From Phlebopus portentosus (lineage: Eukaryota; Basidiomycota; Agaricomycetes; Boletales; Boletinellaceae): DNA of 64,000 nt. Shown in pieces: positions 1 to 64,000 of this stretch. The translations under genes were made by a program, and so were the position numbers. Position 1 is the first letter of the stretch. Each line of letters begins with the position of its first letter. Under the pieces are notes generated by a model that was not told the origin of the DNA, ran no database searches, and was given only the letters and a program-made list of their open reading frames with translations. The stretch spans positions 1,550,001 to 1,614,000 of the forward strand of contig JAYXKI010000004.1 in the NCBI GenBank assembly GCA_037892935.1. The letters are read 5' to 3'.

Positions 1-474
1 AGAATATGAAACAATCAACGAAATGGACCTGAGATTGGCTATCATTCACCCAGCCGGCGTGGTGGCGGGCATACACCTCCGCGATGGCGCAATATATATC
101 CGCTGCAGCGTGTCCGGCCGCCGTGCGAGCATTTCCAAAGCCCGGAGTCACTGGATTCGGCAGAACCGTTCTTGAGAGAGGCTGGAGAAGGGGAACTAGG
201 ATTTAGTCGAAGGGGGGGACAAGGTGATCATAAGATAGGAGTGGAGGCGTCACCGCCAGTTCGTATGATCAGCGGCGGTGGCGGCGGCAGCGTGGGTGCT
301 GTTCCTAGGCCACCGAAGGTCCGGCGGCCGCTGACCAGGCTGTATTATGGGTAATGGCGGCGAAGGCTGGTTTGCTGACAATAGTACGCGGGGTGTCCTG
401 GGTATGGCATAGGGGAGTACAGCCCTTACAGGCCTGTGCTGCTGGACCGGTACAGGTTAGTGTGGCGCACTACA
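1..474 (-). repeat. B-family LTR, partial (cut by window start)
   Basis: The sequence is identical to 39786-40259, the right part of the B-family solo LTR, and closely similar to 50947-51421 in the 3' LTR of element B. On the plus strand it ends in CACTACA, the start of the LTR as read on the element's own (minus) strand. It joins Gypsy A pol sequence at 475 exactly as the solo LTR does at 40260, so it is the same insertion in a duplicated segment. The rest lies left of the window. Open frames inside it are not conserved genes. Confidence 0.9.
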
Positions 475-3401
475 TCGGGAACAGTCAAGTTCACGTGTTG
501 CCCTGTCGAATGTGAGTCATCACTATCAAGCAAGGAGATAGACGAAGCATTTGTGAGGAATGTGCAGATGAAGGAGGCGGCGAAGTGGCCACCTTATCTG
601 GAAGAATACGCGGACGTCTTTAGTGAAGAATCATTTGAACGCCTACCAAACCATCAAACGTGGGACCATGCTATCGACTTGAAGCCAGATTTTAAGCCCA
701 GCGATTGCAAGGTTTACCCATTGTCGCCGAAAGAACAAGAGGCGATGAAGGAGTTCATCGAAGAGAACCTAGCATCTGGATGCATCCGACAGTCGAAATC
801 CCCGATGGCATCTCCGTTCTTCTTTATTAAGAAGGAAGATGGGAGTTTACAAGTGATCCAAGACTATCGAAAGCTTAACGAAGGAACGGTTAAGAACAAA
901 TACCTGTTGCCATTGATAAATGAGCTCATCGACAAGGTCAAGGATGCGAAATACATCATGAAGCTCGACGTTCGCTGGGGATATTACAACATTCGGATTC
1001 GTGAGGGCGATGAATGGAAGGCGGCATTTAGGACGAACTTAGGGTTATTCGAACCAACGGTCATGTTTTTCGGATTATGCAATGCGCCAGCGACATTCCA
1101 AGGTTTCATGAACGATATCTTTCGAGAAATGATTCATGAGGGTATCGTCATCATTTACCTCGATGACATCCTCATTTTCTCGAATGATGTGGAGGAACAT
1201 CGTAAATGCACTAAACGAGTCTTTGAGATCCTGCGTCAAAACGGACTTTTCCTGAAGCCGCAGAAATGTGAGTTTGAGGTTGATACAGTTAAGTATCTTG
1301 GACACATCATTGGTAATGGCGAGGTTCGAATGGACCCAAAAAAGACAACAGTGGTTCAGGAGTGGCCAATCCCACAAAATGTTCACAAACTGCAACAATT
1401 CCTGGGACTAGGGAATTGGTTACGACGCTTCATAAAGGATTATAGCTCTGTCGTTAAACCATTGACTGCACTGATGGGCAAGGTGGAATGGAAGTGGGGA
1501 GAGGAAGAACAACAAGCGTTTGAAGAGTTGAAGAGTCGGTTGAGTAGTCCTCCAGTTCTAGCCATACCGAACGAGGAAGGTCCTTTCCGGGTCAAGGCAG
1601 ATGCGTCGGACTTTGCGTCTGGAGGGGTGCTCCTTCAAAAGCAAGATGACAAGTGGAAGGTAATAGCCTATCGATCATCGACTTTCCTAGAGGCCGAACG
1701 CAATTACGAGATCTATGACAAGGAGATGCTCGCAATTGTACAAGCCCTCAAGGAATGGCGGCAGTACCTTCAAGGAGCCAAGAAACCTTTTGAAGTATGG
1801 ACTGATCACGTGAACCTGACATACTTCTGATCTCCTCAGAATCTGAATCGTCGACAAGCTCGTTGGCGGCTTGATTTAGCCAAGTTTGACTTCATGCTGG
1901 TGCACAAGCCAGGGAAGACGCTAGGCAAGGCAGACATATTGTCGCAATGAGCGGACTACAACAAGGGCGAACGGGATAATGAAGATGTCACATTCATTAG
2001 AGATGAATGGCTGGTCAGAGGAACGGTGGAGATGTCAAGGGACGTGCTGATTGAAAAGATTCGAAAGGCACAGGCAGAGGTGAATGAGGAAGAGAGACCG
2101 ACGAACTTAGTGTTCGTAGATGGGTTGTGGAAAAAGGAGGTGACGGTTAAGCTCTTGATGACAATTGTCAGTGGACGAAGGCTCTAAGAACAATAAGAGC
2201 AAAGGTTTTGCACCCTAACGAGGTGCCGGAGGTGCCATGGCAGATTGTCATGGTCGACCTAATCAGAGAGTTGCCAGAATCAAATGGGTTCAATGTGATT
2301 TGCGTAGTAGTCAATCGCTTTAGCAAACAAATCCATGCAATTCTAACGACGACAAAGTTAACAGCTGAAGGCATGGCTAGGATCTACAGAGATCACGTTT
2401 TCCGATTACATGGACTACCATGGAAGATCATTCATGACCGAGGGGTGCAATTCGACGCGAAGATGATGAAGGAGTTGTACAAGCTCCTCCACATTGAAGG
2501 CAACCCGTCAACAGCGTATCACCCACAAACTGACAGACAGACAGAGCGGGTTAATCAGGAACTAGAATAATACCTTTGGCTATACGTCAACCATTGGCAG
2601 TCGGACTGGGTGGACTGGCTGGCTCTTGCAGAATTTGCATACAACAACCACAAACATTCAGCGATGAAGCTATCTCCCTTCTTCGTCAACACGGGAATGC
2701 ACCCCTTAGACTTCACAGAGGTTAGAACAGCATCATTGAACCTGTCAGCAGAAGAATTTGCCAAGCATGTCAAGGAGGTGCACGAACTTGCCCAAGGTAA
2801 CCTAACCCAAGCGAATGAAGACATGAAGCGTTTCTACAACCGTCATGCTAGGAAGTCCATTACCTATGAGGCAGGGCAGAAAGTCTTCTTAGATGGACGA
2901 AATATCAAGATGATCCGACTGACAAAGAAGATGGATGATAAATGGTTTGGTCCCTTCGAGGTAGTGAAAAAGGTTGGCGCAAGCGCATACAGACTCAAAC
3001 TACCGAAGACCTGGAAGAAGGTCCATCCAGTTTTCAATGAGATCTTGCTCAAACCAGCCGTCCAACCATCCTTCGAATCTCAGAAGAAGCCACCTCTACC
3101 GCCGCCAGTGATCATTGATGAGCAGGAAGAGTATGAGGTTGAAGAAATACTCAACTCGTGTCTGCATCGAGGCAAGCTCCAATTCTTGGTCAAGTGGGTT
3201 GGATATGAGGAAGCGACTTGGCAGCCAGAATCTGATGTCAAGGATAATGCACAGGAATCAATTCAAGAATTCTATCACAAACATCCTGGAGCTCTGAGGA
3301 AGTTAACAATACCTCGACAAAGCCTGCGAGCGCTGTACAAGTTTACGTCCTCAGAAGGCTTATGTGGTTGGTCGGGACACCCAACCTTGAAGGGGGGGTG
3401 A
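475..3401 (+). pseudogene. Gypsy A1 pol (RT-RNase H-integrase-chromodomain), decayed
   Basis: This is the 3' two thirds of a chromovirus pol. Reading starts within the linker after protease. The RT has [11 protein letters not shown] and the catalytic YLDD (near 1160). RNase H follows, then a premature TGA at 1828 (CGA in relatives), another TGA near 1948, the integrase core (VDLI, near 2250, to HPQTD, near 2525), a TAA at about 2568, and a chromodomain (VEEIL...[17 protein letters not shown], about 3135-3290). The integrase zinc-binding part is deleted: relative to A4, about 183 bp are missing after 2164. Bases 1-2164 equal 39786-41949 exactly, but the part after 2164 is clearly diverged from A4, so the copy is chimeric. 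It stops at TGA 3399-3401, overlapping the LTR start as in other A copies. Confidence 0.93.
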
Positions 3402-3591
3402 TGTAAGGACTCAAACATTTTCCTTTTCCTTTCTTACATTATCATTTATTTTAATATTCTTTTTCCTTTTCTTTTATTTTTCTTATGCGCTTCTTCATCC
3501 ATTTGCCGGAACATTCCACAATGTTCTATCATGCTCACTAATCATCCCATTCCTTGTCATGTGACTTCCCATTAGAGTAGACCTTTCCCGC
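3402..3591 (+). repeat. Gypsy A1 3' LTR, truncated
   Basis: It starts TGTAAGGACTC like all A-family LTRs and runs to CCTTTCCCGC, then stops at solo LTR C. About 190 of the usual 418 bp remain; the TATA box and self-primer region are lost. In the second copy of this locus the LTR is complete (43369-43786) and is followed by 82 bp of inverted Gypsy leader before LTR C, so this copy has lost about 310 bp. Confidence 0.85.
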
Positions 3592-5220
3592 TGAAGAGTA
3601 AGTCTGAAGCTTGGGAACGTACGGAGTCGTTACGACCAGTTCCGCGGTGTTTTAACTAGTTTTGCTCGGTTTTGACTGGTTTTGCTTGAACGAGTAGACT
3701 TAGCAAGAATGCCATAGTCCAGATGGCACGTGCACCGTTCTTTGATTGGCCATCAAGACGGGAGAATCACGGCATTGAGTTTGCATGCATCAATCACAAG
3801 TCTCCGGATCTTGGATCCGCATTCCAGACAAAGAGATTTGACCCTGCAACCTCGTCCTCAGTCCCTCTCCTTTGTTAAATATCGCAGACTTACTTTGTCA
3901 GGCTAGCCAGAGCCCTTCTAAGTCATTTCCCCGAGTTCCGCTTCATTCCGCTCAAAGAGACCCAGTTCCGAAGGTTTCGCACATATTCTGACCTTTCTAT
4001 ATGTGTCCCCTTTAATCCATTATGCTCTCGTTCCAGACATGCTTAGTATTGTTTCTTTTGATCTATGTGTCCCTTAAACTATTCATATGTGCTCCTCTCC
4101 TTTGTAGATAGCGATATGCGTTCCCTTTTCTTTATGACGTAGGTTCTCTGACTGCTGGGAGGCTCAGTCTTGGATGTTTAGTATAAATATAGCATGACTC
4201 TCATAGTAGAAGGGGAGCTTAGTGGGAGCTGAGTTGGAGCTTAGCTAGACAGTTCTCACATCATCTCAAAGTCCCTCATCCTCTAGTCTACTTGTTCGTA
4301 GTGGACTCTCTTGTCTCTATAGTCTAATATACAACATTTTGTGTTCTGTACAGTCGATCAGTGATCTCTCTTCACAGTAGAGCCGTTCGTACGTTTGTAT
4401 AGTTCACAGTGGTCGCATAAAGACTTCTCTTACTTCTCTCACCTGAATCAAAACTTCCATATGCATTCCAAACCGTTTCGCCCAGTTTCGCTCATAACCC
4501 AGTTACTCTGCGTGCCACTTGCATTTGGTCTCACAACACCTTCTCCCCTCTATTGTCATCGGGAAAGGACACCATATCACCCTTTTCCTCCTAACATTCC
4601 TCTCCCTACTTCCTCAAGTCATTGCCTGGTGTTATTCTACATCGTTTTGATCGGAAACAGTCGGTTCCATCGTCCCATGCAAATCCTTCGATTCTCTCAG
4701 TCCCCCTCCATCATCGTTTTGCACCTCCATCCCTCGCATCACATTTCGACACACTCAGCCATTGTCCTTCATCCATCATATCGCATTTCAAATTGTTACA
4801 TCGCATTTCAACACTTTAGACTTTGAGTGAGATCGACTGCAGTCGCTTGCCAGTGTGTTAGCACAGTCGATTAGTCACGTTCGAGTTGGTGGTTCAACTA
4901 GCATAGCTTAGTTAGTTTAGTTCTTGTGCCTTGGGTTAGTTGGCTTTAGTCCAGAGCTCACAGTTGAGCTGGAGAGTCGATTTAGCCTTTGCACCGCCAC
5001 CGTCAATCTCGGGAGAAGTCTACCCTCGGAATTCTTCCTCGAGCGCTTACCTCACATCCCTCAGTTCTCACCAAGCCCTTCCATTGTATATCTCTGTTTT
5101 CCTCTATTCCTTCGTGCCCTTAGCTCGGGTGTAATTCTCTGCTGACCGCTTGAAGGTATTCTAGGGCAGCCCCTCGAACTATACACTCCCTGTCTGGCAT
5201 CAGAACATCCACAGGAGTTT
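3592..5220 (+). repeat. Solo LTR of a third family (C), copy 1
   Basis: About 1.63 kb beginning TGAAGAGTAAG. The homologous copy at 43869-45498 ends GGAGTTTCA, giving TG...CA ends. A TATAAATA box at 4182-4189 sits mid-element, as expected for an LTR promoter, and the part after it is pyrimidine-rich leader. No gag or pol is attached. Identity to copy 2 is about 90%, with mainly C/T and G/A differences. The right end has lost the final CA and about 35 bp of flank. The open frames at 4395-5145 are low-complexity Pro/Ser/His readings and not credible genes. Confidence 0.65.
4182..4189 (+). promoter_or_regulatory. TATA box of LTR C
   Basis: TATAAATA, about 590 bp into the LTR, is conserved in the second copy at about 44459. 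It supports plus orientation of the C-family LTR. Confidence 0.5.
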
Positions 5221-5525
5221 TAGAAAGCACCAAGGTAGATGATGAACGAGATGCTTGCCGATGATTGGACTCTGTGAGTCACCCAAGAGAGTGTCTGATG
5301 CGAGTTCCACAGAAGAGTGATTCAGAGTGCCACGATTGGAGAACTGATTGATTGTTTCGGAAATTATTGGGACACGTCAAAGTCAATCAGACCTTGTTGG
5401 GCAAGATAGGGTTTGCTCGGATAAATCCGAGATGGGCACTGTCATTGATTGTTGATGTGTCTCCTACATAAAGTAGCGATGAGCGAGTGGTTAAACCATG
5501 GGTCCAAGGGTAGGTCTTTCTATTA
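5221..5525 (-). repeat. Gypsy A6 5' leader fragment
   Basis: The reverse complement of the A-family untranslated leader, from the primer site (AATAGAAAGAC, just left of the LTR) towards gag. It keeps the short upstream ORF that starts MTAPIPDLSE in A3. LTR C interrupts the leader in both copies of this locus. Homologous to 45499-45832. Confidence 0.85.
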
Positions 5526-5953
5526 TGTTAGGCAGCGAGACTAATAGGCGTTGATCTCGAGGTGGCCAACACAACAACAAACAACTGGCTAACACGAGTT
5601 GCTGGGCTATACGCATGCTATGTCGCAGTGAAGGTAAGTAGAATTCAGTAAACTAATAATACAAGAGTAGATACCTATGTCGCAGTGAAGGTAAGTAGAA
5701 TAGAAAGACAAGGAACAAAAGAGTCAAACTATCTACTTATATAGACTTCGAGCACGGGAAAGGTCTACTCTAATAGGAAGTCACATGATAAGGAATGGAA
5801 TGATTAGTGAGCATGATAGAACATTGTGGAATGTTCCAGCAAATGGATGAATAAGCACATGAGAGAAATAAAAGAAAAGGAAAAAGAATATTAAAATAAA
5901 TGATGACATAAGAAAAGAAAAGAAAAGAAAAGGAAAATGTTCGAGTCCTTACA
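5526..5953 (-). repeat. Gypsy A6 5' LTR (minus orientation)
   Basis: A 428-bp A-family LTR, TGTTAGGCAG...CCTTACA on the plus strand. It is slightly long because of an expanded AAAAG run near 5925. It contains the 57-bp U5 repeat missing from two other LTRs. The copy-2 counterpart is 45833-46260. With the leader it is all that remains of element A6 on this side. Confidence 0.9.
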
Positions 5954-6124
5954 AAATGCCCCTTAAGCGAGTTGGAGCTTTCTCTCATACAAACACTAGT
6001 CTGATACTTGTCATTGCCTGATTCTCTGCACATTGCTTATAAATCAGCAGTGTGAGACACTTGCTTCAGTAGTAAGCCATATATTACTCTTCTTACTCTG
6101 ATTCTAACATTTAAATAGATCAAT
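5954..6124. other. Unassigned spacer, duplicated at 46261-46430
   Basis: AT-rich, with a TATAAAT-like word near 6037 and no convincing ORF. It might be the tail of an LTR lying before the TGGTGGCAG start of repeat F1, but no partner LTR is visible. Nearly identical in the second copy. Confidence 0.4.
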
Positions 6125-7177
6125 GGTGGCAGTGTGAAGGTAAACAATGTCCTCACAGGTAATCCCTCAATGGATTCGAACCCTGGAGGCAGAAGACAAT
6201 GAGATGAAGCTTAGAGAAGGACTTTCCCTAAGCACTGATGATTCGAAAGTGATCCTTTCGAGAATCTGATACAATATAATGAGTTATGATGAGTTACAAT
6301 GGGTTACAAAATGAAATGAAGCAATATGACATGGAATGAAGTGATATGCAAAGGGACTCAAGTGAGACTTTGTGAGGGGGCGTATGAGAGAGAGATGAGG
6401 GTCTTGAACTTCAACACGGGTCGAACTGATCACACTGGGCTCGAGTACAACTGTAAAGCAGAAGACACAAGGTGTATGGAACAGAACCTTTGTGTATTTG
6501 AGAGAGACAAGGAGTTGAGGCAAGTACAGGAAGAGTTGAATTGATCTCGACTGTAGCTAGAGTGGGTTTCTTGCCTGAACTAAACTCCGAACTGAGCTGT
6601 CCCAGGCTAAACTGAGCTCCTACTATGAGTAGCATGTCTATTTATAATATTGTCCGAACCTGAGCCTTCAGAGTGTCAGGGAGCATAACAAAAGGAAATC
6701 AGAAGTGATAAACATAAGGGAATGCATGGGAAACAAAAGACAAGGTGAGCATATCTGAAAGGTGGCACACATAATGACCATAGAGCACAATATGAAATGT
6801 GAGCGCATACAGAATGACAAGCATAAGGATCATAGGAGGACAAAACAAAATGTAAATGCATATGGGACTCAAAAGAGAAAAGCCAGAGCATATCATGTTG
6901 GGTTGAAGCTTGGGGGCATCGGGGGCTGATTGCAGATCCTTCAATTTATCTCTTGTGCCTGGGTTTTAGTAAGATGAGCTAGCTAAGTCAGCCTTTGTAA
7001 GTTTTTGACTGGGGGCTTGAACGTCTGATCGGCCACTCTTGGTGGATTCCGAGCATCGAGAGTTCTTCCTATACAGTGGTTGAATGTGAGAGACTGCAGT
7101 AGTCCATTCCACTTTGAATTGAGTTGTCCGCACTGAGTTCCTCTGTTATGATGCAGATTACTGCAGAACACGTGTCA
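6125..7177 (-). repeat. Repeat F1 (LTR-like, ~1.05 kb), CpG-depleted copy
   Basis: A direct repeat of F2 with the same ends (TGGTGGCAG...CGTGTCA). It reads as an LTR best on the minus strand, where a TTATAAATA box lies near 6640-6650. Most differences from F2 are CG in F2 against TG or CA here. The plus-strand reading MSSQVIPQWIRTLEAEDN near the left end could be a gag start behind a tRNA-type primer site, but it closes after about 40 codons. A near-identical copy lies at 46431-47485. Confidence 0.6.
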
Positions 7178-7445
7178 CGTTGAAACTCCTGTGAACCGTC
7201 TGATTGCTGAGGAGTGTCACAGTTCTTGGGGGCTGTTTGGTAAGATTTAAATGAGTGGGAAGAAGAAGGGTGACTTTGGGGGAAAACTAGAGAAGGGCTG
7301 ATGCATCAATCTGGGTTCCGGAGTAGTTCTGGAAGGGATGGAGGAGAAATGGGATTGAAGGCTGCTAGATGTATGCGAGGGGGGGATGGATCAAAGGAGA
7401 TAGGCAAAGAAGCAAGGCGGGAGAAGTCAAAGCAAAGGGGATTGG
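7178..7445. other. Spacer between F1 and F2
   Basis: 268 bp, purine-rich on the plus strand (polypyrimidine on the minus strand), without a coding frame. If F1 and F2 are the two LTRs of one element this is a drastically reduced internal region. No matching target-site duplication was found outside the pair, so they may instead be two separate solo LTRs. Same arrangement at 47486-47755. Confidence 0.4.
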
Positions 7446-8196
7446 TGGTGGCAGTGCAAAGGTAATGAACGTCCTCACAGGTAATCCCTCGATGGATTCG
7501 AACCCTGGAGGCGGAAGTCGATGAGACGAAGCTTAGAGAAGGACTTCCCCTAAGTGCTGACAATACAAAAGTGATCCTTTTGAGGATCCAACATGATATA
7601 ATGGGTTACGACGAGTTACGATGGGCTTCGGTGGGTTACAAAATGAAATGAGGTGATACGACGCGGAACGAAGCGATACGCAAGGGGCTCAAGTGAGACC
7701 TCACGTGGGGGCATAAGGAGGAGTGATTGAGGGTCTCAGACTTCAACACGGGTCGAACTGATCACACTGGGCTTGGGTACGACTGCAGTGCAGAAGACTC
7801 GAGGCATATGAGACAGGACTTGTCGTGTATTTGTGGGAGATAGAGTCGAGGAGAGTACAGGAAGAGTCGAATTGGTCTTGACTGTAGCTAGAGTGGGTTT
7901 CTAGTCCGAGCTAAACTGTCTTCTGCTAAAACTCTCGGGCTAAAACTACCAGGCCGCTACTACAAGTTGCTCACCTATTTATAACTTTGTCCGAACCTGA
8001 GCCATTGGAGCATCAGAGAGCATAACGAAAGGAAATCGGAAGTGATAATCATAAGGGAACGCACGGGAACAGAAGACGAGGTGAGCATATCTGGAAGGTG
8101 GCGAGATAATGACCATAGGGCATAATACAAAATGTGAGCGCACACAGAATAATGAGCATAAGGATCATAAGGAACAAAACAAAATATGAATGCATA

Positions 8197-8614
8197 TGTT
8201 AGGCGGCGAGACTAACAGGCGTCGATCTCAAGGCGGCCAATACAACAACAAACAACTGGCTAACGCGAGTTGCCAGGCTATACGCACGCTATGTCGCAGT
8301 GAAGGTAAGTAGAATTCAGTAAACTAATAATACAAGAGTAGATACCTATGTCGCAGTGAAGGTAAGTAGAATAGAAAGACAAGGAACGAAAGAGTCAGAC
8401 TATCTACTTATATAGACTTCGAGCACAGGAAAGGTCTACTCTAATGGGAAGTCACATGATAAGGAATGGGATGATTAGTGAGCGTGATAGAACATTGTGG
8501 AATGTTCCGGCAAATGGATGAATAAGTGCATAAGAAAAATAAAAGAAAAGGAAAAAGAATATTAAAATGAATGATGATGTAAGAAAAGAAAAGGAAAATG
8601 TTCAAGTCCTTACA
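8197..8614 (-). repeat. Gypsy A2 3' LTR
   Basis: Plus-strand ends TGTTAGG...CCTTACA, i.e. TGTAAGG...CCTAACA on the element strand. Length 418 bp, same as A3 5', both A4 LTRs and A5. Confidence 0.95.
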
Positions 8615-11600
8615 TCACCCCCCTCTCAAGGTTGGGCGTCCCGACCAACCACATAATCCTTCTGACGACGTGAACCTATACAGTGCTCGCATGCTTTGTC
8701 GAGGTATTGTTAACTTTCGCGGAGCTCCAGGATGTTTGCGATAGAATTCTTGAATTGATTCCTGTGCATTATCCTTGACGTCGGATTTCGGCTGCCATGT
8801 TGCTTCTTCATATCCAACCCACTTGACCAAGAATTGGAGCCTGCCTCGATGTAGGCGTGAGTCGAGTATTTCTTCAACCTTGTACTTTTCCTTTTCGTCA
8901 ATGATCACTGGTGGGGTGGAGGCAGCTTCTTTTGTGATTTGAAAGATGGTTGAATGGCCAGTTTGAGCAGGATCTCGTTAAAGATGGGATGAACATGTTT
9001 CCATGTCTTTGGGATCTTTAGCTTATACGCGCTCGTGCCCACCTTTTCCATAACCTCGAATGGGCCAAACCATTTGTCATCCATCTTCTTTATTGGTCGG
9101 ATCGTCTTAATGTTTCGACCATCCAAGAAGACCTTTTGTCCCATCTCATAGACTACCGTCTTTCTAGTGTGACGATTGTAAAAGCGCTTCATGTCTTCAT
9201 TGGCCTGGGTCAGATTGGCCTGAGTGAGTTTGTGTATTCCCTTGACATGTTTGGCAAACTCTTCTGCTGATAGATTGGACGAAGTCATTTCAATGCCCGT
9301 AAAGCCTGAAGGGTGTTGTCCCGTGTTGATGAAGAAGGGTGATAGTTTGGTTGCCGAATGTTCGTGATTGTTGTGCGCAAACTCTGCGAGAGCTAACCAG
9401 TCCGCCCAGTCCGATTGTCGATGATTGACATATAGTCGAAGGTACTGTTTGAGTTCTTGATTAACTCATTCCATCTGCCCATCTGTTTGAGGTTGATACG
9501 CCATTGACGGATTGCCTTCGATGTGAAGGAGTTTGTACAACTCCCTCATCATCTTCGCATCGAACTGTACTCCCGGTCATGGATGATCTTTTGAGGTAAG
9601 CTGTGCAACCGGAAGACATGGTCCCTGTAAATCCTGGCCATTCCTTCCACTGTTAATTTCGTCGTCATTGGTATTGCATGGATTTGTTTGCTGAAGTGAT
9701 CCACTACCACACAAATTGTGTTAAATCCATTTGACTCCAGCAACTCTCCGATCAGGTCGACCGTGACAACTTGCCATGGCGCCTCCAGTACCTCGTTAGG
9801 GTGCAAAACCTTTGCCCTTGTTGTTCTGAGAGCCTTTGTCTGCTGACAACGATCGCATCCTTGCACATAATTCCTGACATTGATGTACATGTTAGGCCAC
9901 CAGAAACTTCTGTTCACTAGCGCAATGGTCTTGTTCGCTCCTGGGTGGCCTGCCAACGTCGAGTCGTGACACTCCCTCATCACTTCCTCCCTCATGCTCA
10001 TTGGTATAAAAACGTTTTGAAACTTCTTCGTCTTTGTCGTCGAGAGCTTAACCGTCACCTCCTTTTTCCACAACCCATCTACGAACACTAAGTTCGTCGG
10101 TCTCTCTTCCTTATTCACCTCCACCTGTGCCTTTCGAATCTTTTCAATCAGCACGTCCCTTGACATCTCCACTGTTCCTCTGACCAGCCATTCATCTCTA
10201 ATGAACATGACATCCTCATTATCCCGTTCGCCCTTGTTGTAGTCCGCTCGTCGTGACAATATGTCTGCCTTGCCTAGCATCTTCCCTGGCTTGTGCACTA
10301 GCGTGAAGTCAAACTCGGCTAAATCAAGCTGCCAACAAGCTTGTCGACGATTCAACTTCTGAGGAGATCGGAAGTATGTCAGGTTTGCGTGATCGGTCCA
10401 CACTTCGAAGGGTTTCTTGGCTCCTTGAAGGTACTGCCGCCATTCCTTGAGGGCTTGTACGATTGCGAGCATCTCCTTGTCATAGATCTCGTAATTGCGT
10501 TCGGCCTCTAGGAAAGTCGATGATCGATAGGCTATTACCTTCCACCTGTCATCTTGCTTTTAAAGGAGCACTCCTCCAGACGCAAAATCTGACGCATCTG
10601 CCTCGACCCGGAAAGGACCTTCCTCATTCGGTATGGCTAGAACTGGAGGACTACTCAACCGACTCTTCAACTCTTCAAACACTTGTTGTTCTTCCTCTCC
10701 CCACTTCCATTCCACCTTGCCTGTCAGTGTGGTCAATGGTTTAACGACAGAGCTATAGTCCTTTACGAAGCATCATAACCAATTCCCTAGTCTCAGGAAT
10801 TGTTGCAGTTCGTGAACATTTTGCGGGATTGGCCACTCTTGAACCGCTGTTGTCTTCTTTGGGTCCATTCGAACCTCGCCATTACCAATGATGTGTCCGA
10901 GATACTTAACTGTATCAACCTCGAACTCACATTTCTGCGGCTTCAGGAAAAATCTGTTTTGACACAGGACCTCAAAGACTCGTTTAGTGCATTTGCGATG
11001 TTCCTCCAAATCATTCGAGAAGATGAGGATGTCATCGAGGTAAATGATAATGATACCCTCATGAATCATTTCTTGAAAGATATCGTTCATGAAACCTTGG
11101 AATGTCGCCGGCGCATTGCATAATCCGAAAAACATGACCGTCGGTTCGAATAAGCCTAAGTTTGTCCTGAACGCTGCCTTCCATTCATCGCCTTCGTGGA
11201 TCCAAATATTATAGTATCCCCAGCGAATGTTGAGCTTCGTGATGTACTTCGCATCCTTGACCTTATCGATGAGCTCGTTTATCAGCGGCAACAGGTACTT
11301 ATTCTTGACCGTTCCTTCATTGAGCTTTCGATAGTCTTGGATTGCTCGTAAGCTCCCATCTTCCTTCTTGATAAAGAAGAATGGAGACGCCATTGGGGAT
11401 TTCGACTGTCGGATACATCCAGATGCTAGGTTCTCTTTGATGAACTCCTTCATTGCTTCTTGTTCTTTCAGTGACAATGGATAAACCTTGCAATTGCTGG
11501 GCTTAAAATCTGGCTTCAAGTTGATAGCATGGTCCCACGTTCGATGGTTTGGTAGGCGTTCAAATGATTCTTCACTAAAGACATCCACGTATTCTTCCAG

Positions 11601-12551
11601 ATAAGGTGGCCACTTCGCCGCCTCCTTCATCCGCACATTCCTCACAAACTCTTTGTCTATCTCCTCACTTGATAGTGATGACTCACATTCATCAGGGCAA
11701 CGTGTGAACTTGACTGTTCCCGACCTCCAATCGATCTCAGGATTGTGCTTCGTCAACCAGTCATGTCCGAGGAAGATGTTGCTTGACGCTAAGGATGTCA
11801 CTGCCAGTTGAATCTCCTCCTCGTGTTTCCCAAAGAACATTCGTACGACTACGTATTCCTTGATCAATCCACCCTCGTTGCTTGTTCCATCAGCATTGAA
11901 GACTGGTCTAGGCTGAATGTACCTTTGAGTGGGGAAACCATACCATTTGACAAAGCCTTCATCGATACATGAGCCTGTGCATCCCGAGTCGATTAGCACA
12001 TGAGCATCAATGAAGTTTTCCTCTTCGAGTAGAGGGTTCGACAAGTCTACTTCATCATCGCCTGCTACTCTTGGATGTACAATGCTAACGAAGGCGTCCA
12101 ACTCTTTTCCTCCGACCCTCCGGATGAATTGATCTGCGTCCACTATGCCCTCATGCCATACCTCAGCCGCGCATCTGCCAACCACATCCCACACTGCTTC
12201 AGTATCGTTTGCCTGAGCAACAACGTTCTCGTGGTAAGGTGCTTCCGCCTCAACCTCATTTTTTATAGTGGTTTGACTCCGCTCTTCCACACTAAGCTCG
12301 TTTCAATCACCTGCTTGCGCATTCACTTTTCTGACTAACAAATCTGTGTAGACGTCAAAGTCATCATCGTCCGCTTCAGGTTCATCAGGTATCACATTGG
12401 TAAGGAGTTCTCGAAGGGTGAAACCGTTGCTGATATTCGCATCTTGGTATTGTACAACAGGATGATTATATTTTAACGAGTCCAACGAAAAGAGTCCTTT
12501 AGGAAACCGATCAGTTGTCCCGACATCTACGCCTGGTCCTCTGGAAAACCC
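8615..12551 (-). pseudogene. Gypsy A2 pol (protease-RT-RNase H-integrase-chromodomain)
   Basis: In reading order: a -1 frame entry at AAAACCC 12545-12551 (GGGTTTT on the element strand); aspartic protease with [12 protein letters not shown] (about 11960-12000); RT with YLDD (near 11030); RNase H (about 10200-10700) with a TAA near 10560 (CAA/CAG in relatives); integrase HHCC and core to about 9550; then a damaged stretch 9289-9548 with frameshift; and the chromodomain ([16 protein letters not shown], 8615-8908). The stop at 8615-8617 abuts the LTR. Several further frame breaks (near 10772 and 12300). Confidence 0.93.
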
Positions 12552-13967
12552 TCGCCGTCTACGAGTTCTTCCAGCTCAGTCAGCACTGCTTGCATGTCGA
12601 CGTCGCAGAAGGAAGATTCCTTTGCTTGGCTGAGCTCTTCGAGTAGTGCTTCCCTGTCTTCTGGCACAAATGCCGCAATGATCGCACATATCGCTTCGCA
12701 ACCTCGTGGGCATTCCTGGATGTAGTGGCCCACTTGACCACACTTGTAGCAAGCGCGCATGCGACACGCCTGGTTCATCATCACATCCATTGGTTGACCT
12801 AGGCCTCCGTATGTTACTCCAGTCGCATCATGATGATCTTGGGCAGGAGGGATGAAAGGATGGGTCGCTTGTTGAGGTGGCGCCGGACGTCTTAGAGGCA
12901 GCGGTGCTGGTTTCATCACCGTCGAGCTGATCGTCTTCTTCCTACACTCAGCCATCAGATCTCTAATCTGGTGCTCGACCCTGTCGACCTTGACTGCAGC
13001 CCTTTTGAATTCCTCATATGTTGTCAGCTCGTTGGGTAGGCGCATGATACCTTCAACCACCTTTGGGTTCAGAGCTCTCTTGAGACGACTCATCAACCAT
13101 TCATCATGAGCTTCCGTGGCCAGTCCAGCATCTACTCGACAAATGTCGAACTTGTTGAAGAATTCATCCGCATTGAGATCGCCCTGATACATCGCATCAA
13201 GTCATTCAAATGCCTTCTGAGAACGAGCCGGGTCATCGAATGAGGTGTCGAGCTTCTTTAGAAAAGCGTCCCAAGTGTCCTTGAACGCTATCCTACCATG
13301 TTCGTCGATTGTGCTGCTCGTGTAGCTTTCTGCCCAGCTTGCTGCAGCACCACTCTTCATATATGACAGAGCGAACATGATCTTCGCTTGCTCGTCCTAA
13401 ACTCTGACTCCGATGCATAAACGTACAAGCGAAGCTCTCGTTTAAAGTCAACATAACCGTGTTTGCTATCAAAGTCTTGGGGTTTGGCGACATGAACCTT
13501 GTTTGACTTCGATCCTTGGCCCGTGCCTTTCCCTGCCGCCTGGAGTGCTAGCGCGATCGCCGTAGCAAGGTCCGTTATTGATTCTTTCGAAGCGACATTT
13601 CTTGTTCCTCTCCTTCGCTCTCTTCGTCTTCATCAGTTGGTATGAGTGGAGCGGGTTCCCATGGTTCGGTGAATGATAGAGAGGGTGCAATGCAAGGAGC
13701 TATCATCTGAGCAGTCGACGTTGACGGGCCTGGTAATGAGATCGTTGGTTGAGTGGGGGTGAGGGGTGCAGGTTCGTCTATGTCACCCTCTCACTTCGCT
13801 CGCCAATAAAGCGACTTTCCATCTCTGTCAGAGTACCACTTCTTCGCATTCTCGTCCCACCAAGCAGTAAAGATTTGATCGCCCGACTTGACAATGTGAT
13901 GTCCTTGTGACGCGCTCCACCTACAGTTTGTCAGAAGAGCTGCCCGCTGGTCATCAGTTAGATCCAC
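12527..13967 (-). pseudogene. Gypsy A2 gag
   Basis: A capsid-like retrotransposon gag region followed by a CCHC zinc knuckle (CYKCGQVGHYIQECP, near 12710-12755). The frame opens at a GTG codon (13967; VDLTDDQ), as in A3 and A4, with no in-frame ATG nearby. Several stops interrupt the N-terminal half. It ends at TAG 12527-12529, just after the frameshift heptamer. Confidence 0.85.
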
Positions 13968-14364
13968 CTTGATAGGCCAGAGGTGGAATGGGGATCGGGA
14001 TGGTGTTCGGACGGGACCAACTTCGGATAATCGGCTTGTCTTTGAAATTGATAACTAGCTGGAAGGCCCTGAGGTAGATGATGAACGAGATGCTTGATGA
14101 TGATTGTACTCTGTGAGTCACCCAAGAGAATGTTTAATGTGAGTTCCACAGAAGGGTGATTCAGAGCGCCACAATTGGAGGATTGATTGATTGTTTCGGA
14201 AACTATCGGGTCACGTCAAAGTCAATCGGACCTTGACGGGCAAGATAGGGGTTGCTCGGATAAATCCAGGATAGGTGCAGTCATTGACCGTCGATGTGTC
14301 TCCTGCATGGAGTAGCGATGAACGAGTGGTTAAACCATGGGTCCGAGAGTAGGTCTTTCTATTA

Positions 14365-14725
14365 TGTTAGGCAGCGAGACTAACGGGCGTCGATCTCGAG
14401 GCGGCCAACACAACAACAAACAACTGGCTAACGTGAGTTGCCGGGCTATACGCATGCTATGTCGCAGTGAAGGTAAGTAGAATAGAAAGACAAGGAACAA
14501 AAGAGTCAGACTATCTACTTATATAGACTTCGAGCGTGGGAAAGGTCTACTCTAATGGGAAGTCACATGACAAGGAATGAGATGATTAGTGAGCGTGATA
14601 GAACATTGTGGAATGTTCCAGCAAATGGATGAATAAGCGCATAAGAAAAAGAAAAGAAAAGGAAAAAGAATATTAAAATGAATGATGACATAAGAAAAGA
14701 AAAGGAAAATGTTCGAGTCCTTACA
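14365..14725 (-). repeat. Gypsy A2 5' LTR (57-bp deletion form)
   Basis: 361 bp. Lacks one unit of the U5 direct repeat present in the element's own 3' LTR. Followed (to the left) by the self-priming site. Confidence 0.93.
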
Positions 14726-15018
14726 GCATGTGGGACTCAAAAGGGGGAAAAGCCGGAGTGCGTCGTGTCAGGTCGAAACTTGGGAGGCATTGGGGGCCAA
14801 TTGCAGATCCTTCAATTTACCTCTCATGCCTGGGTTTAGTAAGATGAGCTAGCTAAGTCAGCCTTTGTAAGTTTTCGACTGGGTGGCTCGAGCGTCCGAA
14901 AGTTCTTCCTACGCAGTGGTCGAGTGCAAGAGGCTACAGTAGTCCGTTCCACTTCGAATCGAATCAATCCGCACTGAGTTCCGCTGTTACGATGCGGATT
15001 ACCACGGAACATGTGTCA

Positions 15019-15287
15019 CGTGTGCGATCTCGGACCTAGCGTGTCGATGCTTCTTACAACGTGCACGATCTCGGACCTAGCGTGTCGGTACTTATTACAC
15101 TGCATAGTGTCACAAGAATGTTCAAGAAAGTGAAGGCAGTGACAAAGGAGGTCAGACAAGTTCTGTCTTGAAGGATTTCTCTGAGCTTAGTGAACATTGT
15201 TGGAGGATGAGCACTGACACGGACATGGTTATCAAGAGTTTGTATTTCTCTCAATCTGTATTTGATACCAATATATTCATTACATAA
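15019..15287. other. Spacer with a 41-bp tandem repeat
   Basis: Two adjacent copies of a ~41-bp unit (core CGATCTCGGACCTAGCGTGT) occupy about 15019-15099, next to the end of F2. The rest up to 15287 is the 3' flank of the RidA-like gene. No gene seen. Confidence 0.6.
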
Positions 15288-15780
15288 TTACGCGCTACTC
15301 GGGAATTTCCGCAACATATTCAATCTCAACATCTGCAGAGTAGCAACCCCGACGCACGTCCGGGCAGGCATCTTGTCCTTCTCAAAGAACTGCCATCTCC
15401 TGGTTCAGAAATGACTTTGCATTATCAATGAACTGGTATTACCTGGATGTAGATCTCGTTCATTGGCCCGAAGTCGCGGTCCATGTACCGTAGATAGACG
15501 TTTGCTTTAACGATGTGCTCCAGTCCACTGCCTGCCGCCTTCAGCACTTTCCGCATGTTCTCAAGTGCGGCACGCTGCCAGGAAATGATCCGTCAGAGAA
15601 TGATCCCCGAAGAGATGACGAACCCACAGTTTGCGCCTGAACGCCGCCCGGCACAATCGTCTTCAGGTCATGCATGACTCCTATGTTTCCAGACACGTAA
15701 ACGTATCCTCGAGAAATCGTTGCTTGCGAGAACACAGGCATCGGAGGAACGGCATCTGGAGTTGATACAACTGTCGGCAT
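15288..15780 (-). CDS. RidA/YjgF-family protein, C-terminus frameshifted
   Basis: RidA proteins hydrolyse reactive enamine/imine intermediates released by PLP enzymes. Three exons: 15780-15628, 15574-15443 and 15389-15288, with 53-bp GT-AG introns. The joined protein is 128 aa, the normal family length. Family features visible are VFSQATISRGYVYVSGNIG, PGGVQAQT|RAALENM, AAGSGLEHIVKANVYL, and the catalytic Arg in PARTCVGVAT. After that the expected end (..DVEIE.VA.IPE) is encoded in another frame (stop 15295-15297), because a non-triplet length is missing near 15336. The annotated frame ends QMLRLNMLRK... instead, losing the conserved late Glu. The start is the first ATG before the conserved PVFSQA. 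It is divergent from the next gene (133 bp apart). Possibly a recent pseudogene; a base error is also possible. Confidence 0.82.
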
Positions 15781-15913
15781 GGCTCTGTCTTTACGGAGGG
15801 TTGAAAAGTTGCAGCGTCTCCTTTTTGAAGGACCTGATGTGATGAGGTAAGCCTGCGTTCTATCATTTGCATTCAAACGGGACTTTTTTCTCCTGTCCCT
15901 ACATCAGACAACT

Positions 15914-16834
15914 ATGCAGAGATCCTCAACGACAACAGAAGTCGAACGCTACGCTCTACTCCCAACTCGCGAGCTTTCCGACGATCCCAAGGAGTGTGAC
16001 GGCGTGGGTCTCATTAATACCGAACCACCCAGTCCTCGCTGGGTTCGACTGTGCGCCTTTGCATCTATCACTCTTGCGGTACTTTCCTGCTTCATCCCCG
16101 GTTCCCCGCCGACCTCCCTTTCAAATACTGCCTTCCCATCTCGGTCTGCGCGTCTCGTGCATGCTGCGACTTTGCCTCGTCCTCCTATGTACATAGGCCT
16201 TTCTCGATTGAATCGCACCACCGCTCTTGCTGCGCTTCCGGACGAGCTTGTGTACTTCCCACATGTGTTTACTCCTGTATCTCTATCAGAACCAGACAAA
16301 GTTTGGCCGACGGACGGTCGTGAACGTCGGACCTTTAATGGGATCGTCTCTCCCGGAGAACCACGCGTCGTAATTGACCACTCGAGTGGGACCAGTATGA
16401 TCATGCAGCTGCGTGTCCAGGACTATGGGATGGAGCGCTGTACTATCTCCGCGGTTTTGCCGTGGCCTTCGGACCCTCAACTAAAGGAGCAAAACAGAAC
16501 CTTGATATTAAGCTCAGCTCGAACGAAACTCGATATTTGGCGACTTGAAACTCGGGGGAACGTAGAGCTCGATCTAACCTCGCTGAACTGGCACACGCGG
16601 CCAGCCCGGTCTTCTCTTATCGCAACGATCGATGCAAGAGCTGGAAGAGAAACCCGTACTCCGGAATTTGACTGTGGTGCATCAGGGTCACTGCAAACCT
16701 ACGAAATTTCCTGCGCAGAACCGATTGAGGAGGATCAGGCGTGCAGAATTGAATTCTGGCAGGAACAGCCAGAATCGGTGCCAAGAATGGGTAAGAAGTC
16801 GTCCTTACGCGTGACTATGTTTATGTATGATTGA
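15914..16834 (+). CDS. Hypothetical single-pass membrane protein
   Basis: 306 aa as one exon. The N-terminal 42 residues are acidic and cytosol-like, followed by one membrane segment (about residues 43-63, VRLCAFASITLAVLSCF) and a ~240-residue region without recognisable catalytic motifs but with paired cysteines (MERCTISA, EFDCGASG, EISCAEP, DQACRIEF). That suggests a disulfide-stabilised extracytoplasmic domain. Basidiomycete proteins of this layout are often near UstYa-type genes; the family is not named with confidence. An alternative 3' end is likely: a 56-bp intron 16791-16846 (GTAAGA, branch TTGAC, CTGTAG) would give 302 aa ending at 16878. No ATG closer to the conserved part is better. 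Confidence 0.6.
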   Translation: MQRSSTTTEVERYALLPTRELSDDPKECDGVGLINTEPPSPRWVRLCAFASITLAVLSCFIPGSPPTSLSNTAFPSRSARLVHAATLPRPPMYIGLSRLNRTTALAALPDELVYFPHVFTPVSLSEPDKVWPTDGRERRTFNGIVSPGEPRVVIDHSSGTSMIMQLRVQDYGMERCTISAVLPWPSDPQLKEQNRTLILSSARTKLDIWRLETRGNVELDLTSLNWHTRPARSSLIATIDARAGRETRTPEFDCGASGSLQTYEISCAEPIEEDQACRIEFWQEQPESVPRMGKKSSLRVTMFMYD

Positions 16835-16918
16835 CATATGCTGTAGCGTTTGTCGTTATTCAGATGCCGTCACTTTAGCACATCAGGTTTTTCTCCTTTT
16901 CGTCTTGTAAAATACATT

Positions 16919-17746
16919 TTAATATTTCAGTCCGTGATTATGCCCATGATCATGACTATGCTCATGCCCTATCTTCTCCTTATCCCACGGCGAACTGATG
17001 TTCCATCCACGTTTCCAATCAATATAGTTTGACCCAGCAAAGTCAAACAACGCGTGAGCATCGCCGCACTGGTGCTCAATTGCCTTTCCTGTCTTCGTTT
17101 CCATACGCTGAACGAAGTCTGATGTGAAGGCCCCGAGCCCGTCTGGACGCTCGACAAGTTCACTGCTCAGTTCGTTTCGAAGATTTGAATCGAGCGGCTC
17201 GAGTGTGCGGTCCGCATGGCATAGTATCGACTGGCGCAAGTAATTCATGCAATGATGCTGATGGGGCCAACTGACCCACTGACCTGCGCCGTATGGGTCA
17301 TCGAGATAAATGCGCATCTTCTCAATACAATGCAGCTGATGGAACATCGCAATGCATAGCAAACGTGCTTGATCGCCCACGCGTACGAAGCCGTAGCCAG
17401 GAGGGTAAATAGACTCCCACGTTTCAGCAGCAGATAGTCCAGAGATAGGAAAGGTTGTGGGTTCTAGGTCGAATACTCGTTTGGTTGGAAAGGTTGGCGA
17501 AGGAAGAGGAACATGCTCCGGATAATCGTCGCCAATGTAGGCTGCACGGGGTCAGTGAAAGTCACGTTGGCTCCAAATATCGAAGTATATTAGCTCACTG
17601 TAAAGATGCCCGGTAGGCTTTGATGTACTTGTGACGAAAACGTTCCAAAAGCGTAGAGAAAAGAGTAAAGCGTTGACTAATGTGCAGAGCACGACGAGTG
17701 CATCGCAGAGTATAGCGCGAGTCGTTCGCATTGGTGGGCCGTCCAC
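16919..17746 (-). CDS. UstYa-like (DUF3328) oxidase
   Basis: UstYa-family proteins are membrane-anchored oxidases that act in cyclisation or oxidation of fungal ribosomal peptides and related metabolites. Two exons, 17746-17599 and 17541-16919; the intron is 17542-17598 (57 bp, GTGAGC...GCAG). The joined product is 256 aa, usual length. Features: a membrane segment at residues about 9-30, then GHLYTYIGDDYPEHVPL across the splice, and both signature HXXHC motifs, HQLHC (117-121) and HQHHC (143-147), followed by HADRTLEP. The C-terminus is His-rich (HEHSHDHGHNHG), possibly metal-binding. All motifs are intact, so it is probably functional. No precursor peptide or other cluster enzyme is visible; transposons flank the island on both sides. 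Converges with the upstream plus-strand gene. Confidence 0.93.
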
Positions 17747-18271
17747 TAGATTGCCTTACGATAGGTAGTCTTAACGAAGTATTACTCCGCCGGAATATGA
17801 TGATGGTATGCCGCAAAGATGTCCGGCATTATCGGTCTCCATCGAAGTTGATGAAAGGGTGCGACTCCCTGATAGAAGCAAGCCGCTGCTCCGCGCTCTC
17901 TTACAACCGGAACCGGTACGATTCTCATGGTCGTTCGCATAATGCCTATCGTTTCGTTTATCTGAGATCCACGAAGGCAATGTTTTGAATTTGCCTGCGA
18001 AAATCAACACAGCCTTTCTTCAGGGTCGAGGGCAGTAGAGTACATGTGCCCAACATTCGCTGGCTGCGACGATTCACTTATTCCCGAATGGACTTGCTTA
18101 TCATCCGAAGCAAGGACAATCCAGGTCCATCAGCGCGTTTGCATATTTTACTGTATGGTTTGCATCTTTCGCCATCCTATCGGAAAGTGCGTCTCTTCTC
18201 AACATCAGCTACAGCGGTGATTTTACCACTCCACTTCAAAAGATGCAAGACCAGATTTCTCTTTATTCGTA
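17747..18271. other. Gene-poor flank with one short open frame
   Basis: The left part is the UstYa promoter side. From 18039 to the TAA at 18270-18272 one plus frame is open for 77 codons and has a hydrophobic stretch (ISAFAYFTVWFASFAIL), but no start codon or family was recognised. It may be an exon of an unknown gene cut by MITE E, or chance. TA 18270-18271 is the target site of E. Confidence 0.35.
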
Positions 18272-18282
18272 AGGTAGGGAAA

Positions 18283-18700
18283 CACCGCGTGTTGGGCAGA
18301 TCTGGGCAGATCACCCCAGAAGAACTCAGATGGCCTGAAGAGACCTGTAGGAAGCTTAGTGTAGATGATCTGTGATAGACGTACCGTAGATGAGAATAGA
18401 CTGTCTGCTTTGAGCTACGAAAAGCGAGTGCAGATGGTCTGACCTAAGGTTTTCCCAGATGAGTTTAGGTAAGCTGGCCTCACCTAGGTGAAGCCAGTTA
18501 AGATAATCTACGGTGAGGTAAGCGCAGATGAGATTAGATGGTCTGCACAGATCAGGCCAGATCCGTATAGACCGTCTAATCTCATCTAGAATGAGGTCAT
18601 CTGAGGTGATCTGCGGCGAGGTCAGTCCAGATAAGATTAGATGATCTGGACTGATCACTGCAGATCAGTGCAGATCCCCTGTCCTCACCTACCATCATCA
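18283..18700. repeat. CACTA D left subterminal repeats
   Basis: Many degenerate copies, in both orientations, of words such as AGATGATCTG, GCAGATCA, ATCTCATCTAGA and GGTGAGGT. The same words recur at 31750-31964. In CACTA elements such arrays bind the element's own DNA-binding protein. Confidence 0.8.
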
Positions 18701-19134
18701 CTGTCCAGACACAATGCCAGCGTGACAAGCTCACCGGTATCCCTTCAAGTTGGACTTGAACACCCAACACCGGCCTCTTATCGTCTGGTATGGGTCGCAA
18801 GGTAAGTTTTTTCCTCCGTACAATATATCTCACACTTACAATAAATTTATTAGGACCGCTGGTGTGATTGCCTGATATGCATCAGGATTTCTGGCCATCC
18901 GGATGGCCAATTGGTGGCATATACAACTTGGCGATGTAAGGACTCGAACATTTTCCTTTTCTTTTCTTATGTCATCATTCATTTTAATATTCTTTTTCCT
19001 TTTCTTTTATTTTTCTTATGCGCTTATTTATCCAACTGCTGGAACATTCCACAACATTCTATCACGCTCACTAATCATCTCATTCCTTATCATGTGACTT
19101 CCTATTAGAGTAGACCTTTCCCGCACTCAAAGTC

Positions 19135-19142
19135 TATATAAG
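19135..19142 (+). promoter_or_regulatory. TATA box of family A LTR
   Basis: TATATAAG, conserved in all complete A LTRs. The predicted start about 30 bp downstream falls at the self-primer. Confidence 0.8.
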
Positions 19143-19168
19143 TAGATAGTTTGACTCTTTCGTTCCTT

Positions 19169-19179
19169 GTCTTTCTATT
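19169..19179 (+). promoter_or_regulatory. Self-primer at predicted 5' end of A transcripts
   Basis: GTCTTTCTATT begins 34 bp after the TATA box, so it should be at or near the RNA 5' end. It is the exact 11-nt complement of the primer-binding site at 19354-19364. Same in A2, A4 and A6. Confidence 0.8.
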
Positions 19180-19353
19180 CTACTTACCTTCACTGCGACA
19201 TAGGTATCTACTCTTGTATTATTAGTTTGTTGAATTCTACTTACCTTCACTGTGACATAGCGTGCGTATAGCCCGGCAACTCGCGTTAGCCAGTTGTTTG
19301 TTGTTGTGTTGGCCGCCTCGAGATCGACGCCCGTTAGTCTCGCTGCCTAACAT

Positions 19354-19364
19354 AATAGAAAGAC
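19354..19364 (+). promoter_or_regulatory. Primer-binding site (self-priming type)
   Basis: AATAGAAAGAC starts two bases after the 5' LTR, where tRNA-primed elements have TGG. It pairs over 11 nt with GTCTTTCTATT in R. This is the arrangement known for Tf1 and sushi-type chromoviruses, in which the mRNA 5' end folds back and primes reverse transcription. Confidence 0.8.
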
Positions 19365-19749
19365 CTACTCTCGAACCCGTGGGTTAACTACTCGTTTGTC
19401 GCTACTCCACGCAGGAGACACATCGACGGTCAATGACCGCACCCATCCCGGATTTATCCGAGCAACCCCTATCTTGCCCTTCAAGGTCCGACTGACTTTG
19501 ACGTGTCCTGATAGTTCCCGAAACAATCAATCAACCCTCCAATCGTGGCACTCCGAATCACTCTTCTGTGGAACTCGCATCAGCTGTTCTCTTGGGTGAC
19601 TCATAGAGTCCAATCATCATCAAGCATCTCGTTCATCATCTACCTCGGTGCCTTCCGACTAGTCATCAATTTCAAAGACGAGCTGGTCATCCGAAGTCGG
19701 TCCCGTCCGAACACCATCCCGATTCCCGTTCCACCTCTGGCCTATCAAG

Positions 19750-21201
19750 GTGGATCTAACTGATGATCAGTGGGCGGCTCTCCCGACAAACACTAGGTGG
19801 AGCGCGTTGCGAGGACAGTATATCGTCAAGTCGGGTGATCAAACCTTCATTGCTTGGTGGGACGAGACTGCGAAGAAGTGGTACTCTACCAGAGGGGACA
19901 AGTCCCAATATTGGAGAGCGAAACAAGAGGGTGACGTAGATGATCCCGCACCCCCTACCCCCACACAATCAACGGCTTCATTACCAGGGCCATCAACATC
20001 GACAGGTCAGACGTCAGCTCCACCCATAGCACCCTTGTTGTCTTTCACCGAACCACGAGAGCCAGCTCCGCTCGTACCAACAGACAAAGAGGAGGAAGAC
20101 GAAGAAGAAGAACAAGAGATGTCATTGTCGAAAGAGTCAATAACGGACCTTGCTACGGCGATCGCGCTAGCACTCCAAGCGGCAGGAGAAGGAACAAGCC
20201 AAGGATCGAAGACGAACAAGGTTCATGTCGCCAAGCCCTGAGACTTCGACGGTGAACATGGATATGTCAACTTCAAACGAGAGCTGCGCCTGTATGTTTA
20301 TGCGTCAGAGTCAGAGTTTAGGATGAGCAAAGCAAAGATCATGTTTGCTCTGTTGTATATAAAGAGCGGTGCTGCTGCGAGCTGGGCAGAAAGCTACACG
20401 AGTGGCGCAATTGACAAACAGGGTAGGATAGCATTCAAGAACACTTGGGATGCTTTCCTAAAGAAACTTGACACCTCGTTTGATGATCCGGCTCATTCCC
20501 AGAAGGCCTTCGAAAGGCTCGACGCGATGTACCAAGGGGACCTCAACGCCGACGAGTTCTTCAATAAGTTTGACATCTGTCGAGTTGACGCTGGACTGGC
20601 CACCGAGGCTCATGACGAATGGCTGATGAGTCGCTTGAAACGAGCACTAAACCTGAAGGTGGTTGAAGGTATCATGCGCCTACCCAATGAGCCGACAACG
20701 TATGAGGAATTCAAGAAGGCTGCGGTCAAGGTCGACAGGGTCGAGCGTCAGATCAGGGATCTAATGGCCGAGCGTAGGAGGAAGACGGTCGGCTCAACAG
20801 TGATGAAACCAGCGCCACCGCCACTAAGACGTCCGGTGCCGCCTCAACAAGTGACTCGCCCTTTCATCCCTCCCGCCCAAGATCGTCGTGATGCAACTGG
20901 AGTAACATATGGGGGCCTAGGTCAGCCGATGGAGGTGATGATGAATTAGGCGCGTCGCGCATGCACTTGCTATAAGTGTGGTCAAGTGGGCCACTACATT
21001 CGGGAATGCCCTCGAGGCCGTGAAGCAATACGCGCAATCATTGCAGCCTTTGTTCCAGCAGACAGAAAGGCGCTCTTTGAGGAACTCGGCCAAGTGAAGG
21101 AATCCTCCTTCGAAGAGGTCGACGACATCAATGTGTGAGCAGTGCCAACTGAACTGGAAGAACTCGTGGACGGCGAGGGTTTTCCAGAGGACCAGGCATA
21201 G
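19750..21201 (+). pseudogene. Gypsy A3 gag (capsid plus CCHC knuckle)
   Basis: The frame runs from a GTG (VDLTDDQ, 19750) to TAG 21199-21201 and would give about 483 aa. A proline/serine and acidic N-terminal region (EEEDEEEEQEM) is followed by a retrotransposon capsid-like region (about 20250-20700; FLKKLDTSFDDP, NADEFFNKFDICRVDAG) and a CCHC zinc knuckle (CYKCGQVGHYIRECP, about 20970-21015). Nonsense codons at 20239 (CGA>TGA), 20947 (CAG>TAG) and 21136 (CGA>TGA). No in-frame ATG upstream in any copy, so the true start is unresolved. Confidence 0.88.
21177..21183 (+). promoter_or_regulatory. -1 ribosomal frameshift heptamer GGGTTTT
   Basis: In the gag frame it reads G-GGT-TTT, an X XXY YYZ heptamer, 15 nt before the gag stop. 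Slipping by -1 enters a frame with no stop through to the protease. The same heptamer in frame is present in A2 (12545-12551); A4 has GAGTTTT. A short ACCAG/CTGGT stem can form just downstream. Confidence 0.7.
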
Positions 21202-24200
21202 ACGTCGGAACGACTGGTTGGTTTCCTAAAGGACTCTTTTCATTGGACTCGTTAAAATATAATCGTCCTGTTGTACAATACCAAGATGCGAATATCAGTG
21301 ATGGTTTCACCCTTCGAAAACTCCTTACCGATGTAATACCTGATGAACCTGAAGCAGACGACGATGACTTCGACGTCTACACAGATTTGTTAGTCAGAAA
21401 AGTGAATGCGCAAGCAGGCGATTCAAACGAGCTTAGTGTGGAAGAGCGAAATCAAACTGCTATAAAAAATGAGGTTGAGGCGGAAGCACCTTACCGCGAG
21501 AACGTTGTTGCTCAGGCGAACGATACTGAAGCAGTATGGGATGTGGTTGGCAGACGCACGGCTGAGGTATGGTGCGAGGGCATAGTGGATGCAGATCAAT
21601 TCATCCGGAGGGCGGGAGGAAAAGAGTTGGACGCCTTTGTTAGCATCGTACATCCAAAGATAGCAGGCGATGATGAAGTAGATTTGTCAAACCCTCTACT
21701 CGGAGAGGAAAACTTCATCGATGCTCATGCGCTAATCGACTCGGGATGCGCGGGTTCATGTATCGACGAAGGTTTTGCCAAACGATACGGTTTCCCCACC
21801 CAAAGGTACATTCGGCCTAGACCAGTCTTCAATGCTGATGGAACAAGCAATGAGGCGGGATTGATCAAGGAATATGTAGTCGTACAAATGTTCTTTGGGA
21901 AACACGAAGAGGAGATACGACTGGCGGTGACATCCTTAGCATCGAGCAACATCTTCCTCGGACATGACTGGTTGACGAAGCACAATCCTGAGATCGACTG
22001 GAGGTCGGGAACAGTCAAGTTCACGCATTGCCCTGATGAATGTGAGTCATCACTATCAAGCGAGGAGATAGACGAAGAGTTTGTGAGGAATGTGCAGATG
22101 AAGGAGGCAGCGAAGTGGCCACCTTATCTGGAAGAATACACGGACGTCTTTAGTGAAGAATCATTTGAACGCCTACCAAACCATCGAACGTGGGACCATG
22201 CTATCGACTTGAAGCCAGATTTTAAGCCCAGCGATTGCAAGGTTTACCCATTGTCGCTGAAAGAACAAGAGGCAATGAAGGAGTTCATCAAAGAGAACCT
22301 AGCATCTGGACGCATCCGACAGTCGAAATCCCCAATGGCATCTCCATTCTTCTTTATTAAGAAGGAAGATGGGAGCTTATGAGCAATCCAAGACTATCGA
22401 AAGCTTAACGAAGGAACGGTTAAGAACAAATACCCGTTGCCATTGATAAATGAGCTCATCGATAAGGTCAAGGATGCGAAATACATCACAAAGCTTGACG
22501 TTCGCTGGGGATATTACAACATTCGGATTCGCGAAGGCGATGAATGGAAGGCGGTGTTTAGGACGAATTTAGGCTTATTCGAACCAACAGTCATGTTTTT
22601 CGGATTATGCAATGCGCCAGCGACATTCCAAGGTTTCATGAACGATATCTTTCGAGAAATGATCCATGAGGGTATCGTCATCATTTACCTCGACAACATT
22701 CTCATTTTCTTGAATGATTTGGAGGAACATCGCCAACGCACCAAATGAGTCTTTGAGATCCTATGTCAAAATGGACTTTTCCTGAAGCCGCAGAAATGTG
22801 AGTTCGAGGTTGATACAGTTAAGTATCTCGGACACATCATTGGTAATGGCGAGGTTCGAATGGACCCGAAAAAGACAACAGCGGTTCAGGAGTGGCCAAT
22901 CCCGCAAAATGTTCACAAACTGCAACAATTCCTGGGACTAGGGAATTGGTTGCAACGATTTGTAAAGGACTATAGCTCTGTCGTTAAACCCCTGACGACA
23001 CTGATGGGTAAGGTGGAATGGAAGTGGGGAGAGGAGGAACAACGAGCATTCGAAGAGTTGAAGGGTCGGTTGAGTAGTCCCCCGGTTCTAGCCATCCCGA
23101 ACGAGAAGGGTCCTTTCCGGGTCGAAGCAGATGCGTTGGACTTTGCATCTGGAGGAGTGCTCCTTCAGAAACAAGACGACAAGTGGAAAGTGATAGCCTA
23201 TCGATCGTCGACCTTCTTGGAGGCCGAACAAAATTACGAGATCTATGACAAAGAGATGCTCGCAATCGTTCAAGCTCTTAAGGAATGGCGACAATACCTC
23301 CAAGGAGCCAAGAGACCTTTCGAAGTATGGACTGATCACGCAAACTTGACGTATTTCCAATCGCCTCAAAAGTTGAATTGTCGACAAGCTCATTGGCGAC
23401 TCGATTTAGCCAAATTCGACTTCACATTAGTACACAAGCCAGGGAAGACATTGGGCAAGGCTGACATATTGTCACGATGGGCGGACTACAACAAGGGCGA
23501 ACGGGATAATAAGGATGTCACATTCATCAGAGATGAATGGCTGGTCAGAGGAGCAGTAGAGACGTCAAGGGACGTGCTGATTGAAAAGATTCGAAAGGCA
23601 CAAATGGAGTTGAATGGGGAAGAGAGACCGACAAACTTAGTGTTCGTAGATGGGTTGTGGAAAAAGGAGGTGACGGTTAAGCTCTCGACGACAAAGACGA
23701 AGAAGTTTCAAAATGTTTTCGTACCGACGAGCGTGAGGGAGGAAGTGATGAGGGAGTGTCACGACTCGACGTTGGCAGGCCACCCAGGAGCGAACAAGAC
23801 CGTTGCACTAGTGAACAGAAGTTTCTGGTGGCCTAACATGTATGTCAATATCAGGAATTACGTGCGAGGATGCGATCGTTGTCAGCGAACGAAGGCCCTC
23901 AGAACAACAAGGGCAAAGGTTTTGCACCCTAACGAGGTGCCGGAGGCGTCATGGCAAGTTGTCACGGTCGACCTGATCGGAGAGTTGCCGGAGTCAAATG
24001 GATTTAACGCAATTTGTGTGGTAGTCGATCGCTTCAGCAAACAAATCCATGCGATACCAATGACGACGAAATTGACGGCAGAAGGAATGGCCAGGATTTA
24101 CAGGGACCATGTCTTCCGGTTGCACGGCTTACCTCAAAAGATCATCCACGACCGAGGAGTACAGTTCGATGCGAAGATGATGAGGGAGTTGTTCAAACTC

Positions 24201-25115
24201 CTTCACATCGAAGGCAATCCGTCAACGGCATACCACCCTCAAACGGACGGACAGACGGAACAAGTTAATCAAGAACTCGAACAGTACCTTCGACTATACA
24301 TCAATCATTGACAATCAGACTGGGCGGACTGGTTAGCTCTCACAGAGTTTGTGCACAACAATCATGAACATTCGGCGACCAAACTATCACCCTTCTTCAT
24401 CAACACGGGACGACACCCTTCAGGCTTCATGGGCATTGGAATGACTTCGTCCAATCTATCGGCAGAAGAGTTTGCCAAACATGTCAAGGGAATACACAAA
24501 CTCGCTCAGGCCAATCTGACTCAGGCCAATGAAGACATGAAATGCTTTTATGATCGTCACGCTGGAAAATCGGTAGTCTATGAGATGGGACAAAAGGTCT
24601 TCTTGGATGGTCGAAACATTAAGACGATCCGACTGATGAAGAAGATGGATGACAAATGGTTTGGCCCATTCGAGGTTATGGAAAAGGTGGGCGCGAGCGC
24701 ATATAAGCTAAAGATCCCGAAGACATGGAAACACGTTCATCCCATCTTTAACGAGATCCTGCTCAAACTGGCCGTTCAACCATCTTTCGAATCACAAAAG
24801 AAGCTGCCTCCACCCCCGCCAGTGATCATTGACGAACAAGAAGAGTACGAGGTTGAAGAAATACTCGACTCACGTCTACATCGAGGAAGGCTCCAGTTCT
24901 TGGTCAAGTGGGTTGGATATGAGGAAGCGACATGGCAGCCGGAATCCAACGTCAAGGATAATGCACAGGAATCAATTCAAGAATTCTATCGCAAACATCC
25001 TGGAGCTCCGCGAAAGTTAACAATACCTCGACAAAGCATGCGAGCACTGTATAGGTTCACGTCGTCAGAAGGATTATGTGGTTGGTCAGGACGCCCAACC
25101 TTGAGAGGGGGGTGA
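21184..25115 (+). pseudogene. Gypsy A3 pol (protease-RT-RNase H-integrase-chromodomain)
   Basis: Protease with [12 protein letters not shown] (21734-21770), RT (about 22200-22900) where the catalytic box reads YLDN instead of YLDD, RNase H (about 23100-23360), integrase HHCC (HDSTLAGH...CDRCQ, about 23760-23885), DDE core (VDLIGE; HPQTDGQ, about 23965-24255), and C-terminal chromodomain (VEEILDSRL...[17 protein letters not shown], 24850-24950). Stops at 22380, 22746 and 24309 are all CGA>TGA. It ends at TGA 25113-25115, touching the 3' LTR. Confidence 0.93.
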
Positions 25116-25476
25116 TGTAAGGACTCAAACATTTTCCTTTTCTTTTCTTATGTCATCATTCATTTTAATATTCTTTTTCCTTTTCTTTTATTTTTCTTAT
25201 GCGCTTATTCATCCAACTGCCGGAACATTCCACAACATTCTATCACGCTCACTAATCATCTCATTCCTTATCATGTGACTTCCTATTAGAGTAGACCTTT
25301 CCCTCACTCAAAGTCTATATAAGTAGATAGTTTGACTCTTTCGTTCCTTGTCTTTCTATTCTACTTACCTTCACTGCGACATAGCGTGCGTATAGCCTGG
25401 CAACTCGCGTTAGCCAGTTGTTTGTTGTTGTGTTGGCCGCCTCGAGATCGACGCCTGTTAGTCTCGCCGCCTAACA
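25116..25476 (+). repeat. Gypsy A3 3' LTR (57-bp deletion form)
   Basis: 361 bp; identical layout to the 5' LTR except for loss of one unit between the two CTTACCTTCACTGCGACATAG repeats. Confidence 0.95.
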
Positions 25477-28400
25477 GGCGAGTGCACAACAAGAATAGAG
25501 GGCAACATAGGCCCTATGTGCGGAATACCGACAGAACACGACTCGAACTTTTTTCAACAGTGACTCAGATAACTGCTGCGGATGAGTTTCCGCCCACACA
25601 TATGCCCTCAGATGTACAGCAACAAGTAAGTTCTGCCACTCTGGGAGGATATCTTGAACAGATGGATGGAGATGGACTGGACGAGATGCAATACTTTGTC
25701 AGGTAAGATTGTATTTTCTTTGTAAATATATAGCATTTTTTGAACAATATTTTTTTGCATTAATCACAACTCGGCTCACAGCCAGGGGTCTGGTTCAACG
25801 TCATATGACATGGACCTAAACAGTTCACTGTGGCAGCAAGACACGTACCTATCTGAACACGAGACGGCCGTGGAATTTGCAGACAATAGTGGAGGCTTCC
25901 ACATTTATACAGAAACTCAGCAAGATTTGCCCCAGGAAAGTGCTCCAACGGACCAGCAAGAAACCTTGCTGGTCCATGATGAACAAGGACTTGATTACCC
26001 ATCTCAGGAACCATACGAACGTGGAGGGCCCCTCTAGTTATCTGCCACCCAGTCATGCCTCCTTGGGGACAATGCATGCCCAACCAATCAAAGTACGTCA
26101 TACTTCACTCGACTGATCAGTGCTACCTATTAATGCATCTATATTCTGCTAGCACAAGAAGGACATACATTTCCCAATTCCATTCTTTCTCTACCAGACA
26201 ACCACTCCAAGTATGCATTTCACTTTGATGCTCCGCAGCCGCAGCTGCAGCCTCGACTGGCTTTTGAAGCCGCTGCTGATCAAAAATTTTGGCACCCGGT
26301 TCTGTTACTTGTCCCCTATCTCAACCTGCAGCATCATTCATCTCACAGGGTATGCAATCTCATTCTCAATGCCTTCCAGATAATTTTTTCGCGTTTAGGA
26401 CTACTAAATGAAGGTTCCAGACCTGCTAGGACCCTCCGAACCGTCTTCAACTCTATTGGTTTGAAGGATCCATTCTTGATTCTTCCAATGTGTCCGACTT
26501 GCCGCCGGGTTTATCCACACGACTCTGATACTGATCTGAAATGTTCTAATTGCCTTGTACCTCTTTTCCAGCTGAAATCAACCTTAAATGTGAGCCTCGA
26601 TGGCTCGCATTCAAAGTCAAATAAATTGGTAAGTGCACCTCGACTGAAATGTCCTTTTTTTCCTTTAGGCTTCCAAATACCAGCAATTGTTTGCCAGTTC
26701 GAGAAGGAACTAGAGGAGTCCCTCATGGTGCAAGATGTGGAAGGGAAGCTTAGGGATATACAGGATGGACGAGTGTGGAGAGAGGCTTGAGCGAATGACA
26801 GCTCACCTTTTTTCTCACCAGGGAATCCTAGTGACTTGAGAATCGGGCTCATCTTACACTTTGATGGGTGAGTCAATTTCTGTCATAAAATTCTCTTTGT
26901 TGACTATTTCTATATGTAAACTATTAGTTTTGGTGGTGAGAGAGGCAAAAACGGCCCATCGTATAGCTCAGGAGTCCTGTCATACTCCATAGCTAATCTC
27001 CCGGTGCATCTCAGGTAAGTTTTATTGTGGGTCAATTGGTGTCTTTCTGTTCTAACGACCGAAACCTTTTTCTCTCAGGTATAATCTGGAGAACCTCTTA
27101 CTTGTAGCTTTAACTCCAGGGCCCAAAGAATCTTTGTGCAATGAACTCCAGCATGTTCTGGAGGCTGCAGTGGACGACAAGCTATGGTTATACAATGAGG
27201 GAATCATTATGAAGACAGAAAAATTTCCTGAAGGTAAGTATCCGATCCCTCATTTGCTATACTGGTTGCTTGCGGAACTGTTAAAGCATGTCAACCTCTT
27301 GAGTGACGAGGCATCGAAACTGTATAGATATGATAGTTTCAGCCATTTGTTCAAATGCCGAGTCTCTTGGCTTGGTTTTTCTGACTTATATGTTTCTTAA
27401 CAGGTCGGTGCTGTCAAGTATATTTGCTTGCTGATGCCTGTGATCATCTGGCCCTATGTCGGGTTTGTGGCTTCGCTGATCATGGACACCTTACACGATT
27501 TTGCACAAGATGCAAAATACCACGGTCTAACTTAACGACACGAGATGCTTTCACAAAAGGTGAGTACTCTATGCATTTTCTGATTCAGTTTGTCTCATTG
27601 TCTGTTCTCACAGCATATCCGCCTCGCACGAATGAAGAACACCGATCACAGGCACGAGTGTACAAAGCTGCTAGACCTGGTGATGGGTCTAATGAGCACG
27701 AGGGTCTGTTCAAGGAACACAGCTCTCTCTTTATTACACACTCTCTCGCCTACCTTACTTCGATGCCATACGTATGTCGGTTCTTGATCCAATGCACAAT
27801 ATACTTCTCGGTGAGTGATCAAAAAACCATTCTGCATCTCTCATGAAGGCTTATTATGTATATTTATATAGGTCTGTGCAAGACTCAGTGGCTTGAATTA
27901 TGGGTGAAAAGCAGCATTCTTCGAGAATGTACAGCTCGGAAACTACAAGAACTGGATCAAATACATCAATATTTACAGACGGTAAGTCATGTTTATTTGA
28001 TACGATGGAGACTTGCTGACTTCTGCCAATATAGACAGTTTGAGATGCTAGCATGGGTCGGTCGTCTACCTAATCAAGTCGGATACCCAGCTGGCAGTTC
28101 ACTTTCTGCAGACAAGTACAAAGCACTTGTGCTTGTGTACTGTCCACTGATAGTAAGCTATACTTTCTTTGTTTATTTCTTTTCTGATTTTTCTTTGATC
28201 TACCACAGATTCCCCTCATATGGCGTGAATGGCAGCCAGTCACACAAGACAAATGGCAGAAGGCAATGAAAAGGAAGGAGAAAGTTACTTGAACAGCTGA
28301 GGCATCTGCAGATCAGATGCCTCAGCTTCGCATGCATCCTGATGATGCGAAAAACTTTCTGAAGCTCGCAACCACCCTCAAAATCCTACTTGGACAAAAT

Positions 28401-30200
28401 ATTCGTATAGCAGACCTGGAAAGAGCTGAGCAGTTGCTCAGAGATTACCTTGTTGGATTCCTTATAGTGAGCACATGTTTTGTCATCTCAGCCAGGCAGT
28501 ACTAGTACAAGTTGTACGTATTGCATGTAGCTTTCGCCACTGCTGCATTGATTGCACTCTTATGAAACCTTTCTGATTGACTTTGTATAGATTCATGGAG
28601 ACAATGTCAAACTAAACCACCATTGGGTCACTCATATTGTTCAACAGATACAGGACTTTGGGCCCGTATATGGCTTTTGGACGTTCACGAGTGAACATCT
28701 GAATAAAGTTCTTAAGAGCTACTCGACGAACAACCATAACAGTGGGGAAATTGAAACAACCTTCCTGTGTTCCTTCTGTTGGAATACTTGTCTTTGATAA
28801 ATGGTAAGCTATCAATTGTTTCTATTTACATCAAAATATCGCTCACAAATGTTTTCTTCATAGTTACATTCTCTTTCTTCTTCTCCTTCGGACAGCGATG
28901 GTGGACTTACTGACCTGGCAAAGCTGATACTGAATGAAGACAGGGATGAGCAAGGAACTGTGGCATCAATCAACTCGATCGTTCAAGAGGCAGAGGATCG
29001 TGCCAGAGACAGTGAGTAGATTTCAGGAAGAACTCATGCATCAACTTAAAGGTGCTATCATTGCTAATTCTTTCTTTAGTCTCTCTTGGGTTTCAAGCGC
29101 CCTTTATTGGTCCAAGCACTTTCAAAGGACTGGACATGGATTTGCAAACCGCTCTACTAACCTTCTACCAGGAAACATACCCAGGCGTGGAGGTTGTCCA
29201 TCCGGCCAGCTCAGGATGGGATGCAAACTACCTAGTTGGCCGCGCGAGTTTTCATGACTTTATTATCAAGGATGGGTGGCGCATCTCACCTTCTCTTAAA
29301 GCGGACAGGGCACCGAATTCTATCATTCAGATGGAACATGGCAGCCAGCTCTATGCTGGCCAAGTCACTTATATTCTGCAGCACATTCAATTTCGGATTC
29401 TCAAACCCATAATCCTTATTTACGTTTGCTGGTTTGTTCGCGCACAGGACATCTGGACTGAAGAATGGGATCCTTAGTAAGTTACGCATATGTTTCTTTT
29501 ATCAATTGTTTTTTACTGACAAATCTCACCTCAAGTCCTGAACTCGAGGTGAATTTTTGGAAGTATAATGACTACATTAGGGGCGGCCAGGCAGGCCCGC
29601 CATCACTGGTTCTACCCTCTTAAATAAAGTCTCAAGTGGCCTGAGCAACTGTGATGACAGGCCCCCCTAGACGATCTGATGAGGACAAAGATCGACCCAA
29701 ACCAATCCTAGTTTGGGTGACTATCGGCCTTTCATGAGTAAGTTGTCAGCAAATATCTGGATTGCATATTTTGCTCACTACAAGTACACTTCTAATTCAA
29801 CAGGAAAATGTAATCATATAGGTAAACAAGTCGAGCTGACATATTCCGAACCTCTTAGCCCTTCATCGCATTTGAGACCTATCATACAGAATTTGTTTCC
29901 ACCAATAGCCTGTCGTTTCGTATTTCTTTGGTGATTCCCTTCTTCTTTCCAAAACCTTCAGGGTCTTCGCACTTCATTCGGAATGGGGGATCCAAGTGTT
30001 TTCCATCAATGAACTTCTGCCTTCACATTTCGTTGACCATGAATGGATAAGGTGGCTTTGTGGGCACTCGATTGTGAGTTCAACCCAAGTTCACACGCCT
30101 TGTGCCAACCTTTTTCTTTCCAGAACTGGCATCGTGTTCTTCCAACAATTCATTGAGGTGACTGTAAACAAGATTGATCTATGATTTAGCTTGGTGAGTA

Positions 30201-31460
30201 CTAGTGTAAATGCCTCATTTCTTTGAAATAAATTGAACTGACCTCTTCGGAATGGAAAGCCGGCCTGACCCTTTCCCATATGATCTCTCCTTGGCCACTC
30301 CCCTGCAATCCTGCTGCACTGACCATTCGTCCTCTATGAAAGGCATGTTCACTTTCATCCTCTGTATTGTCCAGCTTACTGACATAGTCTGATGTCCAGT
30401 CCATGTTCAAAACATCCCCAACATCAGCACCATAATGAAGAAGATATTCATCTTGTATCTCTATTCGATCCTGCTTTTTCTGAACGTGTTTTGTTAGCCT
30501 TATCAAACGTGGATGCAGGGATATTTTTGGGTCGCCATATGTACATATCTCTTGGCAAATCAGAACTTACCTGTCGCCTTCATTGCGTTCGGGCCGCTCT
30601 CTTCTTCTTGGCTTTGGCCTTGTCTTTCGCATTCTCATCTGTTGCCAGCTTGTAGCTCTCTTTTCAGTTCCTAAATGCGGCCTTTGCGATCTCTAAGATG
30701 TCCTGTTCTGTGAAAAGGATGTCTTTAAAATGAATGTCCTTCCTAATTGCATCCTAAAGGCAAGTTTCATATATTTTCCAAGAGTTCAGAACTAATAACT
30801 TACTGCTTGGTCTTTGTACACAAGAGTCATGGCCTGGGTAACTAAACAGCTGTTTATCCCATATGTGACCTCCCTCATGAAATCTGGTATCAGAACAATA
30901 CCATTCTTATCATTACAATGCTCGCCCGGTGCAAGATCTGCCAGTGGTAGATGTGAGTCTTCTTTTGTTCCTGCAAGCATGCAAAGCGTCTTATTGAGAA
31001 GTTTCTGGGCTTTTTAGTTAATGCAAAGCAAGCAGAAAAAGGACTGATAACATACCAGGATCTCTGATCGAACATCACGTTGCACCTTTGTAAGTTCTTT
31101 TTTCTTTGCGCTTGTCAAAAACTGATCATCTGATGCTCAGGATCTCTTCTTAGTTTGTGGTGGATCAATCTCTCCTTCGATATCGAGGCCTTGCTGGCTA
31201 GCCAGCCTCTTCAGTATTGCTCCATAGTGGTCAGATTTTGCTTCAAGGTACTCAATTTTTTAATCTTACTGTTCAATGACTGCTTGGAGTTGCTGAACTT
31301 GATTCCTTAGTTGTACTTGTTCAACATCATCAGATGTCGAACCCCAGTCTGAAATGCTTCAAGAATGTGGGGAAGGTTGGCGGAGGAGTACTTGACTGAA
31401 GGAAGCTGTACTGGTGGTTACAGAGCGGGTCGCTGAAGGCTGAGGGGTAGGAGGCAGCAT
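30201..31460 (-). pseudogene. CACTA D second protein, decayed
   Basis: Reading leftward from ATG 31460 (MLPPTPQPSATRSVTT): a Ser/Pro-rich start, coiled-coil (VEQVQLRNQVQQLQAVIEQ), linker (GLDIEGEIDPPQTKKR), then intron-separated pieces TKEDSHLPLADLAPGEHC (near 30950) and the C-terminal acidic part DWTSDYVSKLDNTEDESEHA (near 30370). Four or more in-frame stops are visible. This is the second gene of fungal CACTA-like elements, probably a DNA-binding partner of the transposase. Its role is inferred from position only. Confidence 0.6.
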
Positions 31461-31749
31461 GAGAGCTAGATCAATTGGGATTGTTTTTTCTTAGTTCTGC
31501 ATGGCATGGAGATGGGGATGGGTGGAGGGAGGGTATTCCCATACACTATATATCATCTACTAAATATTTTTGTATTTTTCCAGATTTTATCTACACGAAA
31601 TCTAGATTATTTGAGCTATGAGGAGAAACAGCAGGCAATATTTGTCATTATTTATACTGAAATATGCAGATCACATTATCATTTGTCATATGATCGACAC
31701 ATATGATTGACACTTACATTGTATCTACCATATATAATATTATCTAGCT

Positions 31750-31964
31750 AGAGGTACCGGCAGGCCAACTTAGATGATCTGTCGTGATCTGCGCTCACCT
31801 CCATCTAGATCATCTGAGTTGACCTTCGTTTAGGTAAGTTTAGTGTGCTTTAAATGACCTAAGCACACCCCGAGGTAGATTACCTAGGTGAGGTTCTCCC
31901 AGGTCCACTCAGACCGTCTAAACTCATCTGAGTAGCTCTCCCCAGACAGACACAACACATGGTG
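31750..31964. repeat. CACTA D right subterminal repeats and TIR
   Basis: Same degenerate words as the left end (GATGATCTG, CATCTAGATCATCT, GGTGAGGT, GTCTAAACTCATCTGAG), ending in the inverted terminal repeat at 31964. Confidence 0.8.
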
Positions 31965-32602
31965 AAAGTATAAACCCGACCAACTGTGATGTGATGTGCT
32001 TACCGCATTTGGTCATCCACCCTCCCACAACATTTCAACAGAAATACACATAACACAACACCTCAAATGAAAATTCTGACTGCATACATTTGTAGGGGGT
32101 ATCCATACCTACATTTTGTTGGTCTTATTTCCTAAAAATATGGCTATTTGAGCTTCCTATTTAAGGAAGAACCCTGACCTTATAAATTTACTCAGAATGT
32201 CATTTCTGCATGTTTTGGTACAACTTGAAAATTTTCGACTTAGATTTTTGCCGCTTACATGTGCAAAATTATTATGTAAAATTTGCATTTGTCATACATT
32301 TGTCATACATTTGTCATACATTTGTAATAGCTTTGTCATATCCAAATCAAGTAGTTTTACTTGAAAGACCAGAAAAGTATAGAGTAGCCAACCAAAGGCT
32401 TCAAACCAGCTCTAGGAAGCTAATCTACATTTGCAGAGCTTAAAACTCATGAGTCTCAAGGGAAATAAAACAAAAGTCCTGGGTTGGGTCAACCAGACCT
32501 CAGATTTTTGCCGCAGGGTCCTTCCAAATCGGGTTAAATCAGGGTCTGTTAGGGTCATCAGTCACATGTGACAGGTTGGTCGAGTTTATACTTTCCCTAC
32601 CT

Positions 32603-33272
32603 TAAGTCAGTGCGACATCACCGAGACGGCTCAGGTTGCCATCAAATTTCTTCCTCTTACCGAAGAGCTTCTGTTCCATTCCCGGTCGCTTTCAGTGCAC
32701 CACTTTATACCTGGTAAACACTTGCCTTGTATAGCTATGAGAAGTATTTTTAACGGTGCTTTTAACGCAAAAGTAGAAGCTAACGAGAGAATTATGCTCA
32801 GATGCACCGCGAAACTACGACTAATGTTCCGAATGTCACGGACATTATGGCCTTTTCTATCGGACTTCTCATATTTCACGAACCTATGGAAAGATTCTAT
32901 AGAAACACTGCAATCTCGCTAACTGTCACGATCCACGCAACACAACAGTGCACTTTTCGTTCGAAGTCGATGAATACTAAGTCGTAAGCAGATGCGACGA
33001 ACAACGTCGACACTGTCCAAGAAGGAAACACGAAATTGCTCAAATTGCCACAGCCGATGTTCGGGTGACTCAGGCAGTTCCTGGGGAATAGAACGCCGCG
33101 GTACTTGCAGTTGGCCAGAGGGTAATTGTATGGAAGCGGAGAACTGGCCAGGGAGGAAGAGACGTGAGAGCAACACGGAGGAGTCAGTTATTGGGAAGTT
33201 GGAGAGTCGATGATGGTCTGGTGTCATCGAAAAATGCGTAGGCGCCGGGTGAGAACCACCGGACTGCTGAAA
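32603..33272. other. Flank between MITE E and Crinkler gene, no gene seen
   Basis: Begins with the duplicated TA. Open frames at 32695-33227 overlap on both strands and match no family known to me. The right part is the 3' flank of the Crinkler gene. Confidence 0.5.
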
Positions 33273-35240
33273 CTACATAGAATCGAGCGTCCGCTGCAGA
33301 ATTCGAAGGTCATCCTGTTTTCGTATTTTGAGATCGGAGATATTGCGACCCGCCATCAACTCTTCGCAAAGCTGAACAGTTGGATAAGACACTTCACCAT
33401 CCTTGCCGCCCCAATCAAAGTCAACCAATATCACCGTTTCCCCATTATAGAGTATGTTGGGGCCTCGAAGGTCTCCATGGACCAGACCTTCAGCATGGAA
33501 TGAATCCACGAGATCCCTCATAATACTTTTTAAGCTGTCTCGTTTCTCCTGAGTAATCTCTGCTTTGGCCAGATACTCCACAGGAGCAATCAAGTCCATG
33601 GCAACGGCGAACCATCCACCGGGGAGTTTCTTGTGACCAAGGAGTTTCGGGGCATGATGACGAACGGCGCAAAACCTATGCAAGTCTATCGAATACTGAC
33701 GAGAAAACTTCACAATAATCTCACGGCCGTCGTTTGTCTCAGCCATGAAAAGAAGACGAGAGTCTCGCCAGGGACCAAATCGGCGGACAATTCGGAAGCT
33801 GAATGGCTCATTTGAAGAGCCGCCCTCTGTAGGAAGATGCGAGATGTACGGGAAACGCATATCGGCGTGTCTATTGATGTCAGGCATACTGGCATCTTCA
33901 GTGATTCGTCTGATAAGAACAGTTGCCGCGGCAAAGGCGGCATACAGTGCACTCCGTTGATCCCCCTCGCCTCCAGATGGACAACAAGACAGCCAAGGAG
34001 TGAGACTGACAGCACGAGCCCTGGAATCAACAAACAATATCGCATAAAACCCGACCCACGTATCTATTCCTCATCAGCAAAGTGCGTGCATACTAATGAC
34101 CGTTGCAGCTCACCAACAACACTTATACCCATACACGGCGCCCGCCATAGCATCAATTCTTTGTTTGGGCCTCCTAGAGCTTCAGCCCTCCCACGCGCAG
34201 TATATCCGACCATTTGAATATGGATTCCCCCGGTTCCACTGCCACTATTTTTGAACTCGACAACGCCTCCCACCGTCTTATGCTCTGTCAGGAAGTGGCC
34301 GTCCGATATCACCTTATCAATTAAAGCCCTACCAAAGGTGGCATTATTAATGCCATATGCAACGAAAATCTTGTTGATAGCTTCAAGACCAGCTCTATTA
34401 CGACGATCCTCATCCGGATAGGTTAGACACATTTTCTCGGCAAAGTCGTCAATGAGTGAACGACATTGTCCACGCGGTATGCTCGCAACGTTGACGGGAA
34501 GACCATCGTATGTTCGGAAAGTGTCAAGAAATTCACCAAAGCCATCGAATAGAAGAGAGACTGGAGATACATCGGTATCCGGATTGGGGATGTCATCGAG
34601 GATTCTTTGTTGAGAATTACCCTGAATAGTGGAATACGTCGTAGCAAGTGTTGACGGCGCAATCTCGACAATTTGTTGCTTCTTGAAGCGTTCGATTTGC
34701 ACAGAAAGGTCTCCCTCGTCGCGCATGCGTTTAGCTTGATGCAGTTTGTTAGCAGTAGTAACAGTGAAGGCAACGAATGAAAGCTCACCCGAGACAACCT
34801 GGCGTAACTCGTTCAAATCTGAGGGACACGGAAGTGAGTAAAAGTGAGTCTAGGAGTCAAGCCAGATACCGGCTTGAAAAGAGGAAGAAGCGCGACGCAC
34901 CGGGAACCTCGATAAGCAGTATCTCTTCGGAGGGGGAGAGGGCGAGTTCCGTTGTCTTTTGTCGAATAGCAAGCATTTTGGTTTTGGTCCGGTCAGTGAA
35001 GTCGACGTTACTCAAGTCCTTCTTCAACTGTTCCAAGTCCATCTCTGCGAGCAGTTTTGGGTCCATGCATCTCCACACGGTCAGCACTCTAGGAGCGACG
35101 TTCCCGAGGACGTCTGGTTGCTCTTCCTTGATCTTCTTTTTCAATTCCTGAATGCGTGCATCGGGGCCGACGATAACAGAAAAGGGATCTCCAAAGGCAG
35201 CCTTCTTCTCGTGATCGATGAGCAGGCACCAGACTTCCAT
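33273..35240 (-). CDS. Crinkler (CRN)-type protein with C-terminal kinase domain
   Basis: Three exons, 35240-34901, 34818-34114 and 34063-33273 (introns 82 and 50 bp, GT-AG), join in frame to 611 aa. Residues 1-110 match the Crinkler N-terminal ubiquitin-like header (WCLLIDHEKKAAFGDPF; IQELKKKIKEEQPDVL; RVLTVWRC). A middle region follows (RSLIDDFAEKMCLTYPDED), then a kinase-like domain: VKF Lys about 467, catalytic loop HGDLRGPN 544-551, and DFD at 563-565 in place of DFG, common in fungal FunK1/Crinkler kinases. A further 54-nt intron (34734-34787, in frame) is possible, giving 593 aa. The start is the ATG before the header. Crinkler-kinases are thought to act in the nucleus in conflict or effector roles; the target is unknown. 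Gypsy A4 lies 111 bp upstream. Confidence 0.85.
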
Positions 35241-35351
35241 GCTGACTGTCGTGATAGAGATAGAGTGCGGCCAAACGCAGAGCCACGAACGACACGTCAT
35301 ATGGTCACGTGACAGTGTAATAAAATTCCCACACACAGCGGGCAATGATGC
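35241..35351. promoter_or_regulatory. Remaining promoter of the Crinkler-kinase gene
   Basis: Only 111 bp remain between the start codon and the A4 LTR. The stretch holds CACGTGAC and a TAATAAAA word. Any further promoter lies beyond 8.4 kb of transposon, or the LTR itself serves. Confidence 0.5.
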
Positions 35352-35769
35352 TGTAAGGACTCGAACATTTTCCTTTTCTTTTCTTATGTCATCATTCATT
35401 TTAATATTCTTTTTCCTTTTCTTTTATTTTTCTTATGTGCTTATTCACCCAATTGCCGGAACATTCCACAATGTTCTATCACGCTCACTAATCATCTCAT
35501 TCCTTGTCATGTGACTTCCCATTAGAGTAGACCTTTCCCACGTTCAAAGTCTATATAAGTAGATAGTTTGACTCTTTCGTTCCTTGTCTTTCTATTCTAC
35601 TTACCTTCACTGCGACATAGGTATCTACTCTTGTATTATTAGTTTGCTGAATTCTACTTACCTTCACTGCGACATAGCGTGCGTATAGCCCGGCAACTCG
35701 CATTAGCTAGTTGTTTGTTGTTGTGTTGGCCGCCTCGAGATTGACGCCCATTAGTCTCGCTGCCTAACA
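35352..35769 (+). repeat. Gypsy A4 5' LTR
   Basis: 418 bp with TATA box and self-primer; followed at 35771-35781 by AATAGAAAGAC. Oriented away from the Crinkler gene. Confidence 0.95.
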
Positions 35770-36162
35770 TAATAGAAAGACCTACTCTCGAACCCGTGGG
35801 TTAACCACTCGTTCGTCGCTACTTCACGCAGGAGACATATCGACGGTCGACGACCGCACCCATCCCGGATTTATCTGAGCAACCCCTATCTTGCCCGTCA
35901 AGGTCCGACTGACTTTGACGTGTCCCGATAGTTCCCGAAACAATCAATCCTCCAATCGTGGCGCTCTGAATCACTCTTCTGTGGAACTCGCATCAGACGT
36001 TCTCTTGGGTGACTCATAGAGTCCAATCATCATCAAGCATCTCGTTCATCATCTACCTCGGTGCCTTCCAACTAGTCATCAATTTCAAAGACGAGCCGGT
36101 CATCCGAAGTCGGTCCCGTCCGAACACCATTCCAATCCTCGTTCCACCCCCAGCCTATCAAG

Positions 36163-37614
36163 GTGGATCTGACTGACGATCAGCGGGCAGCTCTCCCGAC
36201 AAACACTAGGTGGAGCATGTCGCGAGGACAGTATATCGTCAAGTCGGGTGATCAAACCTTCATTGCTTGGTGGGATGAGGCTGCGAAGAAGTGGTACTCT
36301 ACCAGAGGGGACAAGTCCCAATATTGGAGAGCAAAACAAGAGGGTGACATAGATGATCCCGCACCCCCTACCCCCACACGATCAACGGCTTCATTACCAG
36401 GGCCATCAACATTGACAGGCCAGATGTCAGCCCCACCTATAGCACCTTCGTTGTCTTTCACTGAACCACGAGAGCCTGCTCCGCTCGTACCAACAGATGA
36501 AGAAGAGGAGGACGAGGAAGGAGAGCAAGAAATGTCACTGTTGAAGGAATCGATAACAGACCTTGCTACAGCGATCACGCTAGCACTCCAGGCAGCAGGA
36601 GAAGGAACGGGCCAAGGATCGAAGTCGAACAAGGTTCATGTCGCCAAGCCCCGAGACTTCAACGAGGAGCACGGATATGTCGACTTCAAACGAGAGCTGC
36701 GCCTGTATGTTTATGCATTGGAGTCGGAGTTTAGGACGAGCAAAGCAAAGATCATGTTTGCTCTGTCGTATATGAAGAGCGGTGCTGCTGCAAGCTGGGC
36801 GGAAAGCTACACGAGCGGTGCAATCGACGAACATGGTAGGATAGCATTCAAGGACACTTGGGACGCTTTCCTAAAGAAGCTTAACACCTCGTTCGACGAC
36901 CCAGCCCATTCTCAGAAAGCATTTGAACGACTCGACGCGATGTATCAAGGCGATCTCAATGCAGATGAATTCTTCAACAAGTTTGACATTTGTCGAGTAG
37001 ACGCTGGACTGGCTATGGAGGCTCACGACAAATGACTGATGAGTCACCTCAAGAGGGCTCTAAACCCGAAGGTGGTTGAAGGTATCATGCGCCTACCTAA
37101 CGAGCCAACGATGTATGAGGAATTCAAGAAGGCTGCAGTCAAGGTTGACAGGGTCGAGCGCCAGATCAGAGATCTGATGGCCGAATGCCGGAGGAAGACA
37201 ATCAGCTCGACAATCATGAAACCAGCACCGCCACCATTGAAACATCCAACACCACCTCAACAAGCAGCTCACCCCTTCGCTCCACCCGCCCAAGATCGTC
37301 GTGACGCCACTGGAGTAACGTATGGAGGCTTAGGTCAGCCGATGGACGTGATGATGAACCAGGCATGCCGTACACGCACTTGCTATAAGTGTGGTCAGGT
37401 AGGCCACTACATCCGAGAATGCCCCCGAGGCCGTGAAGCGATACGTGCAATTATTGCGGCCTTTGTTCCAGCAGACAGAAAGGCGCTCTTCGAGGAACTT
37501 GGCCAAGCAAAGGAATCCTCCTTTGAAGAGGTCGACGACGTCGATGTACGAGCGGTACCCACTGATCTGGAAGAACTCGTGGAAGGCGAGAGTTTTCCAG
37601 AAGACCAGATGTAG
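36163..37614 (+). pseudogene. Gypsy A4 gag
   Basis: The best-preserved gag: one frame from GTG 36163 (VDLTDDQ) to TAG 37612-37614, broken only by TGA at 37033 (TGG in A3). Capsid-like region 36650-37150 and CCHC knuckle CYKCGQVGHYIRECP (37381-37425). The frameshift heptamer is altered (GAGTTTT). The first in-frame ATG (36216) is not conserved in other copies. Confidence 0.88.
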
Positions 37615-38421
37615 ACGTCGGAATGACTGGTCGATCACCTAAAGGATTCTTTTTGTCAGACTCGTTAAAATATAATCGTCCTGTTGTACAATACCAAGAT
37701 GCGAATATCAGTGATGGTTTCACCCTTCGAAAACTCCTTACCGATGTAATACCTGATGAACCTGAAGTGGACGACGATGACTTCGACGTCTACACAGATT
37801 TGTTGGTTAGAAAAGTGAATGCGCAAGCAGGTGATTCAAACGAGCTTAGTGTGGAAGAGCGGAATCAAACCGCTATAAAAAATGAGGTTGAGGCGGAAGC
37901 ACCTTACCACGAGAACGTTGTTGCTCAGGCGAACGATACTGAAGCAGTATGGGATGTGGTTGGCAGACGCGCGGCTGAGGTATGGCGCGAGGGCATAGTG
38001 GACGCAGATCAATTCGTCCGGAGGGAGGGAGGAAAAGAGTTGGATGCCTTCATTAGCATTGTACATCCAAAAGTAGCAGGCGATGATGAAGTAGATTTGT
38101 CAAACCCTCTACTTGAAGAGGAGAACTTCATCGATGCTCATGCACTAATTGACTCGGGATGCACGGGTTCATGTATCGACGAGGGTTTTGTCAAACGATA
38201 CGGTTTCCCCACCCAAAGGTACATTCGGCCTAGACCAGTCTTCAATGCTGATGGAACAAGCAATGAGGCGGGATTGATCAAGGAATATGTAGTCGTAAGA
38301 ATGTTCTTTGGGAAACATGAGGAGGACATCCGACTGGCGGTGACATCTTTAGCATCGAGCAACATCTTCCTCGGACATGACTGGTTGACGAAACACAATC
38401 CTGAGATCGACTGGAGGTCAG
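37590..38421 (+). pseudogene. Gypsy A4 pol, left part (protease)
   Basis: Open in the -1 frame from before the gag stop through the linker ([17 protein letters not shown]) and protease ([12 protein letters not shown], near 38147-38182) to DWRS, where the B-family LTR is inserted. Continues at 40260. Confidence 0.9.
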
Positions 38422-40259
38422 TGTAGACTATCAGACTCTCCTAGATGGGGACAAAGGTGGCGGCGGCGGCGTTCGACCACAGGGAGGCGATGTCAAAGGT
38501 GTCGAGAGGAAAAAGGGGAGGTCCTACCAGATCTACAGACTACCTACAGGCTTTCAGAAGCGACACTCAGCTCAGATGGACAAGGGTCTGGCCATTAGGC
38601 AGATCCGCCACACCTTCGAATAACTCGCCGCGGCGATATGGTCTTCAACGGCTGAATAGGGATCGCCGAGTCTGACTGAACCGGCGAAGGGGTCGCAGCG
38701 GCAGACTGGATGCAGTGCCGCTAGAGGTTCGCACTAGTGCAATTCCGCCCGGTAGTTGGAGAGATGACGTCGGAACGACACAGAGAAGGCGGGGGTGAGA
38801 GAGGGTCAACACCACTTGAAAGGGTAGTAGTGTCGGCAGTGGAACGACGCGGAGGCAGCGAGAAGTGGGAGACTGGATTCAGACGGAAAGGGACGCCGGC
38901 GCCGGCGGTAGCGGCGAACACAAGAAGAGTGACAGCTGCGTCGAGACATCGAGGAAGTACGACAGATGCCTAGAAGAGTGACGGCTGCATCGAGGCGTTG
39001 AGGAAGAATCACAAACAATCTGAACCAAGCAGCAGCGAGGAAATATAAAAGGGGGCCTCAGGCGTGGGGAGAAATCGAAGATTGCAGGATTGGTTACTAG
39101 AGAAGTGACGGCTGCGTCGGGACGTAGAGGAGGAATCCCAAATGCTCAGGACCGAGCGGCGGCGGAGGATTGAGAGAGAGGGACAGCGATGCAGATATAA
39201 GTGGGAAATCCCTGGAGGGATTACTAGAAGAGCGACAGCTGCACAGAAGGGAGATGTCCAGGGCGGCGAATGAGCTCAGCGGCTTCTGTCCTGTGAGATC
39301 TGGGGCCACGCCGTCAGGACGGGATCGGCGAGGGCACGTGACCGGGAGTTCGCCCGATCCGGCTGTCAGGTTCTCTGTATATACTGGTTTCTTGAAAGAG
39401 GCTTCTTTACTTGTGGTTGGTCTCTGGTAACTGCGTTCTAGAGTGTATATCTGCTGCTTTTTAGGATAGATACATGCTCTCTATATATACTATGAGTCCT
39501 TGATAAGAAATATTACTTAAAGCGGCGGGCAGCGAGGCGTGACAGGTGTGCCGTGACAGCAGGGGCCGCCGCCGAGATGCACCGCCAAGCCACCAAGACC
39601 TAGGGGCGCCCCAATCAGAATGGCGGCATGCTGGTATGTCGTGTCGAACGTCGGGGCCATTCGGATCGGTCAGGACGCGCTCTATATGGATCTGAAACGC
39701 CAAGGGGTCGAATAAAACTAAAAGGGGGAATATACGGACGGCCGCCGGGCGCGCTACCGCACTCGGCGTACAATGTGGGATGATAAGAATATGAAACAAT
39801 CAACGAAATGGACCTGAGATTGGCTATCATTCACCCAGCCGGCGTGGTGGCGGGCATACACCTCCGCGATGGCGCAATATATATCCGCTGCAGCGTGTCC
39901 GGCCGCCGTGCGAGCATTTCCAAAGCCCGGAGTCACTGGATTCGGCAGAACCGTTCTTGAGAGAGGCTGGAGAAGGGGAACTAGGATTTAGTCGAAGGGG
40001 GGGACAAGGTGATCATAAGATAGGAGTGGAGGCGTCACCGCCAGTTCGTATGATCAGCGGCGGTGGCGGCGGCAGCGTGGGTGCTGTTCCTAGGCCACCG
40101 AAGGTCCGGCGGCCGCTGACCAGGCTGTATTATGGGTAATGGCGGCGAAGGCTGGTTTGCTGACAATAGTACGCGGGGTGTCCTGGGTATGGCATAGGGG
40201 AGTACAGCCCTTACAGGCCTGTGCTGCTGGACCGGTACAGGTTAGTGTGGCGCACTACA
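38422..40259 (-). repeat. B-family solo LTR inside Gypsy A4
   Basis: 1,838 bp, TGTAGACTATC...GCGCACTACA. No internal region: Gypsy pol resumes on both sides. Flanks TCAG/TCGG fit a 4-bp duplication with one change. It is about 123 bp longer than the B 3' LTR because of an extra diverged tandem unit near 39000-39130 (AGAGTGACGGCTGCGTCG-type). The right 474 bp recur at the window start. Confidence 0.9.
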
Positions 40260-43200
40260 TCGGGAACAGTCAAGTTCACGTGTTGCCCTGTCGAATGTGA
40301 GTCATCACTATCAAGCAAGGAGATAGACGAAGCATTTGTGAGGAATGTGCAGATGAAGGAGGCGGCGAAGTGGCCACCTTATCTGGAAGAATACGCGGAC
40401 GTCTTTAGTGAAGAATCATTTGAACGCCTACCAAACCATCAAACGTGGGACCATGCTATCGACTTGAAGCCAGATTTTAAGCCCAGCGATTGCAAGGTTT
40501 ACCCATTGTCGCCGAAAGAACAAGAGGCGATGAAGGAGTTCATCGAAGAGAACCTAGCATCTGGATGCATCCGACAGTCGAAATCCCCGATGGCATCTCC
40601 GTTCTTCTTTATTAAGAAGGAAGATGGGAGTTTACAAGTGATCCAAGACTATCGAAAGCTTAACGAAGGAACGGTTAAGAACAAATACCTGTTGCCATTG
40701 ATAAATGAGCTCATCGACAAGGTCAAGGATGCGAAATACATCATGAAGCTCGACGTTCGCTGGGGATATTACAACATTCGGATTCGTGAGGGCGATGAAT
40801 GGAAGGCGGCATTTAGGACGAACTTAGGGTTATTCGAACCAACGGTCATGTTTTTCGGATTATGCAATGCGCCAGCGACATTCCAAGGTTTCATGAACGA
40901 TATCTTTCGAGAAATGATTCATGAGGGTATCGTCATCATTTACCTCGATGACATCCTCATTTTCTCGAATGATGTGGAGGAACATCGTAAATGCACTAAA
41001 CGAGTCTTTGAGATCCTGCGTCAAAACGGACTTTTCCTGAAGCCGCAGAAATGTGAGTTTGAGGTTGATACAGTTAAGTATCTTGGACACATCATTGGTA
41101 ATGGCGAGGTTCGAATGGACCCAAAAAAGACAACAGTGGTTCAGGAGTGGCCAATCCCACAAAATGTTCACAAACTGCAACAATTCCTGGGACTAGGGAA
41201 TTGGTTACGACGCTTCATAAAGGATTATAGCTCTGTCGTTAAACCATTGACTGCACTGATGGGCAAGGTGGAATGGAAGTGGGGAGAGGAAGAACAACAA
41301 GCGTTTGAAGAGTTGAAGAGTCGGTTGAGTAGTCCTCCAGTTCTAGCCATACCGAACGAGGAAGGTCCTTTCCGGGTCAAGGCAGATGCGTCGGACTTTG
41401 CGTCTGGAGGGGTGCTCCTTCAAAAGCAAGATGACAAGTGGAAGGTAATAGCCTATCGATCATCGACTTTCCTAGAGGCCGAACGCAATTACGAGATCTA
41501 TGACAAGGAGATGCTCGCAATTGTACAAGCCCTCAAGGAATGGCGGCAGTACCTTCAAGGAGCCAAGAAACCTTTTGAAGTATGGACTGATCACGTGAAC
41601 CTGACATACTTCTGATCTCCTCAGAATCTGAATCGTCGACAAGCTCGTTGGCGGCTTGATTTAGCCAAGTTTGACTTCATGCTGGTGCACAAGCCAGGGA
41701 AGACGCTAGGCAAGGCAGACATATTGTCGCAATGAGCGGACTACAACAAGGGCGAACGGGATAATGAAGATGTCACATTCATTAGAGATGAATGGCTGGT
41801 CAGAGGAACGGTGGAGATGTCAAGGGACGTGCTGATTGAAAAGATTCGAAAGGCACAGGCAGAGGTGAATGAGGAAGAGAGACCGACGAACTTAGTGTTC
41901 GTAGATGGGTTGTGGAAAAAGGAGGTGACGGTTAAGCTCTTGATGACAAAGACGAAGAAGTTTCAAAACGTTTTCATACCAATGAGCATGAGGGAGGAAG
42001 TGATGAGGGAGTGTCACGACTCGACATTGGCAGGCCACCCAGGAGCAAACAAAACCATTGCGCTAGCGAACAGGAGTTTCTGGTGGCCTAACATGTATGT
42101 CGACGTCAGAAATTACGTGCGAGGATGCAATTATTGTCAGTGAACGAAGGCCCTCAGAATGACAAGGGCAAAGGTTTTGCACCCTAACGAGGTACCGGAG
42201 GCGCCCTGGCAAGTTGTCACAGTCGACCTGATCGGAGAGTTGCCGGAGTCAAATGGATTTAACACAATTTGTGTGGTAGTCGATCGCTTTAGCAAACAAA
42301 TCCATGTGATACCAATGATGATGAAACTGACAGCAGAGGGAATGGCCAGGATTTACAGGGACCATGTCTTCCGGTTGCACAGCCTACCTCGAAAGATCAT
42401 CCATGACCGAGGAGTACAGTTCGATGCGAAGATGATGAGAGAGCTGTACAAACTCCTTCACATCGAAGGCAATCTGTCAATGGCGTACCACCCTCAAACA
42501 GACGGTAGACAGAACGAGTTAATCAAGAACTCGAACAGTACCTTCGACTATACGTCAATCATCGACAATCAGACTGGGTGGACTGGTTAGCTCTCACAGA
42601 GTTTGTGCACAACAATCGTGAACATTCGGCGACCAAACTATCACCCTTCTTCGTCAACACAGGACAACACCCTTCAGGCTTTATGGGTGTTGGATGACAT
42701 CGTCCAATCTGTCAGCAGAAGAGTTTGCCAAACATGTCAAGGGAATACATGAACTCGCTCAGGCCAATCTGACTCAGGCCAATGAAGACATGAAGCGCTT
42801 TTACGATCGTCACACTGGAAAGACGGTAGTCTATGAGATGGGACAAAAGGTCTTCTTGGATGGTCGAAACATTAAGACGATCTGACCAATGAAGAAGATG
42901 GATGACAAATGGTTTGGCCCATTCGAGGTTATGGAAAAGGTGGGCACGAGTGCGTATAAGCTAAAGATCCCAAAGACATGGAAACACGTTCATCCCGTCT
43001 TTAACGAGATCCTGCTCAAACCGGCTGTTCAACCATCTTTCGAATCACAAAAGAATCCGCCTCCACCCCCGCCAGTGATCATTGACGAACAGGAAGAGTA
43101 CGAGGTTGAAGAAATACTTGACTCATGTCTACATCGAGGAAGGCTCCAATTCTTGGTCAAGTGGGTTGGATATGAGGAAGCGACATGGCAGCCGGAATCC

Positions 43201-43368
43201 GACGTCAAGGATAATGCACAGGAATCAATTCAAGAATTCTATCGCAAACATCCTGGAGCTCCACAAAAGTTAACAATACCTCGACAAAGCATACGAGCAC
43301 TGTATAGGTTCACGTCATCAGAAGGATTATGTGGTTGGTTGGGACGCCCAACCTTGAGAGGGGGGTGA
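40260..43368 (+). pseudogene. Gypsy A4 pol, right part (RT-RNase H-integrase-chromodomain)
   Basis: RT with YLDD (near 40945), RNase H, integrase HHCC (CHDSTLAGHPG to CNYCQ), core, and chromodomain (43085-43235). Stops at 41613, 41733, 42141 and 42883 are all TGA where relatives have CGA. There are frameshifts near 42510 and 42690. The first 1,690 bp equal A1 exactly; the rest do not. Confidence 0.92.
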
Positions 43369-43786
43369 TGTAAGGACTTGAACATTTTCCTTTTCTTTTC
43401 TTACATCATCATTCATTTTAATATTCTTTTTCCTTTTCTTTTATTTTTCTTATGCGCTTATTCATCCAATTGTCGGAACATTCCACAATGTTCTATCACG
43501 CTCACTAATCATCTCATTCCTTATCATGTGACTTCCTATTAGAGTAGACCTTTCCCGCACTCAAAGTCTATATAAGTAGATAGTTTGACTCTTCTGTTCC
43601 TTGTCTTTCTATTCTACTTACCTTCACTGCGACATAGGTATCTACTCTTGTATTATTAGTTTGCTGAATTCTACTTACCTTCACTGCGACATAGCGTGCG
43701 TATAGCCCAGCAACTTGCATTAGCCAGTTGTTTGTTGTTGTGTTGGCCGCCTCGAGATCGACGCCCGTTAGTCTCGCCACCTAACA
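43369..43786 (+). repeat. Gypsy A4 3' LTR
   Basis: 418 bp, complete. Followed by GTCAGTTAGATCC, the inverted start of another Gypsy A gag. Confidence 0.95.
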
Positions 43787-43868
43787 GTCAGTTAGATCCA
43801 CCTTGATAGGGCGGGGGTGGAATGGGGATCAGGATGGTGTTCAGATGGGACCGACTTCGAATGACTGG
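43787..43868 (-). repeat. Gypsy A6 leader/gag-start fragment, right of A4
   Basis: 82 bp of inverted A-family leader and gag start (rc of the region around 19690-19765 in A3). It continues after solo LTR C at 45499. In locus copy 1 this piece is deleted. Confidence 0.85.
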
Positions 43869-45498
43869 TGAAGAGTAAGTCTGAAGCTTGGGAACGTATG
43901 GAGTCGTTACGACCAGTTCTGCGGGTTTCCGACTGGTTTCGCTCAGTTTCGACTGGTTTCGCTCGAACAAGTGGACTTAGCAAGAACGCCATAGTTCAGA
44001 CGGCACATGCACCGTTCTTTGATTGGCCATCAAGGTGGGAGAATCACAGCATCGAGTTTGCACGCATCGATCACAAGTCTCCGGATCTTGGATCCGCATT
44101 CCAGACAAAGAGATTTGACCCTGCAACCTCATCCAAAGTCCCTCTCCTTTGTAAAACCTTGCAGACTTACTTTGTCAGGCTAGCCAAAGCCCTTCCGAGT
44201 CATTTCCCCGAGTTCTGCTTTGTTCTGCTCAAAGAGACCCAGTTCTGAAGGTTTCGCACGTATTCTGACCTTTCTATATGCGTCCCCTTTAATCCATTAT
44301 GCTCTCGTTCCAGACATGCTCAGTATTGTTTCTTTTGACTTATGTGTCCCTTAAACCATTCATATGCGCTCCTCTCCTTTGTAGATAGTGATATGTGTTC
44401 CATTTTCCTTATGATATATGTTCTCTGACCGATGGGAGGCTCAGTCTTGGACGTTTAGTATAAATATAGCATGACTCTCATAGTAGAGGGACAGCTTAGT
44501 GGGAGCTTAGTTGAAGCTTAGCTAGGCAGTTCTCACATCGTCTCAAAGTCCCTTGACCTCTAGTCTACTTGTTTGTAGTGGACTCTCTTGTCTCTATAGT
44601 CTAATATACAACATTTTGTGTTCTGTACAGTCGATCGGTGATCTCTCTTCGCAGTAGAGCCGTTTGTGCATTCGTATAGTTCGCTGTCATTGTATAAAGG
44701 CTTCTCTTACTTCTCTCACCCAAATCGAAACCTCCTTACGTGTTTCGAACCATTTCGCCCGGTTTTGCTCATAACCCAGTTACTCTGCATGCCGCTCACA
44801 TTTGGTCTTGCAACACCTTCTCCTCTCCATTGTCGTCAGGAAAGGACACCATATCGCCCCTTTCCTCCTGACATTCCTCTCCCGGCTTCCTCACTTCCAG
44901 CCCGACGCTATTCCACATCGTTTCAATTGGATACGGTCGGTTCCATCATCCTGCGCATATCCTTCAATTCTCTCAGTCCCCCTCCATCATTGTTTTGCAC
45001 CTCCATCCCTCACCTCATATTTTGACACACTTAGCAATTGTCCTTCATCCATCGTATCGCGTTTCAAATTATTACGCCATGTTCCGACACTTAAGACTAC
45101 GAGTGAGATCGACTGCAGTCGCTTACCAGTATGTTAGCACAGTCGATTAGTCATGTTCAGGTTGGTGGTTCAACTAGCATAGCTTAGTTAGTTTAGTTCT
45201 TGTGCCTTGGGTTAGTCAGCTTTAGTCCAGAGCTCGCAGCTGAGCTGGAGTGTCGATTTAGCCTTCGCACTGCCACTGTCAATCTCGGAAGAAGTTCACC
45301 CTCAGAATTCTTCCTCGAGCGCTTCCCTCACATCCCTCAGTACTCACCAAGCCCCTCCATTGTGTATCCCTATTTCCCTCCATTCCTTCGTGCCCTTAGC
45401 TTGGGTGTAATTCTCTGCTGACCACTTGAAGGTATTCTAGGGCAGCTCCTCGAACTATACACTCCCTGTCCGGCATCAGAACGTCCACAGGAGTTTCA
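43869..45498 (+). repeat. Solo LTR C, copy 2 (complete)
   Basis: 1,630 bp, TGAAGAGTAAG...GGAGTTTCA, inserted in the A6 leader. The flanks ACTGG / CCAGC do not form a perfect duplication; a 4-bp CTGG/CCAG target with two changes is possible. TATAAATA near 44460. Confidence 0.7.
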
Positions 45499-46260
45499 CC
45501 AGCTCATCTTTGAAATTGATGATTAGTCAGAAAGCACCAAGGTAGATGATGAACGAGATGCTTGCCGATGATTGGACTCTGTGAGTCACCCAAGAGAGCA
45601 TCTGATGCGAGTTCCACAGAAGAGTGATTCAGAGTGCCACGATTGGAGAACTGATTGATTGTTTCGGAAATTATCGGGACACGTCAAAGTCAATCAGACC
45701 TTGTTGGGCAAGATAGGGTTTGCTCGGATAAATCCGAGATGGGCGCTGTCATTGATTGTTGATGTGTCTCCTACATAAAGTAGCGATGAACGAGTGGTTA
45801 AACCATGGGTCCAAGGGTAGGTCTTTCTATTATGTTAGGCAGCGAGACTAATGGGCATCGATCTCGAGGTGGCCAACACAACAACAAACAACTGGCTAAC
45901 ATGAGTTGCTGGGCTATACGCATGCTATGTCGCAGTGAAGGTAAGTAGAATTCAGTAAACTAATAATACAAGAGTAGATACCTATGTCGCAGTGAAGGTA
46001 AGTAGAATAGAAAGACAAGGAACAAAAGAGTCAAACTATCTACTTATATAGACTTCGAGCACGGGAAAGGTCTACTCTAATGGGAAGTCACATGATAAGG
46101 AATGGAATGATTAGTGAGCATGATAGAACATTGTGGAATGTTCCAGCAAATGGATGAATAAGCACATGAGAGAAATAAAAGAAAAGGAAAAAGAATATTA
46201 AAATGAATGATGACATAAGAAAAGAAAAGAAAAGAAAAGGAAAATGTTCGAGTCCTTACA
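45499..46260 (-). repeat. Gypsy A6 leader (45499-45832) and 5' LTR (45833-46260)
   Basis: Inverted leader with self-priming site next to a 428-bp LTR. Nearly identical to 5221-5953. Nothing of A6 gag or pol remains except 43787-43868. Confidence 0.88.
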
Positions 46261-46430
46261 AAATGCCCCTTAAGCGAGTTGGAGCTTTCTCTCATACAAA
46301 CACTAGTCTGATACTTGTCATTGCCTGATTCTCTGCACATTGCTTATAAATCAGCAGTGTGAGACACTTGCTTCAGTAGTAAGCCATATATTACTCTTCT
46401 TACTCTGATTCTAACATTTAAATAGATCAA
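46261..46430. other. Unassigned spacer, copy 2
   Basis: Counterpart of 5954-6124; no gene. Confidence 0.4.
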
Positions 46431-47485
46431 TGGTGGCAGTGTGAAGGTAAACAATGTCCTCACAGGTAATCCCTCAATGGATTCGAACCCTGGAGGCAGA
46501 AGACAATGAGATGAAGCTTAGAGAAGGACTTTCCCTAAGCACTGATGATTCGAAAGTGATCCTTTCGAGAATCTGATACAATATAATGAGTTATGATGAG
46601 TTACAATGGGTTACAAAATGAAATGAAGCAATATGACATGGAATGAAGTGATATGCAAAGGGACTCAAGTGAGACTTTGTGAGGGGGTGTATGAGAGAGA
46701 GATGAGGGTCTTGAACTTCAACACGGGTCGAACTGATCACACTGGGCTCGAGTACAACTGTAAAGCAGAAGACACAAGGTGTATGGAACAGAACCTTTGT
46801 GTATTTGAGAGAGACAAGGAGTTGAGGCAAGTACAGGAAGAGTTGAATTGATCTCGACTGTAGCTAGAGTGGGTTTCTTGCCTGAACTAAACTCCGAACT
46901 GAGCTGTCCCAGGCTAAACTGAGCTCCTACTATGAGTAGCATGTCGATTTATAATATTGTCCGAACCTGAGCCTTCAGAGTGTCAGGGAGCATAACAAAA
47001 GGAAATCAGAAGTGATAAACATAAGGGAATGCATGGGAAACAAAAGACAAGGTGAGCATATCTGAAAGGTGGCACACATAATGACCATAGAGCACAATAT
47101 GAAATGTGAGCGCATACAGAATGACAAGCATAAGGATCATAGGAGGACAAAACAAAATGTAAATGCATATGGGACTCAAAAGAGAAAAGCCAGAGCATAT
47201 CATGTTGGGTTGAAGCTTGGGGGCATCGGGGGCTGATTGCAGATCCTTCAATTTATCTCTTGTGCCTGGGTTTTAGTAAGATGAGCTAGCTAAGTCAGCC
47301 TTTGTAAGTTTTTGACTGGGGGGCTTGAACGTCTGATCGGCCACTCTTGGTGGATTCCGAGCATCGAGAGTTCTTCCTATACAGTGGTTGAATGTGAGAG
47401 ACTGCAGTAGTCCATTCCACTTTGAATTGAGTTGTCCGCACTGAGTTCCTCTGTTATGATGCAGATTACTGCAGAACACGTGTCA
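46431..47485 (-). repeat. Repeat F1, copy 2
   Basis: Same ends as 6125-7177 and only a few base differences; equally CpG-poor, so the CpG loss preceded the duplication of the locus. Confidence 0.65.
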
Positions 47486-47755
47486 CGTTGAAACTCCTGT
47501 GAACCGTCTGATTGCTGAGGAGTGTCACAGTTCTTGGGGGCTGTTTGGTAAGATTTAAATGAGTGGGAAGAAGAAGGGTGACTTTGGGGGAAAACTAGAG
47601 AAGGGCTGATGCATCAATCTGGGTTCCGGAGTAGTTCTGGAAGGGATGGAGGAGAAATGGGATTGAAGGCTGCTAGATGTATGCGAGGGGGGGGGATGGA
47701 TCAAAGGAGATAGGCAAAGAAGCAAGGCGGGAGAAGTCAAAGCAAAGGGGATTGG
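47486..47755. other. F1-F2 spacer, copy 2
   Basis: Counterpart of 7178-7445, with a slightly longer G run near 47690. No gene. Confidence 0.4.
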
Positions 47756-48241
47756 TGGTGGCAGTGCAAAGGTAATCAACGTCCTCACAGGTAATCCCTC
47801 GATGGATTCGAACCCTGGAGGCGGAAGTCGACGAGACGAAGCTTAGAGAAGGACTTCCCCTAAGTGCTGACAATACGAAAGTGATCCTTTTGAGGATCCA
47901 ACATGATATAATGGGTTACGACGAGTTACGATGGGCTTCGGTGGGTTACAAAATGAAATGAGGTGATACGACGTGGAACGAAGCGATACGCAAGGGGCTC
48001 AAGTGAGACCTCACGTGGGGGCATAAGGAGGAGTGATTGAGGGTCTCAGACTTCAACACGGGTCAAACTGATCACACTGGGCTCGGGTACGACTGCAGTG
48101 CAGAAGACTCGAGGCATATGAGACAGGACTTGTCGTGTATTTGTGGGAGATAGAGTCGAGGAGAGTACAGGAAGAGTCGAATTGGTCTCGACTGTAGCTA
48201 GAGTGGGTTTCTAGTCCGAGCTAAACTGTCTTCTGCTAAAA
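47756..48241 (-). repeat. Repeat F2, copy 2, left part
   Basis: Matches 7446-7930 and then is cut by Gypsy A5 after CTGCTAAAA. In copy 1 the F2 sequence continues past this point. Confidence 0.75.
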
Positions 48242-48659
48242 TGTTAGGCGGCGAGACTAACGGGCGTCGATCTCAAGGCGGCCAACACAACAACAAACAA
48301 CTGGCTAACGCGAGTCGCCGGGCTATACGCACGCTATGTCGCAGTGAAGGTAAGTAGAATTCAACAAACTAATAATACAAGAGTAGATACCTATGTCGCA
48401 GTGAAGGTAAGTAGAATAGAAAGACAAGGAACGAAAGAGTCAGACTATCTACTTATATAGACTTCGAGCACAGGAAAGGTCTACTCTAATGGGAAGTCAC
48501 ATGACAAGGAATGGGATGATTAGTGAGCGTGATAGAACATTGTGGAATGTTCCGGCAAATGGATGAATAAGCGCATAAGAAAAATAAAAGAAAAGGAAAA
48601 AGAATATTAAAATGAATGATGATGTAAGAAAAGAAAAGGAAAATGTTTGAGTCCTTACA
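48242..48659 (-). repeat. Gypsy A5 3' LTR
   Basis: 418 bp, TGTTAGGCGG...CCTTACA on the plus strand. The other LTR is outside the window, beyond element B. Confidence 0.93.
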
Positions 48660-49706
48660 TCACCCCCCTCTCAAGGTTAGGCGTCCTGACCAACCACATA
48701 ATCCTTCTGACGACGTGAACCTATACAGTGCTTGCATGCTTTGTTGAGGTATTGTTAACTTTCGTGGAGCTCCAGGATGTTTGCGATAGAATTCTTGAAT
48801 TGATTCCTGCACGTTATCCTTGACGTCGGATTCGGCTGCCATGTCGCTTCTTCATATCCAACCCACTTGACCAAGAACTGGAGCCTGCCTCGATGTAGGC
48901 GTGAGTCGAGTATTTCTTCAACCTCGTACTCTTCTTGTTCGTCAATGATCACTGGTGGGGGTGGAGGCGGCTTCTTTTGTGATTCGAAAGACGGTTGAAT
49001 GGCCGGTTTGAGCAGGATCTCGTTAAAGACGGGATGAACGTGTTTCCATGTCTTCGGGATCTTTAGCTTATATGCGCTCGTGCCCACCCTTTCCATAACC
49101 TCGAATGGGCCAAACCATTTGTCATCCATCTTCTTCGTCGGTCGGATCGTCTTAATGTTTCGACCATCTAAGAAGACCTTTTGTCCCATCTCATAGACTA
49201 CCGATTTCCAGCGTGACGATCGTAAAAGCGCTTCATGTCTTCATTGGCCTGAGTCAGATTGGCCTGAGCGAGTTCATGTATTCCCTTGACATGTTTGGCA
49301 AACTCTTCTGCCGATAGATTGGACGAAGTCATTCCAACGCCCGTGAAGCCTGAAGGGTGTTGTCCCGTGTTGACGAAGAAGGGTGATAGTTTGGTCGCCG
49401 AATGTTCGTGATTGTTGTGCGCAAATTCTGCGAGAGCTAGCCAGTCCGCCCAGTCCGATTGTCGATGATTGATGTATAGTCGAAGGTACTGTTCGAGTTC
49501 TTGATTAACTCGTTCGTCTGTCCGTCCGTTTGAGGTTGATACGCCGTTGACGGATTGCCTTCGATGTGAAGGAGTTTGTACAACATCACTCGCATCGAAC
49601 TGTACTCCCCGGTCATGGATCTTCGACATCCCAAACTGTACTGTTAATTTCGTCCTCGGTCGTGGATGATCGTTTCGACTCCGGCAACTCTAAGCCGTGC
49701 AACCGG
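48660..49706 (-). pseudogene. Gypsy A5 pol, C-terminal part, cut by element B
   Basis: Chromodomain and integrase C-terminus (48660-49190) with a frameshift near 48830, then integrase core pieces to about 49604. From there to 49706 the sequence is a shuffle of short blocks from the integrase region. Element B begins at 49707; the remainder of A5 must lie beyond the window. Confidence 0.88.
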
Positions 49707-51421
49707 TGTTGACTATCAGACTCTCCTAGATAGGGACAAAGGTGGCGGCGGCGGCGTTCGACCACAGGGAGGCGATGTCAAAGGTGTCGAGAGGAAAAAG
49801 GGGAGGTCCTACCAGATCTACAGACTACCTACAGGCTTTCAGAAGCGACACTCAGCTCAGATGTACAAGGATCTGGCCGTTAGGGCAGATCCGCCGCGCC
49901 TTCGAATAACTCGCCGCGGCGATCCGGGCCTCAGCGACTGTATAGGGATCGCCGAGTCCGACTGAACCGGCGAAGGGGTCGCAGCGGCGGACTGGGTGCG
50001 GGGCCGGCGGAGGTTCGCACCAGTGCAATTCCGCCTGGTAGTCGGGGAGATGACGTCGGAACGACACAGAGAAGATGCGGGAGAGAGAGAGTCGACACCA
50101 CTTAAAAGGGGAGTAGTGTCGGCGGTGGAACGACGCGGAGGCGGCGGAGGCGGCGAGAAGTGGGAGACTGGACTCAGTCGAAAAGGGGCGCCGGCGCCGA
50201 CGGTAGCGGTGAACACAAGAAGAGTGACAGCTGCGTCGAGGCGTCGACGAAGTATAACAGATGCCTAGAAGAGTGACGGCTGCGTCGAGGCGTTGAGGAA
50301 GAATCACAAATGTTCAGGGGCCGAGCGGCGGCGGAGGCTAGAGAGAGAGGGACGGCGATGCAGATATGAGTGGGAAGTCCCCGGAGCGATTACTAGACGA
50401 GTGACAGCTGCGCAGAGGGGAGACGACCAGGGCGGCGAATGAGCTCGGCGGCTTCTATCCTGTGAGATCCGGGCCGACGCCGTCAGGACGGGATCGGCGG
50501 GGGCACGTGACCGGGAGTTCGCCCGATCCGGCTGTCTGGTTCTCTGTATATACTGGTTTCTTGAAGGAGGCTTCTTTACTTGTGGTTGGTCTCTGGTAAC
50601 TGCGTTCTAGAGTGTATATCTGCTTCTTTTTAGGATAGATACATGCTCTCTATATATACTATGAGTCCTTGATAAGAAATATCACTTAAAGCAGCGGGCG
50701 GCGAGGCGTGACAGGCGCGCCGCGACGGCGGGGGCCGCCGCCGAGATGTGCCGCCAAGCCACCAAGACCTAGGGGCGCCCCAATCGGAACGGCGGAGTGC
50801 TGGTACGTCGTGTCGAATGTCGGGGCCGTTCGGATCGGTCAGGGCGCGCTCTATATAGATCTGAAACGCCAAGGGGTCGAATAAAACTAAAAAGGGGAAT
50901 ATACGGACGGCCGCCGGGCGCGCTACCGCGCTCGGCGTACAATGTGGGATGATAAGAATATGAAACAATCAACGAAATGGACCTGAGATTGGCTATCGTT
51001 CACCCAGCCGGCGCGGCGGCGGGCATACACCTCCGCGATGGCGCGATATACATCCGCCGCAGCGTGTCCGGCCGCCGTGCGAGCACTTCCGAAGCCCGGA
51101 GTCACCGGATTCGGCGGAACCGTTCTTGAGAGAGGCTGGAGAAGGGGAACTAGGATTTGGTCGAAGGGAGGACAAGGTGATCATAAGATAGGAGTGGAGG
51201 CGTCGCCGCCGGTTCGTATGGTCGGCGGCGGCGGCGGCGTGGATGCTGTTCCTAGGCCGCCGAAGGTCCGGCGGCCGCTGAGCAGGCTGTATTATGGGTA
51301 ACGGCGGCGAAGGCTGGTTTGCTGACAATAGTACGCGGGGTGTCCTGGGTATGGCATAGGGGAGTACCGCCCTTACAGGCCTGTGCCGCTGGACCGGTAC
51401 AGGTTAGTGCGGCGCACTACA
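49707..51421 (-). repeat. Element B 3' LTR
   Basis: 1,715 bp. Plus-strand ends TGTTGACTATC (TGTAGAC in the other copies) and CACTACA. A TATATATAGAG box on the minus strand lies near 50645-50655. Confidence 0.93.
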
Positions 51422-51430
51422 TCTCCTTCT
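51422..51430 (-). promoter_or_regulatory. Element B polypurine tract
   Basis: AGAAGGAGA on the element strand directly before the 3' LTR, the expected site and composition for plus-strand priming. Confidence 0.75.
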
Positions 51431-51546
51431 GACGAAGTAAAAAAAATGATTAAAAAAAATGCTGGGTAGTGTAGGGGAGGTATTTAGGCGAAGTTGAGCG
51501 GGGGTTGTGATGTAACTGGGTGGTATGTCTGTGACTTGCTCCTGGA

Positions 51547-53135
51547 TTAGTCTTCGGTTGTGAGATCGATCATCGGCGGATCGTGGATTGGTGCGGCGGT
51601 GTGCGGTGGAGGGTTGGCTCTGTCCGCCGCATCTTGTTGAGGTACGTTGTTGAGGTATGGGTGATGTTCAATGGATTCCCGAAGCTCGGCGAGGTGCTCT
51701 TCGATGTCCTGGGCGGCTGCGATTGCTGAGAGCGAATACTGTTGTGCTTGGAGTATAATGGCGATGACGTTGGCGGCGCAGTCGCGTATATCATCGTCGC
51801 CGCGCTCGTCGAAGAGGCGTAAGACTTGGATTATGGCATTGTGGGATAGGTCTGAGGCGGCGTCGGAGAAATGACGGCGTTTTCGAGTGCAATAGGCCCT
51901 TCTCTGAGGATGGCGAGGGGGGCATTGGGTAGTACGCCATCGCCGATAGGCGCGCCGAGAATTATGGGGATCGTAGTGAGGGCGCCGCCGATGCGGAGCG
52001 TTTCTCGGATGCGGCAAACGAGTGTCGCTTTGTTGGCAGGCGTCAGATGGTGTCTGGCGAAGAGTTCGGGGATGATCTGAAGCATCGCGGGGACGTGTCT
52101 GGCGGGGAACGGCATCGCCGCAGGAAACGCGTCGGCGAGGAGGTCGCAAAATGATCCCCAGTTTCCTCCGGAGAGGCGTGGGTCTTGACAGAGGAGTTGC
52201 TGGGCGTCCGGCGAGGCCCAAATGTACAGCAGGAAGATTAGAGTCGCCGTGTCGGGGCAGGGGTGATGAAAACTGCGAAGGGCGGCGATGAGAATATTTG
52301 GTAGAGCGGTGTAATCAGGGTGCCATGGGTAGAGGAGCATGGGGTGCCCGGGAAGTGTGATTAATTGGGCGAAGTTGAAATCTAAAAGGTGTTGGGCATG
52401 GCGGGGGAAGTGGACTGGGTGCGGGACTTGGAGTAGTGGTGTCGCCGGTGCGAATGGAAACGCTTCGGCGAGGCTGGGAACCAGCTGGGGCATGTTGTAA
52501 GGAGCGCCGATGGTATTCGTAATCTGTAGGGTAGATGTTTTGGGGGCGGTGAGTAGTTCGCCGACCGCTTTATATATTTTCGGCGAGTGTTTTCCGGGTT
52601 GGCCGGAGGGTATGACGGCTTTTGGCGAGGTGAAGTTGCCAGTATTATAGTGTAGAGGCCAATATAGGCGAAAGCCGAAGTAGTGTTCTAATGGAAGGGG
52701 GCCTAGGCGAAGGTGTTTCGTGTAGGCGGATCGTCGGCGGGACGAGTAAGTGGGATGGGAGGCTAGCGGCGAGGCTGGTTCGCCGGTAGTTCGGGTATGG
52801 TGGCCTGTAGCGGCGTGGGGCGAAGCGAACTTCGAATGGGAGGGGGCCTGGGCGAAGGAGTTTCGTACAGGCCGGTCGTCGGCGGGACGAGTGAGTGGGA
52901 TGGGAGGCTCGCGGCGAGGCTGGTTCGCCGGTAGTTCGGGTATGGTGGCCTGTAGCGGCGTGGGGCGAAGCGATCTTCGAATAGAAGGGGGCCTGGGCGA
53001 AGGAATTTCGTATAGGCGGGTCGTCGGCGGGACGGGCTTCGATTTAGAAGGGAGTTCGGAAGTAAAGTTTAAATGGTTAATCATGGAGGGTGTCGTCATA
53101 TCATGATCTTGATCTGGTACCAGATATGGATACAA
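51547..53135 (-). CDS. Element B ORF3, unknown sense-strand protein, one frameshift
   Basis: Starts at ATG 53135 (MYPYLVPDQDHD). About 434 codons are open, then near 51870 the frame breaks, and a protein-like frame continues (SDAASDLSHNAIIQVLRLF... to MIDLTTED) until the stop at 51547. Restoring a single-base change would give about 529 aa. N-terminal third proline-rich; the middle and C-terminal parts look helical (NILIAALRSFHHPCP, LLYIWASPDAQQLL, DIEEHLAELRESIEHH). No transmembrane segment or signal, so not an env protein. A 145-bp tandem duplication (about 52690-53035) is read in two frames. It lies between integrase and LTR, divergent from the antisense gene. I do not recognise the family. 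Confidence 0.6.
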
Positions 53136-53633
53136 TGGCCTTGTAGTCAGGGGTAGTGGTACATCGGAAATACAATTCGGCGGGATTTTGGCGGTCCGGG
53201 AACCAGTCGGGGACGCCAGGTAGTTAACTATGGCGGTGTAGGTCGTAGCATATAGGTTGAGGATTTGTTAATGGGTGTAGGTATGGCTAGGGTAGGGTGT
53301 GCGGCGATATTTGATGATCGGCGGGGGGGGATCGGCGTAGAATGTTGTATCGGCCGGCTTGGCAGGGGTCTGGAAGGTTGGGGCTGTGTTGTGGCGGGGT
53401 TCGGCGGATTGTTCCGGCGAGTTTTGGAGGGGGGAGAGTCGCCGAGGGGTTTGTGGAATTTGAGTGGAGATTGCGGCGGAGCAGTGGGGAGGATTTGGTA
53501 ATTGATTGGTAAAAGGGGGCGGGGAGGTCGCGTGTATGGAGGGCTGAAATCGGAGTTTGAATTGGGTGCGGCGAGGATATAGACGACGGGGACTCGTGTC
53601 TGAGTTCCCCGTTTCTCTTTTTCTCTTTCCACC
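53136..53633. promoter_or_regulatory. Divergent intergenic region of element B extra genes
   Basis: About 500 bp between ORF3 (-) and the antisense gene (+). The minus strand has proline-rich open frames (53228-53698) that might extend ORF3 upstream, but no continuous frame links them. Presumably holds both promoters; no clear TATA was identified. Confidence 0.4.
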
Positions 53634-55300
53634 ATGGCGCCGACGATTCTCAGCGTCAGCAGCAGCAGCGGCAGCGACAGCGACAGCAGCAGCAACAACA
53701 GCAGGGAGGGGTCGGAGGCTCCCTCCGACCAGATGGAGGTGGACGCCGGGGCGGCGACGGGGGCTCCTGCCGCGGGCGGGATGTCGCGGGCCCCCAGCGG
53801 GCAAGAGGTCCCGCCGGAGTCGCAGGGGGAGACGGAGGAGGAGGGTGGGGAGGGGGGGGGGGGGGGGGGGGGGGGGAGAACTGGACGCGGCCGTGTGGGC
53901 GGCCATTACGGTGGTGAGGGGGTGGATCGAGCGGGCCCGAAACGATGAGGGGCCCGCTGCCGATGAGCTCGATGGGCTCTTGGTAAATTTGCGTTCCCTT
54001 GATAATAACCGTGTGAGCTGACGATCTGGTTTACTTTTTCAGAAGGGGCTTGGGGAGCGCTTCCCCGCGCTATCCGACGACGCGAGGGCTGAAAAGCCCG
54101 AATATTATTGCGCGGGGAGGTGGTTGGTGAACCGGGCGACGGTGGTGCGGATGGCCGCCGGGGAGGCTAAGGACGCCGCCGAGGCGTTGGACAAGGCCGC
54201 CCAGTCGGAGGTGAATCGCCTCCGACGCGTCGCGGAGAGGCTGGCCGAGCGCCGGGAGGAGGAGGCTCGTGAGGAGGCGAAGCGGAGCGCGGCGAAGGTG
54301 GCCGAGGAGGCGAAAGCCTCCTTCCTCAAGACGCTCGCCACCCTGCGAGTTGGGGGCCCGGAGGTCGTCGAGGCCTTCTGTAGGTCCTCAGGGCGCGATG
54401 AGGCGGGGAACCTGGTAAGTCGTTGTCTTGAATCTTGTTTTTTACTGTCTCTGATAATATCTTCTTAGGTCGCGGCGCCTAAAACGAGCACCAAAGCGAA
54501 GGTGCAGGCGCGTCCCGCGGCCAGGCCGGCGACGGGAAAGACGATTACTCTTCCTGGGTCGTCGATCCCTGGTCTTGAGGTGGCGGGTTCGTCCAGCGAG
54601 ACGCTCAAGGGGGAGAGTGGTCGAGTGACGCGAGGGGGACGCTCGGGGACGGTCACGGGAAAGACCATTACTCTTGAGGTTGAGTCTGATGAGGGGTCAA
54701 CGCGAGCGAAAAGGTCGAGTGGAAAGGAGGTATATGTCGATGTGTGTTTTATGTCCTGGATCTTATTCTTTACTGACATGTTTCGTTTCTAGGTGCCTCC
54801 CCTTCCGAAGCGCGTACGTGAGCCGGTGGTCGAGCCGCCGGCGAAACGAGCAAGAGCGCCGGGAGCGGCGGCCTCGGGTGGGGGCAGGGCGAAAGAGGAG
54901 GCGACAGGAAGAAGGGACGGGGCGGTGAGTGCTGTCTTGAATTTTGTTCGTGACACTCTCTGACTATAATATTCAGAGGGAGGAGGGGGGTTGGGAGTTC
55001 GAGAGGGTCGGGCGGCTCCCCAGGGGTCAGAGCCGCCGCCTCCTCGAGTTCGTGTCGCCGGGGTGCGAGCGGTGCATCGGGCATGGGGAGATGTGCACGA
55101 GGCGCCCGCCGGCGCTCCTGTGCCAGGCGTGCCGGGTATCGCACCACCGGTGCAATATCTTGGAGTCGGACGTGACCTTCCTGGCGCAGCAGGAGGTCCT
55201 CGCTCTCCGCCGGCAGCTGGAGGGGATGGAGTCGACGTTGGCGGGAGAGAGTGCGGGTGGGGGGGTGGAGGAAAAGGCCCAGGGTGTACGCCGTGGATAG
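53634..55300 (+). CDS. Antisense spliced gene in element B: Zn2Cys6-cluster protein
   Basis: Five exons: 53634-53982, 54043-54414, 54469-54729, 54793-54924 and 54977-55300. The four introns are 52-63 bp, all GT...AG, and every junction keeps the frame. ATG in CACCATGG. Order in the ~478-aa product: Ser/acidic N-terminus (SDSDSSSNNS), Gly run, a helix (ELDAAVWAAITVVRGW), an Ala/Arg/Glu coiled coil (VNRLRRVAERLAERREEE), linkers with basic nuclear-signal-like words (PLPKRVREP, PAKRARAP), and a C-terminal CX2CX6CX8CX2CX6C cluster (55064-55153) followed by a coiled coil (LAQQEVLALRRQLEGMES). The spacing is that of fungal Zn2Cys6 DNA-binding domains. A G25 run (53852-53876) leaves exon 1 one base out of frame. 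Probably a nuclear DNA-binding protein; its role in the element is unknown. Confidence 0.75.
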
Positions 55301-55740
55301 GCGGCGAGCCAAACGACGCAAACGGCGTCGGCTCGCGGTCTTCGGCGACCATGAAGCGCCCTTGGGCCGAAAAAAATATTTAAAAAAAATAGGAAAAATA
55401 TAAAAGTACAAAAATATTGTATTTTTCTTTTTCTTGTGTACTATAGTGGCTTGTAATAACAAGCCGAATGTTTTTCTTGTGAGGATGGTTCTTTGTGAGA
55501 TCAGGGAATGTAAGATTGAGATGGGCTGGAGTGAAATAGGGAGGATAGGCGCCCTAAAAATAGCGCCGGGGCCGAAAGAATGACTTGAGTAAGGTGAAAA
55601 TGTGGGAGGGGGTGACTCGGCGTCTCGCCGCAGTCGTTTGGGTGATGATTGGAGAGAGTGAAGATAGCGGCGGGTCCGAATAGGTGACTTAGGGAATGTG
55701 TATATAAGGGAGAGGGTGATTATGAGGCTTCGGCGGATCT
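55301..55740. other. Element B non-coding stretch between antisense gene and integrase
   Basis: AT-rich (poly-A and poly-T runs near 55380-55430). No supported gene. It probably holds the 3' ends of two convergent transcripts: the antisense gene (+) and pol (-). Confidence 0.5.
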
Positions 55741-58700
55741 TCATAAGTTGGATTCGGCGTCTAGGTCATCCGCCGCGGTCTCTTGTGCTAGGTTGTCGAG
55801 TTCCGGCGTGGATTTCTGAGTGAGGTCTTCGACTGAGTCGATGATTCGAGTGCGTGCGTGGTAGGGGATGACTCTGAATGCTGCGTAACGAAGTGCTGAA
55901 ATGGCGCCGTTTGCTTCGGCGAGAATGTAGGATCCTCCTTTGGTTCGCCGCACGACAATCATGGGCCCTAGGTACTTCGGCTTTGTCTTCCTGTTCAGCT
56001 CGTTTTCGATCTGGGAGTTCCGGACCAGCACAAGTGAGCCGGGGGCGAAATTGTACTCTTTAATTGTTGCGGCGTGGGTTTTCTCGAAGTCCTGTATGGA
56101 TTTGAAACGCCCCCGGATGACGGATTCCTTGACTCGTTGGAGGTCCTCGGGACGTTTCTGGAGTGCCCTTGCTCTCGCCGCGATGAGTTGTGCGTCGGAC
56201 ATCTTGGAGGTGACCGCCGGCGAGATGTACGTCTGTTCGGCGAGGTCAAAGGGGAGTACTGGTTCGACGCCGTGGGCCATAAAGTATGGGCTATAGCCTG
56301 TGCGGCGTTGGATCGTGATTCGTTCGGCCCAAATGGCGTGGTATATATGCTGGGACCACTTGTCTGGGCTTGCGTCGGCGAGCTTCATTAGGGTTTCTCT
56401 AAGGTCCCGGTGTCGCCGCTCAATGATTCCATTGGCTCTTGAGTTGTACGGCGAGATTCGAATGTGCTGGACATTGTATTTGGCGAGAAGGCGGGGTAGG
56501 TCCTTGGAGAATGAGGCACCGTTGTCGGTTACGATCTCCTCGACTCGTCCCCATCTTGACAAAATATCTTCGAAAACGAAGCGTGCTATCGAGGCGGCGT
56601 TATCTTTGCGCAGCATTCAGAATTCGGGGTATCCGGTGAGCGAGTCTCGGGCCTGAACGATATACTTGAATCCGCCGGAGGGCGGCATTAACATCACGTC
56701 TATATGCACCCTGGTGAATAGCGGCGCGGGCGTCGGGCTTTGCGGCGTGGTATATATTTTCGTAAACTGCCTCGTTTGGCATTGGTGGCAGGTTCTGATA
56801 TACCATTTGATGTCCTGATGCATTCCTGGCCACCAGAATCGGTCTTGGATCGTTGTTCTGACAGAGAAGAAGCCTTTGTGGCCGAGTTCGTCGTGGGCAG
56901 TTCTGATAATGACAATTCGGCGTTCCGGCGGAATAACGAGTGCGGCGTGACCTTTGTCGTTCTTTCTGTAGAGTTCGCCGTGCTGTAGGAAGAAACGAGT
57001 GGCTCGGCGTACGAACTGTTTGAATTGGGCGTCTGAAAGATCGGCGGGGCGGGATGGGGCGGCGAGAAATTTCTTGATACAATCGAGGTCTTTGAATCCT
57101 TTTTGGGAGGCTTTGTGATCGGGGAGTTGTACGGGTTCGCTGTTTGGGGTATAGGCCGTGTCGGAAAGGTCTTGGTTTAGGAAGGAGTATTGATGGTCGA
57201 TCCATTCTTCGAAGCCTTCGTCTCGCGGCGGATCGGTTTGTGCGGCGCCGCGGCGTGATAGGCCGTCTGGGCCGAGGTGTTTGGGCGCCGGCGTATGAAT
57301 GATCGTGAAATTGAACAGTAAGATGCCGGCGATCCATCTATTGATAGTGGCGTTGGGTTGGAGGTCTGGGTTGTTAATCATGCCTTTAATATAGCTGGCG
57401 TCGACTTCGACGAAAAAGTGATCGATGCCGACGAGGTATATGCGCGCCTCATATAGAGCTCTGAAGAGGCCGAAGAGTTCTAGCTTCGCCTGGGAGTAGT
57501 TTCGTTCTCTGTTGTTCCAGGTTCCGGACATGAAACGGGATGGGACCCTTTCGCCGTTTTCGCCGAGCTGTAACAAGATGGCGCCGTAGCCATGAACGGA
57601 GGAGTCTACACAGAAATGAACAGGTTGTCCTGACTCGTAGTCAATAGAACGGATGGCGCCGGAGGATGCTACGGCGTGTTTTAGTAGATCCATAGATCGG
57701 CGGGCGTCTTCGTCGAATAGGAAGGGCTGGTCTTTGCAGAGTAGTTTGTTGAGACCGGCGGATAGTCTGGCGTAGTTCTTAACGAAGTGTCTAAGGACGC
57801 CGGCCGTACCTAAGAATGCCCGAACATCGTGGACATCCCGCGGCGGCGGCCAATCCATTATCGCCTTGACCCTGGATGCGTCTGGGACTCGGCCGGCGTA
57901 ATTACAGGTGTGTCCTACAATGACTGCTTCTGGTGCGGCGATGATGAGTTTCTTACCCGAGACAGTGGCGCCGACTACTTTGAGGCGTTGGAGGACGCGG
58001 TTGACGTCGTTGAGATGTTCCCAGATGAAGCGGCGGATGTTCGGGTTCCCCGGAATGGTTTCGTAGTTTCCGGCGGCGAGCTCGTATCGGGATTTAGGCC
58101 CTTTTACAGGAATATCGTCGATGTATGGGATACAGACGTGGGGTATCTCATCTTTGAGGACGAACGTGACGTCGGCGTGCATAATTTGTTGCGAGTTGGT
58201 GTATCCCATAGGAATCGAGGTGAGGCGAAACGCGCCGAGAGGTGTTTGGAATGTTGTGAGGTCGTGAGATCGTACGTCGAGCTTCCTCTGGTCGAAGGCG
58301 ACGAATAGATCGAGTGTGGTGTAGCAGGCATGGCCGCCGAAGGTCTCGGCGATGTGTTCTGTGGGGTAAGGGACGGAGGGGTCGCGTATGGAGACTTTGT
58401 TGAGTGGCTGGAGATCGTGTACAAGCCGAAGGGATTTTCCATCCTTTTTAACGACGCAGAACCATCGGGAGCGGTAAGAGGAATTGGACGGCTCGTAGAC
58501 GCCGGAGTTAATTTTGTCTTTGATTATGCGAACCACTTCGTTGAAGATCCCCGGCGGAATAGGGATGTTTTTCATTACCCACGGCGTGTGGTCGACAGTA
58601 GGAATTAGAACGGGCGCGAAGTATTGATAGTCGAGGGAGCCCTTTTCTGTTTCGTCCCAAGCTAGGCCGTCTTCATGTTGTAGAAGGGTCCAGTAGGCGA

Positions 58701-59226
58701 GGTTCTTTTCTTCCTCACTGAGGAAGCCAGTTGGGTCGATGTCTAGGGCGTCGAAGCGTTCTTGTGTAAAGCGGCGTCCTGGAATGAACTCCGGCGGATC
58801 GATCGGGAGCTTCGGTAGGTCTGTGAGCGGCTGCGGGTGTGATTTGCGTATGATGCGGTAGTCCTCTGGAAGGGTCGCCGATATAGGTTTGGTTCGTTGG
58901 GCGACCTTTTTGTACTTGTAGGCGTGCCCGGCCGGTTGAGCGGCCGTGGTATTAAGAGTGCTGTTGGAGCGGGGTATTCTGTTGCGTACGGGGAGTGATT
59001 CATCGTCGAAAATAGAGTTAATGAAGAAGGCTGGATGTTTTTGGGCTTTGTTCTGGGCTGTGAAACCCTTTTCGGCGGATCGATCAGAAAATGAGGTGGA
59101 GATATCTATGGTGCGGGGATTGAAGGCGATATTTACAGTCGCCGGGCCGTGATGGAGCACATATGCGTCGGGTATGGTTGGGGGTATACGCCGCATATGT
59201 TCCGGCGGACGCCGCTGGGACGTCAT
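55741..59226 (-). pseudogene. Element B RT-RNase H-integrase, one in-frame TGA
   Basis: ATG 59226 overlaps the protease stop (ATGA). 1,161 codons. The N-terminal ~200 residues are a linker, then RT (about 255-440; FCVVKKDGKSLRLVHDLQPL; YIDD 368-371), RNase H (about 545-665; VDSSVHGYGAIL, QAKLELFGL), integrase zinc finger (HDELGH...CHQCQ, about 780-815) and catalytic core (HIDVM; VTDNGASF; YNSRANGIIERRHRD), ending in a C-terminal domain (GSLVLVRNSQIENELN...YLGPMIVVRRT). The only defect is TGA at 56617-56619 (codon 870, likely CGA), which splits the core between its first and second catalytic Asp. No chromodomain seen. RT type is that common in Agaricomycete Gypsy elements. Confidence 0.93.
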
Positions 59227-60141
59227 TGTCTAGGGGGGCGCTGTTTTTCTGTCCCGGCGCCGCGCTGAATCGTCGGGATCGACATGGTTTCGTTCGTATC
59301 GGGATGAGTAAGGTATAGCGTCTGTTTGCCGTCGGCCTCGTCTATGACCTGCGCCCTAGTGTGTACGAAAAACGGCCGGCCTAATAGTAACTGAAAGGGG
59401 GCCTTTTCGACGACCTGGACTTGGACAACGATAGAGAAGGCGCCTATGGTGAGTCTGACGCGAGGGATGAGTCCCGCCGAGCGTGAGGTTTGTCTGTCGG
59501 CGGTTTCTACTGTGATTGCTTGGCTCATTATCGTCGGGGAGCCGAGGTCCTTCCATACCTCTTTCGGCACGGCGATAAATGTCGACCCCGAGTCGAGCAA
59601 AGCTTTTACTTCGAATTTATCATCGAGCCAGACCTCGATTTCGCGGAGGGGAATGTTCGGCGGGGCGACGGAAGGATCTTCGTCGCCGAAGTTAACCGGC
59701 GAGGTGGGCCTCGGGATTGAGGCGTACATTGCCATCTCGTGATCAGGATTTTCCCTAATTAGTTCTCGGCGCCCCGTGACGAATTCTTTACACTTCTTTC
59801 TGATTTCGGGAGAGGCGGCGAGCAGGCTTCGGATCGGCAGGGTGACTTCCGAGTCCAGAATCTTGTCGAAAACGTTCGATACCGCGGCGTCATCGTATGC
59901 TGGTACGGTGGTTCGGTATTGTGGCTTCGGATCCGCCGCGTCGTCCCTGTGCGGCGCCGAGGGCGTCGGCGGCGGGGCCGGGCGTTGTCCGGGTGGTTTC
60001 CCCTTCTTGCCGTTATCTCCCCATTTCGGGTTGGGGTCTCGAGGCGGCTTTCTGGTGGGGATTTCGATTCCGTCGAAAACTTCTCTGGGGCCTGGCCGTC
60101 TTCCGGCGGCGGCGAAGGCATTCTGCGGTTGTTCGGGGGGG
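59223..60141 (-). CDS. Element B protease part of gag-pro
   Basis: From the C7 tract leftward the frame reads RPGPREVFDGIEIPTRKPP..., a linker, then an aspartic protease: ALLDSGSTFIAVPKE (catalytic DSG, about 59580-59600) and LLLGRPFFV flap/C-terminal motif (about 59370-59395). It ends at TGA 59223-59225 within ATGA. The frame differs from gag by one base at the C7 run 60135-60141, so it is either fused by frameshifting or gag-pro is one ORF with a homopolymer error. Confidence 0.82.
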
Positions 60142-61683
60142 ATTCTTCTTGTTCAAAAAGGAGCGCGACTCCGTCGCAGGCATCGTCGTCTGGGGGTCTT
60201 CTGGGGTGATAGCCTCGAAGTAGTTCGATTCCTGGATTCGCGGCGGCAGGCCGTTCGGCGGATTTGTATTGTAGGCTAAGGGAGGCGGTGCCCGGTTGAG
60301 GCCCTGGTACATAGATTCCTGTGATGGAGGGTGTGACTGATACATGGATTGTCGAGTCGGCGGTTGTCCCTGATATGTAGGATCCTGCCTCGGCGGAGCG
60401 ATCCTTGGCGGCGTGTCGGATACGGGCTGAATGGGGAGCTGGACGCCAACTGGTGCGTAGTTTGGATTCTCTGTGAAGAGCTTATTAATCCTGTCCAGTA
60501 CTGACATCCCCGGTTCTCCCTGAGGAAGTCGGCCATTGGAGGGGTACAAGTACCCTTTGGCGTCGGCGAGCATGATTCCCCTCTGGATCAGGGAGATCTT
60601 GGTGGGACAGTCGCGGGTAGGGTGCGTTACACTGGCGCATACGGCGCATTTTCCGTTAAATCTGGCTTGTCGGGGCTGCGGCGGGGCTCCTGCGGTTGGC
60701 GGCGGAGCGCGGCGGTTTGACTTCTCGGTGGCTTCACGGAGGGCGTGCATTTCCTGGATTAGGAGGGACACCCACGGTTCTTCTTGCTTGACCTGGGGTT
60801 GGTTGATGACTCCGTAGGCCGGAGCACCGGGTTGCGGCGGCGGCGTGTACGTCGTAACTTGTGTATAGGTGGGCATGGCCGCTGTCGCCGCATACATCAG
60901 TGGTTGGTCGGCGGTTGTGAGGCGGCCGCCGGTTAGGATGCGTTCTAGTTCTCTTACAACTGTGTCGATGTCCCAGGGCACGCCGGTAGGGTGGTCGTGC
61001 TTGACAAACCGCAAATTAAGATCCAGCTCTCTGTTTAGCGTCGGGTGGAGGCCTTCTCTGAACATACGCTTCTGTTCGAACTCTGATAGCATGCCGGCGT
61101 CGATAAGATACGAGGAGACGGTGATAAAGTTCCTATGGTATTCGCCGAGGGCGGCGGTGTTCAGCATAATTTGGTTGCGGCTTATGTTAATAAGGTTGTG
61201 GAGGTCGCCGAGTGTGTACTGGGTCGTAGCGTTTGGGTAGTACTTTAGGATAGCGTCTTTGAATGCCATAAAGTCGTTTCCTCTCGTTTCGGGCCTTTTG
61301 CACCATAGCTGATCGTCTTTAGCGTCGGCGTAGCATCTTGCCCAAGCGATCATTTGTGCATCTGTTAGGCCGGCGCTTCGTCCAAATAGCCGGACTCTGT
61401 TAAAGAAGATGGGGATTTCCGCGGGGTCGCCGGAGGCGTTGAACTTCGGCGCGCGGCGGTCTCCCGGGTAGGGCATTGTAGCTCCTGGCACTGGTGGGTT
61501 GGGACCACTTAATGGATGGGTATCTGGGTCACTGAGGTCTGGGAGAGGGGGAAAGGCGCCCGCGGGGGGTGGTGCTGGTGCGGCATAGGCTGGTGCGGCG
61601 GGGGACGGCTGTTGGGGGGGCGGCGGGGTCGATCCTGAGGCTGCGGGGGGGGCGGCGGGAATGCCGGTATGGGTGCTGGTCAT
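60013..61683 (-). CDS. Element B gag
   Basis: 556 codons from ATG 61683 (MTSTHTGIPAAPP), the first in-frame ATG after the primer site; the frame is also open upstream to the LTR (about 265 codons, protein-like, no ATG). Proline-rich N-terminus, capsid-like region (IPIFFNRVRLFGRSAGLTDAQ; FKDAILKYYPNATTQYTLGD; FITVSSYLIDAGMLSEFEQK, about 61420-61050), and a CX2CX4HX4C zinc knuckle (CAVCASVTHPTRDC, about 60610-60655). The last ~43 codons after the C7 tract are probably out of the biological frame. Confidence 0.88.
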   Translation of the reverse strand: MTSTHTGIPAAPPAASGSTPPPPQQPSPAAPAYAAPAPPPAGAFPPLPDLSDPDTHPLSGPNPPVPGATMPYPGDRRAPKFNASGDPAEIPIFFNRVRLFGRSAGLTDAQMIAWARCYADAKDDQLWCKRPETRGNDFMAFKDAILKYYPNATTQYTLGDLHNLINISRNQIMLNTAALGEYHRNFITVSSYLIDAGMLSEFEQKRMFREGLHPTLNRELDLNLRFVKHDHPTGVPWDIDTVVRELERILTGGRLTTADQPLMYAATAAMPTYTQVTTYTPPPQPGAPAYGVINQPQVKQEEPWVSLLIQEMHALREATEKSNRRAPPPTAGAPPQPRQARFNGKCAVCASVTHPTRDCPTKISLIQRGIMLADAKGYLYPSNGRLPQGEPGMSVLDRINKLFTENPNYAPVGVQLPIQPVSDTPPRIAPPRQDPTYQGQPPTRQSMYQSHPPSQESMYQGLNRAPPPLAYNTNPPNGLPPRIQESNYFEAITPEDPQTTMPATESRSFLNKKNPPRTTAECLRRRRKTARPQRSFRRNRNPHQKAASRPQPEMGR

Positions 61684-62461
61684 TGTTGGTATCGAGGCCG
61701 TCTTAGGAGGTGTACTGGGGGTGGGTGGTTGGGCGTTGTCAATTGGGGAGAGCCGCGGCCTCTGAGCTGGGGTCGGCAGCGTAAGAGGGGGGGGTGGGGA
61801 GAGCCTCGCCGATCGCTCTTCTTCGACGGGGGATAGTGGAGAGTCGGGGGTGATTGCGTGGCCGTGTACGAGGGAGTCGGGGACGTAAAGGTCGTCGTCC
61901 TCCTGTTCTTCTGCGGCGGAGTATAACTGTAGGCCGGTGCGGCGGTGGAGATCTGGGGGGTTGTCTATGTCGGAGAAGAGGTCGGTTTCGATGGGGCCGG
62001 TGGCTGGAGGTTCCTGGAGGGATATTGACAGGTCCTCGATGCCGCCGGGGACACGAACGTGAGTACTGGGGTGAATTTCGGATTCGCGGAGGTCTTTAGG
62101 AACGTGGATGAAACGAGGGGGAATTATAGGCGATATAGGGTGTGCGGCGGCGGTGCTTGCGCTTTCGCCGGGCGGTGGGTTACGTGTAAAAGGAGTGATA
62201 GATGCTCTTCTGGGATGCCGGGTGGGTGGGTCGTCTGCGGCGATGGAGGCGCGTCGACGGTTCGGCGCGGACGGAGATCTGGGTGCGGTGGGACGGGGTT
62301 CTTCTGTTCGGCCTCTTGTAAAGAGTGTGGAATAATGGTATGGTTGGCCGGCGGTTGTGGCTGAGGCTGTTTGACTGTTTTCCGCCCTTCTTTGCAGCCT
62401 TAGTGAGTATCGCGTGCCCTTGGAAGGGCCTGAGATCGGTTGGAACGACACCTTTTTACCT
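61684..62461 (-). other. Element B leader with open frame upstream of gag ATG
   Basis: The gag frame stays open without an ATG (words such as GTRYSLRLQRRAENS and EDLSISLQEPPATGPIETD). It may be an N-terminal gag extension using a non-ATG or spliced start, or untranslated leader. Confidence 0.45.
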
Positions 62462-62479
62462 CCCTCGCCGTGGGCTCCA
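62462..62479 (-). promoter_or_regulatory. Element B primer-binding site (tRNA type)
   Basis: On the element strand TGGAGCCCACGGCGAGGG, three bases after the 5' LTR, starting with TGG as for a tRNA 3' CCA end. So B, unlike family A, is probably tRNA-primed. Which tRNA is not determined. Confidence 0.65.
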
Positions 62480-62482
62480 AAA

Positions 62483-64000
62483 TGTAGACTATCAGACTCT
62501 CCTAGACAGGGACAAAGGTGGCGGCAGTGGCGTTCGACCACAGGGAGGCGATGTCAAAGGTGTCGAGAGGAAAAAGGGGAGGTCCTACCAGATCTACAGA
62601 CTACCTACAGGCTTTCAGAAGCGACACTCAGCTCAGATGTACAAGGATCTGGCCGTTAGGGCAGATCCGCCGCGCCTTCGAATAACTCGCCGCGGCGATC
62701 CGGGCCTCGGCGACTGTATAGGAATCGCCGAGTCCGACTGAACCGGCGAAGGGGTCGCAGCGGCGGACTGGGTGCGGGGCCGGCGGAGGTTCGCACCAGT
62801 GCAATTCCGCCTGGTAGTTGGGGAGATGACATCGGAACGACACAGAGAGGGCGCGGGAGAGAGAGAGTCGACACCACTTAAAAAGGGGAGTAGTGTCGGC
62901 GGTGGAACGACGCGGAGGCGGCGGAGGCGGCGAGAAGTGGGAGACTGGACTCAGTCGAAAAGGGGCGCCGGCGCCGACGGAAGGGGTGAACACAAGAAGA
63001 GTGACAGCTGCGTCGAGGCGTCGACGAAGTATAACAGATGCCTAGAAGAGTGACGGCTGCGTCGAGGCGTTGAGGAAGAATCACAAATGTTCAGGGCCCG
63101 AGCGGCGGCGGAGGCTAGAGAGAGAGGGACGGCGATGCAGATATGAGTGGGACGTCCCCGGAGCGATTACTAAACGAGTGACAGCTGCGCAGAGGGGAGA
63201 CGACCAGGGCGGCGAATGAGCTCGGCGGCTTCTATCCTGTGAGATCCGGGGCCGCGCCGTCAGGACGGGATCGGCGAGGGCACGTGACCGGGAGTTCGCC
63301 CGATCCGGCTGTCTGGTTCTCTGTATATACTGGTTTCTTGAAGGAGGCTTCTTTACTTGTGGTTGGTCTCTGGTAGCTGCGTTCTAGAGTGTATATCTGC
63401 TGCTTTTTAGGATAGATACATGCTCTCTATATATACTATGAGTCCTTGATAAGAAATATCACTTAAAGCGGCGGGCGGCGAGGCGTGACAGGCGCGCCGC
63501 GACGGCGGGGGCCGCCGCCGAGATGCGCCGCCAAGCCACCAAGACCTAGGGGCGCCCCAATCGGAACGGCGGAGTGCTGGTACGTCGTGTCGAATGTCGG
63601 GGCCGTTCGGATCGGTCAGGGCGCGCTCTATATAGATCTGAAACGCCAAGGGGTCGAATAAAACTAAAAAGGGGAATATACGGACGGCCGCCGGGCGCGC
63701 TACCGCGCTCGGCGTACAATGTGGGATGATAAGAATATGAAACAATCAACGAAATGGACCTGAGATTGGCTATCGTTCACCCAGCCGGCGCGGCGGCGGG
63801 CATACACCTCCGCGATGGCGCGATATACATCCGCCGCAGCGTGTCCGGCCGCCGTGCGAGCACTTCCGAAGCCCGGAGTCACCGGATTCGGCGGAACCGT
63901 TCTTGAGAGAGGCTGGAGAAGGGGAACTAGGATTTGGTCGAAGGGAGGACAAGATGATCATAAGATAGGAGTGGAGGCATCGCCGCCGGTTCGTATGGTC
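62483..64000 (-). repeat. Element B 5' LTR, cut by window end
   Basis: 1,518 bp visible; colinear with 49707-51220 of the 3' LTR with few differences. Plus-strand start TGTAGACTATC. Confidence 0.93.

Follow-up and report, generated by a model that had tools for sequence, protein, structure and literature searches.

A clade of Ty3/Gypsy LTR retrotransposons in Phlebopus portentosus carries an intron-bearing gene on the strand opposite gag-pol; its counterpart is present in three families (B, B2 and B3), and its protein is under purifying selection in B2. The matching position of the counterpart in the two families related to B suggests a functioning accessory gene of the element and not an accident. 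We give even chances to the view that this conserved gene encodes a nuclear protein that probably binds DNA and most likely regulates its own element. The copy described here in detail lies in a stretch of 64,000 nucleotides (the window; G000:C4:1550001-1614000), and the genome searched comprises 38.4 Mb in 23 contigs.

Element B is a Ty3/Gypsy LTR retrotransposon on the minus strand of the window, and so are all its features given in this paragraph. Its two LTRs are 98.3% identical over 1722 bp. The 3' LTR (49707-51421) was delimited by its TG...CA edges and by its identity to the 5' LTR (62483-64000), which extends beyond the window to about position 64198; no matching target duplication (5 bp) was seen at the edges of the element. 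An open frame of 842 aa (60013-62541) was assigned to gag by position only, and a protease-like open frame (59223-59735) by its position and a DSGS word, without a family search. In pol, RVT_1, RT_RNaseH and Integrase_H2C2 exceeded their Pfam cut-offs in the order typical of Gypsy (RT, RNase H and the zinc-binding part of integrase, 56617-59226), and the end of the integrase core with the C-terminal tail (55741-56616) gave a match to rve with an E value of 0.0001, under its cut-off. The element is classed as Ty3/Gypsy by its two LTRs, gag and the pol order PR-RT-RH-IN, with gag and PR placed by position only. Between the antisense gene and the 3' LTR there is one more sense open frame (51834-53267), of 478 codons from stop to stop and 434 aa counted from the first start, which is oriented head to head with the antisense gene and has no Pfam match. 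Sense frames of 478-595 aa were found again in other B copies, and 21 changes in eight copies over ~530 bp were 12 nonsynonymous (N) and 9 synonymous (S), with 14.0 N under the null, so that constraint was not measurable in this sample. This frame is specific to B, there being no room for it in B2 and B3, where the ATG of the antisense gene lies ~130 bp from the putative LTR. A tandem repeat of 145 bp in 2.4 copies is located within it (52686-53034). Elsewhere in the window, two stretches (3592-5220 and 43869-45498) share ~90% identity with the putative B2 LTR, have no adjoining B2 internal sequence among the matches, and are probably solo LTRs.

The antisense gene occupies the plus strand between pol and the 3' LTR. 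Exon 1 (53634-53982, with the ATG at 53634) is followed by intron 1 (53983-54042, 60 nt, with CTGAC 21 nt before its end), exon 2 (54043-54414, 372 nt), which is charged and coiled-coil-like by eye, intron 2 (54415-54468, 54 nt, CTGAT), exon 3 (54469-54729, 261 nt), intron 3 (54730-54792, 63 nt, CTGAC), exon 4 (54793-54924, 132 nt), with the basic words PKRVRE and AKRARA that may act as nuclear localization signals, intron 4 (54925-54976, 52 nt, CTGAC), and exon 5 (54977-55300, 324 nt including the stop). The branch-point word stands 13-21 nt upstream of the acceptor in all four introns, and their GC content is 0.31-0.40, versus 0.63-0.73 in the exons. The original prediction had described five exons and four introns of 52-63 nt that preserve one frame, opposite gag-pol and between integrase and the 3' LTR. 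This structure was confirmed, with all four pairs of GT-AG borders in 26 of 27 copies, and so was its location, although the gene does not fill the space, since the 478-codon sense frame intervenes. The introns do preserve one frame, but in the window copy a run of 25 G (53852-53876) breaks the frame within exon 1: 72 codons are open from the ATG up to the run, and the end of exon 1 after it joins exons 2-5 in a different open frame of 397 aa that stops at 55300. The frame break may be due to slippage or to an assembly error. That the introns survive retrotransposition, as had also been proposed, follows from the sequence, because the sense RNA of the element carries them as CT...AC. Long open frames mirrored on the sense strand and the GC-rich exons could suggest that the whole gene is a by-product of GC-rich coding on that strand, but the AT-rich introns and their branch-point words fit the antisense strand only; together with the evidence from B2 given below, this leaves such an overlap artefact with a practically negligible probability.

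Exon 5 contains a cluster of six cysteines, CX2CX6CX8CX2CX6C (55064-55153, plus strand), followed by a predicted helix. The cluster is the sole match to a relaxed Cys6 pattern in the six frames of the window, and its six cysteines are retained in 26 of the 27 B copies. Zn2Cys6 domains (PF00172) obey the spacing rule CX2CX6CX5-12CX2CX6-8C, which is satisfied by B (X8/X6), B2 (X7/X6) and B3 (X7/X7). Pfam searches with the antisense proteins gave nothing above any cut-off; PF00172 stayed under its 21-bit cut-off (8.9-16.2 bits in B, the highest value for its cluster alone, 12.1 in B2 and 8.7 in B3), being the best Pfam match for each of the three isolated clusters and not listed for the full-length B2 and B3 proteins. 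The motif foreseen in the original prediction is present, and its designation as a fungal binuclear zinc cluster rests on the spacing and the context. In B2 and B3, the cluster is followed by a basic linker (AKRRK in B2) and a helical-looking end, and this order of cluster, linker and coiled coil is that of Gal4-type factors. The antisense proteins resemble these in the allowed spacing of the six cysteines, the basic linker and the helical end, and differ from them in that the cluster is near the C-terminus, scores below the Pfam cut-off and is borne by a retroelement. An AlphaFold model of B exon 5 alone, from one sequence, had a mean pLDDT of 53 and a helix at residues 50-90, with the blocks at 71-90 (pLDDT 73-77) as the only ones above 70; the fold of the cluster was not apparent in this single-sequence model. 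None of the seven matches listed in a PDB sequence search was believable, NCBIfam gave none at E values up to 1, and plasmids gave no match. Among viral contigs, there was no pattern match for pol, and none of five pattern matches for exon 5 was confirmed. The usual targets of Zn2Cys6 proteins are CGG half-sites. CGG/CCG pairs in the B LTR (49707-51421) were 1.6 to 3.3 times as frequent as in dinucleotide shuffles; the LTRs of B2 and B3 had no CGG excess, apart from direct pairs that were slightly more numerous in B2 (8 versus 5.4), and the counts do not support a common target in the LTR.

To describe the variation of the gene in family B, we used a 1.2-kb probe that recovered 27 copies over nearly its whole length, the window copy included, plus fragments; these counts are lower bounds. 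All four GT-AG pairs were kept in every near-full copy except L035 (~90% identical), which has lost two donors. The ATG was kept in 25 of the 27, exons 2-5 were free of stops at the lengths of the window copy in 13, and seven combined a start codon, an exon 1 whose length is a multiple of three and exons 2-5 without stops. The longest G run varied from 5 to 29 nt. Outside L035, exon indels in the remaining 26 copies were confined to G runs or came in multiples of three in a CAG-type repeat, with two exceptions, single-base events in L020 (perhaps due to the alignment) and L029. A probe for the end of pol found 31 full or nearly full B copies, and pairing of the match positions placed the antisense gene, or its 3' part at the least, next to all 31. 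In two of these, C1:2289673 and C5:2463003/2478734, the pol end contains a large insertion. Three loci with a B-type RT (C15:138070, C18:26261 and C14:370415) gave no gene match; their RT matches end at residue 251-262 of 300, and they look like elements broken off inside RT and thus uninformative on the gene. A single capture, the alternative that the original prediction had itself raised, is excluded, since all 31 pol-end copies and the two sister families carry the gene. Matches to the C-terminal exon of the gene numbered 133 in the genome, fragments included (33 in B, 66 in B2 and 34 in B3).

CpG transitions predominate in the variation among B copies: in copies L009-L034, 43-61% of CpG sites in five sequence classes were polymorphic by transition, versus 1-9% of other sites, which suggests strong CpG methylation and a methylation-driven decay of B elements. 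Raw N/S counts were replaced by CpG-aware ones because few CpG sites explain the low variation of the introns, and the null used for B keeps the types of change (1000 shuffles). By this measure, the end of pol is under strong constraint, its shared changes being 16 N/38 S (null 34.6/19.4, with 0/1000 shuffles as low). In the antisense gene after the G run, the shared changes were 46 N/39 S (null 54.6/30.4, 36/1000), 0.66 of the null ratio; all singletons were 85/58 (null 91.1/51.9, 140/1000), non-CpG singletons 23/19 (null 28.1/13.9, 70/1000), and the non-CpG shared changes (6 N/3 S) were too few for use. Exon 1 before the G run had 9 N/2 S shared changes (null 6.7/4.0), and exon 5 alone did not differ from neutral. 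In the cluster, 13 of 30 residues vary among recent copies and the cysteines do not. NG86 dN/dS was 0.34-0.59 in four chosen pairs, without CpG correction. Intact splice sites have little statistical force in B, because GT and AG sites mutate slowly there. Purifying selection on the antisense protein of B is thus weak, and B by itself would leave the question of selection undecided.

The methylation suggested by this pattern bears on one alternative role of the protein, that of a counter-silencing factor, which would bind element copies and prevent their methylation or packing into heterochromatin by the host, in the manner of the VANC proteins of Arabidopsis VANDAL elements. Both the suggested methylation in B and the selection on the B2 protein fit such a role, but the CpG decay also shows that the copies are silenced in the end, and we consider it unlikely, if worth keeping in mind.

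Using RT searches, we detected two families related to B, namely B2 (~61% identical to B, with a pol frame of 1180 codons) and B3 (~59%, 1212 codons), and we read ~10 kb past pol in seven copies of these. In all seven loci, the sole relaxed Cys6 match was antisense to pol and ended ~450-570 bp from its stop. L049, an eighth copy read on the opposite side of pol, had different frames and no Cys6 match. The cluster reads CDQCQKRGRDCVGLPQRTCAPCLKQAKGC in B2 and CERCARxGRVCEGFPGQACDYCRTKARRRC in B3. Both genes consist of three exons. The introns measure 52 and 47 nt in B2, whose product has 730 aa, and 64 and 54 nt in B3, whose product has 600 aa; a CTRAY word is found in three of these four introns. 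With the ATG so close to the putative LTR in both families, an antisense promoter would sit in or next to the 3' LTR. Another 20 B2 loci, picked by RT position alone, all contained the gene or, at a minimum, its 3' part, always antisense to RT. The B2 and B3 proteins share homology at their C-terminal ends (at most 37% identity over ~120 aa, E values down to 2.4e-10; 2.8e-10 by hhalign). The B cluster has a weak likeness to those of B3 (hhalign E value of 0.0016) and B2 (0.023), and a search of the genome with B exon 5 did not find the B2 and B3 clusters; a common origin of the B gene with those of B2 and B3 rests mainly on position and architecture. Two B2 loci have an unusual arrangement. 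L043 (G000:C12:241300-251250) presents two successive B2 3' ends, with one antisense gene shortened, and is a truncated or tandem copy. In L047 (G000:C18:862000-871900), B sense-frame sequence directly follows the B2 LTR, and the B2 element appears to be nested within a B element.

To assess selection in B2, we aligned the 18 full-length genes among 25 copies, excluding the broken ones (L051, L054, L058, L062, L064, L066 and L069). In 17 of the 18, every exon has a length divisible by three, even though exon 3 spans 1509-1626 nt; both introns are GT-AG in 16, and 13 are open throughout. Where the null predicted 54.3/24.7, the shared changes were 28 N/51 S, with none of 500 shuffles as low, and removal of the CpG sites led to the same result (16/27, null 30.5/12.5, 0/500). 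Exon 3 holds the signal (21/44, null 44.4/20.6), also in the region that follows the cluster (3/9, null 8.1/3.9, 1/500). No departure from neutrality could be distinguished in exon 2 (6/4, null 6.6/3.4) or in the cluster and its flanks (3/3, null 4.2/1.8). NG86 dN/dS was 0.09-0.29 in 7 of the 17 pairs with the reference. In B3, with three copies, both introns are kept in all, two have a frameshift or stop, and dN/dS was 0.31-0.57 in three pairs. We conclude that purifying selection on the antisense protein is clear in B2, and the three pairs are suggestive of it in B3. The expectation that codon changes would prove nonneutral, therefore, holds for B2 and only weakly for B, and is not borne out by exon 5 of B alone.

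The same alignment decides between the coding strands. Among the other frames of B2, which behave as anticipated, the mirrored sense frame has the same substitution ratio but 21 stops, whereas the antisense frame has one, at its last codon; since the ratio comes with an open frame on the antisense strand only, a sense-coding artefact is refuted for B2. It also bears on the possibility that the antisense RNA itself is the functional product, through double-stranded RNA or transcription interference with pol, the open frame being incidental. The gene converges on pol with ~440 bp between the two stops, and regulation by antisense RNA has been discussed for such elements in the part of the literature available to us (PMC7264820). 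The synonymous preference in the antisense frame of B2, its length changes in threes and the conservation of the cysteines between B2 and B3 speak against an RNA product, which we find improbable.

A stand-alone frame with a similar cluster (CSRCARAGIACAGKEGRACFTCRAHRQGC) is located at G000:C3:2959485-2960129, on the plus strand, as a single full-length occurrence in the genome; the 2.5 kb around it (L070, C3:2957900-2960400) contain no Gypsy pol. Its cluster matches those of the B2 and B3 antisense genes with E values of 0.002-0.003 and scores 17.2 bits with PF00172, against the cut-off of 21. The C3 gene may be a donor, a descendant or domesticated copy, or an independent zinc-cluster gene. 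It would suit a scenario in which a host zinc-cluster gene was captured and is now a decaying passenger, as would the weak constraint in B, but the C3 gene may equally derive from the element, the counterpart has been kept in three families ~40% apart in RT, and B2 is clearly constrained, so that a passenger appears highly improbable. A weak match to the C3 cluster gene was observed at G000:C19:108156-108413 (E value of 0.0026, 264-aa frame). Another candidate relative, C8:515576, was rejected (E value of 0.04; the frame is LRR-like by eye).

These observations are best accommodated by a self-acting regulator, to which we assign about half of the total probability. The accessory gene of this Ty3/Gypsy clade would give an antisense transcript that the host splices, and its translation would yield a protein with a variable N-terminal part, acidic and basic stretches and, near the C-terminus, the Zn2Cys6-like cluster, the basic linker and the helical, coiled-coil-like end. 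The product would enter the nucleus, probably bind DNA and act in trans on its own family by binding to the LTR or to internal sites, and such binding would set, with positive or negative sign, the level of sense transcription and hence the copy number. Self-regulation of this kind would be comparable to what has been proposed for the antisense genes of the plant Retand elements and is known for HBZ. The latter, an antisense gene of the retroelement HTLV-1, is spliced and encodes a nuclear regulator with a coiled-coil (bZIP) part; it starts in the 3' LTR of a retrovirus and has no Cys6. The likeness of our gene to HBZ is by description, both being intron-bearing and antisense, with Cys6 in B and bZIP in HBZ.

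Behind self-regulation we rank the counter-silencing role discussed above, and behind both a part in integration. The protein could tether integrase or the preintegration complex to chosen chromatin, a task of the chromodomain in chromoviruses. Pfam listed no chromodomain for either of the two pol frames of B, in keeping with elements that may lack one, and nested insertions are found around B, but a regulator would have the same appearance in sequence, and we judge a targeting factor quite unlikely.

Antisense genes have been described at this position in elements of plants and in the fungal element Boty. According to the parts available of the respective papers, 97% of the clusters of Retand elements have antisense TRP28 ORFs with predicted DNA binding (PMC11963269), and HBZ is mentioned there as well. 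They resemble B in several respects: Retand are nonchromovirus Gypsy elements with a long region between pol and the 3' LTR, a predicted DNA-binding domain, and an antisense gene in nearly all recent elements for which a regulatory role was proposed (PMC11963269). They differ in the host (plants) and in the domain, TRP28 versus the Cys6 cluster with helical end of B, B2 and B3 (PMC11963269), and TRP28 (PF04195) was not listed in Pfam scans of our antisense proteins at E values up to 10. In the text of that paper as far as accessible, "intron" has no mention and "splic" two (PMC11963269). The gene23 of the maize element Grande and other aORF-3R (RIRE2 and PvRetro13) likewise lie antisense in the region from pol to the 3' LTR, and most copies carry them. 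For gene23, a promoter of its own and a nuclear location of the protein are known; in contrast to the B gene, these genes belong to another host kingdom and no zinc cluster is reported for them in the portion available (PMC7264820). By orientation, location between pol and the 3' LTR and presence in most copies, the B gene fits an aORF-3R, and B2 and B3 share the location. A fungal LTR element with an additional antisense gene, brtn, is Boty of Botrytis cinerea, likened here by description only from an excerpt (PMC8365987). Homing-endonuclease genes in nuclear group I introns can also be antisense, with a 47-nt spliceosomal intron that is removed by the host; the element type and the protein are different from those of B, and expression was shown there, as far as the available portion goes (PMC9548176). 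In the accessible text of a survey of LTR retrotransposons in fungi (PMC3248453) and of a paper on Laccaria transposable elements (PMC3411680), neither antisense nor zinc was mentioned. Bdelloid elements capture extra ORFs, and "antisense" has a single mention, on small RNA, in what could be consulted of that paper (PMC5408684). Among the titles and abstract openings listed in a literature search, mostly of sources outside subscription journals, none described a Zn2Cys6-like gene that is antisense and spliced in an LTR element of a fungus. The arrangement itself is not new, since the antisense position was known from plants and Boty (PMC7264820, available in part), and what appears new is a spliced, Zn2Cys6-like variant conserved across fungal families.

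Although antisense accessory genes of Gypsy elements were noticed years ago, no function is known for them, as stated in the part of the source available (PMC7264820). With 133 matches to the C-terminal exon in one 38-Mb genome, three diverged families and a DNA-binding signature, it becomes a testable question whether an LTR element has its own transcription factor, and what its target is. For genome annotation there is a warning, in that such intron-bearing, host-like cluster genes may be listed as host transcription factors. Taking all of this together, it is possible, if somewhat short of an even chance, that an entire clade of Gypsy elements in fungi has a Gal4-type zinc-cluster regulator (or antisilencing factor) of its own, encoded in an antisense gene that can be read only after splicing by the host, where the sense RNA would serve as the genome and the antisense RNA would provide the regulator, and C3-like genes would be domesticated descendants or donors.
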